Positions 1 to 64,000 of a DNA stretch of 64,000 nt are shown here, in pieces. The notes beneath the pieces were generated by a model. The model did not search any database, was not told the origin of the DNA, and saw nothing but the letters and a program-made list of their open reading frames with translations. The stretch lies in contig NZ_PVTX01000001.1 in assembly GCF_003003075.1 (NCBI RefSeq), positions 310,001 through 374,000 of the forward strand, written 5' to 3'. Numbering within the stretch: position 1 is the first letter of the stretch; each line of letters begins with the position of its first letter. A program made the position numbers and the translations under genes. The stretch is from Isoptericola halotolerans (GTDB lineage: Bacteria > Actinomycetota > Actinomycetes > Actinomycetales > Cellulomonadaceae).

Positions 1-1
1 C

Positions 2-178
2 CTCGTCGCCTTCGGCCTGGCGCTCACCGTGGTCGCCGGGCCGCTGTACGGCTATGCGGAGCGGGCCGCCCGCACCTCGATGGACGGGTTCACCTACGTC
101 AACGCCGTGTACCCCGGCGGGTCGGAGCGCGGCACGGGCGAGTCGGTGGAGGTCTCCGAGGACGAGGGGCAGCCATGA
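2..178 (+). CDS. mrpD: Mrp/Mnh antiporter subunit D, C-terminal fragment
   Basis: This open frame enters from the left edge and ends at a TGA that overlaps the next gene's ATG (ATGA). The 58 visible residues hold the end of a last transmembrane helix (FGLALTVVAGPLYGYAERAA) and a short hydrophilic tail with NAVYPGG, which is how MrpD subunits of the multisubunit Na+(K+)/H+ antiporter end. The following genes encode MrpE, MrpF and MrpG in canonical order, which makes the assignment reliable although most of the protein lies outside. In the complex MrpD is one of the two large proton-pumping subunits related to complex I NuoL/M/N. Confidence 0.8.
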   Translation, partial: LVAFGLALTVVAGPLYGYAERAARTSMDGFTYVNAVYPGGSERGTGESVEVSEDEGQP

Positions 179-777
179 CCGAGCAACCGCGCCGTCGTGC
201 CGGCGCCCTGCGCCGTGTGGTGGGCCGCCCGGTGGCCCAGTGGCCCGCCGTGGTGCTGCTCGCGGCCGTCTGGGTGCTGCTGTGGGGCGACCTGTCCTGG
301 GCCAACGTGATCGCGGGCGCGCTCCTCGCCGTCGTGGTGGTGGTGGCCTTCCCGCTCCCGCCGATCAAGGCCGACGCCGCGTTCCGGTTCCTGCCGTTCT
401 GCCGGCTCGCGTGGCGGTTCGTCGCGGACCTGGTGGTCGCCTCGCTCCAGGTGGCCTGGACCGCCCTGCGGCCCGGCCCGCCGCCGCAGGGGGCGATCGT
501 GCGGGTGCAGCTGCGCAACCCGGACGACGTCTTCCTGACCCTCACCTCGGTGCTGGCCACCCTGGTCCCGGGGACGCTCGCGGTGGAGACCAGCCGTCGG
601 ACCGGTCGCGTGTTCGTGCACGTGCTCGACATCGAGGGGTTCGGCGGGGCCGACGGGGTGCGCCGCAGCACCGAGGAGCTCGAGGAGCGCGTGCTGCGGG
701 CCCTCGCCGGTGACGCCGTCCTCGAGCGGTGCGGCCTGGCGGGGCCGACGGAGCACCACGAGGAGGTGCAGACCTGA
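175..777 (+). CDS. mrpE: Mrp/Mnh antiporter subunit E
   Basis: A 200-residue membrane protein with the MrpE (MNHE) fold. An arginine-rich N-terminus of about 20 residues is followed by two hydrophobic segments (about 22-65), an amphipathic region containing LTSVLATLVPGTLAVE, and a soluble C-terminal part with the family's VFVHVLDIEG block. It overlaps mrpD by ATGA and mrpF by TGATG, so the subunits are translationally coupled. MrpE is a non-pumping accessory subunit needed for assembly and activity of the Mrp monovalent cation/proton antiporter. It is somewhat longer than many family members because of the charged N-terminus and a 25-residue C-terminal extension. Confidence 0.92.
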   Translation: MTEQPRRRAGALRRVVGRPVAQWPAVVLLAAVWVLLWGDLSWANVIAGALLAVVVVVAFPLPPIKADAAFRFLPFCRLAWRFVADLVVASLQVAWTALRPGPPPQGAIVRVQLRNPDDVFLTLTSVLATLVPGTLAVETSRRTGRVFVHVLDIEGFGGADGVRRSTEELEERVLRALAGDAVLERCGLAGPTEHHEEVQT

Positions 778-1109
778 TGGTCGTGGTGGTCGTGATCGCG
801 GCGGTGCTGGTGGCGGCCGCCGCCCTGATGGCGCTGGTACGCGTGGAGCGCGGCCCCTCGATGCTCGACCGCGCGCTCGGCCTGGACCTGCTGACGGCGA
901 GCCTCGTGTGCGCGATCGCCATCGAGGCCGTGTGGTCGCGACGCACCGAGACGGTGCCGATCCTCCTGGCGCTCTCGCTGGTGGGGTTCGTGGGCTCGGT
1001 GGTCATCTCGCGGTTCGGCGTCCGCCAGTCCGGGTCCCGGCCGGACGGGGCGGCGGAGTCGGGCGCACCAGCGGAAGCCGGGTCCACGGACGAGGAGGAG
1101 CCCGTATGA
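777..1109 (+). CDS. mrpF: Mrp/Mnh antiporter subunit F
   Basis: A 110-residue protein beginning at the ATG that overlaps the mrpE stop (TGATG). A longer in-frame start at 729 lies inside mrpE and is unlikely. Three hydrophobic helices occupy about residues 1-20, 33-52 and 58-78. The loop LVRVERGPSMLDRALGLDLL is characteristic of MrpF/PhaF (MNHF family). The C-terminal 30 residues are hydrophilic and acidic. It is a small membrane subunit of the Mrp antiporter complex and its stop overlaps the mrpG start by ATGA. Confidence 0.92.
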   Translation: MVVVVVIAAVLVAAAALMALVRVERGPSMLDRALGLDLLTASLVCAIAIEAVWSRRTETVPILLALSLVGFVGSVVISRFGVRQSGSRPDGAAESGAPAEAGSTDEEEPV

Positions 1110-1627
1110 CGGAGGTCGACGCGGGCACCTGGACGACGGTCGCTGACGTCGTCGCCGCGATCTGCCTGCTGGCCGGCGCCTTCCTGACCTTCGCGGCCGG
1201 CGTCGGGGTGCTGCGGTTCCCCTCGCTGCTCGACCGGATGCACGTGGTGACCAAGCCGCAGGTGCTCGGCCTGCTCCTGCTGCTCCTCGCCCTCGCGCTG
1301 CGGGTGCGCAGCTGGTCGGCGGTGTCGATGCTGGTCCTGGTGGCCGTGTTCCAGCTCGCGACGGCGCCCGTGGCGGCGCACCTGGTCAGCCGCGCCGGGT
1401 TCCGCACCGGCAAGGTGGACGAGGCCGTGCTGCGGCCGAACGAGATGGCGGGACCGCTCGACGCCCCCGACGACGAGGACGCCGACGGTGCCGACGACGG
1501 TGCCGACGACGGTGCCGACGGTGCCGGGCCGGTCGACGCCGACTCCGCTGAGCCGGACCATCCCGGGCCCGGTGGTCCGGGACGCACCTTGGACGACGAT
1601 CCCGCCGGCCGGCCCCGGGACCACTGA
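1106..1627 (+). CDS. mrpG: Mrp/Mnh antiporter subunit G with acidic repeat tail
   Basis: A 173-residue protein. The first about 110 residues form the MrpG (PhaG/MNHG) domain with three transmembrane helices and the family block GVLRFPSLLDRMHVVTKPQVLG. This length matches typical MrpG. The remaining about 60 residues are an unusual hydrophilic extension built from a short DGADDGADDGADGAG repeat followed by a proline/glycine/aspartate-rich stretch, presumably a cytoplasmic tail of no known function. It is the last gene of the mrp operon, and about 115 bp without a gene follow before the metal ATPase. Confidence 0.9.
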   Translation: MTEVDAGTWTTVADVVAAICLLAGAFLTFAAGVGVLRFPSLLDRMHVVTKPQVLGLLLLLLALALRVRSWSAVSMLVLVAVFQLATAPVAAHLVSRAGFRTGKVDEAVLRPNEMAGPLDAPDDEDADGADDGADDGADGAGPVDADSAEPDHPGPGGPGRTLDDDPAGRPRDH

Positions 1628-1743
1628 ACCGGCAGGACCTTCGCCTCTGGCCTCCCACCGGCGCGGCTCCGCACGGTGGTGGTGGGGTGCGGCGGACGCC
1701 GCGGCCCCGCGTGCGTCCGCCGAGGCCGCAGAGGTGGTTGCTG

Positions 1744-3663
1744 ATGAGGACGAGGGACGAACGAGGTCGACGCCTCGCAGTCCGCCGCTATCCGTGGGTC
1801 ACCGCCACGGTGGCGACGGGGGGCGTCGGCGGCCTGCTCGAAGCGTTCGGTCCGGCCGGGTCGGCGCAGATCGCCGTCTCGGCCTTCGCGCTCGTCCTCG
1901 TCGTGGTCCGGGGGCGCCGCATGGTCATGGACCTGCGTGCCGGTACCTACGGCGTCGACATGCTGGCCGTGCTGTCGGTGGCCGCCACGGTGCTGGTCGG
2001 CGAGTACTGGGCGGCGCTGGTCGTGTGCCTCATGCTCTCCGGCGGGGAGGCGCTCGAGACCTCGGCGAACGGCCGGGCACGCCGCGAGCTGACGGCTCTG
2101 CTCGCCCGGGAGCCCCGCGTCGCCCAGCGCGCCGGGCCCGAGGGGACGCTCGAGGAGGTACCCGTCGATCGGATCCGGCCCGAGGACGAGGTGTGGGTCC
2201 GGCCGGGGGAGGTCGTCCCGGTGGACGGGCTCCTCCTCACCGCGGCCGCGACGTTCGACGAGTCCTCGCTGACCGGGGAGTCGCTCCCGGTGGAGCACCA
2301 CCGCGGTGACCCGGTGCTCTCGGGCTCGGTCGCCGGCTCGGATGCGGTGCGGGTGCGCGCCACGGCGACCGCGGCGACGTCGCAGTACCAGGCGATCATC
2401 GAGCTCGTGAAGCAGGCGCAGGCGTCCAAGGCTCCGTTCGTCCGTCTCGCGGACCGCGTGGCGGTGCCCTTCACGGTGGTGGCGCTCCTGCTCGCCGCCG
2501 CGGCCTGGGCGTTGAGCGGGGACGCGACCCGGTTCGCGGAGGTGCTCGTCGTCGCCACCCCCTGCCCGCTGATCATCGCCGCACCCGTGGCGTTCATGTC
2601 GGGGATGTCTCGCGCCGCGTCGAACGGGATCATCGTCAAGTCCGCGGGCACCCTCGAGCTGCTGTCCCGGGTGCGGACGGTCGCCCTCGACAAGACGGGG
2701 ACGCTCACCCGGGGTGCACCCGTCGTCGCGGAGGTGCTGCCCGTCCCGGGGCGCAGCGCCGAGGAGCTGCTCGCGCTCGCGGCCTCCGTCGAGCAGTACT
2801 CGGTGCATGCGCTGGCCGCCGCCATCGTGCGGGCCGCGCACCAGCGCGGCATCGAGCTCTCGCCCGGGCACGACGTCGTGGAGGAGACGGCCCGTGGTGC
2901 TCGCGCGGCGGTCGACGGGCACGCCGTCGCCGTGGGCAAGCTGGCCTACGTCGGTGAGGACCCCCGCCACCCCGCCCCCCGGCCCGGGGCCGGGCAGATC
3001 GGTGTCCACGTGGCGGTCGACGGCTCGTACGCGGGGACGGTGCTTCTCGCGGATGAGCTCCGGCCCGAGGCCCGCCACACCCTGGTGGCCCTGCGCGGAG
3101 CCGGGGTCCGCACCACCGTCATGCTCACCGGGGACGCCGAGGTCACCGCCCGGCACGTCGCGGACCAGGTGGGCATCGACGACGTGCGCGCCGGGCTCCT
3201 GCCGCAGGACAAGGTCGACGCCGTGCGACGGCTGCCGGACCGCCCGGTGCTGATGGTGGGGGACGGGGTGAACGACGCGCCCGTCCTCGCCGTGGCCGAC
3301 ATCGGCATGGCCATGGGGGCACGAGGCTCGACGGCCGCGACGGAGTCGGCCGACGCGGTGGCGGTGCACGACGACCTGGCGCGCACCGTCACGGCGGTGC
3401 GGATCGGTCAGCGCACCGTGCGCGTCGCGTGGCAGGCCATCGCGCTCGGGATCGGGCTGTCGTCGCTGCTCATGGTCGTGGCGGCCACCGGGCGGCTCCC
3501 CGCGCTCGCCGGCGCATGGCTGCAGGAGGGGGTCGACCTCGCCTGCATCCTGTGGGCGCTCCTGGCCACGCGCCCCGGACGGGACGAGACCCGGTCCGGG
3601 GCGACAGGTCAGGCCGCGGCGCGCTCGCGGGCGAGCAGCGACTCCTTGATGTCCAACCCGTAG
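1744..3663 (+). CDS. P1B-type heavy-metal transporting P-type ATPase (TPC motif)
   Basis: A 639-residue cation-transporting ATPase. The start was placed at 1744 because a GAGGTGG ribosome site lies about 8 bases upstream. Visible motifs are TGES in the actuator domain, the phosphorylation site DKTGT with D316, and GDGVND at about 506-511. The metal-coordinating helix reads T272-P273-C274-P275, not the CPC of copper or zinc pumps. TPC is reported for the P1B-5 group, linked to nickel, cobalt or iron. There is no N-terminal metal-binding domain. The normally invariant HP dipeptide of the nucleotide domain is H355-A356 here. The last 18 codons overlap the 3' end of ogt on the other strand. The substrate is not determined by the sequence. 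Confidence 0.88.
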   Translation: MRTRDERGRRLAVRRYPWVTATVATGGVGGLLEAFGPAGSAQIAVSAFALVLVVVRGRRMVMDLRAGTYGVDMLAVLSVAATVLVGEYWAALVVCLMLSGGEALETSANGRARRELTALLAREPRVAQRAGPEGTLEEVPVDRIRPEDEVWVRPGEVVPVDGLLLTAAATFDESSLTGESLPVEHHRGDPVLSGSVAGSDAVRVRATATAATSQYQAIIELVKQAQASKAPFVRLADRVAVPFTVVALLLAAAAWALSGDATRFAEVLVVATPCPLIIAAPVAFMSGMSRAASNGIIVKSAGTLELLSRVRTVALDKTGTLTRGAPVVAEVLPVPGRSAEELLALAASVEQYSVHALAAAIVRAAHQRGIELSPGHDVVEETARGARAAVDGHAVAVGKLAYVGEDPRHPAPRPGAGQIGVHVAVDGSYAGTVLLADELRPEARHTLVALRGAGVRTTVMLTGDAEVTARHVADQVGIDDVRAGLLPQDKVDAVRRLPDRPVLMVGDGVNDAPVLAVADIGMAMGARGSTAATESADAVAVHDDLARTVTAVRIGQRTVRVAWQAIALGIGLSSLLMVVAATGRLPALAGAWLQEGVDLACILWALLATRPGRDETRSGATGQAAARSRASSDSLMSNP

Positions 3664-4133
3664 CGGAACCCGCCGAGCGTCCCGTCGCTGCGCAGCACGC
3701 GGTGGCACGGCACGAACAGGGCGGCGGCGTTGCGGGCGCACGCTCCGGCGGCGGCGCGCACGGCTGCCGGCCGACCGGTCCGGTCGGCGTACTCGGTGTA
3801 CGTCACCCGGGTCCCCGGCGGCACGGTCCGCAGCACCTCCCAGGCGTGCTGGCGGTAGGGCCCGGACCGCTGCCGTACGGGCACCTGTCCGACGGCGGTC
3901 GGGTCACCGGCGTAGTAGGCGCGCACGGCCGCCGCGGGGCCCACGACCTCCGCGGCGGACTCGGGGACCGCGCGGACCGTCGGGCTGCCTGGGCCGGCCG
4001 GCAGCAGCTCCGGGTGGACCAGCGCGAGCAGGGACGCGACGTCGTCGGTCCACCCGGAGGCGAGCACCACGCCGTCGTCGGCGACGATCGTGAACGGGCC
4101 GTCGGGGGTGTCGAGGGTGGTCGAGGCGGTCAT
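3609..4133 (-). CDS. ogt: methylated-DNA--protein-cysteine methyltransferase
   Basis: A 174-residue O6-alkylguanine-DNA alkyltransferase. The C-terminal half has the catalytic VPCHRVLRSDGTLGGFRYG block with acceptor C143, and upstream the DNA-binding element VPPGTRVTYTEYADRTGRPAAVRA. The N-terminal half matches the less conserved methyltransferase N-domain. The protein removes alkyl groups from O6 of guanine in a suicide reaction. Its ATG overlaps the stop of the ada-alkA fusion gene (ATGA), so the two repair activities are made together. Its 3' end runs 55 bp into the 3' end of the convergent metal ATPase gene. Confidence 0.95.
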   Translation of the reverse strand: MTASTTLDTPDGPFTIVADDGVVLASGWTDDVASLLALVHPELLPAGPGSPTVRAVPESAAEVVGPAAAVRAYYAGDPTAVGQVPVRQRSGPYRQHAWEVLRTVPPGTRVTYTEYADRTGRPAAVRAAAGACARNAAALFVPCHRVLRSDGTLGGFRYGLDIKESLLARERAAA

Positions 4134-5680
4134 GGCGAGGTCCTTCCGGTGGGGGCGGCGGCACGCCAGACGTGCCGGGCGGCGTACGAGCGCCAGGGCG
4201 CCCAGGAGGCGGCGCGCTCGGCGAGCGCGCGGTGGTCGTCGGGCAGGCCGAGCGCCCGGGCGCCGGCGCGCAGCGCCACGTCGCCCGTCAGCCAGGTGTC
4301 GGGGTGGCCCAGCACGCGCAGCGCGACGTACCCGGAGGTCCACGGGCCGATCCCCGGGCGGGCCTCGAGGTCGGCACGCAGGGCCTCGGCATCGGCCCCG
4401 ACGTCGACGCGGAGCGTGCCGTCCGCCAGCGCGCGGGCGGTCGTGGTGACCGTCTGCCGCTGGCGGGCGGGCAGCGCGAGGTGGGCGCCGTCGTCGTCGG
4501 CGACCTGCGCGGCGGTCGGGAACAGCCGGGTCAGGCCGTCGAACCCGGACGCGTACGGCGTGCCGGCGGCCGCGGTCAGCCGGCCGAGGTGGGTGCTGGC
4601 CGCGGCGACGGAGATCTGCTGGCCCACGATCGCGCGGACCACGAGCTCGTGCGGGTCGGCGGCGCCCGGCACGCGGGTGCCCGGGGTCGCGGCGACGCTC
4701 GCGGCCAGTGCCGGGTCGGCGCCGAGCGCGGCGTCCACGGCGACCGGGTCGGCGTCCAGGTCGAGCAGGCGGCGCACGCGCGCGACGGCGGTGGCGACGT
4801 CCTGCAGCGAGGCGAGCTCCAGGCGCAGGGCCACCCGCCCGGGGCCGACGGCGGCACCGGCGGTCACGTGCACGGCGCCGGGGCCGTGGGGCAGCAGGAG
4901 CGTGCGGGCGTACGTCGCCTGACGACCGTCGACCGTGGCGGTCTCGACGCCCTCGACGGCGCGTGAGCCGAGGTAGGCGACGGTCCCCACGGCGTCGAAC
5001 GGTTCGCGCACGGGGAGCGTGACCTGGAGGCGGACCCGGCTGGCGGGCTCGTCCCCGGTGCGGTCCGTGAGGACGGCGATGGCGGGGCCGGTGGCGCGGG
5101 CGCGCAGCTCCGTCGGGGTGGTCGCGAAGATCTCCCGCACCGTGTCGTTGAGCTGGCGGATGCTGCCGAACCCGGCGGCGAACGCGACGTCGGCCACCGG
5201 CAGGGCGGTGCTGGTGAGCAGGGTGCGGGCGGTCTGCGCGCGGTGGGCCCGGGCGAGGGTGAGGGGACCGGCGCCGAGGTCCTTCCGCAGCACGCGACCC
5301 ACGTGCCGGGGGCTGTAGCCGAGGCGAGCGGCCAGGCCGTCGACGCCCTCGCGGTCGACGACGCCGTCAGCCACGAGCCGCATGGCGCGCGCCGTCAGGT
5401 CGCCGCGCAGGTCCCACGCCGGGGTGCCGGGCGCGGCCTCCGGCAGGCAGCGCTTGCAGGCCCGGTACCCGGCGCCGTGGGCGGCCGCGCTGGTCAGGTA
5501 GAAGGTGACGTTCTCCTGCCGCGGGGTGCGGGCCGGGCAGGAGGGGCGGCAGTAGATGCCGGTGGTGCGCACGGCGGTGAAGAACTGTCCGTCGAACCGC
5601 ACGTCGCGGGCGGCGATCGCGCGGTAGCGCTCGGCGAACACCGGGTCCGGTGCGGTGGCGGGGAGGGTCACGAGACTCAT
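4130..5680 (-). CDS. Ada-type regulator fused to AlkA 3-methyladenine DNA glycosylase
   Basis: A 516-residue fusion. Residues about 10-82 are the Ada zinc domain with four cysteines (C44, C48, C75, C78) that take methyl groups from phosphotriesters. Residues about 90-190 are an AraC-type helix-turn-helix pair. The rest is AlkA: an N-terminal domain at about 205-280 and an HhH-GPD glycosylase at about 290-490, with the hairpin ARPGIGPWTSGY and a downstream aspartate in WLTGDVALR that is probably catalytic. The protein should sense DNA methylation, activate transcription and excise alkylated bases. The O6-methylguanine domain of E. coli Ada is missing here but is supplied by the coupled ogt gene. 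Confidence 0.93.
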   Translation of the reverse strand: MSLVTLPATAPDPVFAERYRAIAARDVRFDGQFFTAVRTTGIYCRPSCPARTPRQENVTFYLTSAAAHGAGYRACKRCLPEAAPGTPAWDLRGDLTARAMRLVADGVVDREGVDGLAARLGYSPRHVGRVLRKDLGAGPLTLARAHRAQTARTLLTSTALPVADVAFAAGFGSIRQLNDTVREIFATTPTELRARATGPAIAVLTDRTGDEPASRVRLQVTLPVREPFDAVGTVAYLGSRAVEGVETATVDGRQATYARTLLLPHGPGAVHVTAGAAVGPGRVALRLELASLQDVATAVARVRRLLDLDADPVAVDAALGADPALAASVAATPGTRVPGAADPHELVVRAIVGQQISVAAASTHLGRLTAAAGTPYASGFDGLTRLFPTAAQVADDDGAHLALPARQRQTVTTTARALADGTLRVDVGADAEALRADLEARPGIGPWTSGYVALRVLGHPDTWLTGDVALRAGARALGLPDDHRALAERAASWAPWRSYAARHVWRAAAPTGRTSP

Positions 5681-5747
5681 CCTCGCCTGCCGTGGCGGCG
5701 TTCGGCTAGCGGAATTCGGACATGGCGGTGGGTCCGCCGCGACCCGC

Positions 5748-6743
5748 TCAGACGGAGGCGTCGAGCCAGCCGACGACGGCGTCGAGGAACTCGCCGCGGG
5801 CCGGGGCGGGGGAGAGGGTCAGGTCGTGCGCCCCGCCGCGGACGGTCATGTAGCTGACGTCGTCGCCGAGCACCGGCGCGACGGCGCGCATGTGCCCCAC
5901 GTCCAGCACCGTGTCGGTGGTGAGGTGCTGGTCGCGGCTGGACCGGTCGGAGGAGAGCACGAGCACCGGGACGTCCAGGTCCAGGCCGCGGGAGAGGCGT
6001 CGCTGGGACCGCAGCACCGACCGCAGCCAGACCGCCCGGACGGCGAAGGGCTCGTGCCACTTCCACGCGGGGTCGAACTCCCACTCGCCGCCGTGCTCGG
6101 CGTGCAGGGCCAGGGCGTAGTCCGCCACGAGGTGGCTCACCACGGCCCGCGGCGCCACCGGGGCGACCGTCTCCACCATCGCTGTCGCGGCCCAGCGCGT
6201 CAGGCGAGGCTTGTTCAACCGGAACCACGGGCTGTTGAGCACCACGGCGTCGGCCCGGCCGGGCCGTGCCGCGGCCCACAGCGGGGCGACCAGGCCGCCC
6301 GTGGAGTGGCCCAGCACGACCAGCCGCTCGTGCCCGGCGGCCCGGACGACGGCGGCGGCCGCGTCCAGGTCCTGGGCGTAGACCGCGATGTCCGGCACCT
6401 GGTTCGGGTCGTGGCCCGCTGCGGCGTGCGCGTCCCAGGAGCGCCCGTGCCCGCGCAGGTCGACGGCGTAGAACGCGTACCCCGCGGCTCCGAGCGCCCG
6501 GGCCACGTGCGGGTGGAAGAAGTAGTCGACGAACCCGTGGACCGCCAGCACGGCGACCCGCGCGGGCCTGCCGTCGGGCGCCACCGAAGGTGTGTACCGC
6601 ACGAGCGTGGCCTCGGCGCCGTCGGGCAGGGGCAGGGTGCGTGCCTCGAAGCCGTCGCCCAGCAGGTCGGGGCGCCAGGCGGTCGGCTCCGGGGGCGCGG
6701 GGGTGGCAGGACCGGGTGCGGTGGGGCCGGGTGCGGACGTCAT
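5748..6743 (-). CDS. alpha/beta hydrolase (monoacylglycerol lipase-like)
   Basis: A 331-residue serine hydrolase of the S33/lysophospholipase type. It shows the oxyanion strand VLAVHGFVDYFFHP, the DLRGHGRS block, the nucleophile elbow GHSTG, and a C-terminal GGAHDL that supplies the histidine. No signal peptide is present, so it is probably cytoplasmic. The substrate cannot be read from the sequence; lipases, esterases and haloperoxidase-like enzymes share this arrangement. I chose the ATG at 6743 because a -10 box sits 7 bases before it and no ribosome site is visible. A longer frame would run into the lipoprotein gene. The lipoprotein gene lies 14 bp upstream on the same strand. Confidence 0.85.
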   Translation of the reverse strand: MTSAPGPTAPGPATPAPPEPTAWRPDLLGDGFEARTLPLPDGAEATLVRYTPSVAPDGRPARVAVLAVHGFVDYFFHPHVARALGAAGYAFYAVDLRGHGRSWDAHAAAGHDPNQVPDIAVYAQDLDAAAAVVRAAGHERLVVLGHSTGGLVAPLWAAARPGRADAVVLNSPWFRLNKPRLTRWAATAMVETVAPVAPRAVVSHLVADYALALHAEHGGEWEFDPAWKWHEPFAVRAVWLRSVLRSQRRLSRGLDLDVPVLVLSSDRSSRDQHLTTDTVLDVGHMRAVAPVLGDDVSYMTVRGGAHDLTLSPAPARGEFLDAVVGWLDASV

Positions 6744-6750
6744 CCCGCCG

Positions 6751-6756
6751 AGCCTA
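6751..6756 (-). promoter_or_regulatory. -10 box for a leaderless hydrolase transcript
   Basis: TAGGCT on the minus strand ends 7 bases before the ATG of the alpha/beta hydrolase, and no Shine-Dalgarno sequence is present. It lies immediately after the stop of the upstream lipoprotein gene, so the hydrolase may have its own leaderless message. Confidence 0.5.
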
Positions 6757-6757
6757 C

Positions 6758-7729
6758 TCAGCGGGGCTGGTCGGGTCGCTCGCCGGGGGCTCCGGGGTCC
6801 TCCGGCGCGCCACCCGGTGCGTCGGGCCGCTCGGGCGCCGGGTGCGGCGGCTCCGCCGGCGGCTGCGGGGAGGCGAGCGGCGGCTGGCCCGGCGCGGCCA
6901 CGGGCGGCTGGCCCAGCGGCGGCGCGGGCTGGGGCGGCGTGCCCCCGGGCGTGTACGGGTTGGGCACCGACGCGCCGCCGGTGTGGCTGCCGGGTCCCGT
7001 CGCGTAGCCGCCGGTGCCCGTCGCGGCGGCGGTCCCGTCGCGGCGGTTGTTGCGCACCACCAGGACGGCGACGAGCGCGATGACGGCCAGGCCGACCACG
7101 ACGCCGACGATCCACCAGGGGAACCCGCCGGAGCCGAGCCCGCCGCCGGCGTCGCCACGGGCGTAGATCTCGGTGCTCTCGCCCATGGCGGGGCGCCACT
7201 CGACCGTGCTGCCCTCGACGGTGCCGTTCGTGTCGGTGATCTCGCCCGGGAACGTGACGGCCAGGCGGACGTCGAAGGCGTCCGCGACCCCGCCGGGCAG
7301 GGAGTCGAGCTGACCCGTGTCGTCGGTCATGTCCATGGTGCCGGCCACGACGTACTCGTCGCCCTCACGGGTGATGGACAGCTCGTCGGTGCCCGTACCG
7401 GACAGCTCCTCGATCGGGACGTCGGTGAACGTCATCGTGGTGCCGGTGTACTCGCCGTCCGCGTACGGCTCCTGGGTCGCGCCCTCCGGCAGGTCGCTGG
7501 CGATCTCGCCGCCGGCCTGGTCCCAGAGCTGCTGGGGGTCCATGCCCATGCTGGTGGCGAGCTCGTCGGAGAACCCCATGACGAGCGACCCCGAGACGGT
7601 GTCGTCCTCGGACAGCGTCATGTCCATGTCGACCTTCATGCAGCCGGCGAGGGCGAGCAGCCCCACCATGGCGAGCAGGGCGACGACGGCGGTGCGGAGG
7701 CGGCCTCGGCCTCGGGTGGGTGTCTGCAC
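6758..7729 (-). CDS. LppM-like membrane-anchored lipoprotein
   Basis: About 323 residues. The signal peptide carries the lipobox LALAGC, so the mature protein begins with a lipidated cysteine. A beta-rich extracellular domain follows, starting MKVDMDMTLSEDDTVSGSLV, which resembles the LppM/DUF3153 family of mycobacterial lipoproteins. A transmembrane helix (WWIVGVVVGLAVIALVAVLVV) and a proline/glycine-rich tail of about 90 residues end the protein. The start is uncertain: GTG at 7729 has a GATGCT box 6 bases upstream and gives a normal signal peptide; GTG at 7747 would add 6 residues. No substrate is known; LppM members are linked to envelope and surface lipid functions. Confidence 0.75.
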   Translation of the reverse strand: MQTPTRGRGRLRTAVVALLAMVGLLALAGCMKVDMDMTLSEDDTVSGSLVMGFSDELATSMGMDPQQLWDQAGGEIASDLPEGATQEPYADGEYTGTTMTFTDVPIEELSGTGTDELSITREGDEYVVAGTMDMTDDTGQLDSLPGGVADAFDVRLAVTFPGEITDTNGTVEGSTVEWRPAMGESTEIYARGDAGGGLGSGGFPWWIVGVVVGLAVIALVAVLVVRNNRRDGTAAATGTGGYATGPGSHTGGASVPNPYTPGGTPPQPAPPLGQPPVAAPGQPPLASPQPPAEPPHPAPERPDAPGGAPEDPGAPGERPDQPR

Positions 7730-7806
7730 CTGTCCAGCATCACCCACGGAGGGGCGGGCGGCACGCGCTGGCGGCAGGACGTGCGCCCGACGGCCTGCGC
7801 GGCAGG

Positions 7807-7827
7807 GTTGAGTGGAATAGACTCAAC
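7807..7827 (+). promoter_or_regulatory. HAIR element (HspR operator) of clpB
   Basis: A perfect inverted repeat GTTGAGT-N7-ACTCAAC lies 50 bp before the clpB start. It matches the HspR-associated inverted repeat (consensus CTTGAGT-N7-ACTCAAG) that represses dnaK and clpB operons in actinobacteria until heat stress. The hspR gene itself is not in this window. Confidence 0.9.
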
Positions 7828-7877
7828 TTTGCGGAGGTTGAACTCGGCAGCACCCCAGGAGCGGACACGGAGGACCC

Positions 7878-10505
<2,628 letters not shown>

Positions 10506-11153
10506 CCGGGCCCGCGACCCCGTGCTCGAACGCCCACACGACCAGCTGGACGCGGTCGCGGGTGCCGGTCTTGGTCATGACCCGGCCCAGGTGGGACTTG
10601 ACGGTGCTCGGTTCGAGGAACAGCGCGGAGGCGATCTCCGCGTTCGACGACCCCCGGCACAGCAGGGTGACGATCTCGTGCTCGCGCGGCGTGAGCAGAC
10701 CGGCGGCGCCGTCGTCGCGCGGGGCGGGCGCCCGCCGGCGGGCGAACTCGTCCAGGACGCGCCGGGTGAGCGAGGAGTCCACGAGACCGTCGCCCGACGC
10801 CACCCGCCGGACCGCGTCGACCAGCACCTCCGGCTCGGCGTCCTTGAGCAGGAACCCGCTGGCGCCGGCCTCGAGGGCGCCGAACACGTAGTCGTCCAGG
10901 TCGAACGTGCTCACCACGAGCACCGGGACCGGGTCGACGACGCCGGGCCCGGCCAGCTCCCGGGTCGCGGTGATGCCGTCGCCCCCGGGCATGCGGACGT
11001 CCATGCACACGACGTCGGGACGCACCCGCCGGACGACCTCGACGGCCTGGGTGCCGCTGGAGGCCTCGCCCACGACGTCGATCCCCTCGGAGCCGAGGAT
11101 GACCGCGAAACCCGCGCGGACCACGGACTGGTCGTCGACCAGCACCACCCGGG

Positions 11154-12542
11154 TCACGACGCCTCCTGCCCGACGCCGGGGCGGGTCGGCTCCTGCAGCG
11201 TCTCGGTGCCGGGCGCCGCGCGGCCGGTGGGTGCCTCGCGGGGGACCGCCAGGCGGACGAGCCAGGCGCCGTCGGGCGTGACCGAGGCCTGCAGCGTGCC
11301 GCCGACCAGGGCGGCGCGCTCGGACATGCCGATGATGCCGTGCCCCGGCGGTGCGGCCCGCCCGGGGCGTCCCTCGGCGGGCCGGCCGGCCGCCGCCGGG
11401 CCGTCGCCGGGCACGACGACGCGGTTGCGCACGGTGAGCACCACCTCGTCCGGCCGGTGGTCGACGACGACGGTGACGGGCTGGCCGGGCGCGTGCCGGC
11501 GGGCGTTCGCGAGCGACTCCTGCAGCACCCGGTAGACGGTGCGCTGGGCGTTCGGCGGGAGGTCCTGCTCGGTACCCCGGACCTCGTGGCGGACGTCCGC
11601 ACCCGTGGACCGGGCGAGGGTGAGCAGCGCCGGCAGGTCGTCGAGGGTGGGCTGCGGTGCGTCGCCGTCGCGGCCGTCGGCCCGGTCGCCGGACCGCAGC
11701 AGGCCGACGACGAGGCGCAGGTCGTCCAGCGTCGAGCGGCCCTGCGTGCGGATCCAGCGCAACGACTCCCGCGCGCGGTCCGGGTCCGTGCCGACGAGAC
11801 GCTCCGCCGCGGCGGCCTGGACGACGATGCCGGACAGGTGGTGCGCGGCGACGTCGTGCAGCTCGCGCGCCATGCGGCCGCGCTCCTCGAGCACCGCGCG
11901 GGCCGCCAGCGCCTCCCGCTCCCGCTCCGCCTGCTCGACACGTTCGCGCAGCTGCGTCTCCAGCTCCCGGCGGGTGCCGACGTACACACCGACGGCGGTG
12001 GCCGCCACGTAGGCCAGCACCGCGGACAGCAGCCCGGTCCAGAGCTGGGTCGCGGCGGTGCCGGCGGCGGGGAGGTGCTCGGGGACGGGTCCCGTGAGCA
12101 CGAACGCGAGGACGGTCTGCACGACCGCCGCCGCGCCCGACCACCCGAGCGCGCCGCGCCGCGGGAGGTACGCGCCCACCGAGTAGGCCGCGACCAGCGT
12201 GGCCGGCGCCTGGAAGGTCATGAGCGGGGGCAGGACCGCCACGAGCGCCACCTGGGCGGCGGCGACGAGCGCGAGGCAGAGCAGCGGGGACCGCCGGCGC
12301 AGGGTCAGGAGCATCGCCTGCGCGACGATGACGCCGACCACCGCGAGGCGCCCGCGGGTCCCGAGGTGCCCGGCGTCGGCGGCCTGGCCGACGAGCGGTG
12401 CGACCACCTCGTCGAACGCCACCCGCTCCACCACCAGGAAGAGGACGAGCGTCAGGACACCGACCACCGCCCCGAGCGCGGCGTCGCGGGCGGTGGGGGT
12501 GGCACGGGCGGCGCGGAGACGCCGGAGCAGGGGGCCGGTCAC
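11154..12542 (-). CDS. sensor histidine kinase (HisKA_3 type)
   Basis: A 462-residue membrane kinase starting at GTG 12542 with GGAAGG upstream; a longer frame to 12695 lacks such a site. About five or six transmembrane helices occupy residues 20-190 with little extracellular loop, as in intramembrane or DesK-like sensors. A short coiled coil (about 190-220) leads to the phosphoacceptor E-L-H229-D-VAAHHLSGIVVQ of the HisKA_3 family. The HATPase domain has VLQESLANARRHAPG as the N box and GHGIIGMSERAALVGG as the G box. It is partner of the overlapping NarL-type regulator and follows an ABC transporter pair 92 bp upstream. Confidence 0.92.
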   Translation of the reverse strand: MTGPLLRRLRAARATPTARDAALGAVVGVLTLVLFLVVERVAFDEVVAPLVGQAADAGHLGTRGRLAVVGVIVAQAMLLTLRRRSPLLCLALVAAAQVALVAVLPPLMTFQAPATLVAAYSVGAYLPRRGALGWSGAAAVVQTVLAFVLTGPVPEHLPAAGTAATQLWTGLLSAVLAYVAATAVGVYVGTRRELETQLRERVEQAEREREALAARAVLEERGRMARELHDVAAHHLSGIVVQAAAAERLVGTDPDRARESLRWIRTQGRSTLDDLRLVVGLLRSGDRADGRDGDAPQPTLDDLPALLTLARSTGADVRHEVRGTEQDLPPNAQRTVYRVLQESLANARRHAPGQPVTVVVDHRPDEVVLTVRNRVVVPGDGPAAAGRPAEGRPGRAAPPGHGIIGMSERAALVGGTLQASVTPDGAWLVRLAVPREAPTGRAAPGTETLQEPTRPGVGQEAS

Positions 12543-12634
12543 GCGGTGCCTTCCGTCCGTCGGGTGCTGGGGCGAGGATACCGGTGGCCCGGCAGACCGG
12601 GCCGGGAGGCCACGGTCCGCCGGACGCGCCGGGG

Positions 12635-13510
12635 TCAGACGAGGTCGCGGCGGCGGAACGTGACCGCCCCGGAGCCGAGCACGACGACCACCCACGCGGC
12701 GAGCCCGGCGAGGGCGGCTGCCACCCCGATCGTCCCGGCGTCACCGAGGAGGCCGGCGGCGCCCTGGCCGGTCGACGCGAGCGCGCCGAGGGTCAGGGGC
12801 ATCCACGACACGGCGGAGGAACCGCCGGACAGCAGGGCGACGACCGTCTGGACCATGGGCTCGACGAAGGCGACCGCCACGACCACGACGACCGCGGCGA
12901 CCTGGCCCCGCACGAGGATGCCGACCCCCAGGCCCAGCCAGGCGAACGCGACGAGGACGCACAGACCGCGCGCCCAGATCCCCAGGACGTCACCGGCCCC
13001 GAGGGCCAGCCCGGTGCCCGGTGCGGTCAGCAGCGCGGACGCGAGGCCGAGCGCCGAGACGAGCGCGAGCCCGGCACCGATCGTCGCCGCCGCCGCGGCC
13101 GTCGCGCCCACCTTGCCCAGCAGGACGCGGGTGCGCGACGGGACCACGAGCGCGGTCGGGACGATGCCGCCCGTGCGGAAGTCCGTCGTGCCGGCGAGCG
13201 CGCCCAGGATGAGCATGCACAGGGTCGCGACCCCGACGGATCCCGTGCCCGACGGCCCGTTGCCGAGCAGGTCGAGCATGCCGCGCTGGACGGAGGCGCT
13301 GCCCAGGTCCGTCAGGGCGGCCAGGTCGGGGACCAGGTCCGCGGCCGGACCGGTCGGCCCCTCGGTGGCGGCGAGCTCGTCGAGGCCCTCGAGCAGGCGG
13401 GGCAGCAGGATGGTCACCGTCTGGAGGAGCGCGGCGCCGGCGAGCGCGACGATCCCGATGATCCACGGCGACCGGGTGGAACGGAGCTTGAGCATCTCGG
13501 CACGGAACAT
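12635..13510 (-). CDS. ABC transporter permease (ABC-2 type)
   Basis: A 291-residue integral membrane protein starting MFRAEMLKLRSTRSPW, the usual cytoplasmic N-terminus of ABC-2 exporters. Six hydrophobic segments follow, at about 17-37, 80-100, 115-140, 150-180, 188-215 and 250-275. Its ATG overlaps the ATPase stop by TGATG. Together with the upstream ATPase it should form a drug or peptide exporter of the BcrAB/EcsAB-like group. The cognate two-component system is encoded directly downstream, which suggests that the exporter is involved in sensing or detoxifying an envelope-active compound (inference). Confidence 0.85.
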   Translation of the reverse strand: MFRAEMLKLRSTRSPWIIGIVALAGAALLQTVTILLPRLLEGLDELAATEGPTGPAADLVPDLAALTDLGSASVQRGMLDLLGNGPSGTGSVGVATLCMLILGALAGTTDFRTGGIVPTALVVPSRTRVLLGKVGATAAAAATIGAGLALVSALGLASALLTAPGTGLALGAGDVLGIWARGLCVLVAFAWLGLGVGILVRGQVAAVVVVVAVAFVEPMVQTVVALLSGGSSAVSWMPLTLGALASTGQGAAGLLGDAGTIGVAAALAGLAAWVVVVLGSGAVTFRRRDLV

Positions 13511-14223
13511 CAGCGGACTCCTGCGGTGGTGGCGGTCAGGTCGAGGTAGACGTCCTCGAGGGAGGCGTCGCGGACGAGCTCGTCCAGCGGGCCCGCGGTG
13601 ATGACCCGGCCCTGTCCGACGACGACGACGTCGTCGGCCACCTGCGTCACCTCGGCGAGGACGTGGCTGGCGAGCAGGACGGCACCGCCGCCGTCGGCGA
13701 AGGACCGCAGCATCTCGCGCAGCCAGCGCATGCCGGCCGGGTCGAGCCCGTTGGCGGGTTCGTCGAGGACGAGCACCGCCGGGTCGCCGAGGAGCGCGGC
13801 GGCCAGCCCGAGCCGCTGCCGCATCCCCAGCGAGTAGGTGCGCACCCGGCGGTCGGCGGCGGGTGTCATCGACACGATCTCCAGGACGTCGTCGACCCGG
13901 TGGGCGGGGAGCCCGGCCGCCAGGGCGAGGATCCGGAGGTGGTCCCGGCCGGTGCGGCCGGGGTGCAGGCCACCGGCGTCGAGCAGCGCGCCCACGGTCC
14001 GGGCGGGCTGGTCGAGGTCGTGGTGGCGGCGACCCTGGACGAGTGCCTCACCGGCGGTGGGTGCGGCGAGCCCGAGCAGGACGTGCAGGGTGGTGGTCTT
14101 GCCGGCGCCGTTCGGGCCGAGCAGACCGACGACGCGGCCCGGTTCGACCGTCAGGTCGACGTCGTGCACGGCGTCGAACGCTCCGTACGACTTGCGGAGC
14201 CCGGTGATCTGGATGGCGGGCAC
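13510..14223 (-). CDS. ABC transporter ATP-binding protein
   Basis: A 237-residue ABC ATPase. Walker A is GPNGAGKTT, the signature is YSLGMRQRLGLAAALLG, Walker B is VLVLDEPANGLDP, and the H-loop follows in LLASHVLAEV. The GTG at 14223 is chosen because GAGAGGGG lies about 8 bases upstream; a longer frame would cross the palindrome at 14349. It energises the permease encoded by the overlapping next gene. ATPases of this type belong to BcrA-like bacitracin or lantibiotic exporters. Confidence 0.9.
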   Translation of the reverse strand: MPAIQITGLRKSYGAFDAVHDVDLTVEPGRVVGLLGPNGAGKTTTLHVLLGLAAPTAGEALVQGRRHHDLDQPARTVGALLDAGGLHPGRTGRDHLRILALAAGLPAHRVDDVLEIVSMTPAADRRVRTYSLGMRQRLGLAAALLGDPAVLVLDEPANGLDPAGMRWLREMLRSFADGGGAVLLASHVLAEVTQVADDVVVVGQGRVITAGPLDELVRDASLEDVYLDLTATTAGVR

Positions 14224-14348
14224 GTGATCCCCTCTCGCGTGTGGCCGGGCCGGTTCCGGCGCGGTGCTCCCAGCCTGGCCGGGGCGGCGTCGTCGTCGCT
14301 TCTGGCGGGAGGGGGAACGTGGCCTACGACTTTTGGGGGAACGCCGAA

Positions 14349-14399
14349 CGCCCGTGCCCGGCACGGCTCGAACAGGTCGAGCCGTGCCGGGCACGGGCG
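14349..14399 (-). terminator. 23-bp perfect inverted repeat, probable terminator of the NlpC/P60 gene
   Basis: Arms 14349-14371 and 14377-14399 are perfectly complementary over 23 bp with a 5-base loop. The structure starts 21 bases after the NlpC/P60 stop codon in the direction of transcription. No T-run follows, which is common for actinobacterial terminators. It separates this gene from the ABC transporter operon. Confidence 0.75.
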
Positions 14400-14419
14400 T
14401 GCGGTGCGTGCGGTGCGCG

Positions 14420-15295
14420 TCAGACGCGGACGAACGTGGGGTTGTCCTGCCACATCTTGCGCTTGACGACGCCGACGCCGGGACGCGCCGACTCGATGAT
14501 CTTGCCGTTGCCGGCGTAGATCGAGACGTGGCCCGGGGTGTAGACGATGTCACCGGGGCGGGCCTGGGACCGCGAGACCGCCTTGCCGGCCCGCTTCTGC
14601 GCGGACGTGGTGCGCGGCAGGCTCTTGCCGGTCGCCTTCTTGTACACGTACGAGGTGAAGCCGGAGCAGTCGAAGCCCGACGACGGGCTGGTGCCGCCGT
14701 AGGAGTAGCGGTAGCCGACGTACCGGTTGGCGACCTGGACGACCTTGGCCCCGCTCGTCTGCTTCGCCTTCACCCGGATGGTGCGGTGCTTCTTGACCTT
14801 GGCCAGGCCGGTGGACTTGGCGGGCACGACGGTCAGGCGGATGCGGTTCTTGCCGACGTCGTAGTGCTTCAGCAACGGCTTCATGCGCACGATGCCGTTC
14901 TTGTTGAGCTTCTTGACGTTGACCTTCTTGCCGTCGACGAAGAGCCGGACCCGGCCCTTCACCGCGTCGCCGCCCTTCGTGGCCTGGACGGTGAACCGGG
15001 GACGGGTGCTGCCCTTGCCCTGCTTGGCGGTCTTGCGCGAGACCGACACCTTGACGACGGGCTTGGAGGTCCGGGCCGTGACGAGCCCGTGGCCGGCGGT
15101 CGAGAGGCCGGCCGTCGAGGTGGCCGCTGCGGTGGACGGGGCGGGTGCTGCCGAGGCCTGGCCGGCTCCGGCGACGAGGGTGCCACCGGCGAGCGCGGCG
15201 GACAGGGCGATGGCGACGGTCGAGCGTCGCAGGCGCGGCATGCGCGCCGTGGTGGCGTCCTGCGGGCGCGCACCACTGTGGTGAGTGATGGACAT
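14420..15295 (-). CDS. secreted NlpC/P60 peptidoglycan endopeptidase
   Basis: A 291-residue exported protein. The start at 15295 has GAGAGGTC upstream. A twin-arginine-poor Sec signal peptide of about 50 residues has a hydrophobic core STVAIALSAALAGGTLVAG and ends near QASA. A lysine-rich beta domain (about 80-180, with RLFVDGKKVNVKKL) may bind wall polymers or resemble an Ig-like repeat. The C-terminal NlpC/P60 domain has catalytic C in GFDCSGFTSYVY and H in TPGHVSIYAG. It should cut peptide cross-links in the cell wall. The 5' leader carries a c-di-AMP riboswitch, a pairing well known for actinobacterial wall hydrolases. Confidence 0.92.
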   Translation of the reverse strand: MSITHHSGARPQDATTARMPRLRRSTVAIALSAALAGGTLVAGAGQASAAPAPSTAAATSTAGLSTAGHGLVTARTSKPVVKVSVSRKTAKQGKGSTRPRFTVQATKGGDAVKGRVRLFVDGKKVNVKKLNKNGIVRMKPLLKHYDVGKNRIRLTVVPAKSTGLAKVKKHRTIRVKAKQTSGAKVVQVANRYVGYRYSYGGTSPSSGFDCSGFTSYVYKKATGKSLPRTTSAQKRAGKAVSRSQARPGDIVYTPGHVSIYAGNGKIIESARPGVGVVKRKMWQDNPTFVRV

Positions 15296-15344
15296 GCTGA
15301 CCTCTCGAGCCTGCGAGATGAGCTGTCGGATGAGGCCGAGAAGT

Positions 15345-15480
15345 GATGGCCCGCCGTCGTGGGACGGCTTAACCCCGAGGGCGGCACGAGTCCGCCCGAA
15401 GAACGTGGTTCTCCCGCTGCTGCCGTGGGTTCGGTGATGCCGGGCCGCCGGCAGCACTCGGCTTGCGGCCCGACCGTTCA
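15345..15480 (-). ncRNA. c-di-AMP riboswitch (ydaO-yuaA class)
   Basis: The minus-strand leader, about 50-185 bases before the NlpC/P60 start, contains the conserved ydaO blocks in order: CACCGAACCCACGGC, GCGGGAGAACCACGTTC and CTCGGGGTTAAGCCGTC, with a GC hairpin (GGGCGG / CCGCCC) between the last two. These match the actinobacterial version found in front of rpf and NlpC/P60 genes. High c-di-AMP normally turns such genes off. Exact boundaries are approximate. A plausible -10 box TAGCGT lies at 15505-15510. Confidence 0.8.
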
Positions 15481-15497
15481 CCCCAGACGTGGGGCGA

Positions 15498-15765
15498 CCC
15501 GCGAACGCTAACGACGGATCCCGGTCAGATCACAGTCGGATAACGGTGAGTTGCAGGGTCGTTCGCGAAGAAACCGTGAAGAAATCCGTCCGGGAGAACA
15601 TCGGGGGCGAGTGCGGCAAATGCCGCTATATCTCGCCGGGCGCGGACAGATCGGCGGTCGATATGTCGTCGATGCCCGGTCCTGGCAGCTCGAAGTGCGG
15701 GCGCACCGGCGCCATCGATGCAGGTCGGGCGCAGATCTTCACAACTCGGCGGCCCCCGGGCCGGC
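15498..15765. other. intergenic region without a supported gene
   Basis: About 270 bp between the riboswitch and the stop of the septum-formation-domain gene. Its base composition is less GC-rich than the surroundings. It holds the presumed promoter of the NlpC/P60 leader (TAGCGT at 15505-15510) and a short hairpin GCGGCA-AA-TGCCGC at 15613-15626 next to TATATCTCG. Two frames cross it but show no codon bias or homology that I recognise. Confidence 0.5.
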
Positions 15766-16518
15766 TCACTCGAGCAGGGTGCCGGTCCGCGGCGCGGCCG
15801 AGACGGCCACGCAGAGCCCGGCGCGGTCGCCCGCTTCCCACGACTCCTCGCTGGGCGTCCACAGGACCCACGTCAGGTCGTCCGCCAGCCCGGAGGCCTC
15901 CGCCCGCGCGCCGACCAGCTCGGGGGTGCAGGCCCGGGCGGCACGGGCCTGCACGACGTCGGCGCCCGGCCACACCTCGTCGACCGTCGAGTCGTGCCGC
16001 CCGACGACCTGCGCGACGTGCGCGTCCCGGCACGGCACCACCTCGACGGTGCCGACCGTCGCGGAGTCCGGCACGTCGGCCAGGCACGAGCCCAGCACGA
16101 GCTGGACGGCGTTCACCGTGCCGGGCTCCGCGACGTCGCCCGCCACCGGCTCCCAGGCCCGGTCGTGCGCGCGGTTCACGAGCCACGAGCCGCCCGCCGC
16201 CACCACCACGACCAGCACCACCACGCCCAGCACGGACAGCACCCAGCCCCGTGCCCGACGGCGCGCGGCGGCCCGGGCGGCGGGCGTCGGACCCCCGGGA
16301 GCGCCCCAGCGCGCCCCGTAGGCGGTCGGGTCCTCCGCCGTGGCCAGCCCACCCGCCGGGACCGGCCGGTCGACCGGGGTGCCGCCGTCGGCCCCGGGGT
16401 GGCCCGGAACCGCCGGACCGGCGGGACCTGCCGGCTCCGCGGAACCTGCCGGACCTGCCGCGCCGGGGCCGGGGGAGACGAACAGCGGGTCCTCGGAGCG
16501 GTCCGGAACGTCGGTCAT
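15766..16518 (-). CDS. membrane protein with septum-formation domain
   Basis: A 250-residue protein. Residues 1-85 are a proline/glycine/alanine-rich cytoplasmic region. One transmembrane helix (about 90-110) follows. The extracytoplasmic domain (about 125-250) has cysteines in GSCLADV, VVPCRDAHVAQVV, ARACTPEL and GLCVAV, the pattern of the actinobacterial septum formation (Septum_form) domain. The function of that domain is only loosely defined. The start has no ribosome site but a TAGGTT box 6 bases upstream. A second protein of the same design is encoded at 35076-35915. Confidence 0.8.
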   Translation of the reverse strand: MTDVPDRSEDPLFVSPGPGAAGPAGSAEPAGPAGPAVPGHPGADGGTPVDRPVPAGGLATAEDPTAYGARWGAPGGPTPAARAAARRRARGWVLSVLGVVVLVVVVAAGGSWLVNRAHDRAWEPVAGDVAEPGTVNAVQLVLGSCLADVPDSATVGTVEVVPCRDAHVAQVVGRHDSTVDEVWPGADVVQARAARACTPELVGARAEASGLADDLTWVLWTPSEESWEAGDRAGLCVAVSAAPRTGTLLE

Positions 16519-16524
16519 GGGAAC

Positions 16525-16530
16525 AACCTA
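16525..16530 (-). promoter_or_regulatory. -10 box for a leaderless transcript
   Basis: TAGGTT on the minus strand ends 6 bases before the ATG of the septum-formation-domain gene; no ribosome site is present, so a leaderless message is likely. Confidence 0.55.
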
Positions 16531-16561
16531 GAGCGTTCGGCTGGGTCCGCGGGTGCCGCGG

Positions 16562-17362
16562 TCAGCCCGCGAGGTCCAGGACGACCGGCACGTGGTCGCT
16601 CGCCCCCTTGCCCCGCCGCTCGTCCCGGTCCACGGTCACCGCCGTGACCTGGTCGCGCAGCGCCGGCGAGGCGTACGCGAAGTCGATCCGCAGCCCCTTG
16701 TTCCGCGGGAACGCGAGCTGCTGGTAGTCCCAGTACGTGTAGGTGTGCTCGGCCGGCAGGTGCTCGCGCGTGACCTCGGTGTACCCGGCGTCCTCGAACG
16801 CCGCGAACGCGGCCCGCTCCGCCGCCGAGACGTGCGTGTGGCCCTCGAACGCCGTCACGTCCCACACGTCCGTGTCCCGCGGGATCACGTTCCAGTCGCC
16901 CAGGAGCCCGACCTGCGCCGTCGGGTCGGCCGCCAGCCACCCCGCGGCCTGCGCCCGCAGCCCGTCGAGCCAGGCGAGCTTGTAGGCGTAGTGCGGGTCG
17001 GTCAGCGTGCGGCCGTGCGGCACGTACAGCGACCACACCCGCACGCCGCCGCACGTCGCGCCGATCGCGCGGGCCTCGACCCGCGGCTCCTGCCCCGGCT
17101 TGCCGAACGCCGGCTGCCCGGCGTACGACGTCTCGACCTCCTTCAGGCCCACGCGCGAGACGATCGCGACGCCGTTCCACTGGTGGTACCCGGTGTGGGC
17201 GACCTCGTAGCCCGCCGCCTCGAACGGAGCGACCGGGAGCTGGTCGTCACGGCACTTCGTCTCCTGGATCGCGAGCACGTCGATGCTCGAACGCTCCAGG
17301 AAGGCCAGCACCCGGTCCAGCCGGGTTCGCAGGGAGTTCACGTTCCACGTGGCGATACGCAC
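16562..17362 (-). CDS. xthA: exodeoxyribonuclease III
   Basis: A 266-residue exonuclease III/AP endonuclease of the EEP fold. Motifs are ATWNVNSLRTRL at the N-terminus, the metal-binding QETKC, Y/N/D catalytic residues in GDWNVIPRDTD, RIDFAYAS, and the C-terminal SDHVPVVLDL with the catalytic histidine. Length is typical. It cleaves at abasic sites and degrades 3' ends in base-excision repair. It starts with GTG and has no ribosome site; a TAGGGT box ends 6 bases upstream, so the message is probably leaderless. Only 30 bp separate it from the divergent SDR gene. Confidence 0.95.
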   Translation of the reverse strand: MRIATWNVNSLRTRLDRVLAFLERSSIDVLAIQETKCRDDQLPVAPFEAAGYEVAHTGYHQWNGVAIVSRVGLKEVETSYAGQPAFGKPGQEPRVEARAIGATCGGVRVWSLYVPHGRTLTDPHYAYKLAWLDGLRAQAAGWLAADPTAQVGLLGDWNVIPRDTDVWDVTAFEGHTHVSAAERAAFAAFEDAGYTEVTREHLPAEHTYTYWDYQQLAFPRNKGLRIDFAYASPALRDQVTAVTVDRDERRGKGASDHVPVVLDLAG

Positions 17363-17368
17363 GCAGGC

Positions 17369-17386
17369 ACCCTAGGCACATAGAGT
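17369..17386. promoter_or_regulatory. divergent pair of leaderless promoters (xthA and SDR gene)
   Basis: Within the 30-bp intergenic spacer, TAGGGT (minus, 17369-17374) ends 6 bases before the xthA GTG, and TAGAGT (plus, 17381-17386) ends 6 bases before the SDR ATG. The two -10 boxes are only 6 bp apart, so each promoter's -35 region lies inside the other gene. Confidence 0.6.
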
Positions 17387-17392
17387 GCGGTC

Positions 17393-18166
17393 ATGGGAAC
17401 CGCGCTCGTCACCGGTGCCACCGCCGGCCTCGGACTGGAGTTCGCCTGGCAGCTCGCCACGGCGCGACACGACCTCGTGCTCGTGGCGCGCACGACCGAG
17501 CGCCTCGAACAGGTGGCCGGGCAGATCCGCGCCGCCGCGGGGGTCCAGGTGGAGGTGCTGCCCGCCGACCTCTCCGACGCCGACGACGTCGCCCGGGTCG
17601 CCGAGCGGCTCGCCGTCGCGGGGGACGAGCCGGGCGAGGACCGCCGTCCCGTGGGCCTGCTCGTCAACAACGCCGGGTTCGCCACCGCGCAGCGGTTCGT
17701 CGGGGGAGACGTCGGCACCGAGCTGGACGCCGTGGACGTCATGGTGCGCGCCGTCGTGCAGCTCAGCCACGCGGCCGTGGGGCAGATGACCGCCCGCGGG
17801 CGGGGCGCCGTCCTCAACGTCGGCTCGGTCGCCGCCCTCACCGCCGGCGGCACCTACGCCGCCGCCAAGGCCTACGTCCGGTCCTTCACCGAGGGGCTCG
17901 CCGTCGAGCTGCGGGGCTCCGGCGTGACCGCCACGGTGCTGTGCCCCGGCTTCACGCACACCGAGTTCCACGACCGCGCCGGGCTGTCGATGAGCCAGGT
18001 GCCCGACGGCGCGTGGCTCGGTGCCCCGTTCGTGGTGGCGCAGGCGCTCGCGGACGTGCGCCGCGGCGTCGTCATCTCCACGCCGTCGGTGCGCTACAAG
18101 GCGGCCTCGGCGCTGCTGCGCGTGCTGCCGCGCTCGGCCGTGCGGGCCATCGGCCACTACCGCTGA
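17393..18166 (+). CDS. short-chain dehydrogenase/reductase
   Basis: A 257-residue classical SDR. The N-terminal TGATAGLG binds the nucleotide, LLVNNAGF is the NNAG structural motif, and YAAAK with the upstream serine in NVGSVA forms the catalytic site. The C-terminal part (VMCPGFTHTEFHD-like, read here LCPGFTHTEFHDRAG) is that of the DltE/YqjQ-like branch. It is probably an NADP-dependent oxidoreductase acting on a ketone or alcohol; the substrate is unknown. Expression appears leaderless. It is convergent with the TetR gene, with only 4 bp between the two stop codons. Confidence 0.88.
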   Translation: MGTALVTGATAGLGLEFAWQLATARHDLVLVARTTERLEQVAGQIRAAAGVQVEVLPADLSDADDVARVAERLAVAGDEPGEDRRPVGLLVNNAGFATAQRFVGGDVGTELDAVDVMVRAVVQLSHAAVGQMTARGRGAVLNVGSVAALTAGGTYAAAKAYVRSFTEGLAVELRGSGVTATVLCPGFTHTEFHDRAGLSMSQVPDGAWLGAPFVVAQALADVRRGVVISTPSVRYKAASALLRVLPRSAVRAIGHYR

Positions 18167-18170
18167 CGGG

Positions 18171-19193
18171 TCAGTCCCGGGCGGCGCGTGCCGCGGCCTG
18201 ACGTGCCGCCTCCGCCTCGGCCTGCCGTGCCGCCTGCTCGGCCTTCTCCAGCTCGCGCAGCCTCTTGCGGGCCTCCCGCACCTGCCGCTCGGCGTCCTTG
18301 CGACGGTGGGCGGCCTTCTTCACCCGGGGGTCGCCCGCGTAGGTGCGCGCCCGCGCCGCGGCCTCCTCGGCGAGCTCCCGGCTCCCGGGGTCGGTGCCCG
18401 ACGGCGTCACGGAAGCGGCGTCGTCGTCCCCGGCGTGCGGTGCCCCCGCGGCGCGGTGCTCGATGAGCACGGCGATGCCGTCGAGCGTCCGGTCCAGGCC
18501 CCACTGGACGTCGTCGACCTCGTCGAGACCGGGCGTCTGGGCGATGTAGGAGCCACGCTCGACGAGCGGTCGCAGGAAGGGGAAGCGGACCTCGTCGACG
18601 AGTGCGCGCAGCGTGTCGGCGAGGCCGGCGGCGGCCGCCGCGCCGTCGTCCTCGGTGGCGGCGCGGTCGAGGTCGCGGCCGAGCGCGGCGGCGTTGCGCG
18701 TGTAGCCGTTGACCAGGAGGATCGTCGCGATCTTCTCCTCGTCCGCCAGGGGCGTCGAGCGCAGCGCGCGCAGCCCGGCGTCCGCTGCCCGCAGGTTGTT
18801 CGGCGTCAGGGGTGCGCCGGTGATCGGGATGTCCAGGACCCAGGGGTGGGCGCGGTACAGGGCGAGCGTGACCAGGGCCCACTCGCGCAGCTCGGCGCGC
18901 CAGTCGGCCGGCTCGTGCGCCGGCGGGAACTCGACGTCGATCACGGACTCCTGCATGAGGAGCAGCAGGTCGTCCTTGCTGGTGACGTACCGGTAGAGGG
19001 ACATCGTGGTGAAGCCGAGGCTCTTGGCCACGCGAGCCATCGAGACGGCCCCGAGGCCGTCCGTGTCGGCGATCTCGACGGCCGCCGCGACGATGCGTTC
19101 GATGCTCAGCTCGCGCCGGGGCGCGCGCTCCGGGCGTTCGGCCACGCCCCACGCGAGGGCGAGGCCGGGAGGGAGCTCGGGTGCGTCCGTCAT
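18171..19193 (-). CDS. TetR-family transcriptional regulator
   Basis: A 340-residue regulator. The N-terminal helix-turn-helix (about 28-80) reads IVAAAVEIADTDGLGAVSMARVAKSLGFTTMSLYRYVTSKDD split over two lines of the typical TetR motif. A TetR_C_1-like ligand domain follows to about residue 240. The C-terminal 80 residues are a highly charged, alanine/arginine-rich coiled coil that typical TetR proteins lack. It lies 57 bp downstream of the DrrAB-like transporter genes on the same strand, so it is a natural candidate to control them through the palindrome array at 21089-21156 (inference). The start is probably leaderless. Confidence 0.88.
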   Translation of the reverse strand: MTDAPELPPGLALAWGVAERPERAPRRELSIERIVAAAVEIADTDGLGAVSMARVAKSLGFTTMSLYRYVTSKDDLLLLMQESVIDVEFPPAHEPADWRAELREWALVTLALYRAHPWVLDIPITGAPLTPNNLRAADAGLRALRSTPLADEEKIATILLVNGYTRNAAALGRDLDRAATEDDGAAAAAGLADTLRALVDEVRFPFLRPLVERGSYIAQTPGLDEVDDVQWGLDRTLDGIAVLIEHRAAGAPHAGDDDAASVTPSGTDPGSRELAEEAAARARTYAGDPRVKKAAHRRKDAERQVREARKRLRELEKAEQAARQAEAEAARQAAARAARD

Positions 19194-19199
19194 GGGGAC

Positions 19200-19205
19200 A
19201 TCATC
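19200..19205 (-). promoter_or_regulatory. possible -10 box for the TetR gene
   Basis: GATGAT on the minus strand ends 6 bases before the TetR ATG and there is no ribosome site. The match to TANNNT is imperfect, so this is a weaker case than the others. Confidence 0.35.
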
Positions 19206-19250
19206 GCCGACGGCCGCCCCGGCGAGCGGGCCGACCGCCGGCGAACCGTC

Positions 19251-20084
19251 TCACCGCGCCCTGCGGCGCCGGTAGAGGAGGCTCCCCGCCACGAGGCTGA
19301 CGGCCAGGAAGCCGGTGAGCCAGGCGCACGCCGCCAGGAGCGTGGACGTCTCGAGGTTCCCCGTCAGCAGGCCGCGCACCGTCTCGATGATCGGCGTGAA
19401 CGGCTGGTTCTCGGCGAACCCGTGCAGCCAGTCGGGCATGGTCTCCACCGGCACGAACCCGGAGCTGAGGTACGGCACGAAGAGGAAGATCATCGTCACC
19501 GACTGCGACGAGTCGACGCTCATCACGAGACCGAGCACGGCGCTGACCCAGGTGAACGTGACGATCGCGAACGTCGCGAAGGCGACGAACCCGAGCCAGC
19601 CCGCCGGTCCGGCGTCGGGCCGGAAGCCCAGCGCCAGGGCGACCGCGACCACCAGGACGGCGGAGGCCAGGTTGCGCACGACGCTCGCCACGACGTGCCC
19701 CCACAGGGCCGACGGCGAGAAGATCGGCAGGGTCTTGAACCGGTCGATGGTGCCCGAGGTCATGTCCTGCGCGACGGCGGTCGCCGCGGTCGCGGAGTTC
19801 ATGCCCAGGCACATGACGAGCACCCCGGGCACCACGTAGTCGATGTAGTCACCGGTGCCGCCGCTGATCGCGCCGCCGAAGATGACGACGAACACGACCA
19901 TGATCATGACCGGCAGCGCGAACGCGGTGATGATGCCGTCGACCGACCGGATGCTGCGCCGGGCCTCGCGACGGGACATGGTCGCCACGTCGCGCAGCGG
20001 AGCGCTGCGGCGGGTGCTCCGGTCCGGGCTGCGGCGGGTGGACGGCGGTGGTGCCGCGGGTGCGGCCGGGGTCTGGACGGTCAT
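19251..20084 (-). CDS. ABC-2 type transporter permease (DrrB-like)
   Basis: A 277-residue membrane protein of the daunorubicin-resistance permease group. A hydrophilic N-terminus of about 45 residues precedes six transmembrane helices. Family blocks include YIDYVVPGVLVMCLG, DMTSGTIDRFKTLPI (the conserved D/E-R-T region of ABC-2 exporters), PYLSSGFVPVETMP and ENQPFTPIIETVRGLL. Its ATG overlaps the ATPase stop by ATGA. It should export a lipophilic compound together with the upstream ATPase. Confidence 0.92.
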   Translation of the reverse strand: MTVQTPAAPAAPPPSTRRSPDRSTRRSAPLRDVATMSRREARRSIRSVDGIITAFALPVMIMVVFVVIFGGAISGGTGDYIDYVVPGVLVMCLGMNSATAATAVAQDMTSGTIDRFKTLPIFSPSALWGHVVASVVRNLASAVLVVAVALALGFRPDAGPAGWLGFVAFATFAIVTFTWVSAVLGLVMSVDSSQSVTMIFLFVPYLSSGFVPVETMPDWLHGFAENQPFTPIIETVRGLLTGNLETSTLLAACAWLTGFLAVSLVAGSLLYRRRRAR

Positions 20085-21070
20085 CGTGCGGTCTCCTGGA
20101 CGGGCTGGACGGGCTGGACGGGCTGGGCGGGGTGCTGGGTGAGGGCGAGGAAGACGTCGTCGAGCGTCGGCCGGACGACGCTCACGCCGGAGACGGCGAG
20201 GCCGCCGGCGTCGGTGCGGTCGAGCACGTCGCGGATCGTCCGGACGGGCTCGGTGCTGGGGAAGGTCAGCGCGAGCGACCGGTGGTCGGTCTCGGCGGCG
20301 TCCAGGCCGGCCAGGCCGGCGAGCGCGACGTCGCGAGCGGCGGCGAGGCTCCGGGCGTCGTCGAACGTGACCCGCACGTGCTCGCCGGAGACCAGGGCCT
20401 TGAGCTCCGCGGCGCTGCCCAGGGCGGCGACCCGGCCGTCGGCCAGCACGGCGATGGTGTCCGCGAGGCGGTCGGCCTCCTCGAGGTACTGGGTGGTGAG
20501 CAGGACGGTGGTGCCGTCGGCGGCGAGCCCACGGACCACCTCCCACAGCTGGGAGCGCGAGGCCGGGTCGAGCCCTGTCGTGGGCTCGTCGAGCACGAGG
20601 ACGTCGGGGTCGCCGACGAGGCTGATCGCCAGGTCGAGCCGGCGTCGCATGCCGCCGGAGTACGTGGCCACCTTGCGCTGGGCGGCGTCGGTGAGGCCGA
20701 ACCGGGCGAGCAGCTCGGTGGCGCGGTGGCGGACGGCCCGCCGGGGCAGGTGGGCCAGGTCGGCCATCATCCGGAGGTTCTCGGCCCCGGTGGAGAACTC
20801 GTCCACGGAGGCGTACTGACCGGTCAGGGCGATCCGGCGCCGGACGGTCCCGGCCTCGCGGACGACGTCGGCCCCGGCCACGGTGACGGTGCCCGCGTCG
20901 GGCCGCAGCAGCGTGGTGAGGATGTTGACGCAGGTCGTCTTCCCGGCACCGTTCGGTCCGAGCAGGGCGAAGATCTCCCCGTGCCGGACGGTCAGGTCGA
21001 CGCCGCGCAGGACGGGGGTACGTCCGTAGGACTGGTGCAGTCCGTGGATCTCGATCATCGGGGGCTTCAC
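20081..21070 (-). CDS. DrrA-family ABC transporter ATP-binding protein
   Basis: A 329-residue ATPase. Walker A GPNGAGKTT, signature TYSGGMRRRLDLA, Walker B VLVLDEPTTGLDP, and the DrrA-type C-terminal domain ending VVRPTLDDVFLALT are present. The last 20 residues contain a QPVQPVQPVQ repeat encoded by a 9-bp tandem repeat at about 20098-20125. The GTG at 21070 is used because AAGGAGC lies 8 bases upstream; an ATG four codons later is possible. Promoter control probably acts through the four palindromes immediately upstream. Confidence 0.93.
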   Translation of the reverse strand: MKPPMIEIHGLHQSYGRTPVLRGVDLTVRHGEIFALLGPNGAGKTTCVNILTTLLRPDAGTVTVAGADVVREAGTVRRRIALTGQYASVDEFSTGAENLRMMADLAHLPRRAVRHRATELLARFGLTDAAQRKVATYSGGMRRRLDLAISLVGDPDVLVLDEPTTGLDPASRSQLWEVVRGLAADGTTVLLTTQYLEEADRLADTIAVLADGRVAALGSAAELKALVSGEHVRVTFDDARSLAAARDVALAGLAGLDAAETDHRSLALTFPSTEPVRTIRDVLDRTDAGGLAVSGVSVVRPTLDDVFLALTQHPAQPVQPVQPVQETAR

Positions 21071-21088
21071 GGGCGGGCTCCTTTTGGT

Positions 21089-21156
21089 GTGTATGGCATA
21101 CACGAGCGTATGGCATAAACAGAGTGTTGGCTATACACGAAGTGTTCTGGGTACAC
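21089..21156 (-). promoter_or_regulatory. array of four operator-like palindromes upstream of the DrrAB genes
   Basis: Four 15-bp elements of the form GTGT-N7-ACAC start at 21089, 21106, 21124 and 21142, giving spacings of 17, 18 and 18 bp. The first is a perfect palindrome, GTGTATG-G-CATACAC; the second keeps the core with two changed arm bases; the third and fourth keep the outer GTGT and ACAC. The array begins 19 bp before the DrrA start codon and so covers its promoter. A dimeric repressor such as the nearby TetR protein is the likely ligand. Confidence 0.7.
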
Positions 21157-21196
21157 GGCGGCGGTCGAGGGGGCCCGGGAGCCCGGGGCGCCCGCG

Positions 21197-21202
21197 TACC
21201 CT
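21197..21202 (+). promoter_or_regulatory. -10 box for leaderless pyrE
   Basis: TACCCT ends 6 bases before the pyrE GTG; no ribosome site is present. Confidence 0.5.
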
Positions 21203-21208
21203 GGTGCC

Positions 21209-21787
21209 GTGACTTCCGCCGACTTCTCCCCGACCCCCCGTGAGCAGCTGCTCGAGCTCGTCCAGGAGCTCGCCGTCGTGCACGGGAAGGTGACGCTCTC
21301 CTCCGGCAAGGAGGCCGACTACTACGTCGACCTGCGCCGCATCACGCTGCACCACCGGGCCGCTCCGCTCGTGGGCCACGTGCTGCTGGACCACCTGGAG
21401 GAGGTCGGGCTGGGCACGGCCGAGGTGGACGCCGTCGGCGGCCTCACGCTCGGCGCCGACCCCATCGCCGACGCGCTCCTGCACGCCGCGGCGTCGCGTG
21501 GGCAGGAGCTGGACGCGTTCGTGGTGCGCAAGTCCGCGAAGACCCACGGCATGCAGCGGCAGATCGAGGGTCCCGACGTCGCCGGCCGCAAGGTCGTCGT
21601 GCTGGAGGACACCACCACCACGGGCGGCTCACCCATCACCGCCATCGAGGCGCTGCGCGCAGCGGGCGCCGAGGTGCTCGGCTGCGCGACCATCGTCGAC
21701 CGCGCCACGGGGGCGGGGGAGAAGATCGAGGCTCTCGGCGTGCCGTACCACTACCTCTTCGGGCTGGACGACCTCGGCCTCGCCTGA
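21209..21787 (+). CDS. pyrE: orotate phosphoribosyltransferase
   Basis: A 192-residue enzyme of pyrimidine synthesis that joins orotate to PRPP to give orotidine monophosphate. The PRPP-binding motif VVVLEDTTTTGGSP and the catalytic-loop block FVVRKSAKTHGMQRQIEG are clear. HGKVTLSSGKEADYYVDLR near the N-terminus is the orotate-binding region. Length is typical for actinobacterial PyrE. It begins with GTG just downstream of a -10 box, so it is probably leaderless. It is divergent from the DrrA gene, with the operator array between them. Confidence 0.96.
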   Translation: MTSADFSPTPREQLLELVQELAVVHGKVTLSSGKEADYYVDLRRITLHHRAAPLVGHVLLDHLEEVGLGTAEVDAVGGLTLGADPIADALLHAAASRGQELDAFVVRKSAKTHGMQRQIEGPDVAGRKVVVLEDTTTTGGSPITAIEALRAAGAEVLGCATIVDRATGAGEKIEALGVPYHYLFGLDDLGLA

Positions 21788-21794
21788 CCGCCCG

Positions 21795-21873
21795 AGCGTT
21801 GTGGGCGCGAAATCTGGCCCGAATCGTCCGTAAATGCGGCATTTTCGAGCCCAAAAATCGCGCCCACAACGCT
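21795..21873. terminator. 79-bp long palindrome between convergent pyrE and HAD genes
   Basis: Arms of 16 bp (21795-21810 and 21858-21873) are perfectly complementary. The inner parts remain partly complementary, so the whole 79 bases can fold as one long imperfect stem. It fills the gap between the pyrE stop and the HAD-phosphatase stop, so a two-way terminator is the simplest role. The AT-rich inside contrasts with the surroundings. Confidence 0.65.
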
Positions 21874-21879
21874 GCCGGG

Positions 21880-22656
21880 TCAGACGCGGGGGATGAGGTC
21901 CGCGATCGAGTCCACCACGTGCGACGGCCGGAACGGGTGGTGGTCGACCTCCTCGGGCGCCGTCGACCCCGTGAGCACCAGGAACGTCTCCAGCCCCGCC
22001 TCGATCCCCGCCACGACGTCGGTGTCCATGCGGTCGCCGATCATCGCCGTCGTCTCCGAGTGCGCGTCGATGCGGTTGAGCGCCGAGCGGAACATCATCG
22101 GGTTGGGCTTGCCCACGTAGTAGGGCGAGCGCCCCGTCGCAGCGGTGATCATCGCCGCGACGGCCCCGGTCGCCGGCAGAGGTCCCTCCGTGGAGGGCCC
22201 GGTCGTGTCCGGGTTCGTGGCGATGAACCGCGCCCCGCCCTTGATGAGGCGGATCGCCTTGGTGATCGCCTCGAACGAGTACGTCCGCGTCTCGCCGAGC
22301 ACCACGTAGTCCGGGTCGGTCTCCGTGAGCGTGTAGCCCGCCGCGTGCAGCGCGGTGGTCAGACCCGCCTCGCCGATGGCGTAGGCCGAGCCGTTGGGCA
22401 CCTGGTCCGCCAGGAACGTGGCGGTCGCGAGGGCCGACGTCCAGATCGCCTCCTCCGGCACCTCGATGCCGGAGCGGGACAACCGCGCGGCGAGGTCGCG
22501 TGCCGTGAAGATCGAGTTGTTCGTCAGCACGAGGAAGGGGCGCCCGGCGTCGCGCAGCGTCGCGATGAACTCCGACGCGCCCGGGATGGCCTGCCCCTCG
22601 TGCACGAGGACGCCGTCCATGTCGGTGAGCCAGCACTCGATCTGTCGGTCCGTCAT
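21880..22656 (-). CDS. HAD-IIA family phosphatase (NagD-like)
   Basis: A 258-residue hydrolase of the HAD superfamily, subclass IIA. Motif I is CWLTDMDGVLVHEG with nucleophile and acid aspartates, motif II is LVLTNNSI, and the C-terminal GKPNPMMFRSAL plus MIGDRMDTDVVAGIEAGLETFLVLTG gives motifs III and IV. Enzymes of this group dephosphorylate nucleotides, sugar phosphates or p-nitrophenyl phosphate; the substrate is not known here. The ATG has a TACGGT box 6 bases upstream. It is divergent from the DUF368 gene with 28 bp between the starts. Confidence 0.92.
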   Translation of the reverse strand: MTDRQIECWLTDMDGVLVHEGQAIPGASEFIATLRDAGRPFLVLTNNSIFTARDLAARLSRSGIEVPEEAIWTSALATATFLADQVPNGSAYAIGEAGLTTALHAAGYTLTETDPDYVVLGETRTYSFEAITKAIRLIKGGARFIATNPDTTGPSTEGPLPATGAVAAMITAATGRSPYYVGKPNPMMFRSALNRIDAHSETTAMIGDRMDTDVVAGIEAGLETFLVLTGSTAPEEVDHHPFRPSHVVDSIADLIPRV

Positions 22657-22662
22657 GGGCAC

Positions 22663-22678
22663 ACCGTAGCCGTAGGCT
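22663..22678. promoter_or_regulatory. divergent leaderless promoters (HAD and DUF368 genes)
   Basis: TACGGT on the minus strand (22663-22668) ends 6 bases before the HAD ATG. TAGGCT on the plus strand (22673-22678) ends 6 bases before the DUF368 GTG. As at xthA, the two -10 boxes lie within one 28-bp spacer. Confidence 0.55.
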
Positions 22679-22684
22679 TCCTCT

Positions 22685-23659
22685 GTGATCGACGAGGCCC
22701 AGGAACCCCCGACGCACTCCGGCGCCGTGCGCCGCCACGCCGCACCCCCTGCGGGGACCTCGTGGCGGGCGGCTCCCGGGCTCGCCCTGCGCGGTGGGTT
22801 CGTGGGGATGGCGGAGTCGGTGCCCGGCATCTCCGGCGGCACCATCGCCCTGGTGACCGGCCTCTACGACCGGCTGCTGACGGCCGCCAGCCAGGTGGTG
22901 CACGCGGGCCGCGAGCTGGTCCAGGGTGTCGCCAAGGGCAGAGGCCTGCGCCCCGCCGGGCGGGCGCTGCGGGCTGTGGACTGGCGGTTCCTGCTGCCCG
23001 TGCTGGTCGGCATGGCCGTCCTGCTGCTCGTGTCGCTGAGCGTCATCGCCCCGCTCGTCGAGTCCCAGCCCGTCATGATGCGGGCGCTGTTCTTCGGCAT
23101 GATCGCCGTGGCGGTCGTGGTCCCGCTGCGGATGATGCCCCACCGGTTCCGGCTCGCCGACGGCGCGGTCCTCGCCGTGGCCGTCGTCGTCGGGTTCTTC
23201 CTCGTGGGTCTGCCGCCCGCGGAGGTGGCGGACCCGTCCCTCTGGTACGTGTTCATCGGTGCCGCCATCGCGATCAACGCCCTGGTGCTCCCCGGGGTGT
23301 CCGGGTCGACGCTGCTGCTGGTCATGGGCCTGTACGTGCCGGTGCAGGAGGCCGTGAGCGACCGCGACCTGGCGTTCGTCGGCGCGTTCGCCCTGGGTGC
23401 CGTCGTCGGCCTGGCGAGCTTCGTCAAGCTGCTGCACTGGCTCCTCGAGCACCGCCGTCAGGTGACGATGGCGGTGCTGGCGGGCCTGATGATCGGCTCG
23501 CTGCGAGCGTTGTGGCCGTGGCAGGACGCCGACCAGGGGCTGCTGGCCCCGCCCGGCGCCGGCGCCGCCGTCGGCCCGGTCCTGATCGCCGTGGCGGGCG
23601 CCGCCGTCGTGGGCGCCGCGATCTGGTGGGAGTCGTCGCGGACCGACGAGCATGCCTGA
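22685..23659 (+). CDS. DUF368 membrane protein, candidate undecaprenyl-phosphate translocase
   Basis: A 324-residue polytopic membrane protein of the DUF368 family. The signature GMAESVPGISGGTIALVTGLYDRLL is near the N-terminus, and a second PGVSGSTLLLVMGLY block in the middle shows the internal repeat of the family. About eight transmembrane helices are visible. DUF368 proteins (PopT) have recently been described as translocases that return the lipid carrier undecaprenyl phosphate across the membrane for wall synthesis. The transcript appears leaderless. The 3' end overlaps the following methylase gene by 8 bp. Confidence 0.88.
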   Translation: MIDEAQEPPTHSGAVRRHAAPPAGTSWRAAPGLALRGGFVGMAESVPGISGGTIALVTGLYDRLLTAASQVVHAGRELVQGVAKGRGLRPAGRALRAVDWRFLLPVLVGMAVLLLVSLSVIAPLVESQPVMMRALFFGMIAVAVVVPLRMMPHRFRLADGAVLAVAVVVGFFLVGLPPAEVADPSLWYVFIGAAIAINALVLPGVSGSTLLLVMGLYVPVQEAVSDRDLAFVGAFALGAVVGLASFVKLLHWLLEHRRQVTMAVLAGLMIGSLRALWPWQDADQGLLAPPGAGAAVGPVLIAVAGAAVVGAAIWWESSRTDEHA

Positions 23660-24296
23660 GCCCGACGACGGCGCCCCCGCGCCGGTCGGCGTCGGTCCCT
23701 GGCCCGGCGAGCCGCCGGACGACCCCCGGTACGACCCGGAGCTGCTGGCCCACGGGGACCGCCGCAACGTCGTCGACCGCTACCGGTACTGGACCGTCGA
23801 CGCGATCGTGGCGGACCTGGACGGACGCCGCCCACCGGACCGCCGGTTGCACGTGGCGATCGAGAACTGGGCGCACGACCTCAACATCGGGTCCGTGGTC
23901 CGCACGGCCAACGCCTTCAACGTCGCCGGGGTGCACATCGTGGGCCGACGGCGGTGGAACCGGCGGGGCGCGATGGTCACCGACCGCTACCTCCACGTCC
24001 ACCACCACGCGGACGCCGGGGCGCTGACGGACTGGGCGGCGACGGCGGGACCGGCGGGGGAGCGGCTGCCGATCGTGGGCGTCGACAACGTGCCGGGCTC
24101 GGTGCCCCTGGAGCGCCGGGAGCTGCCGGCCCGCTGCGTGCTGCTGTTCGGCCAGGAGTCGAGCGGGCTGACGCCGGCGGCGCAGGCCGCCTGCGACGTC
24201 GTCGTCCACATCACCCAGCACGGCTCCACGCGCTCGCTGAACGCCGGTGCGGCGGCCGCGATCGCGATGCACACCTGGGCCCTGCAGCACGCGTGA
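23652..24296 (+). CDS. SpoU/TrmH-family RNA 2'-O-methyltransferase
   Basis: A 214-residue SPOUT methylase. The three knot motifs are NIGSVVRTANAFNVAGVHIVG, LLFGQESSGLTPAAQ and ITQHGSTRSLNAGAAAAIAMHTW, which form the deep trefoil knot and S-adenosylmethionine site. An N-terminal region of about 60 residues is variable and proline-rich. It methylates a ribose in rRNA or tRNA; which one cannot be told. The start lies inside the end of the DUF368 gene, so the two are probably co-transcribed. Confidence 0.9.
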   Translation: MPEPDDGAPAPVGVGPWPGEPPDDPRYDPELLAHGDRRNVVDRYRYWTVDAIVADLDGRRPPDRRLHVAIENWAHDLNIGSVVRTANAFNVAGVHIVGRRRWNRRGAMVTDRYLHVHHHADAGALTDWAATAGPAGERLPIVGVDNVPGSVPLERRELPARCVLLFGQESSGLTPAAQAACDVVVHITQHGSTRSLNAGAAAAIAMHTWALQHA

Positions 24297-24456
24297 CCCG
24301 GGCGACCGTCTCGCTCTGCGGGCCCGGATGTGACGCCCATGACCGGGTCGTGAGAAAATCTGGATGCATGCGGGCCCGGAGGCCGCTCGCCACCAGTGAG
24401 GGTGTGTCGCCCGCCCGCCTGCGTTCCTCGTACGTTCCCTCATTGGAGTACCGCAG

Positions 24457-25476
24457 ATGCCTATCGCAACCCCCGAGGTCTACGCCGAGATGATCGACCG
24501 GGCGAAGGCTGGCAAGTTCGCCTACCCCGCCGTCAACATCACCTCGTCGCAGACCGTCACCGCCGCGCTCCAGGGCTTCGCCGAGGCGGAGTCGGACGGC
24601 ATCATCCAGGTCTCCGTGGGCGGCGGCGAGTACGCCTCGGGCTCCACGATCAAGGACCGCGTCTCCGGCTCGCTGGCCCTCGCCGCGTACGCCGCCGAGG
24701 TCGCGAAGAACTACCCCGTCAACATCGCGATCCACACCGACCACTGCGTCAAGAAGAATCTCGACTCCTGGGTCCGCCCGCTGCTGGCCCTCGAGGCGGA
24801 GCAGGTGAAGGCGGGCAAGAACCCGACCTTCCAGTCGCACATGTTCGACGGCTCGGACATCCCGCTGGAGGAGAACCTCGTCATCGCCGAGGAGCTGCTC
24901 GAGCTGTCGCAGGCCGCGCGCACCATCCTCGAGGTCGAGATCGGCGTCGTCGGCGGCGAGGAGGACGGCCACGAGGCCGAGATCAACGAGAAGCTCTACA
25001 CCACGGTCGAGGACGGCCTGGCCACGGTCCGCGCCCTCGGCGCCGGCGAGAAGGGCCGCTACCTGACGGCCCTGACCTTCGGCAACGTGCACGGCGTCTA
25101 CAAGCCGGGTGCCGTCAAGCTGCGTCCGGAGATCCTCGCCGAGATCCAGCAGGCCGTCGGCGCCGAGATCGGCCAGGAGAACCCGTTCGACCTCGTGTTC
25201 CACGGTGGGTCCGGCTCCACGGCCGAGGAGGTCGCCACGGCGGTCGACAACGGCGTCATCAAGATGAACATCGACACGGACACGCAGTACGCGTTCTCGC
25301 GCCCCGTCGCCGGTCACTTCTTCACCAACTACGACGGCGTCCTGAAGGTCGACGGCGAGGTCGGCAACAAGAAGGCCTACGACCCGCGCGCCTGGGGCAA
25401 GCTGGCCGAGGCCGGCATGGCCGCGCGCATCGTCGAGGCGTGCCAGTGGCTGCGCTCGGCCGGCCACAAGATGTGA
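24457..25476 (+). CDS. fbaA: fructose-bisphosphate aldolase class II
   Basis: A 339-residue zinc aldolase that splits fructose 1,6-bisphosphate in glycolysis and makes it in gluconeogenesis. The zinc-binding histidines are visible in IAIHTDHCVKK, in the later TFGNVHGVYK and in LVFHGGSGS, with the phosphate-binding INIDTDTQYAF-like block (read KMNIDTDTQYAFSRP). Length matches the FbaA subgroup. The ATG follows a TGGAG ribosome site. It stands alone, with 160 bp upstream that probably hold the promoter, and ends at a two-way terminator hairpin. Confidence 0.97.
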   Translation: MPIATPEVYAEMIDRAKAGKFAYPAVNITSSQTVTAALQGFAEAESDGIIQVSVGGGEYASGSTIKDRVSGSLALAAYAAEVAKNYPVNIAIHTDHCVKKNLDSWVRPLLALEAEQVKAGKNPTFQSHMFDGSDIPLEENLVIAEELLELSQAARTILEVEIGVVGGEEDGHEAEINEKLYTTVEDGLATVRALGAGEKGRYLTALTFGNVHGVYKPGAVKLRPEILAEIQQAVGAEIGQENPFDLVFHGGSGSTAEEVATAVDNGVIKMNIDTDTQYAFSRPVAGHFFTNYDGVLKVDGEVGNKKAYDPRAWGKLAEAGMAARIVEACQWLRSAGHKM

Positions 25477-25502
25477 TCTCTCCTCGTCGAGAGAGTGCTC
25501 AG

Positions 25503-25533
25503 CGCCCCTTCGCCGGTCACCGGCGGAGGGGCG
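25503..25533. terminator. hairpin between convergent fbaA and STAS genes
   Basis: Arms 25503-25517 and 25519-25533 pair over 15 bases with a single G-T position; in RNA the centre opens into a small loop. It begins 27 bases after the fbaA stop and 8 bases after the STAS stop, so it can serve both directions. Confidence 0.65.
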
Positions 25534-25540
25534 TCGTGCG

Positions 25541-25963
25541 TCAGCGAGGGCCGGCGGTCGTGATGTCCAGGTCGACGCCGGGGTCCTCGTCGACGATCTC
25601 CAGGAGCTCGCCGATCCGGGTGACCTCGAGGAGGAACCGCACGGTGGGAGGTGCGCGCAGCACCCGCACCTTGTGCGGGCTCCGTGACGCCAGCCGCGCC
25701 AGGAACGCCACGCCGGAGGAGTCCATGAAGGTGACGTGGTGCGCGTCGAGCTCCACCGGGAGGCCCGAGGCCTCGGCGTCGGAGATCGCCTCGCCGAGCT
25801 CGGCGCTGACGTCGGCGTCGATCTCGCCCGAGAGGACGACCCGTGCCCGGGAGGTGCCCACGATGACGTGGATGCTCGCGGGGTCGCCGATCTGGGGCGC
25901 CGTGTGCCCCGTGCCGTCGCCGGCCGCCGGGGCGCTCGGCGTCGCGTTCGATCCCTCCTGCAC
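25541..25963 (-). CDS. STAS-domain anti-sigma factor antagonist
   Basis: A 140-residue protein. After a hydrophilic N-terminus of about 35 residues comes a STAS domain with VVLSGEIDADVSAELGEAI and the phosphorylatable serine region VTFMDSSGVAFLARLA, as in RsbV/SpoIIAA. GTG at 25963 is chosen because AAGGAGC lies 5-6 bases upstream; longer frames on this strand are shadows of the opposite gene. It is divergent from the PAS-GAF-SpoIIE-HATPase gene, so the pair should form a partner-switching module. A TAGATT box at 26013-26018 is a possible -10. Confidence 0.88.
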   Translation of the reverse strand: MQEGSNATPSAPAAGDGTGHTAPQIGDPASIHVIVGTSRARVVLSGEIDADVSAELGEAISDAEASGLPVELDAHHVTFMDSSGVAFLARLASRSPHKVRVLRAPPTVRFLLEVTRIGELLEIVDEDPGVDLDITTAGPR

Positions 25964-26077
25964 GGTGCTCCTTCCTCGAGCTGCTCGCTCTTCTCGGGTC
26001 TCAGCGGACACCAATCTACGGTTGAATGTGCAGCGAATGCACCAACTTGGCCGCGACACGTCGGAAACGGAGGGCGT

Positions 26078-28348
26078 ATGACCGATTTGCCCGTCCCTTC
26101 CTCGCTCGCGGCCCTGGTTTCCGGCGAGCAGCTCGCCGCCGCGATCGCCACCACCACCGTCCCCGCCTTCATCACCGGGCCGTGGGAGGCCGGGATGCCG
26201 GTGATCTGGGTCAACGAGGCCTTCGAGCGGCTGGTCGGCGTCGGCGCCGACGGCCTGCGGATGCTCGGCCCGCACCCGCTCCTGGCACTCGTCGAGGACG
26301 ACCCGAACCGTGCCGCCGCCCAGGCGGACCTCGCCGCGGGGCGTTCGATGCGGCGCATCGTCAGCGCCCGCAAGCGCGACGGCGGCGTCAGCTGGCTGCA
26401 GGTGGACGTCACGCCGATCCCGCACGCCGAGGGCGAGGAGATGCGCTGGGTCGGCGTCACGACCGACGTCTCCGAGTACGTCGACCAGCAGGCCGCCCAG
26501 CTCGCCTCGCTGGAGGTCGAGCGCCGGCAGCGTGCCGACCTGGACCTCATCGCCCAGACGACGGAGCTCCTGGGCGACCTGGAGTACCCGTTCGCGCTGC
26601 GGGACATCGCGGACCTGCTGCGCTCGCTCGTCCCGTGGAGCGGCTTCTACCTCAACGACGACGGCCTGCAGTACGCCGAGGGCGTCGACGTCGCGTCGCC
26701 CCCCTCCGGCCGCGGCCGGCGGCACACCCGGTACGTGCCGGAGACGTGGCACACCGACGACCTGCAGGGCGACGCCCCGCACCCCGACGAACCGGGCGAG
26801 GCGCCGGCCGGCGGACCGGATGGGAGCGCTCGCACCCCGGGTGCCGCCCCGTCGGTCGACCACGTCCAGGAGCTGCTCGACGGCGTGGTCGACGGTCCGG
26901 TCCGTCTCGACCTGGGCGGGTCCTACGGCCCGCACTCGGCGTCGGGCTGGCTGCGCCGCGACCTGGTGCGCCGCGTGGTGGAGGAGTCGGGCGTGGTGCC
27001 GCGCTCCGTCGTCGTGCACGCCGTGGCGGGCCGACGGCGGGTGCTGGGCCTGCTCGTGACGTGGCACGGCGACGCCGCCCGCGGGCCGGGCGCCACCGAG
27101 GCCGGTGGCTGGTCCGAGCCCGGGCCGGAGCACATCTTCACCGTCGTCGAGGTCGTCGCGCGCCGTGCGGGCACGGCCATCGACAACGCGCGCCTGTACG
27201 CCCGGGAGCACCGGCTCGCCGAGGCGTTGCAGCGCGCGATGCTGCCGGAGCAGGCGGACGTCTCGGGGCTCGACGTCTGGACCTACTACGCGCCCAACGC
27301 GGAGCACGCCCAGGTGGGCGGCGACTGGTACGACGTGCTGCAGATCAGCGACGGCACGGTCGGGCTCGTCATCGGTGACGTCGTCGGGCACGACGTCGAG
27401 GCCGCGGCCGCGATGGGCCAGCTCCGGTCGGTGGTGCGCGCCTACGCCTACGAGCTGACGACGCCCGGGACGGTGCTCGACCGGGTCGACCAGCTCGTCG
27501 CAGGGATGCGCGTGCCCCGCCCCGCCTCGATGGTCTACGCCACGCTGCGCCACGTCGCCGACGACGACTCGTGGTCGGTCGAGTACACGCGCGCCGGCCA
27601 CCTGCCCCCGCTGCTGCTGCGCGACGGCGACGTCCGGCAGCTCGCGGGCGCGGGCGGCTCCCTCGTCGGGTTCGGCACCACGACCCGCACGACGGGCAGC
27701 GAGGTGCTGCACCGCGGCGACATCCTGCTGTTCTACACCGACGGTCTCATCGAGCGCCGCGACCGGTCGCTGAAGGTGGGGCTGGACACCCTCGTGGAGA
27801 TGTCGGGCCGCATCACGGCGCGGGACTCCGCGGGCGTCGGCGAGGAGCTGCTCTCCCGGCTGGCGGACTCCCCGGAGGACGACGTCGCCATCGTGGTCGT
27901 GCGGGTGCCGGACCCGGTGCAGGACGCCCAGGTGACGGCGCTGAGCCCGCGCTCGCGGCGCTGGCTGCTCCCGAGCGAGCCCGCGTCCATCGGGCGGGCG
28001 CGGCACGCCGTGCTGCGCACCTGCCAGGCCTGGGGGCTGCCGGAGTCCGCGGCCGCCGAGCTGGTGGTCTCCGAGCTCGTGGCGAACGGCGTGCTGCACG
28101 GCTGGGGGAACATCGCCCTGCGCCTCTTCGACACGGGCGACGGCCTGCGGATCGAGGTCGAGGACGCCAACCCCGCACCGCCGGTGGCCACCGACGGGCA
28201 CCCGAACCGGGTGGGCGGGTTCGGCATGCAGATCGTCGAGCGGCTGGCGGACTGGGGCTGGCGTCCCGCGGGCTCGGGCAAGCTGGTGTGGGCCAAGCTG
28301 CGGTCGCAGCCCGCCGATGGGCAGGACTCGGTCCCGCTGCCGGGCTGA
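26078..28348 (+). CDS. PAS-GAF-SpoIIE phosphatase with C-terminal anti-sigma kinase domain
   Basis: A 756-residue signalling protein. A PAS domain (about 8-135, with PVIWVNEAFERLVG) and a GAF-like domain (about 140-378) form the sensor part. A SpoIIE/PP2C phosphatase (about 385-620) has RAMLPEQ, GGDWYD, GDVVGHD and DDVAIVVVRV metal-site motifs. The end (about 635-750) is an RsbW-like HATPase with ELVVSELVANGVLHG and GGFGMQIVERLA. It should both dephosphorylate and phosphorylate STAS antagonists and thereby set the activity of an alternative sigma factor. The ATG has GGAGG upstream; an earlier in-frame start lies inside the divergent STAS gene. Confidence 0.93.
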   Translation: MTDLPVPSSLAALVSGEQLAAAIATTTVPAFITGPWEAGMPVIWVNEAFERLVGVGADGLRMLGPHPLLALVEDDPNRAAAQADLAAGRSMRRIVSARKRDGGVSWLQVDVTPIPHAEGEEMRWVGVTTDVSEYVDQQAAQLASLEVERRQRADLDLIAQTTELLGDLEYPFALRDIADLLRSLVPWSGFYLNDDGLQYAEGVDVASPPSGRGRRHTRYVPETWHTDDLQGDAPHPDEPGEAPAGGPDGSARTPGAAPSVDHVQELLDGVVDGPVRLDLGGSYGPHSASGWLRRDLVRRVVEESGVVPRSVVVHAVAGRRRVLGLLVTWHGDAARGPGATEAGGWSEPGPEHIFTVVEVVARRAGTAIDNARLYAREHRLAEALQRAMLPEQADVSGLDVWTYYAPNAEHAQVGGDWYDVLQISDGTVGLVIGDVVGHDVEAAAAMGQLRSVVRAYAYELTTPGTVLDRVDQLVAGMRVPRPASMVYATLRHVADDDSWSVEYTRAGHLPPLLLRDGDVRQLAGAGGSLVGFGTTTRTTGSEVLHRGDILLFYTDGLIERRDRSLKVGLDTLVEMSGRITARDSAGVGEELLSRLADSPEDDVAIVVVRVPDPVQDAQVTALSPRSRRWLLPSEPASIGRARHAVLRTCQAWGLPESAAAELVVSELVANGVLHGWGNIALRLFDTGDGLRIEVEDANPAPPVATDGHPNRVGGFGMQIVERLADWGWRPAGSGKLVWAKLRSQPADGQDSVPLPG

Positions 28349-28375
28349 GGCCCCGTGTCGGCCCGGCGTCCGCGG

Positions 28376-28420
28376 CAGCCCCGTGCGCGTCAGCCCCGTG
28401 CGCGTCAGCCCCGTTCGCGT
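28376..28420. repeat. three tandem copies of a 15-bp repeat
   Basis: The unit CAGCCCCGTGCGCGT occurs twice exactly and once with one change, directly between the stop codons of two convergent genes and ending on the DUF3151 stop. Confidence 0.85.
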
Positions 28421-28869
28421 CAGCTCAGCGTGAGCGTGCGCACCTCGCCCGCCGAGGTGCCGGCGTCCACGAGGAACTGCGCGCAGCGGTCGGCCTCCGC
28501 GTCCTCGCCGATGCTGCCGGCGGCACGCGACAGGGAGAGCAGGGCTCGCAGGAATCCTTGGTTGGGCAGGTGGTCGGCGGGGATCTTCCCCTGGCCCCTC
28601 CAGCCCGCGCGCCGCAGCGCGTCGAGCCCGCGGTGGTAGCCGGTGCGCGCGTAGGCGTAGGCGGTCACGGCGTGGACGACGTCGTCGCCCCCGTCGAGCG
28701 TCTGCTCGGCCAGCACGGCCCACACCAGGCTCGACGCCGGGTCCGCGGCGGCGACGCGGGCCGGGTCCTGGCCCTCGGCGAGGGCGGTCCGCGCCGCGGC
28801 GTGCTCGTCCGGCAGGTACGTCGGGGGCGGCCCACCGAGAAGGTTGTCCACAGGCTGGGAGGTGCTCAT
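28420..28869 (-). CDS. DUF3151 family protein
   Basis: A 149-residue soluble protein matching the actinobacterial DUF3151 family: NLLGGPPPTYLP at the N-terminus, then helical segments with AAADPASSLVWAVLAEQTL, AYAYARTGYHRGLDALRRAGWRGQGKIP and FLRALLSLSRAA. The helices resemble tetratricopeptide repeats. The function is unknown. It is often found near fbaA and purA in actinobacteria, as here. The ATG at 28869 has no ribosome site but a GAGAAT box 6 bases upstream; the earlier in-frame start at 28995 falls in the divergent STAS gene. Confidence 0.85.
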   Translation of the reverse strand: MSTSQPVDNLLGGPPPTYLPDEHAAARTALAEGQDPARVAAADPASSLVWAVLAEQTLDGGDDVVHAVTAYAYARTGYHRGLDALRRAGWRGQGKIPADHLPNQGFLRALLSLSRAAGSIGEDAEADRCAQFLVDAGTSAGEVRTLTLS

Positions 28870-28875
28870 GGCGAC

Positions 28876-28881
28876 ATTCTC
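28876..28881 (-). promoter_or_regulatory. possible -10 box for leaderless DUF3151 gene
   Basis: GAGAAT on the minus strand ends 6 bases before the ATG, with no ribosome site nearby. The first base departs from the usual T. Confidence 0.4.
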
Positions 28882-28980
28882 CCAGGCGATCGGCCGATTG
28901 CCCACGCCGTGCACCCACGGCGCGCTGCCCGACGCGACGTCGAGGGCGGCCTCGGGGGTCCGTGGAGCGCCCGACGCGGG

Positions 28981-28986
28981 TAGTCT
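28981..28986 (+). promoter_or_regulatory. -10 box for a leaderless STAS gene
   Basis: TAGTCT ends 7 bases before the ATG at 28994, and there is no ribosome site. Confidence 0.5.
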
Positions 28987-28993
28987 CGTGGGC

Positions 28994-29371
28994 ATGATCG
29001 AGATCGCGACGTCCTCGACGACGACGACGCTCGTGATCGCCGGGGACCTGGACCTTGCCGAGCGGGACCAGTTCCCCGAGATCGCGGCGCGGGTGGTGGG
29101 GCTGCGCCGTCAGCTCCTGGTGATCGACATGTGCCGGGTGACGTTCATGGACTCCACCGGGGCGGCGTTCCTCATCTCCCTGGCGGACTCGGGGCGCAAG
29201 CGCGGTGGCGCGACGGTGCTCCGCGGGTCCGACGAGCGCGACCTCTTCGTGCTGGAGGTCTGCGGCGCGCTCGACCTGTTCCGGATCGACCACGACCACC
29301 AGTGCGAGCAGTCGGACACGTCCACCGGGGCGACACCGGTCCAGCTCCCGCAACGCCCGCGACCGTCCTGA
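28994..29371 (+). CDS. STAS-domain anti-sigma factor antagonist
   Basis: A 125-residue STAS protein. It has TTLVIAGDLDLAERDQFPEIA, then VIDMCRVTFMDSTGAAFLISLADSG, where the S of DSTG is the expected phosphorylation site. It is shorter at the N-terminus than the STAS protein at 25541 and has a 25-residue disordered tail. It is a second possible substrate of the phosphatase/kinase encoded at 26078. The ATG at 28994 is chosen over an earlier one at 28844 because the latter overlaps DUF3151 and the -10 box fits a leaderless start. Confidence 0.85.
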   Translation: MIEIATSSTTTTLVIAGDLDLAERDQFPEIAARVVGLRRQLLVIDMCRVTFMDSTGAAFLISLADSGRKRGGATVLRGSDERDLFVLEVCGALDLFRIDHDHQCEQSDTSTGATPVQLPQRPRPS

Positions 29372-29491
29372 CCTGCCGGCCGCGACCCGCCCGGCGCCGC
29401 CCCCGGCCCCGGGCCAAGGTCATGGCCGGGTAAACTTCGGCGAGGCCCGGGGCAGCCCCCGGGCTCACCGATTCACGAGGAGAGTTGATCC

Positions 29492-30787
29492 ATGCCAGCC
29501 GTGGTGCTCGTCGGCGCCCAGTGGGGCGATGAGGGCAAGGGGAAGGCGACCGATCTTCTCGGAGACCGCGTCGACTACGTGGTGAAGTTCAACGGCGGCA
29601 ACAACGCCGGGCACACCGTCGTCATCGGGGACGAGAAGTACGCCCTGCACCTGTTGCCGTCCGGCATCCTGTCGCCCGGCGTCACGCCGGTCATCTCGAA
29701 CGGCGTCGTGGTGGACATCGAGGTCCTCTTCGAGGAGCTGGACGGGCTGATCGAGCGCGGTGTGGACGTCTCGCGCCTGCTCGTCTCGCAGGGCGCGCAC
29801 GTCATCGCCGGCTACCACCGCACGGTGGACAAGGTGACCGAGCGGTTCCTGGGCAAGCGCCGGATCGGCACGACGGGCCGCGGGATCGGGCCCGCCTACG
29901 CGGACAAGATCAACCGCGTCGGACTGCGTGTCGCGGACCTCTTCGACGAGAAGATCCTGGCGGAGAAGATCGAGGGCGCCCTCGACCAGAAGAACCACCT
30001 GCTGGTGAAGGTCTACAACCGCCGGGCCATCGAGGTCCAGGAGACCGTCGACGAGCTCCTGCAGCACGCGGAGCGGCTGCGGCCCATGGTGGCCGACACC
30101 GGGCTCGCGCTGAACCAGGCGCTCGATCGCGGCGAGACCGTCCTGTTCGAGGGCGGCCAGGCGACGATGCTCGACGTCGACCACGGCACGTACCCGTTCG
30201 TCACGTCGTCGAACGCGACGGCCGGCGGCGCGGTGACGGGCTCCGGCGTCGGGCCCACGCGCGTCGACTCCGTGATCGGCGTGGTCAAGGCCTACACCAC
30301 CCGGGTGGGCGAGGGGCCGTTCCCGACGGAGCTGTTCGACGACATGGGCGCCTACCTGCAGAAGGCCGGCGGCGAGTTCGGCGTGACGACGGGCCGGGCC
30401 CGCCGCTGCGGCTGGTACGACGCCGTCATCTCCCGCTACGCGGCGCGCGTCAACGGGCTCACGGACCTGGTGCTGACCAAGCTCGACGTGCTCACCGGCC
30501 TGGAGAAGGTCCCGGTCTGCGTCGCGTACGACGTCGACGGCGAGCGGTACGACGAGATGCCGATCGACCAGACGGCGTTCCACCACGCGAAGCCGATCTA
30601 CGAGGAGCTCGACGGCTGGTGGGAGGACATCTCGCGCTGCCGGACGTTCGAGGACCTGCCGGTCAACGCCCAGCGTTACGTGCGCCGGCTCGAGGAGATC
30701 TCCGGCTGCCGGGTCTCCGCCATCGGCGTCGGGCCGCGCCGCGACGAGATCATCGGGATCCACGACCTGATCCACGCGCGGGCCTGA
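29492..30787 (+). CDS. purA: adenylosuccinate synthetase
   Basis: A 431-residue enzyme that converts IMP, aspartate and GTP to adenylosuccinate in AMP synthesis. The GTP loop [21 protein letters not shown], the IMP-binding [13 protein letters not shown], and [16 protein letters not shown] are all present, and the length is standard. The ATG has a GGAGAG ribosome site. A TAAACT box near 29431 and a GC hairpin (GCCCGGGG / CCCCGGGC) in the leader at about 29444-29464 precede it; whether the hairpin regulates is unknown. Confidence 0.97.
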
Positions 30788-30808
30788 GTCGTCGGCAGCA
30801 CCGCTGTC

Positions 30809-30814
30809 TACACT
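30809..30814 (+). promoter_or_regulatory. -10 box for a leaderless transcript
   Basis: TACACT ends 7 bases before the ATG of the binding-protein-like gene, 20 bp after the purA stop. No ribosome site is present. Confidence 0.55.
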
Positions 30815-30821
30815 CGCGGGC

Positions 30822-31556
30822 ATGGTCGACCAGCCGCCCGTCCCCGGCCCTGACGTCGTCGCCGCGCTCGCCCCGGAGGGTGCGCTGCGGGCGGTGGTGA
30901 ACCTCGGCAACCCGGTGCTCGCCCAGGGCGCGCCGGACGAGCCGCGGGGCGTCACCGTGGACATCGCCCGGGAGCTCGCCGACCATCTCGGGGTGCCGGT
31001 GTCGTTCGAGTGCGTCGACGCCGCCCGGTTGTCGTTCGCGGCCGTGGCGGAGGGGCATGCCGACGTCGGCTTCCTCGCCGTGGAGCCCGCCCGCGCCGCC
31101 GAGGTCGCGTTCACCGAGCCGTACGTGCTGATCGAGGGCGTGTTCGCCGTCCCGCAGGCGTCGTCCGTGCAGGTCGCGGACGACGTGGACGCCCCCGGGG
31201 TGCGTGTCGGGGTCAAGGAGGGGTCCGCCTACGACCTCTACCTCACGCGCACGCTGACGCGAGCCGAGGTGGTCCGCGGCGACGAGGGGACGGCCGTGTT
31301 CGAGGCCGAGGGCCTCGAGGTCGCGGCGGGCATCCGTCAGCCGGTCGAGCGGTGGGTCGCGCAGCGGCCCGGGCTGCGCGTCGTCGAGCCACGTTTCACC
31401 GAGATCCGCCAGGCCGTCGCCACCGGTCGCGACCGCTCGCCGGAGGCCGTCGCGTGGCTGCGGGACGCGGTCGTGGCCCTGCGCGACGGCGGGTTCGTCG
31501 CCGCGGCCCTCGCGCGGTCCGGTCAGGAGGCGACCGTGCCGGGGACGCCTGCCTGA
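30822..31556 (+). CDS. family-3 solute-binding-like protein without a signal peptide
   Basis: A 244-residue protein with the periplasmic-binding fold of family 3 amino-acid receptors: LRAVVNLGNPVL, GVTVDIARELADHLGVPVSFECVDAA, ADVGFLAVEPARAAEVAFTEPYVLIEGVF and VGVKEGSAYDLYLTRTL. The N-terminus MVDQPPVPGPDVVAALAPEG has no hydrophobic signal or lipobox, and no membrane genes lie near. It therefore appears cytoplasmic, perhaps a ligand-binding or enzyme-like derivative. It sits between purA and purD and appears to have its own leaderless promoter. A wrong start is unlikely, because no in-frame upstream region could encode a signal peptide. Confidence 0.82.
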   Translation: MVDQPPVPGPDVVAALAPEGALRAVVNLGNPVLAQGAPDEPRGVTVDIARELADHLGVPVSFECVDAARLSFAAVAEGHADVGFLAVEPARAAEVAFTEPYVLIEGVFAVPQASSVQVADDVDAPGVRVGVKEGSAYDLYLTRTLTRAEVVRGDEGTAVFEAEGLEVAAGIRQPVERWVAQRPGLRVVEPRFTEIRQAVATGRDRSPEAVAWLRDAVVALRDGGFVAAALARSGQEATVPGTPA

Positions 31557-31627
31557 CCCGGCCGGTCGTCCCCGGCACGACGCCACCGGTCAGGGCCGTG
31601 GTCCTGGCAGGCGGTCGTGGGCGCCCC

Positions 31628-31633
31628 TAGACT
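31628..31633 (+). promoter_or_regulatory. -10 box for purD
   Basis: TAGACT ends 8 bases before the purD GTG, and no ribosome site is seen, so the transcript is probably leaderless. It lies between two GGGCGCCC palindromes. Confidence 0.5.
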
Positions 31634-31641
31634 GGGCGCCC

Positions 31642-32937
31642 GTGAAGATCCTCGTCGTCGGGAACGGTGCCCGCGAGCACGCCATCGTCCACTCCCTCGC
31701 CTCGGAGCCGGCTGCCGGCGGTGTCGCGCACGAGCTGCACGCGGCTCCCGGGAACCCGGGCATGCGAGCGCAGGCCACGGTGCACGCGGTGGACGCGAAC
31801 GACGGCGGGGCGGTCGCTGCGCTCGCCGTCTCGCTCGGCGCGGACCTCGTCGTCGTGGGTCCGGAGGCACCGCTGGTCGCCGGGGTCGCCGACGCCGTGC
31901 GGGCCGCCGGGGTGCCGGTGTTCGGCCCGTCCGCCGAGGCCGCGAGGCTCGAGGGATCGAAGGCGTTCGCGAAGGAGGTCATGGCCGCGGCCAACGTGCC
32001 GACGGCGATGGCCCACGTGTGCACCACCCTCGACGAGGTCACCGCGGCCCTCGATGCCTTCGGGCCGCCGTTCGTCGTCAAGGACGACGGGCTGGCCGCC
32101 GGCAAGGGCGTCGTGGTGACGTCCGACCGGGACGCCGCCGTCGAGCACGCCCGAGCCTCCCTGGCCGCCCGCGGCGACGCGGGCACCGTGGTGATCGAGG
32201 AGTACCTGGACGGCCCGGAGGTGTCCCTGTTCTGCCTCTGCGACGGCACGACCGTGGTGCCGATGGTGCCCGCACAGGACTTCAAGCGCGTGGGCGACGA
32301 CGACGCCGGACCCAACACCGGGGGGATGGGCGCCTACACGCCGCTCGACTGGGCTCCTGCCGGGCTCGTCGGTGAGGTGGTCGACCGCATCGCCCAGCCC
32401 ACCGTCGACGAGATGGCTCGCCGTGGCACACCGTTCACCGGTGTGCTGTACGTGGGGCTCGCGCTGACCTCCCGCGGGACCCGTGTCGTCGAGTTCAACG
32501 TGCGGTTCGGCGACCCGGAGATCCAGGCGGTGCTGGCGCGGTTGCGCACCCCGCTGTCGGGCGTGCTGCTGGCCGCCGCCCAGGGCAGGCTCGCCGAGAT
32601 CGAGCCGCTCAACTGGTCCGACGACGCCGTCGTCAACGTCGTCGTGGCGTCGCAGGGCTACCCCGAGTCGCCCCGCAAGGGCGACCCGATCAGCGGGATC
32701 GACGCGGCGGCCGCGCTGGACGGGGTGCACGTGCTGCACGCCGGCACCGCGGTGGCCGACGGCGGCACGCTCGTCAGCGCCGGGGGCCGCGTCCTGTCGG
32801 TGGTCGGGCACGGCGCGGACCTCGCGGCCGCACGCGCGGCGTCGTACGCGGGGGTCGCGCTGGTGGACCTGCCGGGCTCGCACCACCGCAGCGACATCGC
32901 GCTCCGGGCGGAGCGCGGCGAGGTGTCCGTGCCCTGA
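31642..32937 (+). CDS. purD: phosphoribosylamine--glycine ligase
   Basis: A 431-residue GAR synthetase, second step of purine synthesis. The N-terminal ILVVGNGAREHAIVHSLA, the ATP-grasp block FVVKDDGLAAGKGVVV, and RTGGMGAYTPL-like PNTGGMGAYTPLDWAP, followed by VEFNVRFGDPEIQAVL, identify it clearly. The length is standard. It starts with GTG, apparently leaderless. It is followed by purC with a 39-bp gap. Confidence 0.97.
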   Translation: MKILVVGNGAREHAIVHSLASEPAAGGVAHELHAAPGNPGMRAQATVHAVDANDGGAVAALAVSLGADLVVVGPEAPLVAGVADAVRAAGVPVFGPSAEAARLEGSKAFAKEVMAAANVPTAMAHVCTTLDEVTAALDAFGPPFVVKDDGLAAGKGVVVTSDRDAAVEHARASLAARGDAGTVVIEEYLDGPEVSLFCLCDGTTVVPMVPAQDFKRVGDDDAGPNTGGMGAYTPLDWAPAGLVGEVVDRIAQPTVDEMARRGTPFTGVLYVGLALTSRGTRVVEFNVRFGDPEIQAVLARLRTPLSGVLLAAAQGRLAEIEPLNWSDDAVVNVVVASQGYPESPRKGDPISGIDAAAALDGVHVLHAGTAVADGGTLVSAGGRVLSVVGHGADLAAARAASYAGVALVDLPGSHHRSDIALRAERGEVSVP

Positions 32938-32963
32938 GCTCGGCCCGTCGGACGGCGGAGTGA

Positions 32964-32969
32964 GAGACT
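32964..32969 (+). promoter_or_regulatory. possible -10 box for leaderless purC
   Basis: GAGACT ends 7 bases before the purC GTG, and there is no ribosome site. purC may alternatively be read from purD transcripts. Confidence 0.35.
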
Positions 32970-32976
32970 GTGCGCC

Positions 32977-33975
32977 GTGACCGACGCGCGCCCCACCTCG
33001 ACGCCCGAGAACCTGACCAACGACGCCTTCGCCGGCGGCCCGCTGGACCTGCCCGGCTGGCGGCACGTGTACTCCGGCAAGGTCCGCGACCTGTACGAGC
33101 CGGACCTGCCCGCGCTCGGCGGGGTGCACCCGCTGGGTGACGTCGTCCTCGTCGTCGCGAGCGACCGGGTCTCCGCGTACGACCACGTCCTGTCGCCGGG
33201 CATCCCCGACAAGGGTGTGGTGCTCACGCAGCTCAGCCTGTGGTGGTTCGAGCAGCTCGCCGACCTGGTCGACAACCACGTGGTGACCACCGAGCCCAGC
33301 GCCGAGCCGGGCGACGGGCTGGTGCCCGACGTCGTCGTCGGCCGCGCGATGATCTGCCGTCGCCTGGAGATGTTCCCCGTCGAGTGCGTGGCGCGCGGCT
33401 ACCTCACCGGTTCGGGACTGGCCGAGTACCGGGCCGGCGGCGAGGTCACCGGCATCCCGTTGCCGGACGGCCTGGTGGACGGCTCCCGCCTGCCGGAGCC
33501 GATCTTCACCCCGGCGACCAAGGCCGAGGTGGGGGAGCACGACGAGAACGTGCCGTTCGACGAGGTGGCGCGCCGGATCGGCGGCGAGGACGCCGCTCGC
33601 CTGCGCGACCTCACGCTGGCGGTCTACCGCCGCGCCGAGGAGATCGCCCGGGACCGCGGCGTCGTCCTCGCGGACACCAAGCTCGAGTTCGGCACGGTGC
33701 CCGACGGCGGGACCGGCGCCGAGCGGATCGTCCTCGGCGACGAGGTGCTCACCCCGGACAGCTCCCGGTTCTGGCCCGCCGACTCCTGGGAGCCGGGCCG
33801 GGCGCAGCCGAGCTTCGACAAGCAGTTCGTGCGGGACTGGCTCACCTCGGACGCCTCCGGGTGGGACCGCGCGGGCGGGGGCGAACCGCCCGCGCTGCCC
33901 GCCGACGTCGTGCGCCGCACCCGCGACCGCTACCTCGAGGCGTACGAGCGGATCACGGGCGCGGCGCTGGCCTGA
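32977..33975 (+). CDS. purC: phosphoribosylaminoimidazole-succinocarboxamide synthase
   Basis: A 332-residue SAICAR synthetase. VYSGKVRDLYEP is the ATP-binding loop, VVASDRVSAYDHVLSPGIPDKG and ARGYLTGSGLAEYRA line the active site, and DTKLEFG with DEVLTPDSSRFWPADSWEPG is the aspartate/CAIR region. It is of the longer actinobacterial type. It follows purD on the same strand. It is convergent with a small XRE gene, with only 6 bp between the stop codons. Confidence 0.97.
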   Translation: MTDARPTSTPENLTNDAFAGGPLDLPGWRHVYSGKVRDLYEPDLPALGGVHPLGDVVLVVASDRVSAYDHVLSPGIPDKGVVLTQLSLWWFEQLADLVDNHVVTTEPSAEPGDGLVPDVVVGRAMICRRLEMFPVECVARGYLTGSGLAEYRAGGEVTGIPLPDGLVDGSRLPEPIFTPATKAEVGEHDENVPFDEVARRIGGEDAARLRDLTLAVYRRAEEIARDRGVVLADTKLEFGTVPDGGTGAERIVLGDEVLTPDSSRFWPADSWEPGRAQPSFDKQFVRDWLTSDASGWDRAGGGEPPALPADVVRRTRDRYLEAYERITGAALA

Positions 33976-33981
33976 CCGACG

Positions 33982-34197
33982 TCAGGACGCGACGTGGTCG
34001 ACGTGCTCGAGCAGGTCGCCGGGCTGGCAGTCGAGCTCCCGGCAGATGGCGTCGAGGGTGGCGAGTCGCACCGCCCTGGCCTTGCCCGTCTTGAGGATGG
34101 ACAGGTTCGCCACCGTGACGCCGACCCGGTCGGCGAGCTCGGTGAGCGTCATCTTCCGTTCGACCAGCATCCGGTCGAGCCGGATCACGATCGGCAT
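33982..34197 (-). CDS. small XRE-family helix-turn-helix regulator
   Basis: A 71-residue DNA-binding protein of the YozG/HTH_26 group: IRLDRMLVERKMTLTELADRVGVTVANLSILKTGKARAVRLATLDAICRELDC... is the visible helix-turn-helix, split here only for reading. It starts at the ATG that overlaps the stop of the DUF2975 gene (TGATG). Such tiny regulators are regularly paired with DUF2975 membrane proteins, and they probably autoregulate. Candidate operators are at 35004-35050. Confidence 0.88.
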   Translation of the reverse strand: MPIVIRLDRMLVERKMTLTELADRVGVTVANLSILKTGKARAVRLATLDAICRELDCQPGDLLEHVDHVAS

Positions 34198-34979
34198 CAG
34201 ACCGTCAGCCTGCGCTCGTCCTCGATGGCGGCGCCGTGGCGGAAGACCTCGGCCACGAGGAGCACCAGACCTCCGAGCGCGACCTGGACGAGGTCCACGC
34301 CGTCGGGGTAGCCCTGCGTCCCCACCGGGTCGAGGAACGGCGGTCCGTACCCCGCGAAGTGGAGCGCTTGGACCTGGTGCAAACCGGTGAAGTGGTCCAG
34401 TGCCGGTGCCAGGGCTGCGCTGGCGATCGTCAGCCAGCCCATGGCGCGCAGATACTGCACGGTCCTCGCGCTGAACGCGTTCCCGGCTGCCGCCGCCGCG
34501 AGCAGTCGCCACAGCAGGAGCAGCCATACGGTGATCACCGTCCCGATGATCACCTGCTTGACGACCTGGGCGGCCACCCAGGGGTTCCAGCCGCCCGTCG
34601 TGGCCAGGCGAACCTCGCCGGTCAGCACAGCCTCCGTCGGCCGGAGGCTGGGGTCCTGGTAGACGACGTCGTCGCGGATGAGCTGTTCGCCGCCGTCCTG
34701 GACGAGCTTGTAGCAGAACGATCCGTCGCCGGGGTACTCGTTCGGCAAGAGCTCGGTGATGTCGAACTCCTGGCAGACCGGCGACGCGGTCGTCACCTGG
34801 ACCGACAGCGTGTCCTGGAAGTACAGGGGGCCGAGGCTGTAGTCCGCCGGGTAGGTCACCTTGCCCGTCAGTGCCATGGCACCGATCACCGCCGCCGCGA
34901 CGGCCAGGGCCGCAGTGACGACGGCGGCGGCCAGGGCGACCCAGCCCCCGATCTTGAACGCTCGCCGTGCTCGGGCCAT
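34197..34979 (-). CDS. DUF2975 family membrane protein
   Basis: About 260 residues with four transmembrane helices (about 12-35, 135-165, 180-200 and 225-245) and one extracytoplasmic domain between helices 1 and 2 containing two cysteines (SPVCQEFDI and SFCYKLV). This architecture and the coupled XRE gene identify the DUF2975 group, whose function is unknown. Three in-frame starts exist: GTG 35015, ATG 34994 and ATG 34979. I favour 34979 because GGGAG lies about 8 bases upstream and the N-terminus then runs straight into the first helix. Confidence 0.8.
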   Translation of the reverse strand: MARARRAFKIGGWVALAAAVVTAALAVAAAVIGAMALTGKVTYPADYSLGPLYFQDTLSVQVTTASPVCQEFDITELLPNEYPGDGSFCYKLVQDGGEQLIRDDVVYQDPSLRPTEAVLTGEVRLATTGGWNPWVAAQVVKQVIIGTVITVWLLLLWRLLAAAAAGNAFSARTVQYLRAMGWLTIASAALAPALDHFTGLHQVQALHFAGYGPPFLDPVGTQGYPDGVDLVQVALGGLVLLVAEVFRHGAAIEDERRLTV

Positions 34980-35003
34980 CGGTTCGTCTCCCATATTGTC
35001 TTT

Positions 35004-35050
35004 CGATGTGTTCACATCGTTGGGCGACGATCTCTTATCGAGAATCGATA
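35004..35050 (-). promoter_or_regulatory. two perfect palindromes upstream of the DUF2975-XRE operon
   Basis: CGATGTG-TT-CACATCG (35004-35019) and TATCGA-GAA-TCGATA (35036-35050) are perfect inverted repeats in an AT-richer stretch. A TTGACG -35-like box lies just upstream on the minus strand. They are good operator candidates for the coupled XRE protein. The first overlaps the alternative GTG start. Confidence 0.6.
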
Positions 35051-35075
35051 CGTCAAGCGTCGGGGGCTGGAGTCG

Positions 35076-35915
35076 TCAGAGGCCGGAGCCGGCGACGCTG
35101 CCCGCCTCGAGCGGGCTGCCGTCCATCGTGGCCGCCGAGCAGAGCAGCAGCCGGTCCCCGAGGGCCCACGACGCCTGGGTGGGGTGGAAGTAGACCGCCT
35201 CGAGCGCGGAGTCCGCGTACTCGACGCCGATGTACTCGGAGAATGCGTCCAGGCACAGCGTCTCGATCTGGCTGACCATCGCGTCGTCGCCGGGGTACTC
35301 CGTGGCTTCGACCTGGTCCACGGCGATGACCTCGGCGCCGTGCGGGCCGGCGCAGTCCGCGGGGCTCATCGGGTCGCCGCTGGTGAGGTCGGCCGGCGGG
35401 TCGAAGCAGTCGCCCACGACCATGTCGAGCCCCATCGACTGCTGGTAGCTGTCGTTGAAGCTCTCCTGGAACCCCTCCTGGAAGCTGTCCTGGACGTCCT
35501 CGTTGGTGGCCAGCACGAAGAAGAACACGATGACCAGGCTCCAGGCGACGGTCGCGATCGCGCCGAGGACGATGCCCGCGATCGCGAAGCCCTTGCCGGA
35601 GCGGCCGGACCGCTTGGTCCGGACCAGGCCCGCGATACCGAGCCCCACCGCGACGAGGGCCATGCCCAGGATGCCCGTGACCAGCGCTGCGATCGAGACG
35701 CCGTCGGTCCCCTGCGGCTGCGGTGCCGCGTACGACGGCTGTTCCCCGGGCACTGGTGCGGGCGGCTGACCAGGGCCGTACGGCGACGTGCCCGGGGCCG
35801 CCGGCGGTGCGTCCTGCCCTGCACCGTCACGGGACGGGTAGGGACCCGTCGGCGGGGTCGGTGTGGCGGTGCCGTCCGCCGGCCGGTACGGGTCGGGCGA
35901 AGGGGTCGACGTCAC
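35076..35915 (-). CDS. DUF4190/septum-formation domain membrane protein
   Basis: A 279-residue protein. The first 70 residues are a proline-rich cytoplasmic region. Two helices (about 72-95 and 105-135) flank the basic KRSGRSGKGFAIAGIVLG loop typical of DUF4190. The extracytoplasmic part (about 155-279) has the septum-formation cysteine pattern: VVGDCFDPP, SPADCAGPHGAEVIAVDQV, ETLCLDAF and LLCSAATMDG. GTG at 35915 is used because GGAG lies 6 bases before it; a -10-like TAGGGT is at 35953-35958. Its partner and role are unknown. The same extracellular domain occurs at 15766-16518. Confidence 0.8.
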   Translation of the reverse strand: MTSTPSPDPYRPADGTATPTPPTGPYPSRDGAGQDAPPAAPGTSPYGPGQPPAPVPGEQPSYAAPQPQGTDGVSIAALVTGILGMALVAVGLGIAGLVRTKRSGRSGKGFAIAGIVLGAIATVAWSLVIVFFFVLATNEDVQDSFQEGFQESFNDSYQQSMGLDMVVGDCFDPPADLTSGDPMSPADCAGPHGAEVIAVDQVEATEYPGDDAMVSQIETLCLDAFSEYIGVEYADSALEAVYFHPTQASWALGDRLLLCSAATMDGSPLEAGSVAGSGL

Positions 35916-36007
35916 GGTTTCTCCAGTTGTGTGTGCTGTTGCGACAGTTGCGACCCTAGCGGTGCCCACCGACGGTGGGCGAGACCCGGGTCACGGACCG
36001 GGACGGG

Positions 36008-36013
36008 TAGACT
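36008..36013 (+). promoter_or_regulatory. possible -10 box of the purSQ operon
   Basis: TAGACT lies 120 bases upstream of purS. If used, it gives a leader of about 110 bases with no clear riboswitch. Confidence 0.3.
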
Positions 36014-36133
36014 GACGCCGGAATCCCGCCGTCGTGCTCCCGCCCGTCTCGCGCGCCCCGCGTAGCTCGTACCGTCCGCGCGTGGACCGGGATCCCGGAG
36101 CGACGGCCCGTGCAGAGCCCTGAGGAGCCCGTT

Positions 36134-36406
36134 GTGGGACGCGTCGTCGTCGAGGTCATGCCCAAGCCCGAGATCCTGGACCCCCAGGGCAAGGCCGTGG
36201 TCGGGGCGCTGCCGCGCCTCGGTTTCACGCAGTTCTCCGGTGTCCGTCAGGGCAAGCGGTTCGAGCTCGAGGTCGACGGCGAGGTGACGCCCGAGGTGCT
36301 CGAGGCCGCCCGTCAGGCCGCCGGGACGCTGCTGTCCAACCCGGTCATCGAGGACGTCGTGCGCGTCGCCGACGCCTCGGAGGAGTCCGCCGGGGTGTCC
36401 GCCTGA
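36134..36406 (+). CDS. purS: phosphoribosylformylglycinamidine synthase subunit PurS
   Basis: A 90-residue subunit of FGAM synthase: [30 protein letters not shown] is the family start, and [14 protein letters not shown] follows. GTG at 36134 has a GAGGAG ribosome site; the GTG at 36110 would add eight residues absent from the family. PurS dimers couple the glutaminase PurQ to the synthase PurL. Its stop overlaps the purQ ATG (TGATG). Confidence 0.93.
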
Positions 36407-37137
36407 TGAGCGCCGGCACCGTGGAGAGGACGCTGGCCTCCGCCCGCATCGGCGTCATCACGTTCCCCGGGACGCTGGACGACCGGGACGCCGCCCGCGC
36501 CGTCCGCCTCGCCGGCGGCGAGCCGGTGTCGCTGTTCCACGCCGACGGCGACCTGCAGAACGTCGACGCGGTCGTGCTGCCCGGCGGGTTCTCCTACGGC
36601 GACTACCTGCGAGCCGGCGCGATCTCCCGGTTCGCCCCCGCGATGGACGCCGTCGTCGACGCCGCCCGCGGCGGGATGCCCGTGCTGGGCATCTGCAACG
36701 GGTTCCAGGTCCTCACCGAGTCGCACCTGCTGCCGGGGTCCATGGTCAAGAACGACCACCTGCACTTCGTGTGCCGCGAGCAGGTGCTCGCCGTCGAGAA
36801 CGCCGAGACCGCCTGGACCAACCGGTACACCGCGGGGCAGCAGATCACGATCCCGCTGAAGAACCAGGACGGCCAGTTCGTCGCCGACGAGCGCACCCTC
36901 GACGAGCTCGAGGGCGAGGGCCGGGTCGCGTTCCGCTACGTCGGCACGAACCCGAACGGTTCGCGCCGCGACATCGCGGGCATCACCAACGCCGCGGGCA
37001 ACGTGGTCGGTCTCATGCCGCACCCTGAGCACGCCGTCGAGGCCGGGTTCGGCCCGGACAGCGCCGAGGGTCACCGTGCCGGTACGGACGGTCTCGGCTT
37101 CTTCACCTCGGTGCTGGCCTCGCTCGTCCACGCGTGA
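36406..37137 (+). CDS. purQ: phosphoribosylformylglycinamidine synthase glutaminase subunit PurQ
   Basis: A 243-residue class I glutamine amidotransferase. [19 protein letters not shown] starts the domain, [17 protein letters not shown] is the oxyanion region, [14 protein letters not shown] contains the nucleophilic cysteine, and [11 protein letters not shown] the histidine and glutamate. It supplies ammonia to PurL. It is coupled to purS upstream and to a GNAT gene downstream (GTGA overlap). PurL is not next to it but about 24.6 kb downstream. Confidence 0.96.
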
Positions 37138-37664
37138 CCACGAGAAGCCCTCGCGTGACGGCGGAGGTCTGCGCCGGCACGGCGGAGATCGTCGAGGTGC
37201 CCTGGGGGGACGCCGACGCCGCCGCTCTGCGTGCCGAGGCCGTCGCGGACCTCGGGCGCCGCTACGGCGGGGACGAGGACGCGAAGGAGGTCATCGACCC
37301 GGCGAGCATCGTCGTGACCCTGCTGGCACGGGTCGACGGGGCCCCGGCGGGCTGCGGCAGCATCCGGGACGTCTCGGGCACCGACGACGGCCGCGGCCGG
37401 GGTGCCACGCACCCCGCGGCCACCGGTGAGGTCAAGCGGGTCTACGTGCTCGACGGCCACCGCGGGCGGGGCATCGCACGACGGCTCATGGCGGGTCTGG
37501 AGCGGGCCGCGCGCCAGGCGGGCTTCCGCCGCCTCGTGCTCGAGACCGGGACGGCGCAGCCGGAGGCGATGGCCCTCTACCCGGCGCTGGGCTACGAGCC
37601 GATCGAGTCCTACGGTCGGTACGCCGCCGAGCCCGACCAGCGCTGCTTCGGCAAGGATCTCTGA
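37134..37664 (+). CDS. GNAT family N-acetyltransferase
   Basis: A 176-residue acetyltransferase. The central [27 protein letters not shown] contains the acetyl-CoA pyrophosphate loop (RGRGIAR), and [30 protein letters not shown] forms the C-terminal GNAT strands. The substrate is unknown. The GTG overlaps the purQ stop, so it is read from the purSQ transcript. The nested palindrome at 37671 follows its stop. Confidence 0.9.
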
Positions 37665-37670
37665 CTCTCT

Positions 37671-37734
37671 CGTTCGGCAGCTTCGGCGTCGTTCGGCAAC
37701 TTGAATTGCCGAACGTGACGCGAGCTGCCGAACG
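37671..37734. terminator. nested palindrome with four CGTTCGGCA copies between convergent genes
   Basis: Outer arms 37671-37682 and 37723-37734 (12 bp, CGTTCGGCAGCT) enclose an inner hairpin with arms 37690-37699 and 37706-37715 (10 bp, CGTTCGGCAA). The motif CGTTCGGCA thus occurs twice direct and twice inverted. It starts 6 bases after the GNAT stop and ends 21 bases before the LLM stop. Confidence 0.7.
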
Positions 37735-37755
37735 AAGCGGCTGGATCGGCGGTGC

Positions 37756-38655
37756 TCAGGCGTGCAGCAGCGGCCGCACCTCGCGGCCGAGCAGCTCGAC
37801 GAAACCCACGAGGTCCGGGTCGTCCGCCGTGGGCTGGATCGCGACGGCGGTGGCACCGGCGTCGGCGAGCGCGCGGACGCCCGCGGCGATCGCCGCCGCG
37901 TCACCGGCGGCTCCGATGCCGCGGTCCGGCGCGGCGCCCCACTGCGGGAGCTCCCGCGCCAGGCGGTCCTCGGCTCCCGGCCCGGTCGTGGCGATGAGCG
38001 TGGCGTGCACGTCGGTCAGCTCGTGCCCGGCCGCCCGGGCGGCCTCCTGGGCCGTGCCCACCGCGGCGCGGACGTCGTCGGGCGTCAGCGCGTTCGCCAG
38101 GATCAGGCCGTCGCCGAGCTCGCCGGCCAGCTCGAGGGACCGTGGCCCGACACCGCCGAGCCAGAGCGGCACGTCGTCCGCGGGCGGCCAGTCGAGTCGG
38201 ACGGCGTCCAGGTGCACGTAGCGGCCCGACGTCGTCACCTCCTTGCCGGCCAGGAGCCGGCGGAGGGCATCGGTCGTCTCGCGCAGCAGCGTGAGGGGGG
38301 AGCCGACCTTCACTCCCGACTGCGCCATCCACTCCTGCACACCGTGCCCGACGGCCGGCACGAACCGGCCGGGGAACATCCGCGCCAGGGTCGCGATCTC
38401 CATCGCGGTGATCGCCGTGCTGCGCAGCGGCGCGGGCATGAGCCCGAGGCCGACGCGGACGCGGTCCGTCCACGCCAGGGCGGCGGCCGCCGAGGCGAGC
38501 CCGCTCTGCTTGAAGCAGTCCTCCCAGACCCACAGGTCGTCGAGACCGGCGTCCTCGGCCGCGGTCGCCAGCGTGCGCAGGCTCTCGGGCGGGTAGGTCG
38601 GGACGAAGGCGACCCCGAGGCGGGGAGCGGGCGACGTGAGCGGCGCTGCAGTCAT
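37756..38655 (-). CDS. LLM-class flavin/F420-dependent oxidoreductase
   Basis: A 299-residue TIM-barrel oxidoreductase of the luciferase-like family: RLGVAFVPTYPPESLRTLATAAEDAGLDDLWVWEDCF at the start, VRVGLGLMPAPLRSTAITAMEIATLARMFPGRFVPAVGHGV in the middle and VPLWLGGVGPRSLELAGELGDGLIL for the cofactor end. This group usually uses F420 in actinobacteria, but an FMN enzyme cannot be excluded. The substrate is unknown. A CATGAT box lies 7 bases before the ATG, with no ribosome site. Confidence 0.87.
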   Translation of the reverse strand: MTAAPLTSPAPRLGVAFVPTYPPESLRTLATAAEDAGLDDLWVWEDCFKQSGLASAAAALAWTDRVRVGLGLMPAPLRSTAITAMEIATLARMFPGRFVPAVGHGVQEWMAQSGVKVGSPLTLLRETTDALRRLLAGKEVTTSGRYVHLDAVRLDWPPADDVPLWLGGVGPRSLELAGELGDGLILANALTPDDVRAAVGTAQEAARAAGHELTDVHATLIATTGPGAEDRLARELPQWGAAPDRGIGAAGDAAAIAAGVRALADAGATAVAIQPTADDPDLVGFVELLGREVRPLLHA

Positions 38656-38696
38656 GGCCCCCATCATGCAACGGGGCACCGACGCGGTCGCGGTGC

Positions 38697-39464
38697 TCAG
38701 CGCTCCGCGCGCAGGTAGGCGAGCTGCGCGGCGACGGACTGGCGGGCGGCGGGCAGCACCGCGGCGTCGACGTCGGCGTACACGTGGGCGACGACGTCGT
38801 CCACCGTGGCTTCGGGGCCGAGCGCAGCGAGTACCGCGCGCACCTGGGCCAGCCGCTCCAGGCGGTGGGACCGGTAGGCCTGCACGGCCGCACCGAGGTC
38901 CTCGATAGCGGGACCGTGCGCCGGGACGGCGAGCCGTCCAGCACCGAGACGTTCCAGCACGTCGAGGCTGTGCAGGTAGTCCGCGAGCGAGCCGTCGGGC
39001 TCCGCGATGACGGTGGTGCCGCGGCCGAGCACCGTGTCGCCGGTGAGCACCACCGGTGCCTCGCCGGGGCCGTCGACCCGGAACGAGACGGAGTCGCCGG
39101 TGTGGCCCGGCGTGGCGACCACCTCGATCCGCACACCGGCGGCCTCGATCACCTCTCCGTCGCGCAGGGGTGCGCCCCCGTGGCAGTGCTCGGGGTCCGC
39201 CGCCCGCACCGGGGCGCCGGTCAGCTCCCGCAGCCGCGGCGAACCGGCCGTGTGGTCGGCGTGCCGGTGGGTGACCAGCACCAGGTCGACCGGGCCGGCC
39301 GCGGCCAGGGCGCGCAGGTGGGTGTCGTCGTCGGGCCCCGGGTCCACCACCACGCACGACGGCGATCCCGGTGCGCGCAGCACCACCGAGCGGGTCCCGT
39401 CGAGGGTCATCGGGCCGGGATTGTCGGCGCGCAGCACCGTCACCGAAGGCGTCACGCCGCCCAT
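38697..39464 (-). CDS. MBL-fold metallo-hydrolase (LACTB2-like)
   Basis: A 255-residue metallo-beta-lactamase fold enzyme. Zinc ligands appear in VLVTHRHADHTAGS, ATPGHTGDSV and LTGDTVLG, and a final histidine in VPAHGPAI. The C-terminal 70 residues form the winged-helix tail (HRLERLAQVRAVLAALG) of the LACTB2-like group. Substrates of this group include RNA and thioesters; none can be assigned. The ATG at 39464 is preferred; a GTG four codons later is possible. It lies between two LLM genes on the same strand, with gaps of 41 and 35 bp. Confidence 0.86.
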   Translation of the reverse strand: MGGVTPSVTVLRADNPGPMTLDGTRSVVLRAPGSPSCVVVDPGPDDDTHLRALAAAGPVDLVLVTHRHADHTAGSPRLRELTGAPVRAADPEHCHGGAPLRDGEVIEAAGVRIEVVATPGHTGDSVSFRVDGPGEAPVVLTGDTVLGRGTTVIAEPDGSLADYLHSLDVLERLGAGRLAVPAHGPAIEDLGAAVQAYRSHRLERLAQVRAVLAALGPEATVDDVVAHVYADVDAAVLPAARQSVAAQLAYLRAER

Positions 39465-39499
39465 GGTGGCACGGCGCCGCGCGGCGTGGACCGGGGCGG

Positions 39500-40537
39500 T
39501 CAGTCCGCGAGGAGCTCCAGCGTGCGCACCCGGCCGGGAGTGGCGTCCAGCGGCTCGCCCGCGTACGTGCCGGCCACCGGGACGACCATGACCTCGTCGA
39601 CCCCGCGTCGTGCTGCGAGGTCCGCGATCTCCTGGCGGGCGGCCTCGGGCTCGCCGATCACCCAGCGGGACCGCATGTCGTCGATCATCTGCTGGCCGAG
39701 CCCGTCCAGCGGCGTCGCGAGCGCCTCCTCGACCGTCTCGGCGCGTCCCATCGGCCTGCCGGTGCGCAGCCGGGCCATCGCCCGGAGCTGGGGCAGCGCG
39801 CGTTCGTGCGCCTCGTCGGCCGTCGGGGCCACGACGGCGTTGACGGTGAGGAACGTGCGTGGCTCCGGGTGCGCGTCGCTCGGCCGGTAGCCGTCGCGGT
39901 ACAGGGCCAGCACCTGGTCGATGCCGGCTCCGGAGAAGTGGTTGGCGAACACGTAGGGCAGCCCGAGCTCCGCCGCGAGCCGGGCAGAGTAGTCGCTCGA
40001 GCCGAGCAGCCACACGGTCGGGGAACCGGTGGCCGCCGGGGTGGCGCGCACGTCGTAGATCTTGCCGTCGGTCAGGCGCAGCCGGGCGCCGTCGGGCTCC
40101 ATGAGCGCGAGGATGTTCTGCACGTGCTCGGGGAACCTCTCGACGTCCGACGTCGGTCCGGACGCCCGCAGCAGCGCCGTCACCACCGGGTCGGAGCCCG
40201 GCGCGCGGCCGATGCCCAGGTCGATCCGCCCCGGTGCGAGGGCCTCCAGGGCGGCGAACTGCTCGGCGACCACCAGCGGAGCGTGGTTCGGGAGCATGAC
40301 ACCGCCCGACCCGACCCGGATCCGCGAGGTCCGAGCCGCCGCGGCGGCGATCATCACCGGCGGTGTCGAGGCGGCGACCGCGGCCATGTTGTGGTGCTCG
40401 GCGAACCAGTAGCGCTCGTAGCCGAGCTCGTCGGCACGCTCCACGAGGGCGAGCGAGGCGGCCAGCGCCTGGGCGCTCGTCTGCCCGGAGCGGACGGGGA
40501 CCAGGTCCAGGACGGAGAGGGAGGGTGAGGTGCTCAT
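39500..40537 (-). CDS. LLM-class flavin-dependent oxidoreductase
   Basis: A 345-residue luciferase-like monooxygenase of the MsnO8 subgroup: SVLDLVPVRSGQTSAQALAASLALVERADELGYERYWFAEHHNM and RIRVGSGGVMLPNHAPLVVAEQFAALEALAPGRIDLGIGRAPG are the diagnostic N-terminal blocks. It differs from the LLM enzyme at 37756 in its EHHNM active-site motif and probably uses FMN. The substrate is unknown. The ATG at 40537 fits the family start; a longer frame would read a hexanucleotide repeat as GSGSGSG. No clear ribosome site is present. Confidence 0.9.
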   Translation of the reverse strand: MSTSPSLSVLDLVPVRSGQTSAQALAASLALVERADELGYERYWFAEHHNMAAVAASTPPVMIAAAAARTSRIRVGSGGVMLPNHAPLVVAEQFAALEALAPGRIDLGIGRAPGSDPVVTALLRASGPTSDVERFPEHVQNILALMEPDGARLRLTDGKIYDVRATPAATGSPTVWLLGSSDYSARLAAELGLPYVFANHFSGAGIDQVLALYRDGYRPSDAHPEPRTFLTVNAVVAPTADEAHERALPQLRAMARLRTGRPMGRAETVEEALATPLDGLGQQMIDDMRSRWVIGEPEAARQEIADLAARRGVDEVMVVPVAGTYAGEPLDATPGRVRTLELLAD

Positions 40538-40600
40538 CGCCAGGAGCAACCGTCGGGGCGCCCCAGGACTTCCCGGTACGGGTGGGGCGAGCATCACGCC

Positions 40601-40624
40601 GCTGCCGCTGCCGCTGCCGCTGCC
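40601..40624. repeat. hexanucleotide tandem repeat in a divergent promoter region
   Basis: Four exact copies of GCTGCC in a row, flanked by near copies, lie between the divergent LLM and FUSC genes (170-bp spacer). Confidence 0.8.
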
Positions 40625-40707
40625 GCCGGGGCTCCGGATGCGGCGACCCGTCGACGCGCCCACGATCAGGGCGAGGCAGGGGGCCGACGACGAGAGGAGG
40701 GACCCCG

Positions 40708-41763
40708 GTGGGCGGACGCACGACCACGGGACCGATCAGCACCCTGCACCGCACGTGGCTGCGGCAACCGCGCTGGTCGTTGGCCGCACGCGGCGCGATC
40801 GCCGCGGGCATCGCCTGGTTCGTCGGGGTGCTCGCCCCCGCTCCGTTGTCGGAGTACCCCTACTACGCGCCGCTCGGCGCGGTGATCGCGACCACGAGCA
40901 CCCTGGTGCGCTCCGTCCGGGACTCGCTCCAGGTCACCGCCGCCGTGCTGGCGGGTGCAGGGATCGCCCGCGCCGCCGACGCGTTCCTGTCCCCGGGAGC
41001 GCCGTCGGTCGCCGTCGTCGTGGGGGTGTCGCTGCTCATATCCGGTTGGCGGTTCTTCGGGGAGATGGGCACGTGGGTCGCGACGTCGGCGATCTTCGTG
41101 CTGATCCTCGGCAACGCCGACGCGCTGGAGTACGTGGGGTCGTTCGCCGGGCTGGTCGCCGCGGGTGCCGTCGTCGGCATCGGTGTGAACCTGGCGATGC
41201 CGCCCCTGCGGCTCACACCCACCGAGGACGCGCTCGACCGGCTGAGCACCGTGCTGGCGGACGTGACCGAGGACCTCGCGAACGAGCTGGACGCCCGGCA
41301 GGACCCGTCGGTCGACGACTGGAACCGACGTCGCCACACGCTGCGACGGGCGCTGGACCTGGGACGCGACGAGAGCGGCCACACCCGCGAGGCGGAGCGG
41401 GGCAACCCTCGCGTGCGGCGGCACCGCCGCTGGGCCGACGGGCAGCAGGTGCGCATCCGCGAGCTCGAGACGGTGGTCGCCTCGGTGGACCAGCTGGCGA
41501 GCCTGCTGGTCGACGCCGCCGAGCCGGTCGAGCTCGGCGACGGGTTGCGGGCCTCGCTCGTGCGGGCTCTGCGCGGCCTCGTCGAGGTCCTGCGGGCGGA
41601 CGTCCGCGGGACCGAGCGCGGGCCCCTGGTCGACCGCTTCGAGGAGGCGGTGCAGGACTTCGACGGGCGGTTCCGGCGGGAGCCGCCGGAGGCGAGCGAG
41701 GAGCTGGTCTCGGCGGCGTCCGCGGTCGCGCTGCACCGCGCCGTCGCCGCGTTCCGCGGCTGA
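40708..41763 (+). CDS. FUSC-family membrane protein
   Basis: A 351-residue protein. Residues about 20-145 contain five or six transmembrane helices, with RGAIAAGIAWFVG, YYAPLGAVIATTSTLVRSVRDSLQ and LGNADALEYVGSFAGLVAAGAVVGIGVNLA, which match the aromatic-acid exporter/fusaric-acid resistance (FUSC/ArAE) family. The C-terminal 200 residues are a helical cytoplasmic domain. The GTG at 40708 has GAGGAGGG 9 bases upstream. It may export small organic acids; no substrate is shown. Confidence 0.85.
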   Translation: MGGRTTTGPISTLHRTWLRQPRWSLAARGAIAAGIAWFVGVLAPAPLSEYPYYAPLGAVIATTSTLVRSVRDSLQVTAAVLAGAGIARAADAFLSPGAPSVAVVVGVSLLISGWRFFGEMGTWVATSAIFVLILGNADALEYVGSFAGLVAAGAVVGIGVNLAMPPLRLTPTEDALDRLSTVLADVTEDLANELDARQDPSVDDWNRRRHTLRRALDLGRDESGHTREAERGNPRVRRHRRWADGQQVRIRELETVVASVDQLASLLVDAAEPVELGDGLRASLVRALRGLVEVLRADVRGTERGPLVDRFEEAVQDFDGRFRREPPEASEELVSAASAVALHRAVAAFRG

Positions 41764-41790
41764 GCGGCCGCCGGTGCCGCTCCGTGCGGG

Positions 41791-43062
41791 CTAGGCCCGC
41801 AGCGCCTGGTCCACGTCCTCGATGATGTCCAGCGGGTCCTCGAGCCCGACCGACAACCGCACGGTCGCCTCCCCGATCCCGACCGCGGCGCGCCCTTCCG
41901 CGCCGAGCTTGCGGTGCGTGGTGGTCGCCGGGTGCGTGACGATCGACTTGGCGTCGCCGAGGTTGTTGGACAGGTCCACGACCCGCAGGGCGTCGAGGAA
42001 GCGGAAGGCGCGCTGCTTCGCCTCGTCCGGGGAGGCGCCGTCGGGCACCGTGAGCTCGAGCGTGACGACGGTGCCGCCGCCGCTCTGCTGGGAGAGCGCC
42101 AGCTCGTGCTGCGGGTGCGAGGGCAGGTACGGGTAGAGCACCCGCGCAACCTCGGCGTGGCCCTCCAGGGCCTGGGCGACCTGCAGGGCGGCCGCGTTCT
42201 GGGCGCGGACGCGCACGTCGAGCGTCTCGAGCCCCTTGAGCAGCACCCAGGCGTTGAACGGGCTGAGCGACGGTCCGGTGTGCCGCAGGAACGTCTGGAC
42301 CGGCCCCGACAGGAACTCCTCGGAGCCGAGGATGGCCCCGCCGAGCACGCGACCCTGGCCGTCGATGTGCTTGGTCGCGGAGTAGACGACGACGTCGGCG
42401 CCGAGCTCGAAGGGCTTCTGCAGGATCGGCGTGGCGAACACGTTGTCGACGACGACGACGGCCCCGGCCGCGTGGGCGAGCTCGGACACGCGGCGCACGT
42501 CCACGAGGTCCTGCATGGGGTTCGACGGCGTCTCGAAGAACACGACGTCGGCTCCGGTGGCGAGGGCCTGCTCCCACTGCTCGGGCACGTGCCCGTCGAC
42601 GAGGTCGACGCGGACGCCCCACTTGGCGAGGATCTCGTCGTAGATGACGTTGGTCGAGCCGAACAGGGCGCGGGCGGAGACGATGCGCGAGCCGCTGGAC
42701 ACCAGTGCCGCCAGCGTGGTGAACACCGCGGACATGCCGCTGGCGGTCGCGTAGCAGGCCTCGGCGCCCTCGATCAGACGCAGCCGCTCCTCGAAGGTGC
42801 GCACGGTGGGGTTGCCGTAGCGCGAGTACATGAACCGCGAGGTCTCGCCGGCGAACGCCGCCTCGGCGTCGGCGGCGGAACCGTACGTGTAGCCCTGGGT
42901 GAGAAAGATGCCCTCGGACATCTCCTCGAAGTCGGAGCGGCGGTGACCGCCGCGCACGGCGAGGGTGGCCGGGCGGACGCCGTCGGGCAGCGGGCCGCGG
43001 CCGGAGCCGCCGGAGCGGGCCGGGTCGGCGCCCGGGCCCGTGGGGACCTCGGTGCCGGTCAC
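41791..43062 (-). CDS. metZ: O-succinylhomoserine sulfhydrylase
   Basis: A 423-residue PLP enzyme of the Cys/Met metabolism family. RYGNPTVRTFEERLRLIEGAEACYATASGMSAV binds the cofactor phosphate, VVVDNVFATPILQKP contains the ring-stacking aspartate, and YSATKHIDGQGRVLGG contains the Schiff-base lysine. The CxxT-like features fit MetZ rather than cystathionine gamma-synthase. It adds sulfide to activated homoserine to give homocysteine for methionine. Its GTG overlaps the rhodanese stop (GTGA). The operon leader carries a SAM-I riboswitch, as expected for a methionine gene. Mycobacteria keep the same rhodanese-metZ pair. Confidence 0.93.
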   Translation of the reverse strand: MTGTEVPTGPGADPARSGGSGRGPLPDGVRPATLAVRGGHRRSDFEEMSEGIFLTQGYTYGSAADAEAAFAGETSRFMYSRYGNPTVRTFEERLRLIEGAEACYATASGMSAVFTTLAALVSSGSRIVSARALFGSTNVIYDEILAKWGVRVDLVDGHVPEQWEQALATGADVVFFETPSNPMQDLVDVRRVSELAHAAGAVVVVDNVFATPILQKPFELGADVVVYSATKHIDGQGRVLGGAILGSEEFLSGPVQTFLRHTGPSLSPFNAWVLLKGLETLDVRVRAQNAAALQVAQALEGHAEVARVLYPYLPSHPQHELALSQQSGGGTVVTLELTVPDGASPDEAKQRAFRFLDALRVVDLSNNLGDAKSIVTHPATTTHRKLGAEGRAAVGIGEATVRLSVGLEDPLDIIEDVDQALRA

Positions 43063-43538
43063 GCCGTGGCCTCGTCGTAGGAGCCCCAGGGCAGGCCGCG
43101 CACCTTCCAGCCCTGCTGGTCGCGGACCCCGCCGAAGCCCGGCGCACCCTCGAAGCCCTCGAGGACGTTGTACGACGGGCCGATGCCGGCGGACGTGGCC
43201 AGCCGGGCCGCACCGATGGAGCGCTGCCCCGAGCGGCACAGGAACACCACCGGACGGTCGGGGCCGACGCCCGCGGTCTCCAGCTCGGCCAGGAACGCGG
43301 GGTTGGGGCGCCCGTCCGCGGTGACCCACTGGCTGAAGACGGTGTTCTTGCCGAGCTCGCCGACGTCGGGGACGCCGACGGTGCGCCACTCGCCGTCCGT
43401 GCGGACGTCGACCAGGACGGCGTCCGGGTCGGCGGCGAGCAGGTCCCACGCCTGCTGCGGGGTGATGTCTCCGGCGTAGCCCTGCGCGGGGCGCGGTTCG
43501 AACGGCGGTTCGGTCGGTGGTTCGAGCGGTGCAGTCAT
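43059..43538 (-). CDS. rhodanese-domain protein
   Basis: A 159-residue single rhodanese domain. DAVLVDVRTDGEWRTVGVPDV is the CH2A-like start and VVFLCRSGQRSIGAARLAT is the active-site loop with the sulfur-carrying cysteine. The ATG at 43538 has GGAGG 7 bases upstream. It is translationally coupled to metZ, so it probably delivers or handles sulfane sulfur or sulfide for homocysteine synthesis (inference). Its SD is adjacent to the P1 stem of the SAM-I aptamer. Confidence 0.9.
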   Translation of the reverse strand: MTAPLEPPTEPPFEPRPAQGYAGDITPQQAWDLLAADPDAVLVDVRTDGEWRTVGVPDVGELGKNTVFSQWVTADGRPNPAFLAELETAGVGPDRPVVFLCRSGQRSIGAARLATSAGIGPSYNVLEGFEGAPGFGGVRDQQGWKVRGLPWGSYDEATA

Positions 43539-43548
43539 GGCACTCCTC

Positions 43549-43685
43549 CCATCGGTCGTGGCGGTAGCACCCACGTCCGGTCCCGCGCCGCTGGCGCCTG
43601 CCTCGCTCGAGGCTCGACGGCGGCGGCCCGGTCCCGCGGGTTGCTGCGGCGTCGACGTGCCACGTCACTCGGCCGCTCGGGATGG
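43549..43685 (-). ncRNA. SAM-I (S-box) riboswitch of the rhodanese-metZ operon
   Basis: The minus-strand leader reads, in order, GAGCGGCCGAGTGAC, GTGGCACGTCGACGCC, CAGCAACCC and, after a long variable P3 arm, GGGTGCTACCGCC. These match the S-box core: GAG-GG-GAGxGA, GGC-GA-CC, GCAACC, GGTGCTA. P1 closes between 43681-43685 (CCATC on the RNA) and 43549-43553 (GATGG). The ribosome site follows directly, so SAM binding probably hides it. A TACGAT -10 box at 43694-43699 would start the RNA at the aptamer. Confidence 0.82.
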
Positions 43686-43755
43686 TCTCCGCGATCGTAC
43701 GACACGGCGTCCGGTGCGCGGGACGCCGGTCTCACCTCGTGGGCGCCCTGCGACC

Positions 43756-43791
43756 GGATCGTCGATCCTGGCCCAGGATGATCGCATCCTG
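43756..43791. promoter_or_regulatory. clustered palindromes between the two riboswitch promoters
   Basis: Two inverted repeats lie side by side: GGATCG-T-CGATCC (43756-43768) and CAGGAT-N6-ATCCTG (43774-43791). They sit just upstream of both divergent promoters and are candidate sites for a sulfur regulator. I do not recognise the motif. Confidence 0.45.
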
Positions 43792-43809
43792 AGACGACGC
43801 GCCCACGTG

Positions 43810-43838
43810 TTGACACCGTCGTCGCGCGCCGGTGATCC
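43810..43838 (+). promoter_or_regulatory. promoter of the SAM-IV leader
   Basis: A consensus -35 TTGACA (43810-43815) is followed after 17 bp by TGATCC (43833-43838), a weak -10. The predicted RNA start, near 43845, coincides with the first base of the SAM-IV P1 stem. Confidence 0.55.
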
Positions 43839-43844
43839 TGTCGT

Positions 43845-43973
43845 CAGGTCATGAGCGCCAGCGCGAAGCCCCGGCTCGCTGGCCGGCAACCCTCCCCTCG
43901 CGGCGGGGTGCCCCGGGTGACGACCTGGCTCCGCGCCGTCCGGCGTCGGGCAAGCGCGGGGAGGTCGCTCCCC
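43845..43973 (+). ncRNA. SAM-IV riboswitch of the class V aminotransferase gene
   Basis: The leader begins CAGGTCATGAGCGCCAGCG and continues with AAGCCCCGGCTCGCTGG, CCGGCAACCCTCC, GGCGGGGTGCCCCGGG and TGACGACCTGG. This order and wording match the SAM-IV class (GGTCATGAG-GCCAGCG-AAGCCCCGGCT-GCTGGCCGGCAACCCTCC). P1 pairs 43845-43850 with 43922-43927. A downstream hairpin GGGGAG/CTCCCC (43958-43973) lies 9 bases before the GAGGAGGA ribosome site and may be the expression platform. The 3' boundary is approximate. Confidence 0.88.
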
Positions 43974-43993
43974 GGGACACTGAGGAGGACCGC

Positions 43994-45430
43994 ATGACCG
44001 CTCTCGCCGAGACCCCCGCCTGTACCGACGTCGACGCCGTCGTCGCGCAGCTCGCGCCCGTCCTGCCGGTGGTGGGCCACGACACGCCCGCCCCGCTGGT
44101 CGACGGTCGCCGCGTCCCGTACGCGAACCTCGATGTCGCCGCGTCGGCCCCCGCGCTGCAGGCCGTGGCCGACCGCGTCACCCGCACCCTGCCGCTCTAC
44201 GCCTCCGTGCACCGCGGCGCCGGCTACCTCTCCCAGGTCTCGACCTCCCTCTACGAGACGGCCCGGCGCACCATCGGCGAGTTCGTCGGCGCGCGGGACG
44301 ACGACGCCACGCTGATCGTGCGCAACACCACCGACGCGCTCAACCTGCTCGCGGGCTGCCTGCCGGCCGCCGACGACGGCGAACCCGGCCGGGTGCTCGT
44401 CCTCGACGTCGAGCACCACGCGAACTTCCTGCCCTGGCAGCGGTCCGCCCGGGCGACCGTGCTGACCGGCCGTGAGACGGCCGCCGCCACCGTCGCGGCG
44501 CTGCGCGACGAGCTGGCGGCGGGTGCCGCCGTCGGGCACGGGTACGCGCTCCTGGCCGTGACCGGAGCCTCCAACGTCACCGGCGAGGTGCTGCCGGTGG
44601 CGGACCTGGTCGAGGCCGCGCACGCGGTGGGCACCCGCGTGCTGCTCGACGGCGCCCAGCTCGTGCCGCACCGCCGCTTCTCCCTGGCCGAGACCGGCGT
44701 CGACTACCTCGCGTTCTCCGGGCACAAGACGTACGCGCCGTTCGGTGCCGGGGTGCTGGTGGGCCGGCGTGACTGGCTCGACGCCGGCACGCCCTACCTC
44801 GCGGGCGGCGGCGCCGTGCGCAGCGTGCGGGTGGACGGGACCGAGTGGCACGACGGGCCTGCGCGGCACGAGGCCGGGTCGCCCAACGTGCTCGGCGCCG
44901 TGGCGCTCGCCGCGGCCTGCGAGGCGCTGGCCGACGTCGACGCGGACGCGCTGCGCGGGCACGAGGACGCCCTGCGCCGGCGGCTCGTCGGGGGCCTGGA
45001 GGCGATCGAGGGCGTCGAGGTCGTGCGGCTCTGGCCCGACGCCGCCGACGCCGTCGGGGTCGTGACGTTCACCGTCTCCGGGTACGAGCCCGGCCAGGTC
45101 GCGGCCTACCTGTCGGCCGAGCACGGCATCGGCGTGCGCGACGGCCGGTTCTGCGCGCACCCGCTGCTCTCCCGGCTCGGGTACGGCGCGGGGGCGGTCC
45201 GGTCGTCCGTGGGCGTCGGCACGGCCGGCGAGGAGGTCGAGCGCCTGGTCGCGGCCGTGGGCGCCCTGGTGGCCGACGGCCCGCAGGCGCGCTACGACGT
45301 CGTCGACGGCCTGTGGATCGTGGTCGACGACCCGCGCCCCGTGCCGGAGGGCTCCGGGCTCGAGGGTCTGCTCGCCACCGCCGGCCCCGGCGGCGACGAG
45401 GCGTTCGGCTGCCTGCCCGAGGACGCCTGA
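43994..45430 (+). CDS. class V aminotransferase, cysteine desulfurase-like
   Basis: A 478-residue PLP protein with the fold of cysteine desulfurases (Csd/SufS/EgtE). HRGAGYLSQVSTSLYETARRTIGEFVGA, FSGHKTYAPFGAGVLVG with the Schiff-base K245, and DGRFCAHPLLSRLG with C387 at the position of the persulfide cysteine are visible. A C-terminal extension of about 60 residues (VVDGLWIVVDDPRPVPEG) is beyond the usual length. The ATG has GAGGAGGA upstream. SAM-IV control places it in sulfur amino-acid metabolism, perhaps releasing sulfide from cysteine or a related compound. A desulfurase activity is likely but not proven. Confidence 0.85.
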   Translation: MTALAETPACTDVDAVVAQLAPVLPVVGHDTPAPLVDGRRVPYANLDVAASAPALQAVADRVTRTLPLYASVHRGAGYLSQVSTSLYETARRTIGEFVGARDDDATLIVRNTTDALNLLAGCLPAADDGEPGRVLVLDVEHHANFLPWQRSARATVLTGRETAAATVAALRDELAAGAAVGHGYALLAVTGASNVTGEVLPVADLVEAAHAVGTRVLLDGAQLVPHRRFSLAETGVDYLAFSGHKTYAPFGAGVLVGRRDWLDAGTPYLAGGGAVRSVRVDGTEWHDGPARHEAGSPNVLGAVALAAACEALADVDADALRGHEDALRRRLVGGLEAIEGVEVVRLWPDAADAVGVVTFTVSGYEPGQVAAYLSAEHGIGVRDGRFCAHPLLSRLGYGAGAVRSSVGVGTAGEEVERLVAAVGALVADGPQARYDVVDGLWIVVDDPRPVPEGSGLEGLLATAGPGGDEAFGCLPEDA

Positions 45431-45443
45431 GCCCGGAGCCCGC

Positions 45444-45920
45444 TCAGGCGAGGGCCGCGCGGACCTCGTCCGCGTCGAAGCTCGAGACCGGCAGCGCCGA
45501 CGTGCGCGCGGACCGCACCACTCCGCTGTCGTCGAGGACGAACGTGCCGCTGTGCTGCAGCAGCGCGACCTTCCGGAGGCCCGCGTCGGCGTGGTCGCCG
45601 GTGGCCCACACCTCGGCCAGCGGCGACCTGCGTGCCGCACGCCCGGCGGCCGTGGCCGCCTCCGCCGCGCCGCCCGGTGCCAGCAGCAGGAACGCCGCAC
45701 CGGCGAGCTCGCCGGCGTCGTGCATGCGCTGGACCTGCGCCGCGTGCGCGAGGCACACGGGGCAGGTCGCGGACCGCATGAAGTGCACGACGGCGGCGCG
45801 CCCGGCCACGACGTCGTCGAGCTGACGGCGCTCCCCGTCGGCGGACACGAGGGTCAGCGGGGGCAGGGTGGTGCCGAGGGCGGGGTGCTGGTCCTGCGGG
45901 GGACGCGCGTCGGTGCTCAT
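45444..45920 (-). CDS. AhpC/TSA-type peroxiredoxin-like protein
   Basis: A 158-residue thioredoxin-fold protein. VVHFMRSATCPVCLAHAAQVQRMHD contains a CPVC redox motif at the place where peroxiredoxins have the peroxidatic cysteine. The end GTFVLDDSGVVRSARTSALP is typical of the AhpC/TSA superfamily. It resembles the Prx-like2 group and may reduce peroxides or act as a thiol oxidoreductase. It has an AGGAGA ribosome site. It is divergent from a MarR gene, with 75 bp between the starts, so it is a likely target of that regulator. Confidence 0.82.
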   Translation of the reverse strand: MSTDARPPQDQHPALGTTLPPLTLVSADGERRQLDDVVAGRAAVVHFMRSATCPVCLAHAAQVQRMHDAGELAGAAFLLLAPGGAAEAATAAGRAARRSPLAEVWATGDHADAGLRKVALLQHSGTFVLDDSGVVRSARTSALPVSSFDADEVRAALA

Positions 45921-45964
45921 GGGGTCTCCTGCCGTCGTAGAGTGGTGGCATGATCGTCAACCGG

Positions 45965-45982
45965 CTTGCCTATATTGTCAAG
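45965..45982. promoter_or_regulatory. MarR-type operator overlapping the marR -10 box
   Basis: CTTGCCTATATTGTCAAG is an 18-bp imperfect palindrome (CTTG...CAAG with a TATAT centre). It contains the -10-like TATATT at 45971-45976, 14 bases upstream of the ribosome site AAGGGGG. It sits between the divergent peroxiredoxin and MarR genes, so binding would block at least marR. Confidence 0.55.
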
Positions 45983-45995
45983 GGGGTTGCGCATC

Positions 45996-46460
45996 GTGTT
46001 CGATGAGGAGCTGCGCCGGTTCTCGGCGGGCGCCCGCGACGACCTCGGCTTCCTGCTGCTGGCCGCCGCCGACGACGTCGTCGCCGCGACGCTCGCGGAG
46101 GTGGCCGCCCAGGGGTACCCCGAGATCCGGCGGGTGCACGTGCCGGTCTTCGTGCACCTCGACCCGGACGGCACCACGATCAGTGCCCTCGCGGAGCGGG
46201 CCGGGGTGACTCGTCAGGCGATGACCGGCGTGGTCCGCGAGCTCGAGGGGCTCGGGTACGTCGTCACCGCGCCCGACCCCGGCGACCGCCGGGCCCGGCG
46301 CGTCACGCTGACCGGCCATGGCGCCGAGTACTGCCGGGCGGCGACCCAGGTCAGCGAGCGGTTGACCGACCGCTGGCGCGAGGAGCTGGGCGACGAGGCG
46401 GTGGACCGGCTCCGCGACCAGCTCCGCGGGCTGACCACCGGCCTGCCCGCGCCGAGGTAG
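45996..46460 (+). CDS. MarR-family transcriptional regulator
   Basis: A 154-residue winged-helix regulator. GTTISALAERAGVTRQAMTGVVRELEGLGYV is the recognition helix region and APDPGDRRARRVTLTGHGAEY the wing. GTG at 45996 is chosen because AAGGGGG lies 9 bases upstream; a TTG at 45966 would start inside the -10 box. Redox- or phenolic-responsive MarR proteins often sit divergent from peroxiredoxins, as here. Its stop codon lies in the first unit of the tandem repeat that follows. Confidence 0.87.
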   Translation: MFDEELRRFSAGARDDLGFLLLAAADDVVAATLAEVAAQGYPEIRRVHVPVFVHLDPDGTTISALAERAGVTRQAMTGVVRELEGLGYVVTAPDPGDRRARRVTLTGHGAEYCRAATQVSERLTDRWREELGDEAVDRLRDQLRGLTTGLPAPR

Positions 46461-46543
46461 AACCGCCCGCGCCGAGGTAGTAGCGCCCGCGTCGAGGTAG
46501 TACCGCTCACGTCGAGGTAGTAGCACCGGCGCCGAGGTAGTAC
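46444..46543. repeat. five tandem copies of a 20-bp repeat between convergent genes
   Basis: The core CGAGGTAG recurs with exact 20-bp period at 46453, 46473, 46493, 46513 and 46533, inside units of the form CGCCCGCGTCGAGGTAGTAC; flanking bases vary. A partial sixth copy follows. The array begins within the last codons of the MarR gene and runs to 4 bp before the amidase stop. Confidence 0.9.
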
Positions 46544-46546
46544 CGC

Positions 46547-48016
46547 TCACCAGACCGGTGGACGCCTCTCCGGCCAGCGCAGCACGTCCTCGAGCTGGGC
46601 GGCCAGGGCCAGCAGCGTCAGCTCGCCGCCAGGCCGGCCGATGATCTGGATCCCCATCGGCAGGCCGTCGTCGGTCCAGTGCGTCGGCACGGTGATCGCC
46701 GGCAGGCCCGCCACGTTGAGCCACGAGGTGAACGGCGTGTACTGGCACTGCTGCCGGAAGTTGCGGTCCGGATCCTCGGCGTCGTACCACCCCACCGGCC
46801 GCGGCGTCATCGCCAGCGCGGGGGTGACCACCGCGTCGAGGTCGCCCATCCCGGCGATCAGCCGACGCTCGAACGCCGAGAGGGTCCGCAGCGCCTCGAC
46901 CAGCTCGCGGGCGGGCACCTCGCGGCCCCGCCCGACCAGCCACCGGGTCAGCGGCTCGAGCCGGTCCAGCGCGGCCTCGTCGTCGATGGGCACCGCGGAC
47001 GCGCCGCCCATCCACAGGCTGCGGAACGCGTCGCCGTACTCCGGCGCCGGGTCCCAGCGGTGCTCCGCCACCTCGTGCCCGAGCCCGGCCAGCGCCGCCA
47101 CCCCCGTGTCGAGGGCCGCCGTCGCCTCCGGGCTCACGGTGATCTCGTAGTAGTCGTCCCAGGCGGACCAGGTCGTCACGCCGAGCCGGAACCGGGCGCC
47201 GCGCCCGTGCGCCCCGCCCTGCCTGCCGTCCGCCCCGGCCACCTCGCCACGCTGGGCCGCCGCCAGGTACGCTCCCGCGCTCGCCGCCTCGGTGCGGAGC
47301 GTGTACGGGTGCGCCACCCGGCCGTCGGCCTGCCGGGCCAGCATGCCCTCCAGCAGCAGCGCGGTGTCCGCGGTGGTGCGGGCGAGCGGCCCGTTGGTCA
47401 CGAGCCCGCCCGGCGCCTCGACGCCCGAGCCCGAAGGCAGCAACCCGCGCGAGGGCTTCAGGCCGACCACGCCGCAGGCCGCGGCCGGGATGCGCACGGA
47501 ACCACCGCCGTCGGACCCGGGGGCGAAGGGCAGCATCCCGGCCGCGACGGCGACCGCCGCACCGCCGCTGGACCCGCCCGCGCCACGCTCGAGGTCCCAC
47601 GGGTTGCGCGCGACCGGCCCGGCGAGCGGCTCGGTGTAGGCGGGGAAGCCGAGCTCAGGCGCGGTGGTGCGCCCGAGGCTGACCGTGCCCGCCGCGTCCA
47701 GGTCGAGCACGACGCCGTCGGAGACCTCCGGCACGAACCCGGCCAACGCCCGCGAGCCGAACCCCGTCGGCACCCCGGCGCGGGCGAACAGGTCCTTGTC
47801 ACCCGTCGGCATCCCCCACAGGGTGCCCGACGGCGGCCCGAGCGTCGCGACGCGTTCCCGCGCCAGGTCCGCGGTCACCCGGGAGAACGCGCCGAGCTCG
47901 TCGTTGCGGGCCGCGATGCGCGCCAGGAAGTGCTCGGTCACCTCGGCCGGGGTGAGCTCGCCGGCGCGGAGCCGGTCGCGCAGCTCGACAGCGGTCAGCT
48001 CGTGCAGGGCGTCCAT
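46547..48016 (-). CDS. amidase-signature enzyme
   Basis: A 489-residue hydrolase of the amidase signature family. The Ser-cisSer-Lys triad is seen in MPTGDKDLF (lysine), GGSSGGAAVAVAAGMLPFAPGSDGGGSVRIPAA (both serines), followed by GVVGLKPSRG. It is of normal length for family members such as acylamidases and GatA-like enzymes, but no gatB or gatC lies near, so it is probably a free-standing amidase acting on a small amide. The ATG has a TAGGGT box 6 bases upstream and no ribosome site. Confidence 0.92.
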   Translation of the reverse strand: MDALHELTAVELRDRLRAGELTPAEVTEHFLARIAARNDELGAFSRVTADLARERVATLGPPSGTLWGMPTGDKDLFARAGVPTGFGSRALAGFVPEVSDGVVLDLDAAGTVSLGRTTAPELGFPAYTEPLAGPVARNPWDLERGAGGSSGGAAVAVAAGMLPFAPGSDGGGSVRIPAAACGVVGLKPSRGLLPSGSGVEAPGGLVTNGPLARTTADTALLLEGMLARQADGRVAHPYTLRTEAASAGAYLAAAQRGEVAGADGRQGGAHGRGARFRLGVTTWSAWDDYYEITVSPEATAALDTGVAALAGLGHEVAEHRWDPAPEYGDAFRSLWMGGASAVPIDDEAALDRLEPLTRWLVGRGREVPARELVEALRTLSAFERRLIAGMGDLDAVVTPALAMTPRPVGWYDAEDPDRNFRQQCQYTPFTSWLNVAGLPAITVPTHWTDDGLPMGIQIIGRPGGELTLLALAAQLEDVLRWPERRPPVW

Positions 48017-48022
48017 GCCCCG

Positions 48023-48028
48023 ACCCTA
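48023..48028 (-). promoter_or_regulatory. -10 box for leaderless amidase gene
   Basis: TAGGGT on the minus strand ends 6 bases before the amidase ATG. Confidence 0.55.
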
Positions 48029-48082
48029 CGACGGCGACGAGACGGGCTGACCGTCGTCGCGCTCGTCGGATCCCCGGGGGTC

Positions 48083-48223
48083 ATGGAGATGTCGCCGACG
48101 TGGATGCTGCCGGGAGGCCTCATCGTGCTCCCGCTGCTCGTGGTCGCCCTGGTGGGGTTCGTCTGGTTCATGGTCCTGCTGTGGCGGGTCCGGAACCGTC
48201 CCGGCCTCGCCGGTGCGACGTAG
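48083..48223 (+). CDS. small single-span membrane protein
   Basis: A 46-codon frame with one long hydrophobic helix (GLIVLPLLVVALVGFVWFMVLLW) and a basic C-terminus (RVRNRPGLAG). Codon third positions are strongly G/C, as in real genes here. It is followed two bases after its stop by a perfect 17-bp hairpin. A GGGGG stretch precedes the two possible ATGs (48083 and 48089). I do not recognise a family. Confidence 0.45.
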   Translation: MEMSPTWMLPGGLIVLPLLVVALVGFVWFMVLLWRVRNRPGLAGAT

Positions 48224-48224
48224 G

Positions 48225-48261
48225 GGAGGGTCGTGCTTCAGCACCTGAAGCACGACCCTCC
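48225..48261. terminator. 17-bp perfect hairpin between convergent genes
   Basis: Arms 48225-48241 and 48245-48261 are perfectly complementary with a 3-base loop. It lies between the small membrane ORF on the plus strand and the MaoC gene, whose stop is at 48289, and can end both transcripts. Confidence 0.75.
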
Positions 48262-48288
48262 ACGACGTCGCCGGCACGGACGTGCCGA

Positions 48289-49281
48289 TCAGAGCGGCGT
48301 GACCGTCCCGGAGAAGTGCTTCTGCCGACGCCGACCGTTCCAGCCGACGTACTCGAACCCGTCCTCCTCCTGGGTGACCGCGAGGTCCACCGTCCCGGGC
48401 AGGAGCACCGGCTTGGCGAACTCCACCGTCCACCGGTAGGCGTCGCCGCGCTGGTGCCCGACGTCGGCCAGCGCCCGTGCGGCGGTGTACATGCCGTGGG
48501 CGATCGCCCGTGGGAACCCGAAGGCCTTCGCCGACAGGGCTGACAGGTGGATGGGGTTGCGGTCGCCGGACACGGCGCCGTAGGCGCGGCCCGTGCCGGG
48601 GCCGAGCGCCCAGCGCCCCGTCGGCAGCGGCAGGTGCCACTCCGCGCGGGGCTCGTCGTCGGCCGCCGGGGCGTCCGGCAGGGAGAAGCCCTTGGCGAGG
48701 TACGTCGACACCCCGCGCCACACGGGCCGCTCGGCCGGGTCGCCGCCGTCGCGCCGGATCTCCGCGACGAGGTCCACCTGGACACCTCGCCGGTGCGGGC
48801 GCAGGTTCTCCGCCCAGGCCCGCACCTCGAGGGCGTCCCCGAGTCGGACGGGGCCGCGCAGCTCCACGGCGTTGTGCAGGTGCACCATGCCGAGCAGGGG
48901 CAGCGGGAAGTCGCCGCGCACCATGACCGCCGTGGCCAGCGGGAACGCCAGCACGTGCAGGTAGCCGGCGGGCAGGACGTCGCTGACGGGTTCGTGCAGC
49001 AACCGCTGGTACTCGTGCAGGTGCCGGCCGAGACCGGCGGTCGACACGCCCGCGACGCGGTACGCGACGTCGGGCAGCGTGAGCGGGCCGCCGTCGTGGT
49101 CCGTGTCCGACGGCGACCGCCCGGCCCCGATGACGGGCAGCCCGGGCAGGGCGCGGCCGGCGGCGATCCGGCCCGACGCCGCGGCGCCCCGCGCGTAGAG
49201 CCCGCCGAGCCCCGGGAGGCTCGGCTGGGTCTCGACGCGGAGCGCCGTGCCGTCGCCGGTCCGCAGGGGTTCGGCCGTCAC
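48289..49281 (-). CDS. MaoC-family (R)-hydratase / double hot-dog dehydratase
   Basis: A 330-residue protein with two hot-dog domains. The C-terminal one has the hydratase-2 motif GAVSGDRNPIHLSALSAKAFGFPRAIAHGMYTAARAL with catalytic D and H. The N-terminal half (LHVLAFPLATAVMVRGDFPLPLLGMVHLHNAVEL) is a degenerate hot-dog. It should hydrate enoyl-CoA or dehydrate 3-hydroxyacyl chains. Its GTG overlaps the reductase stop by GTGA, and with the thiolase it forms a three-gene fatty-acid operon. Confidence 0.9.
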   Translation of the reverse strand: MTAEPLRTGDGTALRVETQPSLPGLGGLYARGAAASGRIAAGRALPGLPVIGAGRSPSDTDHDGGPLTLPDVAYRVAGVSTAGLGRHLHEYQRLLHEPVSDVLPAGYLHVLAFPLATAVMVRGDFPLPLLGMVHLHNAVELRGPVRLGDALEVRAWAENLRPHRRGVQVDLVAEIRRDGGDPAERPVWRGVSTYLAKGFSLPDAPAADDEPRAEWHLPLPTGRWALGPGTGRAYGAVSGDRNPIHLSALSAKAFGFPRAIAHGMYTAARALADVGHQRGDAYRWTVEFAKPVLLPGTVDLAVTQEEDGFEYVGWNGRRRQKHFSGTVTPL

Positions 49282-50624
49282 TGGCCCACCATGTGCTGGC
49301 CGCACACCCGCAGGACCTGGCCGTTGACGCCGGCGGCCGCGGGGGAGGCGAGGAACGCGATGGCCTCGGCGACGTCGACGGGCTTGCCGCCCTGGGCGAG
49401 GGTCGGCAGCCGGCGGGCCACCTCGCGGGTGGCGAACGGGATCGAGGACGTCATGTCCGTCTCGATGAAGCCGGGTGCGACGGCGTTGGCCGTCCCGCCC
49501 TGCGCGGCGAGCAGGGGAGCGGTCGCCCGCGTGTGCCCGATGACGCCCGCCTTGGAGAACGCGTAGTTCGACTGCCCCTTGTTGCCGGCGATGCCCGAGG
49601 TGGACGCGAGGGAGACGATGTGCAGCCCTTCCAGCCCGGCAGCCAGGAGGGACTCGTTGATGCGCAGCTGCGCGGCCAGGTTGACGGCGACGACCGACTC
49701 CCACTGGCCCGGATTCATGTTGGCCAACAGCTTGTCACGCAGGATCCCGGCGTTGTGCACCACGATGTCGAGCGCGCCGTGGCGCTCGCGGGCGTGGGCG
49801 AGGATGCGCTCGCCCGCGTCGTCGGCGGTGACGTCGAGCTGCAGCGCGGTGCCGCCCACGTCGTTGGCGGTGCGGCTGAGGCCCTCGCCGGCGGCGGGGA
49901 CGTCCACGCAGACCACGGTGGCGCCGTCGCGGGCGAGCGTCTTCGCGATGGCCGCCCCGATGCCGCGGGCGGCGCCCGTGACCACGGCGACCTTGCCCGC
50001 CAGCGGGCGGTCGGTGGTGAGGTCGGTCCCGGCGGGGCCGGCGGGGCCGACGCGCAGGAGCTGGCCGTCGACGTACGCGCTCTTGGCCGACAGGAAGAAC
50101 CGCACGGTGGCGAGCGTCGACGGGGCGTCGACGGCCGCGCCGTCGGTGAGCACCACGCCGTTGCCCGTGGCTCCGCCGCGCAGCTCCTTGGCGAGCGAGC
50201 GCAGGAACCCGTCCACACCGTTCCGCGTGGCGGCCAGGGCGGGCGAGTCGCCGTCGACCGGGGCGCGGGAGACCGTGAGGACGCGGCCGTTCGGCGCGAG
50301 GCTGCGCAGCACGGAGCCGACGGCGAGGACCGGCTCGGCGAGGTCGGTGGGGTGGGCCGCCTCGGTGACCACGAGGAGCACGGCTCCCCAGCGGACGTCG
50401 TCCGTGGGCTGGCGGCGCACGTCGACGTCCCAGGCGAGGAGCGCCTGGGCGAGCGCGTCGGCGTCGGCCTTCGAGGCGCCGTCGGCCACCACGAGCACGG
50501 GCCCGACGGTGAGCGGGTCGCCGGCGCGGTAGCGGCGCAGGATGGCGGGGCGGGGCAGGCCAAGCTTCTTGGCGAGCGTCTTGGTGAACCCGGAGTTGAC
50601 GGCCTGGGTGTAGCGGTCGGTCAT
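49278..50624 (-). CDS. high-molecular-weight 3-oxoacyl-(ACP/CoA) reductase (FabG4-like)
   Basis: A 448-residue SDR with an extra N-terminal flavodoxin-like domain (about 1-210), as in mycobacterial FabG4. The C-terminal reductase has VAVVTGAARGIGAAIAK, VHNAGIL, the catalytic SLASTSGIAGNKGQSNYAFSKAG (S, Y, K) and NAVAPGFIETDM. It interconverts 3-ketoacyl and 3-hydroxyacyl-CoA with NAD(H). The ATG has a GGAAGG ribosome site. It is coupled to the MaoC hydratase and follows the thiolase gene with a 16-bp gap. Confidence 0.93.
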   Translation of the reverse strand: MTDRYTQAVNSGFTKTLAKKLGLPRPAILRRYRAGDPLTVGPVLVVADGASKADADALAQALLAWDVDVRRQPTDDVRWGAVLLVVTEAAHPTDLAEPVLAVGSVLRSLAPNGRVLTVSRAPVDGDSPALAATRNGVDGFLRSLAKELRGGATGNGVVLTDGAAVDAPSTLATVRFFLSAKSAYVDGQLLRVGPAGPAGTDLTTDRPLAGKVAVVTGAARGIGAAIAKTLARDGATVVCVDVPAAGEGLSRTANDVGGTALQLDVTADDAGERILAHARERHGALDIVVHNAGILRDKLLANMNPGQWESVVAVNLAAQLRINESLLAAGLEGLHIVSLASTSGIAGNKGQSNYAFSKAGVIGHTRATAPLLAAQGGTANAVAPGFIETDMTSSIPFATREVARRLPTLAQGGKPVDVAEAIAFLASPAAAGVNGQVLRVCGQHMVGQ

Positions 50625-50640
50625 CGGTTTCCTTCCCGGG

Positions 50641-51996
50641 TCAGACGGACTCGACGACGGCGGTGGCCCCGAGGCCGCCGGCGGCGCAGACGGAGATGAG
50701 GGCGCGGGCGGGCCTGCCCGTCTCGGCGGCACGCTGGGCGACGAGCTTGGCGGCCGTGGCGACGATCCGTCCACCGGTGGCGGCGAAGGGGTGCCCGGCG
50801 GCCAGCGACGACCCGTTGACGTTGATCTTGGCGCGGTCCACGGTGCCGAACGCGCCGGAGAGACCGAGCTCGTTCTTGCCGTAGTCGACGTCCTCCCACG
50901 CGGCGAGCGTGGTCAGCACCGTCGAGGCGAACGCCTCGTGGATCTCGAAGAAGTCGATGTCGTCGAGGGTGAGCCCGTTGCGGGCGAGGAGGCGGGGCAC
51001 GGCGTGCACCGGGGCCATGAGCAGGCCCTCGTGACCGTGCACGAAGTCCACGGCGGCGGTCTCGGCGTCGACGAACCGGGCGAGGACGGGCAGGTCGTGG
51101 GACTCGGCCCACTCGCGGGAGCCGAGGAGCACGGTGGAGGCGCCGTCGGTGAGCGGCGTGGAGTTGCCGGCGGTCATCGTCGGCGGTGTCTCGAGCGACC
51201 TGCCGAACACGGGCTTGAGGCTCGCGAGCTTCTCGATCGAGGTGTCCGCGCGGAGGTTGTCGTCGCGGGTCAGCCCGCGGAACGGGGTGACGAGGTCGTC
51301 GAAGAACCCGGCGTCCCACGCGGCGGCGAGGTGCTGGTGGCTGGCGAGCGCGATCTCGTCCTGCGCCTCGCGGGCGATGCCCCAGCGGGCGGTGGTGATC
51401 GCCTGGTGCTCGCCCATGGACAGCCCGGTGCGGGGCTCGTCCGTGGCGGGCGTCAGCGGCTTGAGGTCACCGGGACGGAGCGCGGCGAGCGCCTTGGCGC
51501 GGGCCTGCCAGGTCTTGGCGTGCTGGGCCTCGAGCAGTGCGCGGCGCAGGCCCTCGCTGACGGCGATCGGCGCGTCGGAGACGGTGTCGCTGCCGCCGGC
51601 GACGCCGGACTCGATCTGGCCGAGGCGGATCTTGTTGGCGACGTTGATGGTCGCCTCGAGGCCGGTCGCGCAGGCCTGCTGGAGGTCGAAGGCCGGCGTG
51701 GCGGGGGACAGCGAGGAGCCGAGCACCGACTCGCGGATCAGGTTGAAGTCGCGGGAGTGCTTGAGCACGGCCCCGCCGACGACCTCGCCGAGCCGTTCGC
51801 CCTGGAGGCCGAACCGGGCGACGAGTCCTTCGAGGGCGGCGGTGAACATCTCCTGGTTTGACGCGTCCGCGTACTTCTTCCCGGCGCGCGAGAAGGGGAT
51901 GCGGTTGCCGCCGACGACGACGGCGTCACGGACGGTCTGCGGCTGGGCGGCTGCGCCACCGGCCGCGGGGGCGCTGGTCTTCTGGCGAGTAGCCAC
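50641..51996 (-). CDS. acetyl-CoA acyltransferase (thiolase, FadI type)
   Basis: A 451-residue thiolase. The acyl-enzyme cysteine is in FDLQQACATGLEATIN, the NEAF-equivalent is FFEIHEAFASTV, the GHP block reads LAAGHPFAATGGRIV, and the second cysteine is in SVCAAGGLGATAVV. It resembles FadI/FadA thiolases that cleave 3-ketoacyl-CoA in beta-oxidation. It starts with GTG after AAGGAAG. A TetR gene lies divergent; its operator-like palindrome is in the 91-bp spacer. Confidence 0.93.
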   Translation of the reverse strand: MATRQKTSAPAAGGAAAQPQTVRDAVVVGGNRIPFSRAGKKYADASNQEMFTAALEGLVARFGLQGERLGEVVGGAVLKHSRDFNLIRESVLGSSLSPATPAFDLQQACATGLEATINVANKIRLGQIESGVAGGSDTVSDAPIAVSEGLRRALLEAQHAKTWQARAKALAALRPGDLKPLTPATDEPRTGLSMGEHQAITTARWGIAREAQDEIALASHQHLAAAWDAGFFDDLVTPFRGLTRDDNLRADTSIEKLASLKPVFGRSLETPPTMTAGNSTPLTDGASTVLLGSREWAESHDLPVLARFVDAETAAVDFVHGHEGLLMAPVHAVPRLLARNGLTLDDIDFFEIHEAFASTVLTTLAAWEDVDYGKNELGLSGAFGTVDRAKINVNGSSLAAGHPFAATGGRIVATAAKLVAQRAAETGRPARALISVCAAGGLGATAVVESV

Positions 51997-52022
51997 TGCG
52001 GTGCTTCCTTACACTCCGACGG

Positions 52023-52045
52023 GTACAGGTGGTACTCACAGTACC
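52023..52045. promoter_or_regulatory. palindromic operator between thiolase and TetR genes
   Basis: GGTACT-CAC-AGTACC (52031-52045) is a perfect palindrome, and the overlapping GTAC-N5-GTAC (52023-52035) repeats its half site. A GATACT -10-like box follows at about 52047. The site is well placed for a FadR-like TetR repressor to control both directions. Confidence 0.6.
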
Positions 52046-52087
52046 TGATACTCTGAGTTTCGTGAGACGAGTCGTGAGGGGTGACCG

Positions 52088-52813
52088 ATGACGGTCGCAG
52101 CACAGGGGACGCAGTCCCGCCCGAGGCCTGACGGCCGGTCGACCCGCTGGGACGATCATCGTGCCCAGCGGCGGACCTCGCTCGTGCGCGACGCCCGTCG
52201 GGCCATCCACGAGCTCGGCCCCGGCGCCTCCATGGACGAGATCGCGACCGCCGCCGGCACCTCCAAGTCGATCTTCTACCGGTACTTCGACGACAAGGCC
52301 GGGCTGCGGCTCGCCGTCGCCGAATCCGTCGTGGCGGGCATGCACCGGCGGCTCGCCGAGGCCGCCCACGAGGCGCCGACGCCGCACGCCGCCCTGCGGG
52401 CGATGGTGCGCGTCTACCTGCAGACCATCGAGGGCTCGCCCCACGTGTACTGGTTCGTCACCCGCACCGCCATCGGCGGCAACGTGCCCGACGACGGCGG
52501 GTCCGGCCGGGTGGAGGCGCTCGGCGCCTACCTGGACTCGGTCATCACGCTGGTCGCCGAGCCGGCCGCGCAGGCCGCCGGTGTCCCGGAGCCGACGGCG
52601 GCCGCCTGGGCGGCCGGTGCGGTCGGCTTCGTGCGAGGCACCGGCGAGTGGTGGCTCGGCCACACGCTCGCCGCGGGGCTCACGCGCGAGGAGCTCACGG
52701 ACCAGATCACCACCTGGCTGTGGAACGGACCCGTCGGGGTGCTGCACCACGGCGCCACCGGCCGGTCCGCGGAACCCACGGACACATCCACCACCGAGAA
52801 GCAGGAGCCCTGA
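52088..52813 (+). CDS. TetR-family regulator of fatty-acid degradation
   Basis: A 241-residue TetR protein. The N-terminal HTH reads SLVRDARRAIHELGPGASMDEIATAAGTSKSIFYRYFDDKAGL (shown as its recognisable parts), and the ligand domain contains RMVRVYLQTIEGSPHVYWFVTR-like segments. The ATG has GAGGGG upstream. Its stop overlaps the acyl-CoA oxidase start (TGATG). The gene's place between a thiolase-reductase-hydratase operon and an acyl-CoA oxidase suggests a repressor that senses acyl-CoA (inference). Confidence 0.88.
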   Translation: MTVAAQGTQSRPRPDGRSTRWDDHRAQRRTSLVRDARRAIHELGPGASMDEIATAAGTSKSIFYRYFDDKAGLRLAVAESVVAGMHRRLAEAAHEAPTPHAALRAMVRVYLQTIEGSPHVYWFVTRTAIGGNVPDDGGSGRVEALGAYLDSVITLVAEPAAQAAGVPEPTAAAWAAGAVGFVRGTGEWWLGHTLAAGLTREELTDQITTWLWNGPVGVLHHGATGRSAEPTDTSTTEKQEP

Positions 52814-54924
52814 TGACGACGACGTCCGACCGCCCCGCGGCCGACCACGCCAGCACCGCCTCCGCGAGCCGCCCCTCCGCGAGCGACGCGGAGGCCCGCA
52901 TCGATGTCGACGGCCTGACCCGGCTGCTGCTGGGCCGCTGGCCCGCCGAGCGTCGCGCGGCCCGAGACCGCTCCGCCGACCCGCGGTTCCACAAGGACGA
53001 GACGCTGACGCCGGCCGAGCACCGCGAGCGCACCCTCGAGCAGATGCGCGAGATGGTCGCCGACGACGACAAGATCACCTGGCTGGCGTTCCCCGAGCGC
53101 ATGGGCGGCCGGGACCAGCCCGGCGCGAACCTCGCCTGCTTCTCCGAGCTGGTCGCGGCCGACCCGTCGCTGCAGATCAAGGCCGGCGTCCAGTGGGGCC
53201 TGTTCGGTGCGGCGATCCTGCACCTGGGCACGCCCGAGCAGCAGGACCGTCTGCTCCCCGGCGCGATGGACCTGACCGTCCCGGGCGCCTTCGCCATGAC
53301 CGAGACGGGGCACGGCTCCGACGTCGCCTCCATCGGCACCACGGCGACGTACGACCCGGAGACCGAGGAGTTCGTGCTCGACACCCCGTTCCGCGGCGCG
53401 TGGAAGGACTACCTCGGCAACGCGGCCCAGCACGCCACCGCCGCCACGGTGTTCGCCCAGCTCATCACGAACGGTGTGGACCACGGCGTGCACTGCTTCT
53501 ACGTGCCGATCCGCGAGACGAACGCCGACGGCAGCGCCGGCGCGTTCCTCCCGGGCGTCGGTGGCGAGGACGACGGGCTCAAGGGCGGGCTCCGCGGCAT
53601 CGACAACGGGCGCCTGCACTTCAGCGGCGTGCGCGTCCCGCGCACCGACCTGCTGGCCCGCTACGGTTCCGTGGCCCCGGACGGTACCTACTCGTCGCCG
53701 ATCGACAGCCCCGGGCGTCGCTTCTTCACCATGCTGGGGTCGCTCGTGCAGGGCCGCGTCTCGCTCGACGGCTCGGCCGTCAACGCGGCCAAGATCGGGC
53801 TCGCCATCGCCGTGAAGTACGGCGCCGAGCGGCGGCAGTTCGCCGGCCCCGGCGTCGACGAGATGGTGGTCCTGGACTACGCGACGCACCGCCGCCGCCT
53901 GTTCCCGCGGATCGCGGAGGCGTACGCCGGGCACTTCGCGAACGAACGCCTCCTCGACCTGTTCGACGACGTCTTCTCCGGCGAGCACGACACCCCGGAG
54001 AACCGTGAGGACCTGGAGACGACGGCGGCGGCCCTGAAGTCGACGTCGACGGCGTTCGCGCTCGACACGCTGCAGGAGTGCCGCGAGGCGTGCGGCGGCG
54101 CCGGGTTCCTCACCGAGAACCGCATCACGTCGCTGCGTGCCGACCTCGACGTGTACGCCACGTTCGAGGGCGACAACACGGTGCTGGCGCAGCTCGTCGC
54201 CAAGCGGCTGGTCGGCGACTACGGCCGCGAGCTCAAGGGCGCCACGAAGACGCCGGCGGGCATGGCCCGGTTCGTCGTCGAGCGGGCCACGGACGCCGCG
54301 CTGCACCGGACCGGCCTGCGCCGGGTGACGCAGGCGATCGCCGACGTCGGCGACCCGCGCCGGGCGGCCGGGCACCTGCGCGACGCCGAGACCCAGCGCG
54401 AGCTGCTCGCCGACCGGGTGGCGACGATGGTCGAAGACGTGGCCCTGGCGCTGCGGCCCGCGCAGAAGGCCGCTCCTGCTGAGGCGGCGCGGATCCTGGA
54501 CCAGAACCAGGTGGCGCTCGTCGAGGCGGCGAAGGCGCACGCCGACCTGCTGCGCTGGGAGGCGTTCACCGACGCCCTGCCCTCGATCGAGGACGCCCAC
54601 ACGCGTCGCGTGATGACGTGGGTGCGGGACGTCTTCGGGCTCACCGTCATCGAGCGCAACCTCACCTGGTACCTGCTGCACGGCCGGCTCTCCGACCAGC
54701 GCGCCCGCACGGTGACCGCGTACGTCGACCGGCTGCTGCTGCGCCTGCGCCCGCACGCCGTGGACCTGGTCGACGGCTGGGGGTTCGGCCAGGAGCACCT
54801 GCGCGCGAAGATCGCCTCGGGGGCGGAGGCCGAGCGGCAGGCCGAGGCCCGCGCGTACTACGCGGCCCGGCGCGCGAGCGGCGAGGCGCCGGTGAGCGAG
54901 AAGTCCCTGAAGAAGAAGCGCTGA
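52813..54924 (+). CDS. acyl-CoA oxidase / dehydrogenase family protein
   Basis: A 703-residue flavoenzyme of acyl-CoA oxidase type, longer than the about 400-residue dehydrogenases. GAFAMTETGHGSDVASIGTTATYDPETEEFVLDTP is the FAD/substrate middle domain, the catalytic glutamate region reads LQECREACGGAGFLTENRI, and ATFEGDNTVLAQLVAK is the oxidase-type DNT block. An ACOX C-terminal domain completes it. It catalyses the first step of beta-oxidation, probably with oxygen as acceptor. The ATG overlaps the TetR stop. Confidence 0.92.
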   Translation: MTTTSDRPAADHASTASASRPSASDAEARIDVDGLTRLLLGRWPAERRAARDRSADPRFHKDETLTPAEHRERTLEQMREMVADDDKITWLAFPERMGGRDQPGANLACFSELVAADPSLQIKAGVQWGLFGAAILHLGTPEQQDRLLPGAMDLTVPGAFAMTETGHGSDVASIGTTATYDPETEEFVLDTPFRGAWKDYLGNAAQHATAATVFAQLITNGVDHGVHCFYVPIRETNADGSAGAFLPGVGGEDDGLKGGLRGIDNGRLHFSGVRVPRTDLLARYGSVAPDGTYSSPIDSPGRRFFTMLGSLVQGRVSLDGSAVNAAKIGLAIAVKYGAERRQFAGPGVDEMVVLDYATHRRRLFPRIAEAYAGHFANERLLDLFDDVFSGEHDTPENREDLETTAAALKSTSTAFALDTLQECREACGGAGFLTENRITSLRADLDVYATFEGDNTVLAQLVAKRLVGDYGRELKGATKTPAGMARFVVERATDAALHRTGLRRVTQAIADVGDPRRAAGHLRDAETQRELLADRVATMVEDVALALRPAQKAAPAEAARILDQNQVALVEAAKAHADLLRWEAFTDALPSIEDAHTRRVMTWVRDVFGLTVIERNLTWYLLHGRLSDQRARTVTAYVDRLLLRLRPHAVDLVDGWGFGQEHLRAKIASGAEAERQAEARAYYAARRASGEAPVSEKSLKKKR

Positions 54925-54930
54925 GCCACC

Positions 54931-54961
54931 GGCGGAGCGGCCCCTCGCGGGCTGCTCCGCC
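54931..54961. terminator. terminator hairpin after the acyl-CoA oxidase gene
   Basis: Arms 54931-54943 and 54949-54961 pair over 13 bp with one mismatch and a 5-base loop. It starts 7 bases after the oxidase stop and ends 6 bases before the stop of the convergent small membrane gene. Confidence 0.65.
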
Positions 54962-54966
54962 CGCCC

Positions 54967-55308
54967 TCAGGCGGCGACCGGGGCGGGTCGCCCGACGACG
55001 GCGCCAGCCGGCTCGCGCTCGGGCGCTGCGGGGTAGGCGAGCGGGTCGTCCGCAGCCACCGCGCCCTCGCCGGCCGTCGTCTCCTCGGGCTCGGCGGCGG
55101 TCTCCCGCAGGGGCAGCCCCAGCGTGACCGTGGCCGGCCGTGCCGGGGTGCGCGGGGGCGGTGTCAGCATCGCGACAGCGAGGGTCCCGACGGCTCCCGC
55201 GGTGATCGCCAGCAGCACCAGCACCGTCCATCCGAACGCGATCGCCGAGCCGAGGAGCAAGCCGTCGCCGACGGCGACGGCGCTCCCCACGAGCAGCACC
55301 CGTCTCAT
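54967..55308 (-). CDS. small membrane protein of unknown function
   Basis: A 113-residue protein with two hydrophobic helices (about 4-22 and 26-48, VLVLLAITAGAVGTLAVAML) and a proline/glutamate-rich cytoplasmic tail. The ATG has a GGAGGT ribosome site. I do not recognise a family. The 154 bp upstream, up to the DUF1851 stop, hold no other gene. Confidence 0.65.
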   Translation of the reverse strand: MRRVLLVGSAVAVGDGLLLGSAIAFGWTVLVLLAITAGAVGTLAVAMLTPPPRTPARPATVTLGLPLRETAAEPEETTAGEGAVAADDPLAYPAAPEREPAGAVVGRPAPVAA

Positions 55309-55462
55309 GACCTACCTCCACGGTCCGCCTCATCCGTGCCACTCCAGGACACGACAGATGAGCCCCCGCCGCATCCGCAGGGGCGCTCCAGCAGGTCACA
55401 ACTCGGTACCGACCGCGACCGAACCTCTCGGCCACCTCAGGACGGTGTGAAGATCGGGCCCT

Positions 55463-55936
55463 TCAGGAGTGGGCGTGGCGCCCGGCGAGGCTGTGCCCCA
55501 GCAGCAGCGGCGACGGCTCCGGTCGGGCCTGGCGGTGCACCTCGCCGGCGAGCCGCAGAGCCAGCTCGAACCGGACCGGCACGACGGAGTCGGCGCTGAA
55601 CCGGCCGCCGAGGCGGGGGTGCGGCATGAACGTCAGCACCTCGTCGTGCTGCGGGATCACGCCGTGCCGTGCCGCCTCGATGACGAGGTCCTCGAGCAGG
55701 ATGTCGGTGCGACCGTCGGGGGACTCGAGCTCGGCCGTGAGCTCGACGGCGGTCGGCCAGCGCAGCTCCAGCGTGCCCTCCACCGTGTCCAGGAACCACC
55801 ACCCCTCGAGCGACTCGAGGAACACGTCCCCGAAGAGGGAGGCGAAGCGCGGCGTCTTGCCGTGGATGCCGAGCCACGTCCAGGACGCCAGCCCGTAACG
55901 GAAGGCACCGGGGGTGAATGGTCGGAGGAGTTCCAC
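55463..55936 (-). CDS. DUF1851/GAD-like domain protein
   Basis: About 157 residues. FGDVFLESLEGWWFLDTVEGTLELRWPTA and HDEVLTFMPHPRLGGRFSADSVVPV match the DUF1851 family, related to immunity proteins of the Tdi1/GAD type. No toxin gene is visible next to it, so an immunity role is uncertain. GTG at 55936 is chosen because a TTTGAT box ends 6 bases before it; GTG at 56008 would add 24 residues unlike the family and has no ribosome site. Confidence 0.65.
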   Translation of the reverse strand: MELLRPFTPGAFRYGLASWTWLGIHGKTPRFASLFGDVFLESLEGWWFLDTVEGTLELRWPTAVELTAELESPDGRTDILLEDLVIEAARHGVIPQHDEVLTFMPHPRLGGRFSADSVVPVRFELALRLAGEVHRQARPEPSPLLLGHSLAGRHAHS

Positions 55937-55942
55937 GAGCGC

Positions 55943-55948
55943 ATCAAA
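55943..55948 (-). promoter_or_regulatory. possible -10 box for leaderless DUF1851 gene
   Basis: TTTGAT on the minus strand ends 6 bases before the GTG at 55936. It supports the shorter start. Confidence 0.4.
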
Positions 55949-56090
55949 GCACGGTGTCGGACCGAGGCAAACCCCGGCCGCCTCTGAACAAGATGTGACC
56001 GGCTTCACGGGGACGGGTCACGTGGTCCAAGGGTTGTTCAAGTCCAGGCCGGGACGGAACCCGGGCCGGGCGCAGCGCGTTGTCCCGGGC

Positions 56091-56720
56091 ATGACCACGC
56101 TCCACCTCTCCACCGAGCCACGGCCTGGCACCGGGCCGGACGGCGCCGCGCCGCACGGCGTCGACCTGGGTTCCGTCGCGCTCAGCGCCGGCGCCACGCT
56201 CGCCTGGTACGCGGTGCCCGACGTCGTCCGCCCCCGCTGGGCCCGCGTGCTCGTCAAGACGACCGTGCTCGTGGCCGGCGTCGGGCTCGCCCTCGCCGTG
56301 ACGCGCGAGGGCGCGGAGGCGCGCGCCGCCGTCCGCGAGGTCCGCGACCTGCGCGACCGGCTGCGTGCCGTCGCCGACGCCCCCGGGGGCGACGATCCGG
56401 GTGCCGACGACGGTCACGATCAGGATCTCGATCTCGACCTCGACCTCGACGACGATCCGTCGGGCGTCCCCGACGACGACCCGGCGGAGAGGACCACCGG
56501 ACCCGGCCGGGCCGTCGTCGCCGGTGTCGCCGTCACGGCCGGACTGGCGCTCGCCGGGAGCCTCGCCGTCCTGGGGGAGCGGTGGGCCTACCGCGTCGGC
56601 GAGCGCCTGCGCGCACGCGGGGTCCGTGCCCCGCACACGAGGGTCGGCCTCGTCCTCGGCGCCGCCGCGGCAGGACTCGCGGCGGTCGAGGGTCCGTTCA
56701 GCGCAGAGCGATCCAGATGA
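56091..56720 (+). CDS. membrane protein with aspartate-rich linker
   Basis: A 209-residue protein. Helices at about 23-43 and 50-70 and a third at about 142-165 are hydrophobic. Between them lies an acidic linker of DLDLDLDLDDDPSG type. The C-terminal GERWAYRVGERLRARGVRAPHTRVGLVLGAAAAGLAA is conserved-looking. No function is recognised. Its last 23 bp overlap the 3' end of crtEb on the other strand. Confidence 0.65.
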   Translation: MTTLHLSTEPRPGTGPDGAAPHGVDLGSVALSAGATLAWYAVPDVVRPRWARVLVKTTVLVAGVGLALAVTREGAEARAAVREVRDLRDRLRAVADAPGGDDPGADDGHDQDLDLDLDLDDDPSGVPDDDPAERTTGPGRAVVAGVAVTAGLALAGSLAVLGERWAYRVGERLRARGVRAPHTRVGLVLGAAAAGLAAVEGPFSAERSR

Positions 56721-57594
56721 GCAGCTGCGTGACCAGGAACCCGGTGACGATGTTGAGCCACAGGAACCGGCTCCAGCCGGCGTGCGCCTGCTCGCAGTCG
56801 GCATCGGCCAGGTTCCGGAACGGCGCGATGCTCACCACGTACGGCACGGCGAGCAGTGCCGCGAGCATCCCCGGCCAGCCGGTGGCGATGAGGACCAGCC
56901 CGCCCACCACGTAGCAGGCCATGGCGGCGCGGACGGTCCGGGCCGCCCCGAGCCAGGTAGCGACCGAACCGATGCCGACGGCACGGTCCGCCTCGACGTC
57001 CTGGACCGCGCCGAAGGCCTGCGACGCCATGCCCCAGCAGAAGAAGCCGATCAGCGCCGCCAGCACCGGTCCGGTGAACGCACCGTCCGCCAGGGCGATC
57101 CCGAAGACCGCCGGGCTGACGAAGTGGGTGCTCGAGGTGGCCGAGTCCAGCACCGGGCGCTCCTTGAAGCGCAGGCGCGGTGCCGAATAAGCGACCACGG
57201 CGAACACGCTCACGGCGAGCACCGCCGTCGACGTCGGGTCGCCCACCGCGACGAGGTAGACGAGGAACGGCACGTTGGTCGCCACCGCCGCCCACACCGT
57301 GACCCGGTGCCAGCGGCGCGAGAGCACGACCCCCTCGATGCCGCCCTTGCGAGGGTTGCGCAGGTCGGACTCGTAGTCCCAGACGTCGTTGAGCCCGTAC
57401 ATCAGCAGGTTGTAGGGCACCAGGAAGTAGAGGGCGCCGAGGACGAGCTCGGTGACACCGGTGTCCGCGATGCCGCCCGCCATGACGAAGGCGGCGGCGA
57501 ACGGGTAGGCGGTGTTGATCCAGCTCACCGGGCGCGACGACCCGACGATCTGGCGCAGCGCGGTCGAGGTCCGGTGCTGGGTGGCGGCGGTCAC
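56698..57594 (-). CDS. crtEb: UbiA-family lycopene elongase (C50 carotenoid)
   Basis: A 298-residue membrane prenyltransferase of the UbiA superfamily. The first aspartate-rich motif is N69-DVWDYESD-77 in MYGLNDVWDYESDLRNPRKGG, and the second is GAVQDVEADRAVGIGS. About eight helices are visible. In the C50 pathway CrtEb adds a C5 isoprene unit to each end of lycopene, giving flavuxanthin-like products. It is the last gene of the operon and is coupled to crtYf by GTGA. The context with split cyclase genes supports CrtEb over UbiA or menaquinone enzymes. Confidence 0.9.
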   Translation of the reverse strand: MTAATQHRTSTALRQIVGSSRPVSWINTAYPFAAAFVMAGGIADTGVTELVLGALYFLVPYNLLMYGLNDVWDYESDLRNPRKGGIEGVVLSRRWHRVTVWAAVATNVPFLVYLVAVGDPTSTAVLAVSVFAVVAYSAPRLRFKERPVLDSATSSTHFVSPAVFGIALADGAFTGPVLAALIGFFCWGMASQAFGAVQDVEADRAVGIGSVATWLGAARTVRAAMACYVVGGLVLIATGWPGMLAALLAVPYVVSIAPFRNLADADCEQAHAGWSRFLWLNIVTGFLVTQLLIWIALR

Positions 57595-57902
57595 GGGGTG
57601 CTCTCCTTCGGTGCGGCCAGTGCCCACAGTCCGGGCAGCAGGAGCGCGGCGACGACCGGCCAGGCCAGGTCCTCGACGGGTGCCAGCCAGATCACCGGGC
57701 CCAGCAGCTCGTCCTCACCGTAGCGGAAGAGGTCGGCGGCGATCATGAGGCTGTCGAAGACGATGGTCAGGACGATCAGGACGGCGGCGGTCAGCGCGAC
57801 GGTGGCCCACCACCGCGCACCCAGCCCGCGTACCACCGCGGCGACGACGGCGACCGCCAGGGCCCCGGCCGTGACCAGGACGGCGAGCAGCGCGTAGGTC
57901 AT
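57591..57902 (-). CDS. crtYf: carotenoid epsilon/gamma-cyclase subunit CrtYf-like
   Basis: A 103-residue membrane protein with three helices, one half of the heterodimeric C50 carotenoid cyclase. The motif VIWLAPVEDLAWPVVAAL carries the conserved P-x-E-D/E signature of lycopene cyclase domains. It overlaps crtYe (ATGA) and crtEb (GTGA). By operon order it corresponds to crtYf of Corynebacterium glutamicum. The final product (decaprenoxanthin, sarcinaxanthin or another C50) cannot be read from sequence. Confidence 0.88.
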   Translation of the reverse strand: MTYALLAVLVTAGALAVAVVAAVVRGLGARWWATVALTAAVLIVLTIVFDSLMIAADLFRYGEDELLGPVIWLAPVEDLAWPVVAALLLPGLWALAAPKESTP

Positions 57903-58249
57903 CGGGTCCCCCCTCGTGCGCGGCGGGCGCGCGCGGCGGCCCACCGCGCCGTCAGCCCGTGCAGCACCAGTGTGACGTAGCAGAGGAACAGGATGAAGAA
58001 CAGCTCCTCGAGCGGGAGGTGCGGGGCGAGCTCGATCCCGGTCATGGCGCCGCCGCCGCGTTCGTAGTAGTCGGCGCCGATCGCCACGACGTCCCAGGCG
58101 AGGAACACGGCGGTGCCCGTCAGCAGGACGGCGGCACCGCGCACCGGGTGCGCCGAGAACAGCAGCAGCCGGGCGCGGTGGTCGATCAGGGCCATGCACC
58201 CCAGCGCGCCCAGCAGCAGCCCGAGGTAGACGAGGTCCGTCCAGCTCAC
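57899..58249 (-). CDS. crtYe: carotenoid cyclase subunit CrtYe-like
   Basis: A 116-residue membrane protein with three helices. LAPHLPLEELFFILFLCYVTLVLHG contains the PLEE signature of lycopene cyclase domain proteins. With CrtYf it should form the heterodimeric enzyme that cyclises the ends of the C50 precursor. It starts with GTG overlapping the crtI stop by 4 bp. Confidence 0.88.
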   Translation of the reverse strand: MSWTDLVYLGLLLGALGCMALIDHRARLLLFSAHPVRGAAVLLTGTAVFLAWDVVAIGADYYERGGGAMTGIELAPHLPLEELFFILFLCYVTLVLHGLTARWAAARARRARGGTR

Positions 58250-59856
58250 GGCACCTCCGCCGCGCGTGTGGCGTCGGGACGGGGCCGGGAGAGGGGCAGG
58301 GGACCGCTGCTCGTGTCGCCGCGCAGCCGCTTGAGCACCAGCTCGGCGCTGATGAGGCACATGGGCAGCCCGATGCCGGGGACGGTGGAACCGCCCGCGT
58401 AGAGCAGGCCGCCGACGTGGCGCGAACGGTTGCCGGCACGGAACATGGCGCTCTGGCGCAGGGTGTGCGCCGGGCCGAGCATCCCCCCGGACCACGAGGA
58501 CAGGTCGGTGGCGAAGTCCCCGGGCCCGACGGTGCGGCGCACCGTGATGCGGTCGCGCAGGTCCGGCACGTCCGCCCACGCGGCCACCCGGTCGATCGCT
58601 GCGTCGGCCACCTGCTCGACCGTCGCGTCCCCGGCACCGTCGATCCCGCCGCGGCCGATGGCGGGGTCGGCCGGGACGGGTACGAGCACGAACAGGTTCT
58701 CGTCGCCGGCCGGCGCGACGGTCGGGTCGGTGCGCGACGGGGCGCACACGTACAGCGACGCCGGGTCGGGCACCCGTCCGGCGGCGATGTCACCGAAGTT
58801 CCGGTGCCAGTCGGCGGTGAAGAACAGCGAGTGGTGGGCCAGCTCGGGGAGCCGGCCGCGCACCCCCAGCATCGCCAGGACGCCGCCCGGGCCCGGGTCG
58901 CGCCGGTCCCACCAGCGTTGCGGGAACGTCTGCAGGGAGGCCGGCAGCAGCTCGGTCTCGACGTGGTGCAGGTCGGCGGCCCCGACGACGACCTCCGCGC
59001 CGACCTGGTGCGACGTGCCCTCCGGGTCCGTCCACCGCACCCCGGTGACGTGGGCGCGGGCGCGGCGCGGGCCCGGTGCCGTGCCCGGGCCGGACGCCGT
59101 CGTGATCTCCGTGACGCGGGCGCCGGTGGTCACGCGGGCACCGGCCCGCTCGGCCAGGCGTGCGACCGCGGCGACGAGCGCGTGGAAGCCGCCCTGGGGG
59201 TAGCGCACGCCTCCGTCCAGGTCGAGCGCGCTCATCAGGTGGTACATGCTGGGCGCGCGGTCCGGCGAGGAGCCGAGGAACACGGCCGGGTACCCGAGCA
59301 CCTGACGCAGCCGGACGTCGTCGAAGGAACCGGCGACGAACGACTCGAGCGAGCGGCCCAGGAGCGTCCCGAGGCGGGGCAGGCGGGTCAGCACCTCCCG
59401 CGTCGCGAGGCCGCGCCACGACGCGAAGGTCGTGTACAGGAAGTGCCGCACCGCCATGTCGTAGGTGTCGTGCGCCGAGTCGAGGTAGCGCTCCAGCCGT
59501 GCCCCGGCGCCGGGTTCGACGGCCTCGAAGGCGGCCACGTTGCGCGCCCGGACCCGGTCGACGTCCAGCGGGCCGGCGTGCCCCTCGAAGAACACCCGGT
59601 AGGCCGGGTCGAGCGCGTGCAGGTCCAGCTCCGCCTCCGCGGAGGAGCCCATGAGCCGGAACCAGTGGTCGAACACCTCGGGCATCAGGTACCAGGAGGG
59701 GCCGGTGTCGAACCGGAAGCCGCCCGCCTCCCAGGAGCCGGCACGCCCGCCGACGGCGTCGTGCCGCTCGAGGACCTCGACGTCGTGCCCCTCGCGCGCC
59801 AGCAGCCCGGCGGTCGCCAGACCGGCGATCCCGCCGCCGACCACGACGACCCTCAC
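58246..59856 (-). CDS. crtI: phytoene desaturase
   Basis: A 536-residue FAD-dependent desaturase/isomerase. The dinucleotide fold begins at residue 2 (RVVVVGGGIAGLATAGLLA...), ERHDAVGGRAGSW is the second FAD motif, and the C-terminal LYAGGSTVPGIGLPMCLISAELV is the CrtI-type signature. It converts phytoene to lycopene in four desaturations. The GTG start overlaps the crtB stop (GTGA). The C-terminus has a proline/arginine tail. Confidence 0.95.
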   Translation of the reverse strand: MRVVVVGGGIAGLATAGLLAREGHDVEVLERHDAVGGRAGSWEAGGFRFDTGPSWYLMPEVFDHWFRLMGSSAEAELDLHALDPAYRVFFEGHAGPLDVDRVRARNVAAFEAVEPGAGARLERYLDSAHDTYDMAVRHFLYTTFASWRGLATREVLTRLPRLGTLLGRSLESFVAGSFDDVRLRQVLGYPAVFLGSSPDRAPSMYHLMSALDLDGGVRYPQGGFHALVAAVARLAERAGARVTTGARVTEITTASGPGTAPGPRRARAHVTGVRWTDPEGTSHQVGAEVVVGAADLHHVETELLPASLQTFPQRWWDRRDPGPGGVLAMLGVRGRLPELAHHSLFFTADWHRNFGDIAAGRVPDPASLYVCAPSRTDPTVAPAGDENLFVLVPVPADPAIGRGGIDGAGDATVEQVADAAIDRVAAWADVPDLRDRITVRRTVGPGDFATDLSSWSGGMLGPAHTLRQSAMFRAGNRSRHVGGLLYAGGSTVPGIGLPMCLISAELVLKRLRGDTSSGPLPLSRPRPDATRAAEVP

Positions 59857-60713
59857 CGGACCGCCTCCCGGGCGAGGGCGCGGGCGACCAGCCGTGCCTT
59901 GACGGGGTCCGGCACGCGCACCCGTTCGTGACGCAGGGCGGCGGCCGGGGTGTCGCGCAGCCGCCGTGCCAGCTCGGCGAAGAGGTCGTGCGCGAGCTGC
60001 ACGGCCACCCGGCTGGACCGGGGCAGGTCCCGGATCGCCCGCTGGGCGACGGCCAGGTCCGCCTCGATGTCGTCCAGCAGGCGGTCCTTCGTGGCGTCGT
60101 CGAACGCCGCCGGGTCGAGTCCGGGGAAGTAGCGACGCCCGCGGACGTCGACGTCGTCGGCGAGGTCCCGCAGGAAGTTGACCTTCTGAAAGGCGGCGCC
60201 GAGGCGCGCTGCACCTGCCGCCCGGCGGGCGTAGGCGCCGTCCGCCCCGTCGACGAAGATGCGCAGGCACATCAGCCCGACCACCTCCGCCGAGCCGTGC
60301 ACGTAGCGCGCGAAGCTCTCGGCGTCGTGCTCGGTGACCGACAGGTCGGTGCGCATCGACGCGAAGAACGGGTCGACGAGGTCGGCGCCGATCCCGAACT
60401 GGCGTGCGGTGCGGACGAACCCGTGCACCACCAGGTGGTGGCTGTAGCCGCGCTTGGTGGCGGAGGACACCTCCTCCTCGAGCCCGGTGAGCAGCTCGTC
60501 GCGCTCCGCGACGGTGAGGTCGGCGGCCACGTCGTCGACGATCTCGTCCGCCACCCGCACCAGCGCGTAGACGGCTCGCACGTGGTCGCGCACCGAGGGG
60601 CCGAGGAGCCGGCAGGCCCAGCCGAACGACGTCGAGTAGGTGTCGACGACGGCGGCGGCGGTCCGCCGGGCGGCGCGGTCGAAGTCGGTGAGGGGCGGGA
60701 CGGGGGCGGTCAT
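59853..60713 (-). CDS. crtB: phytoene synthase
   Basis: A 286-residue squalene/phytoene synthase. The two aspartate-rich motifs are D56-EIVD-60 in VRVADEIVDD and D183-LADD-187 in NFLRDLADDVDVRGRRYFP; FQKVNFLRDL is diagnostic. It condenses two geranylgeranyl diphosphates to phytoene, the first step of the pathway. The ATG at 60713 overlaps the stop of a 68-codon ORF (ATGA), so its translation is probably coupled. A longer frame would merge with that ORF's region. Confidence 0.95.
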   Translation of the reverse strand: MTAPVPPLTDFDRAARRTAAAVVDTYSTSFGWACRLLGPSVRDHVRAVYALVRVADEIVDDVAADLTVAERDELLTGLEEEVSSATKRGYSHHLVVHGFVRTARQFGIGADLVDPFFASMRTDLSVTEHDAESFARYVHGSAEVVGLMCLRIFVDGADGAYARRAAGAARLGAAFQKVNFLRDLADDVDVRGRRYFPGLDPAAFDDATKDRLLDDIEADLAVAQRAIRDLPRSSRVAVQLAHDLFAELARRLRDTPAAALRHERVRVPDPVKARLVARALAREAVR

Positions 60714-60916
60714 GCGACGGCCGCCAGGGTCGCGGCAGGAGCCGGGCCCGACGCTCGCACCGCCGTCTCGCGCTCCGCCGTCGTCAGCACGTCGTTCAGC
60801 ATGTCGCACGACGCCGGTGCCGACCACTCGGCGGTCTCGGCGGTGGTGCCGCCGGCCGGTGGGTGCCGACGCGCCAGGACGCCGCTCCCGCCGGTGTCCG
60901 GCTGTCGTCGAGCCAC
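60710..60916 (-). CDS. 68-residue small protein or leader ORF at the head of the carotenoid operon
   Basis: The frame starts with GTG and has a perfect AAGGAGG ribosome site 6 bases upstream, the strongest in the operon, and its stop overlaps the crtB ATG. The peptide is alanine/threonine/arginine-rich (MARRQPDTGGSGVLARRHPP at the start) and I recognise no domain. In related C50 clusters this position is held by crtE (GGPP synthase) or idi; nothing of those enzymes is visible. It may be a real small protein, a remnant, or an ORF that lends its ribosomes to crtB. Confidence 0.6.
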   Translation of the reverse strand: MARRQPDTGGSGVLARRHPPAGGTTAETAEWSAPASCDMLNDVLTTAERETAVRASGPAPAATLAAVA

Positions 60917-60952
60917 GCTGGGCCTCCTTCTAGAACCTCAGTCTGCTGAGTA

Positions 60953-60975
60953 AGTATCTTGCTAGGCGAGATACT
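60953..60975. promoter_or_regulatory. CrtR-type operator between the carotenoid operon and marR gene
   Basis: AGTATCT-N-GC-N3-GC-N-AGATACT is a 23-bp palindrome with 7-bp perfect outer arms. It lies 37 bp upstream of the small ORF and overlaps the -35 region of the divergent marR promoter. A second shorter repeat CTCAG-N4-CTGAG is at 60937-60950. Confidence 0.7.
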
Positions 60976-60989
60976 AACCACAATGAGGC

Positions 60990-60995
60990 TACGAT
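60990..60995 (+). promoter_or_regulatory. -10 box for leaderless crtR-like gene
   Basis: TACGAT ends 6 bases before the GTG at 61002, and no ribosome site is present. The operator palindrome covers its -35 region, so autoregulation is likely. Confidence 0.5.
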
Positions 60996-61001
60996 GTCGC
61001 C

Positions 61002-61574
61002 GTGACCCAGGCAAGCAGCGGATCGTCGCCGTACTGGTACGACACCGCGGACGCCGAGGCGCGCGGACTGCTCGACGCCGTGCGTGGATTCCGCCGTGCC
61101 GACGAGTCCATGCGTCAGCGCGCCAGCCGCGACATGGACATGAACGTGATCGACCTGCGGGCCCTGCGCTACGTGATCGAGAGCGAGCAGAGCGGCACCC
61201 CCGTGACCCCGCGCATGCTGACCGCGCAGCTCGACATCTCCACCGCCGCCACCACCAAGCTCGTCGACCGGCTCTGCCGCTCCGGCCACCTGGAGCGCCA
61301 GCCGCACCCCACCGACCGCCGCTCCGTCGTGGTCCGGGCGACGGGCGGCGCGCACCACGAGGTCCGGGAACGCCTGGGGAGCATGCACTCGCGCATGCTC
61401 GAGATCGCGCGAGCCGTCCCGGCCTCCGCGCGCCCCGCGGTCCGCGACTTCCTGGAGGCGATGGCCGCCGAGCTCGCGCGCGAGCACGACGACGCCGCGA
61501 CGCACGTGGTCACCGACGCCCCGGAGGGCCGGGCCGCCGGCGCTCCGGGGACCGCTCCCGCGCCGGTAGACTGA
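61002..61574 (+). CDS. MarR-family regulator, probable carotenoid repressor (CrtR-like)
   Basis: A 190-residue MarR protein. The winged helix is in LRYVIESEQSGTPVTPRMLTAQLDISTAATTKLVDRLCRSGHLERQPHPTDRRSVVV, of which TAATTKLVDRL is the recognition helix. An extra C-terminal tail of about 35 residues is disordered. It is divergent from the carotenoid operon. In Corynebacterium glutamicum a MarR protein in this position, CrtR, represses the crt genes and is released by geranylgeranyl diphosphate; the same role is likely here (inference). Confidence 0.85.
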   Translation: MTQASSGSSPYWYDTADAEARGLLDAVRGFRRADESMRQRASRDMDMNVIDLRALRYVIESEQSGTPVTPRMLTAQLDISTAATTKLVDRLCRSGHLERQPHPTDRRSVVVRATGGAHHEVRERLGSMHSRMLEIARAVPASARPAVRDFLEAMAAELAREHDDAATHVVTDAPEGRAAGAPGTAPAPVD

Positions 61575-61666
61575 CCCTGCGCCGCCCCGCCCCGCGTCGA
61601 GCCCGCTCGTGGCACGCCGTCGGGACCAGGGGTCGCGCGCGACCTGGCCCGGACCGACGCCGGATT

Positions 61667-61700
61667 CCGTGGGCGTGCGGCGACCGTCCCGTGCCCACGG
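61667..61700 (+). promoter_or_regulatory. purL leader with hairpin
   Basis: A TAGACT box (61567-61572) overlaps the crtR-like stop and could start purL transcription. The leader of about 165 bases contains the inverted repeat CCGTGGGC/GCCCACGG (61667-61674 and 61693-61700), 42 bases before the purL ATG. Whether it ends upstream transcription or regulates purL is open. Confidence 0.35.
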
Positions 61701-61742
61701 AGATCACCCGGTCCGGCGCCCCGTGCGACCCGAGGGATGTTG

Positions 61743-64000
61743 ATGACCGCCGCTGCCGACCGTGCCGCCACCGTGCCGCCCCCGCGCCCGACGCTCGACA
61801 CCGTGGAGAACGCCGCCGCGAACCCTGATGAGCCCCAGCCGTACGGCGAGCTCGGGCTCAAGGCCGACGAGTACCAGCGGATCCGTGACATCCTCGGGCG
61901 GCGCCCCACGGCCGCCGAGCTCGCGATGTACTCGGTGATGTGGTCCGAGCACTGCTCGTACAAGTCGTCGAAGAACCACCTGCGCAAGTTCGGCGACCGG
62001 GTCACGCCCGAGATGACCGAGCACCTGCTGGTGGGCATCGGGGAGAACGCCGGCGTCGTCGACATCGGTGACGGCTGGGCCGTGACCTTCAAGGTCGAGT
62101 CGCACAACCACCCGAGCTACGTCGAGCCCTACCAGGGCGCCGCGACCGGCGTGGGCGGCATCGTGCGCGACATCATCTCGATGGGCGCGCGCCCCGTGGC
62201 CGTGATGGACCAGCTGCGGTTCGGCGCGGTGGACCACCCCGACACCGCCCGCGTCGTGCACGGCGTCGTCTCCGGCGTCGGCGGCTACGGCAACTCCCTC
62301 GGCCTGCCGAACATCGGCGGCGAGCTCGTCTTCGACTCCTCGTACCAGGGCAACCCGCTCGTCAACGCGCTCTGCCTGGGCGTGCTGCGGCACGAGGACA
62401 TCCACCTCGCCAACGCCTCCGGCACGGGCAACAAGGTCATCCTGTTCGGTGCGCGCACGGGTGGCGACGGCATCGGCGGCGCCTCCATCCTCGCCTCGGA
62501 GACCTTCGAGGACGGCGTGCCAGCCAAGCGCCCGTCGGTGCAGGTGGGCGACCCCTTCATGGAGAAGGTGCTCATCGAGTGCTGCCTCGAGCTCTACGCG
62601 GCGAAGGTCGTCGAGGGCATCCAGGACCTCGGCGCGGCCGGCATCTCCTGCGCCACGTCCGAGCTCGCCTCCAACGGCGACGGCGGCATGCACGTGGACC
62701 TCGACGACGTCCTGCTGCGCGACCCGTCCCTGAACGCCGGCGAGATCCTCATGTCGGAGTCGCAGGAACGGATGATGGCCGTCGTCACCCCGGAGAAGCT
62801 GGACGCCTTCCTGGCGATCACCGACAGGTGGGACGTCGAGACGTCCGTGATCGGCGAGGTCAACGGTTCCGGCCGCCTCACCATCGACCACCACGGCCAG
62901 CGCATCGTCGACGTCGACCCGCGGACGGTCGCGCACGAGGGACCGGTCTACGACCGCCCGTACGCCCGCCCGGTCTGGCAGGACGAGCTGCAGAAGGCGT
63001 CCGTCGTCGGCCTCGGGCTCACCCGCCCGGAGTCCGCCGACGACCTGCGGGCCACCGCGCTGCGCCTGCTCGCCTCGCCGAACCTCGCCTCGCCCGCCTG
63101 GGTGACCGACCAGTACGACCGCTACGTCCAGGGCAACACCGCGCTCTCGCAGCCCGACGACGGCGGCGTGGTGCGGGTGGACGAGTCGACCGGCCTGGGC
63201 GTGGCCCTGGCCACCGACGCGAACGGCCGCTACGGCAAGCTGGACCCCCGGGCCGGCGCCCAGCTCGCGCTGGCGGAGGCCTACCGCAACGTGGCGACGA
63301 CGGGGGCGACGCCGCTCGCCGTCACCGACTGCCTCAACTTCGGCTCGCCGGAGCACCCCGACTCCATGTGGCAGCTCGTCGAGGCCATCGAGGGGCTGGC
63401 CGACGCCTGCCAGGAGCTCGGCGTGCCCGTCACCGGCGGCAACGTCTCGCTCTACAACGGCTCGGGTGAGCCCGGCCAGATCGACTCGTCGATCCACCCG
63501 ACGCCCGTGGTCGGCGTGCTCGGGGTCATCGAGGACGTCCGCACCGCGTTGCCCTCGGGCTGGCGCGCCGCGGGCCTGTCGGTGCTGCTGCTGGGCGCCA
63601 CGGCCGACGAGCTCGACGGGTCGGCGTGGGCCGACGTCGAGCACCGCCACCTGGGCGGCCTGCCCCCGCGCGTCGACCTCGCGGCCGAGCGGGCCCTGGC
63701 CGGCGTGCTCGTGGAGGCGCGTCGCTCCGGGGCGGCGACGGCGGCGCACGACCTGTCCGAGGGCGGGCTCGTGCAGGCGCTGCTCGAGGCCTCGCTGCGC
63801 TACGGCGTGGGCGTGACGGCCACGGTGGACGCGGTCACGGCGCGGGACGCCGTGACGCCCTTCAGCGCGCTGTTCAGCGAGTCGACCGCCCGGGCGCTGG
63901 TCGCCGTCGCGCCGGAGCGCGAGGCGGAGCTCGTGGCAGCGGCCGAGGCGGAGGGTGTGCCCGTCGCGCGGCTCGGCGAGACCGGCGGCGACGCGGTGAC
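61743..64000 (+). CDS. purL: phosphoribosylformylglycinamidine synthase subunit PurL (3' end beyond window)
   Basis: The frame is open for 752 codons up to the right edge. It starts at the ATG with GAGGG 6-7 bases upstream; two earlier in-frame codons (ATG TTG) also exist. Motifs include [79 protein letters not shown] and [12 protein letters not shown], all typical of the small PurL that works with PurS and PurQ. Normal length is about 750-780 residues, so only the last few residues seem missing. It is separated from purSQ by about 24.6 kb. Confidence 0.96.

Follow-up and report, generated by a model that had tools for sequence, protein, structure and literature searches.

A divergent pair of SAM-I-type and SAM-IV riboswitches between rhodanese-metZ and a cysteine-desulfurase-like gene in Isoptericola halotolerans and its relatives

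The locus and the DNA between the two leaders

In Isoptericola halotolerans, a rhodanese gene followed by metZ on one strand and a cysteine-desulfurase-like gene (CSD) on the other diverge from an intergenic region in which each side opens with the leader of a different SAM riboswitch class (Table 1; the window is the whole stretch of 64,000 nucleotides that was analysed). An earlier note, made from the letters of this DNA, had named two SAM aptamer classes on opposite strands and had assigned the genes behind them, and both the classes and the gene assignments were right (RF00634, RF00162, PF00266, NF005870, PF00581). Its figure of about 110 bp for the shared DNA has to be corrected, as 158 bp (43689-43846) separate the aptamers, which also rules out an overlap of the two leaders. 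Elsewhere in the window, an ordinary c-di-AMP riboswitch (15293-15441, minus strand, 48.9 bits) lies at the 5' end of an ORF with an NlpC/P60 domain (14420-15481, minus strand, PF00877).

Table 1. Features of the divergent locus, in positions of the window
Feature	Position	Strand	Basis or remark
metZ, O-succinylhomoserine sulfhydrylase	41791..43062	-	NF005870, 713.6 bits, cut-off 618
Rhodanese-domain protein	43059..43538	-	PF00581, E 6e-8
Rhodanese ribosome-binding sequence GGGAGGAG	43543..43550	-	sequence
SAM-I-type aptamer (P4-less)	43544..43688	-	leader of rhodanese-metZ; RF00162, own model, covariation
SAM-I P1 3' strand GAUGG	43549..43553	-	alignment; last two G common to ribosome-binding sequence
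SAM-I pseudoknot 3' strand	43557..43561	-	alignments, covariation
P3 tip, 67 nt	43572..43638	-	longest among 36 aligned elements
SAM-I L2 pseudoknot strand	43660..43664	-	pairs with 43557-43561
SAM-I P1 5' strand CCAUC	43681..43685	-	alignments
TACGAT, candidate -10 box of the SAM-I promoter	43694..43699	-	ATCGTA recurrence and by eye
Dyad like GTCTCRC-N3-GYGAGAC	43729..43745		3 mismatches; candidate transcription-factor site
TTGACA, candidate -35 box of the SAM-IV promoter	43810..43815	+	TTGAC recurrence and by eye
SAM-IV aptamer	43847..43962	+	leader of CSD; RF00634
SAM-IV PK-2 3' strand	43955..43959	+	43957-43959 common to downstream hairpin
Predicted hairpin	43957..43974	+	3' strand CUCCCC can instead cover ribosome-binding sequence
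CSD ribosome-binding sequence GAGGAGGA	43982..43989	+	sequence
CSD, cysteine-desulfurase-like gene	43994..45430	+	class V aminotransferase fold, PF00266, E 2.9e-81

The best NCBIfam match of CSD is TIGR01979, at 281.9 against a cut-off of 475.1, and the protein reaches the cut-off of none of the 10 families listed. By its sequence it appears to be a relative of SufS/CsdA on a branch of its own, not a member by the curated cut-off. His142, Lys245 and Cys387, which we take to be the catalytic residues of SufS/CsdA-type class V enzymes, are invariant in 16 sequences. In many CSD-like proteins the C-terminus is a short cysteine-containing tail (e.g. FGCLPEDA; 45398-45427 in the window), for which a persulfide relay would be a possible role, and other members end in RPW without such a tail. 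As the genome encodes two further Cys_Met_Meta_PP enzymes, MetZ need not be the sole route to homocysteine.

The earlier note had placed the start of both RNAs at the first base of P1. The spacing of the two candidate promoter boxes, TACGAT and TTGACA, fits this by eye, and the boxes recur: among 32 distinct stretches between riboswitches, ATCGTA is found at the distance of TACGAT from SAM-I in 15, and TTGAC at the distance of TTGACA from SAM-IV in 29. A sigma-70 consensus scan of 43450-44100, however, finds no promoter-like site and recovers neither box, so both RNA starts are candidates only. The dyad lies between the candidate promoters. Of 21 distinct stretches of the family (locus L124 included, repeated stretches dropped), 16 have it with at most three mismatches as against 21% of shuffles, and of 11 distinct pairs of other families one has it as against 13% of shuffles. 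Upstream of other SAM-I copies of the family it is present in 8 of 13 as against 9% of shuffles, where 21 stretches were taken and 8 had no match to the aptamer pattern, metF being confirmed for the genome of the window only. The individual sites beside these other copies are L192, L193, L195, L197, L201, L203, L205 and L207, each with at most three mismatches, and L002 with four. A transcription factor may thus possibly be layered on the riboswitches, and as the sequences that yielded the motif are also those in which it was counted, the dyad is to be taken as a lead.

Two known classes on opposite strands

On the plus strand, RF00634 matches the aptamer with 99 bits (E 6.5e-17) against a gathering score of 38, as the earlier note had expected. 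An alignment of 21 sequences supports P1, P2, P3, P5, PK-1 and PK-2; changes on both sides are seen in 23 of 39 pairs, among them 8 of 10 in P5, 4 of 5 in PK-2 and 2 of 5 in PK-1, and the element thus has the pairing of RF00634. The gene context has parallels: in Streptomyces lividans, where a SAM-I is also present, a cysteine desulfurase gene is annotated with a SAM-IV in front of it (excerpted part of PMC8079986), and a further literature excerpt has a SAM-IV before an O-acetylhomoserine sulfhydrylase in M. avium. The copy of the window differs in facing a SAM-I leader across the 158 bp.

The minus-strand element is more difficult to name. It resembles RF00162 (the S box) in P1, P2a/P2b, P3 and the L2 pseudoknot, in a kink-turn-like gap of 3/6 nt in P2 and in the core GCAACC/GGTGCT, and it differs from it in having no room for P4, a P3 tip of 67 nt and a score below gathering. 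RF00162 is the best clan match on this strand and aligns over the full model length (43546-43688), yet with 19.9 bits (E 0.11) against a gathering score of 44.4, and the weak score goes together with the long P3 tip. By gathering scores, therefore, only one of the two Rfam models matches, an outcome that the earlier note itself had named as speaking against its claim. This score is also what favours a degenerate or chance look-alike of SAM-I. That reading is nevertheless very improbable and was rejected, as a model (R2) built from 28 SAM-I-type sequences, none of them from the genus of the window, finds 43544-43686 on the minus strand of the 64-kb window with 72.3 bits and E 3.1e-17, the next best places having E 0.14. 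In addition, the orthologous element matches RF00162 in all 19 relatives chosen (28.5-61.7 bits; 11 above the gathering score and 8 below; 20 of 53 loci were scanned, the metF locus and these 19), and the pairing covaries.

Across the 28 sequences, standard pairs fill 99.0% of the cells. Changes on both sides occur in P2a, P2b and the L2 pseudoknot, at 5 of 24 pairs and in 26 cells, as opposed to at most one such pair and two cells in slid control versions of the alignment. In P2a, GGC/GCC is replaced by GGG/CCC in three loci. One pseudoknot pair alternates between G-C and C-G. In the alignment of 36 rows, 9 show the double change and 7 leave the pair unpaired; in that of 28 rows, the numbers are 8 and 5. 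P1 and P3 are invariant in the 28 sequences and therefore uninformative in this respect. A hairpin over GGTG...CGCC proposed by RNAalifold was set aside, because its formation would be at the expense of P3 and the pseudoknot.

The P4 helix is absent: in every row P3 and P1 are separated by 12-13 nt in the one alignment and 11-12 nt in the other, five of which belong to the pseudoknot. According to the cited passages of PMC6890682, P4 and a six-nucleotide kink-turn are features of SAM-I, and P5 and PK-2 features of SAM-IV. As there is no P4 between P3 and P1, the element is named a P4-less SAM-I-type variant and not plain SAM-I. The known SAM-I/IV variant RF01725, which combines features of both families (PMC2864571, in part), is described in the excerpts of PMC6890682 and PMC2864571 as having P4 and lacking PK-1 and the internal loop of P2. 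Going by these excerpts, the minus-strand element is the reverse, with a pseudoknot and a gap in P2 and without P4, and no description of a P4-less SAM-I-type variant was found in the passages of the open literature that were searched. The same genome has a second SAM-I upstream of metF-metE (metF by Pfam, metE by eye), which RF00162 matches with 51.1 bits.

Conservation of the pair and turnover of its classes

In the family sample, the SAM-I model R1, which also counts metF-type copies, and SAM-IV are each found in 134 of 150 genomes. Samples of the order (R1 SAM-I in 113 and SAM-IV in 148 of 248 genomes) and of the phylum (44 and 19 of 198) show both classes beyond the family. The survey of synteny suggested by the earlier note bears out the pair: at least 97 of 103 family genomes listed with both classes hold them divergently within 6 kb, 64 of the 97 within 200 bp and 33 with more than 200 bp between SAM-I and SAM-IV. 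The 97 are a lower bound, because G003 and G102, which are among the six without, do have the pair in their DNA (L049, L149). When loci are found through the CSD protein (the best 80 of at least 541 confirmed matches), SAM-IV is upstream in 79 of 80, the exception being L267, and R2 finds a divergent SAM-I in 30 of the 80, in 21 of these 30 within 200 bp; in the fetched flank of the other 50, R2 finds none. R2 also gives two weak plus-strand matches on the 80 loci. Going by the titles of their records, the 30 loci belong to Isoptericola, Promicromonospora, Xylanimonas, Xylanimicrobium, Myceligenerans, Cellulosimicrobium, Sanguibacter, Cellulomonas and one actinomycete MAG. In two genomes of the same genus as the window (L034, L040), other DNA adjoins the SAM-IV leader, and SAM-I is 3371 and 3706 bp away.

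The divergent pair is thus confirmed: two known RNA classes stand in an arrangement that is real, conserved and recurrent, and no description of it was found in the open-licence literature searched. Tandem SAM aptamers of two classes reportedly sit on one mRNA. The pair of the window differs from the tandem arrangement in which two SAM aptamer classes occur together, as set out in the excerpted part of PMC11508383, since it lies on opposite strands and belongs to two mRNAs.

The arrangement is not peculiar to the two sulfur arms and recurs at transporter and monooxygenase genes. In 22 genomes, which were picked for many matches or a seen pair (a choice that favours pair-bearing genomes) and the rows of which are not independent, the divergent pairs within 400 bp are 20 SAM-I/SAM-IV, three SAM-IV/SAM-IV and no SAM-I/SAM-I, from totals of 136 SAM-I and 103 SAM-IV matches; within 3 kb there are also two divergent SAM-I/SAM-I pairs. 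Grouped by gene pair (our own grouping, the window included), mixed pairs make up 9 of 12 (P 0.06) and SAM-I/SAM-I pairs 0 of 12 (P 0.009). In this grouping L155 and L157 count as one type, yet their SAM-IV genes differ (a luciferase-family gene and a binding protein), the SAM-I gene of L160 was not found, and the pair on G373 C401 was counted from matches alone. With genes called by a first-ORF heuristic, the mixed pairs of relatives are these. Opposite CSD, the SAM-I gene is metF or an oxygenase-like gene. A luciferase-family gene under SAM-I has an ABC ATPase or a periplasmic binding protein as its SAM-IV partner, and a solute-binding protein under SAM-I has either another binding protein or a luciferase-family gene. 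SAM-I at a rhodanese is joined with SAM-IV at a permease, and SAM-I at an FAD oxidase with SAM-IV at a riboflavin kinase. The mixed pairs at luciferase-family monooxygenase and ABC transporter genes are L155-L158 and L161-L165. The three SAM-IV/SAM-IV pairs (L166, L167, L168), one with a CSD-like gene, lie between CSD and a luciferase-family gene, an amino-acid permease and a binding protein, and an acyl-CoA dehydrogenase and a transporter. Up to 13 SAM-I and 7 SAM-IV matches occur in a single genome.

The divergent partner of CSD varies likewise, being rhodanese-metZ, metF, an oxygenase-like gene or a luciferase-family gene that is itself under SAM-IV. At rhodanese-metZ, it is the class that varies. 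SAM-I precedes these genes in the family of the window and in relatives coded f65. Outside the window's family, the 20 metZ loci considered (a class sample of 197 has matches in 33 other genomes, 20 of which were used) have rhodanese adjoining metZ in 17, and upstream of them are three SAM-IV, no SAM-I and, in 17, neither detected; the SAM-IV-led rhodanese-metZ are in one genome coded f2 and two coded f6. Judged from these sequences, such a turnover argues against a fixed riboswitch class for each arm.

Predicted switching and the use of two classes

Both leaders would act as translational OFF switches, SAM-I through P1 and SAM-IV through a hairpin next to PK-2, and taken as a whole this is the best explanation and a fairly probable one. 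Two divergent mRNAs would start at the back-to-back candidate promoters, each opening with its own SAM aptamer. Upon SAM binding, P1 of the P4-less SAM-I aptamer would form, and its 3' strand would take two G of the rhodanese ribosome-binding sequence and thereby turn off translation of rhodanese-metZ. On the other side, SAM binding would stabilise PK-2, whose 3' strand would take 3 nt of the hairpin, and the loss of the hairpin would free an anti-ribosome-binding sequence to cover the ribosome site of CSD. A surplus of SAM would in this way lead to less homocysteine synthesis and less desulfurase output.

For the SAM-I side, GAUGG of P1 leads straight into GGAGG; of 36 aligned elements, among them those of the window and of metF, 33 keep this as the motif GATGG(G)AG, and the layout before rhodanese is present before metF in the same genome as well. 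That the overlap of P1 with the ribosome site amounts to no more than two G counts against the P1 mechanism. For SAM-IV, PK-2 and the hairpin are mutually exclusive by prediction. The predicted accessibility of the CSD ribosome site in the window is 0.58 with the leader tail free and 0.00 with the PK-2 strand blocked, this blocking being done by hand, as energy folding models neither SAM nor pseudoknots. Over 21 distinct leader tails, taken only where the aptamer and ribosome-site patterns matched and including many close relatives and two that are not CSD leaders, blocking the first 9 nt, within which the PK-2 strand lies, takes the mean from 0.50 down to 0.16; accessibility is lower in 17 and shows no fall in 4, being higher in 2. 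The mean fall with shuffled linkers is 0.04 as against 0.34 observed, and in 13 of the 21 tails the observed fall is matched or exceeded by no more than 7% of 40 shuffles.

The SAM-IV arm could instead act by premature transcription termination and leave the ribosome site alone. This would agree with Streptomyces clavuligerus, in which, according to the part of PMC8269248 drawn on here, a class-V PLP gene preceded by a predicted SAM-IV leader shows a premature transcription unit, an indication of termination in that species. In the window, a scan of 43450-44100 finds no intrinsic-terminator-like site, the scan being blind to factor-dependent or U-less termination, and the predicted gating of the ribosome site exceeds the shuffled controls; termination is considered rather unlikely.

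Translational switching of both leaders leaves the question of why two classes are used. The earlier note had suggested a tuning of affinity or kinetics, by which the classes would be kept for different SAM levels or speeds and the two arms shut in order. The conservation of the mixed pair would fit this, as would the SAM-IV at 79 of the best 80 CSD loci (of at least 541). It is unlikely all the same, because rhodanese-metZ has SAM-I, SAM-IV or neither depending on the lineage, and because SAM-IV in relatives also precedes paralogous Cys/Met PLP enzymes, so that the class does not track one arm. The pairs might also be a matter of mere neighbourhood, sulfur genes clustering with their own leaders and divergent mixed pairs having no function of their own. 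We consider this quite conceivable, if somewhat short of probable: 33 of 97 listed pairs are more than 200 bp apart, 50 of the best 80 CSD loci (of at least 541) have no divergent SAM-I by R2 in the fetched flank, and the excess of mixed gene pairs is modest, but 64 of the 97 listed family pairs are within 200 bp, a dyad is conserved between the riboswitches, and SAM-I/SAM-I pairs within 400 bp are absent from the 22 picked genomes. A further proposal is that mixed pairs are selected as such. Two aptamers of one class placed back to back would make a long inverted repeat, which would be unstable as DNA and the transcripts of which could pair, so that a lineage in need of two SAM switches at one divergent promoter would use unlike classes, with the class being exchanged at an operon, as SAM-IV for SAM-I at rhodanese-metZ, when its neighbours change. 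The 20 mixed pairs, three SAM-IV/SAM-IV pairs and no SAM-I/SAM-I pair within 400 bp speak for such a selection; the genomes were picked, however, the pairs are not independent, and three same-class pairs exist, and we hold it to be improbable. The class difference looks like lineage history, in which a widespread SAM-IV-CSD unit came to lie beside a SAM-I-rhodanese-metZ unit, and unlike classes were perhaps favoured since unlike aptamers form no inverted repeat.

As the Rfam threshold misses the P4-less SAM-I-type copy of the window and those of 8 out of 19 scanned relatives, the SAM regulons of these bacteria are probably under-annotated. With rhodanese-metZ being preceded by SAM-I, SAM-IV or neither depending on the lineage, the turnover of riboswitch classes can be traced directly at one operon, and a conserved pair of two classes for one ligand offers a natural side-by-side test of why several SAM classes persist.
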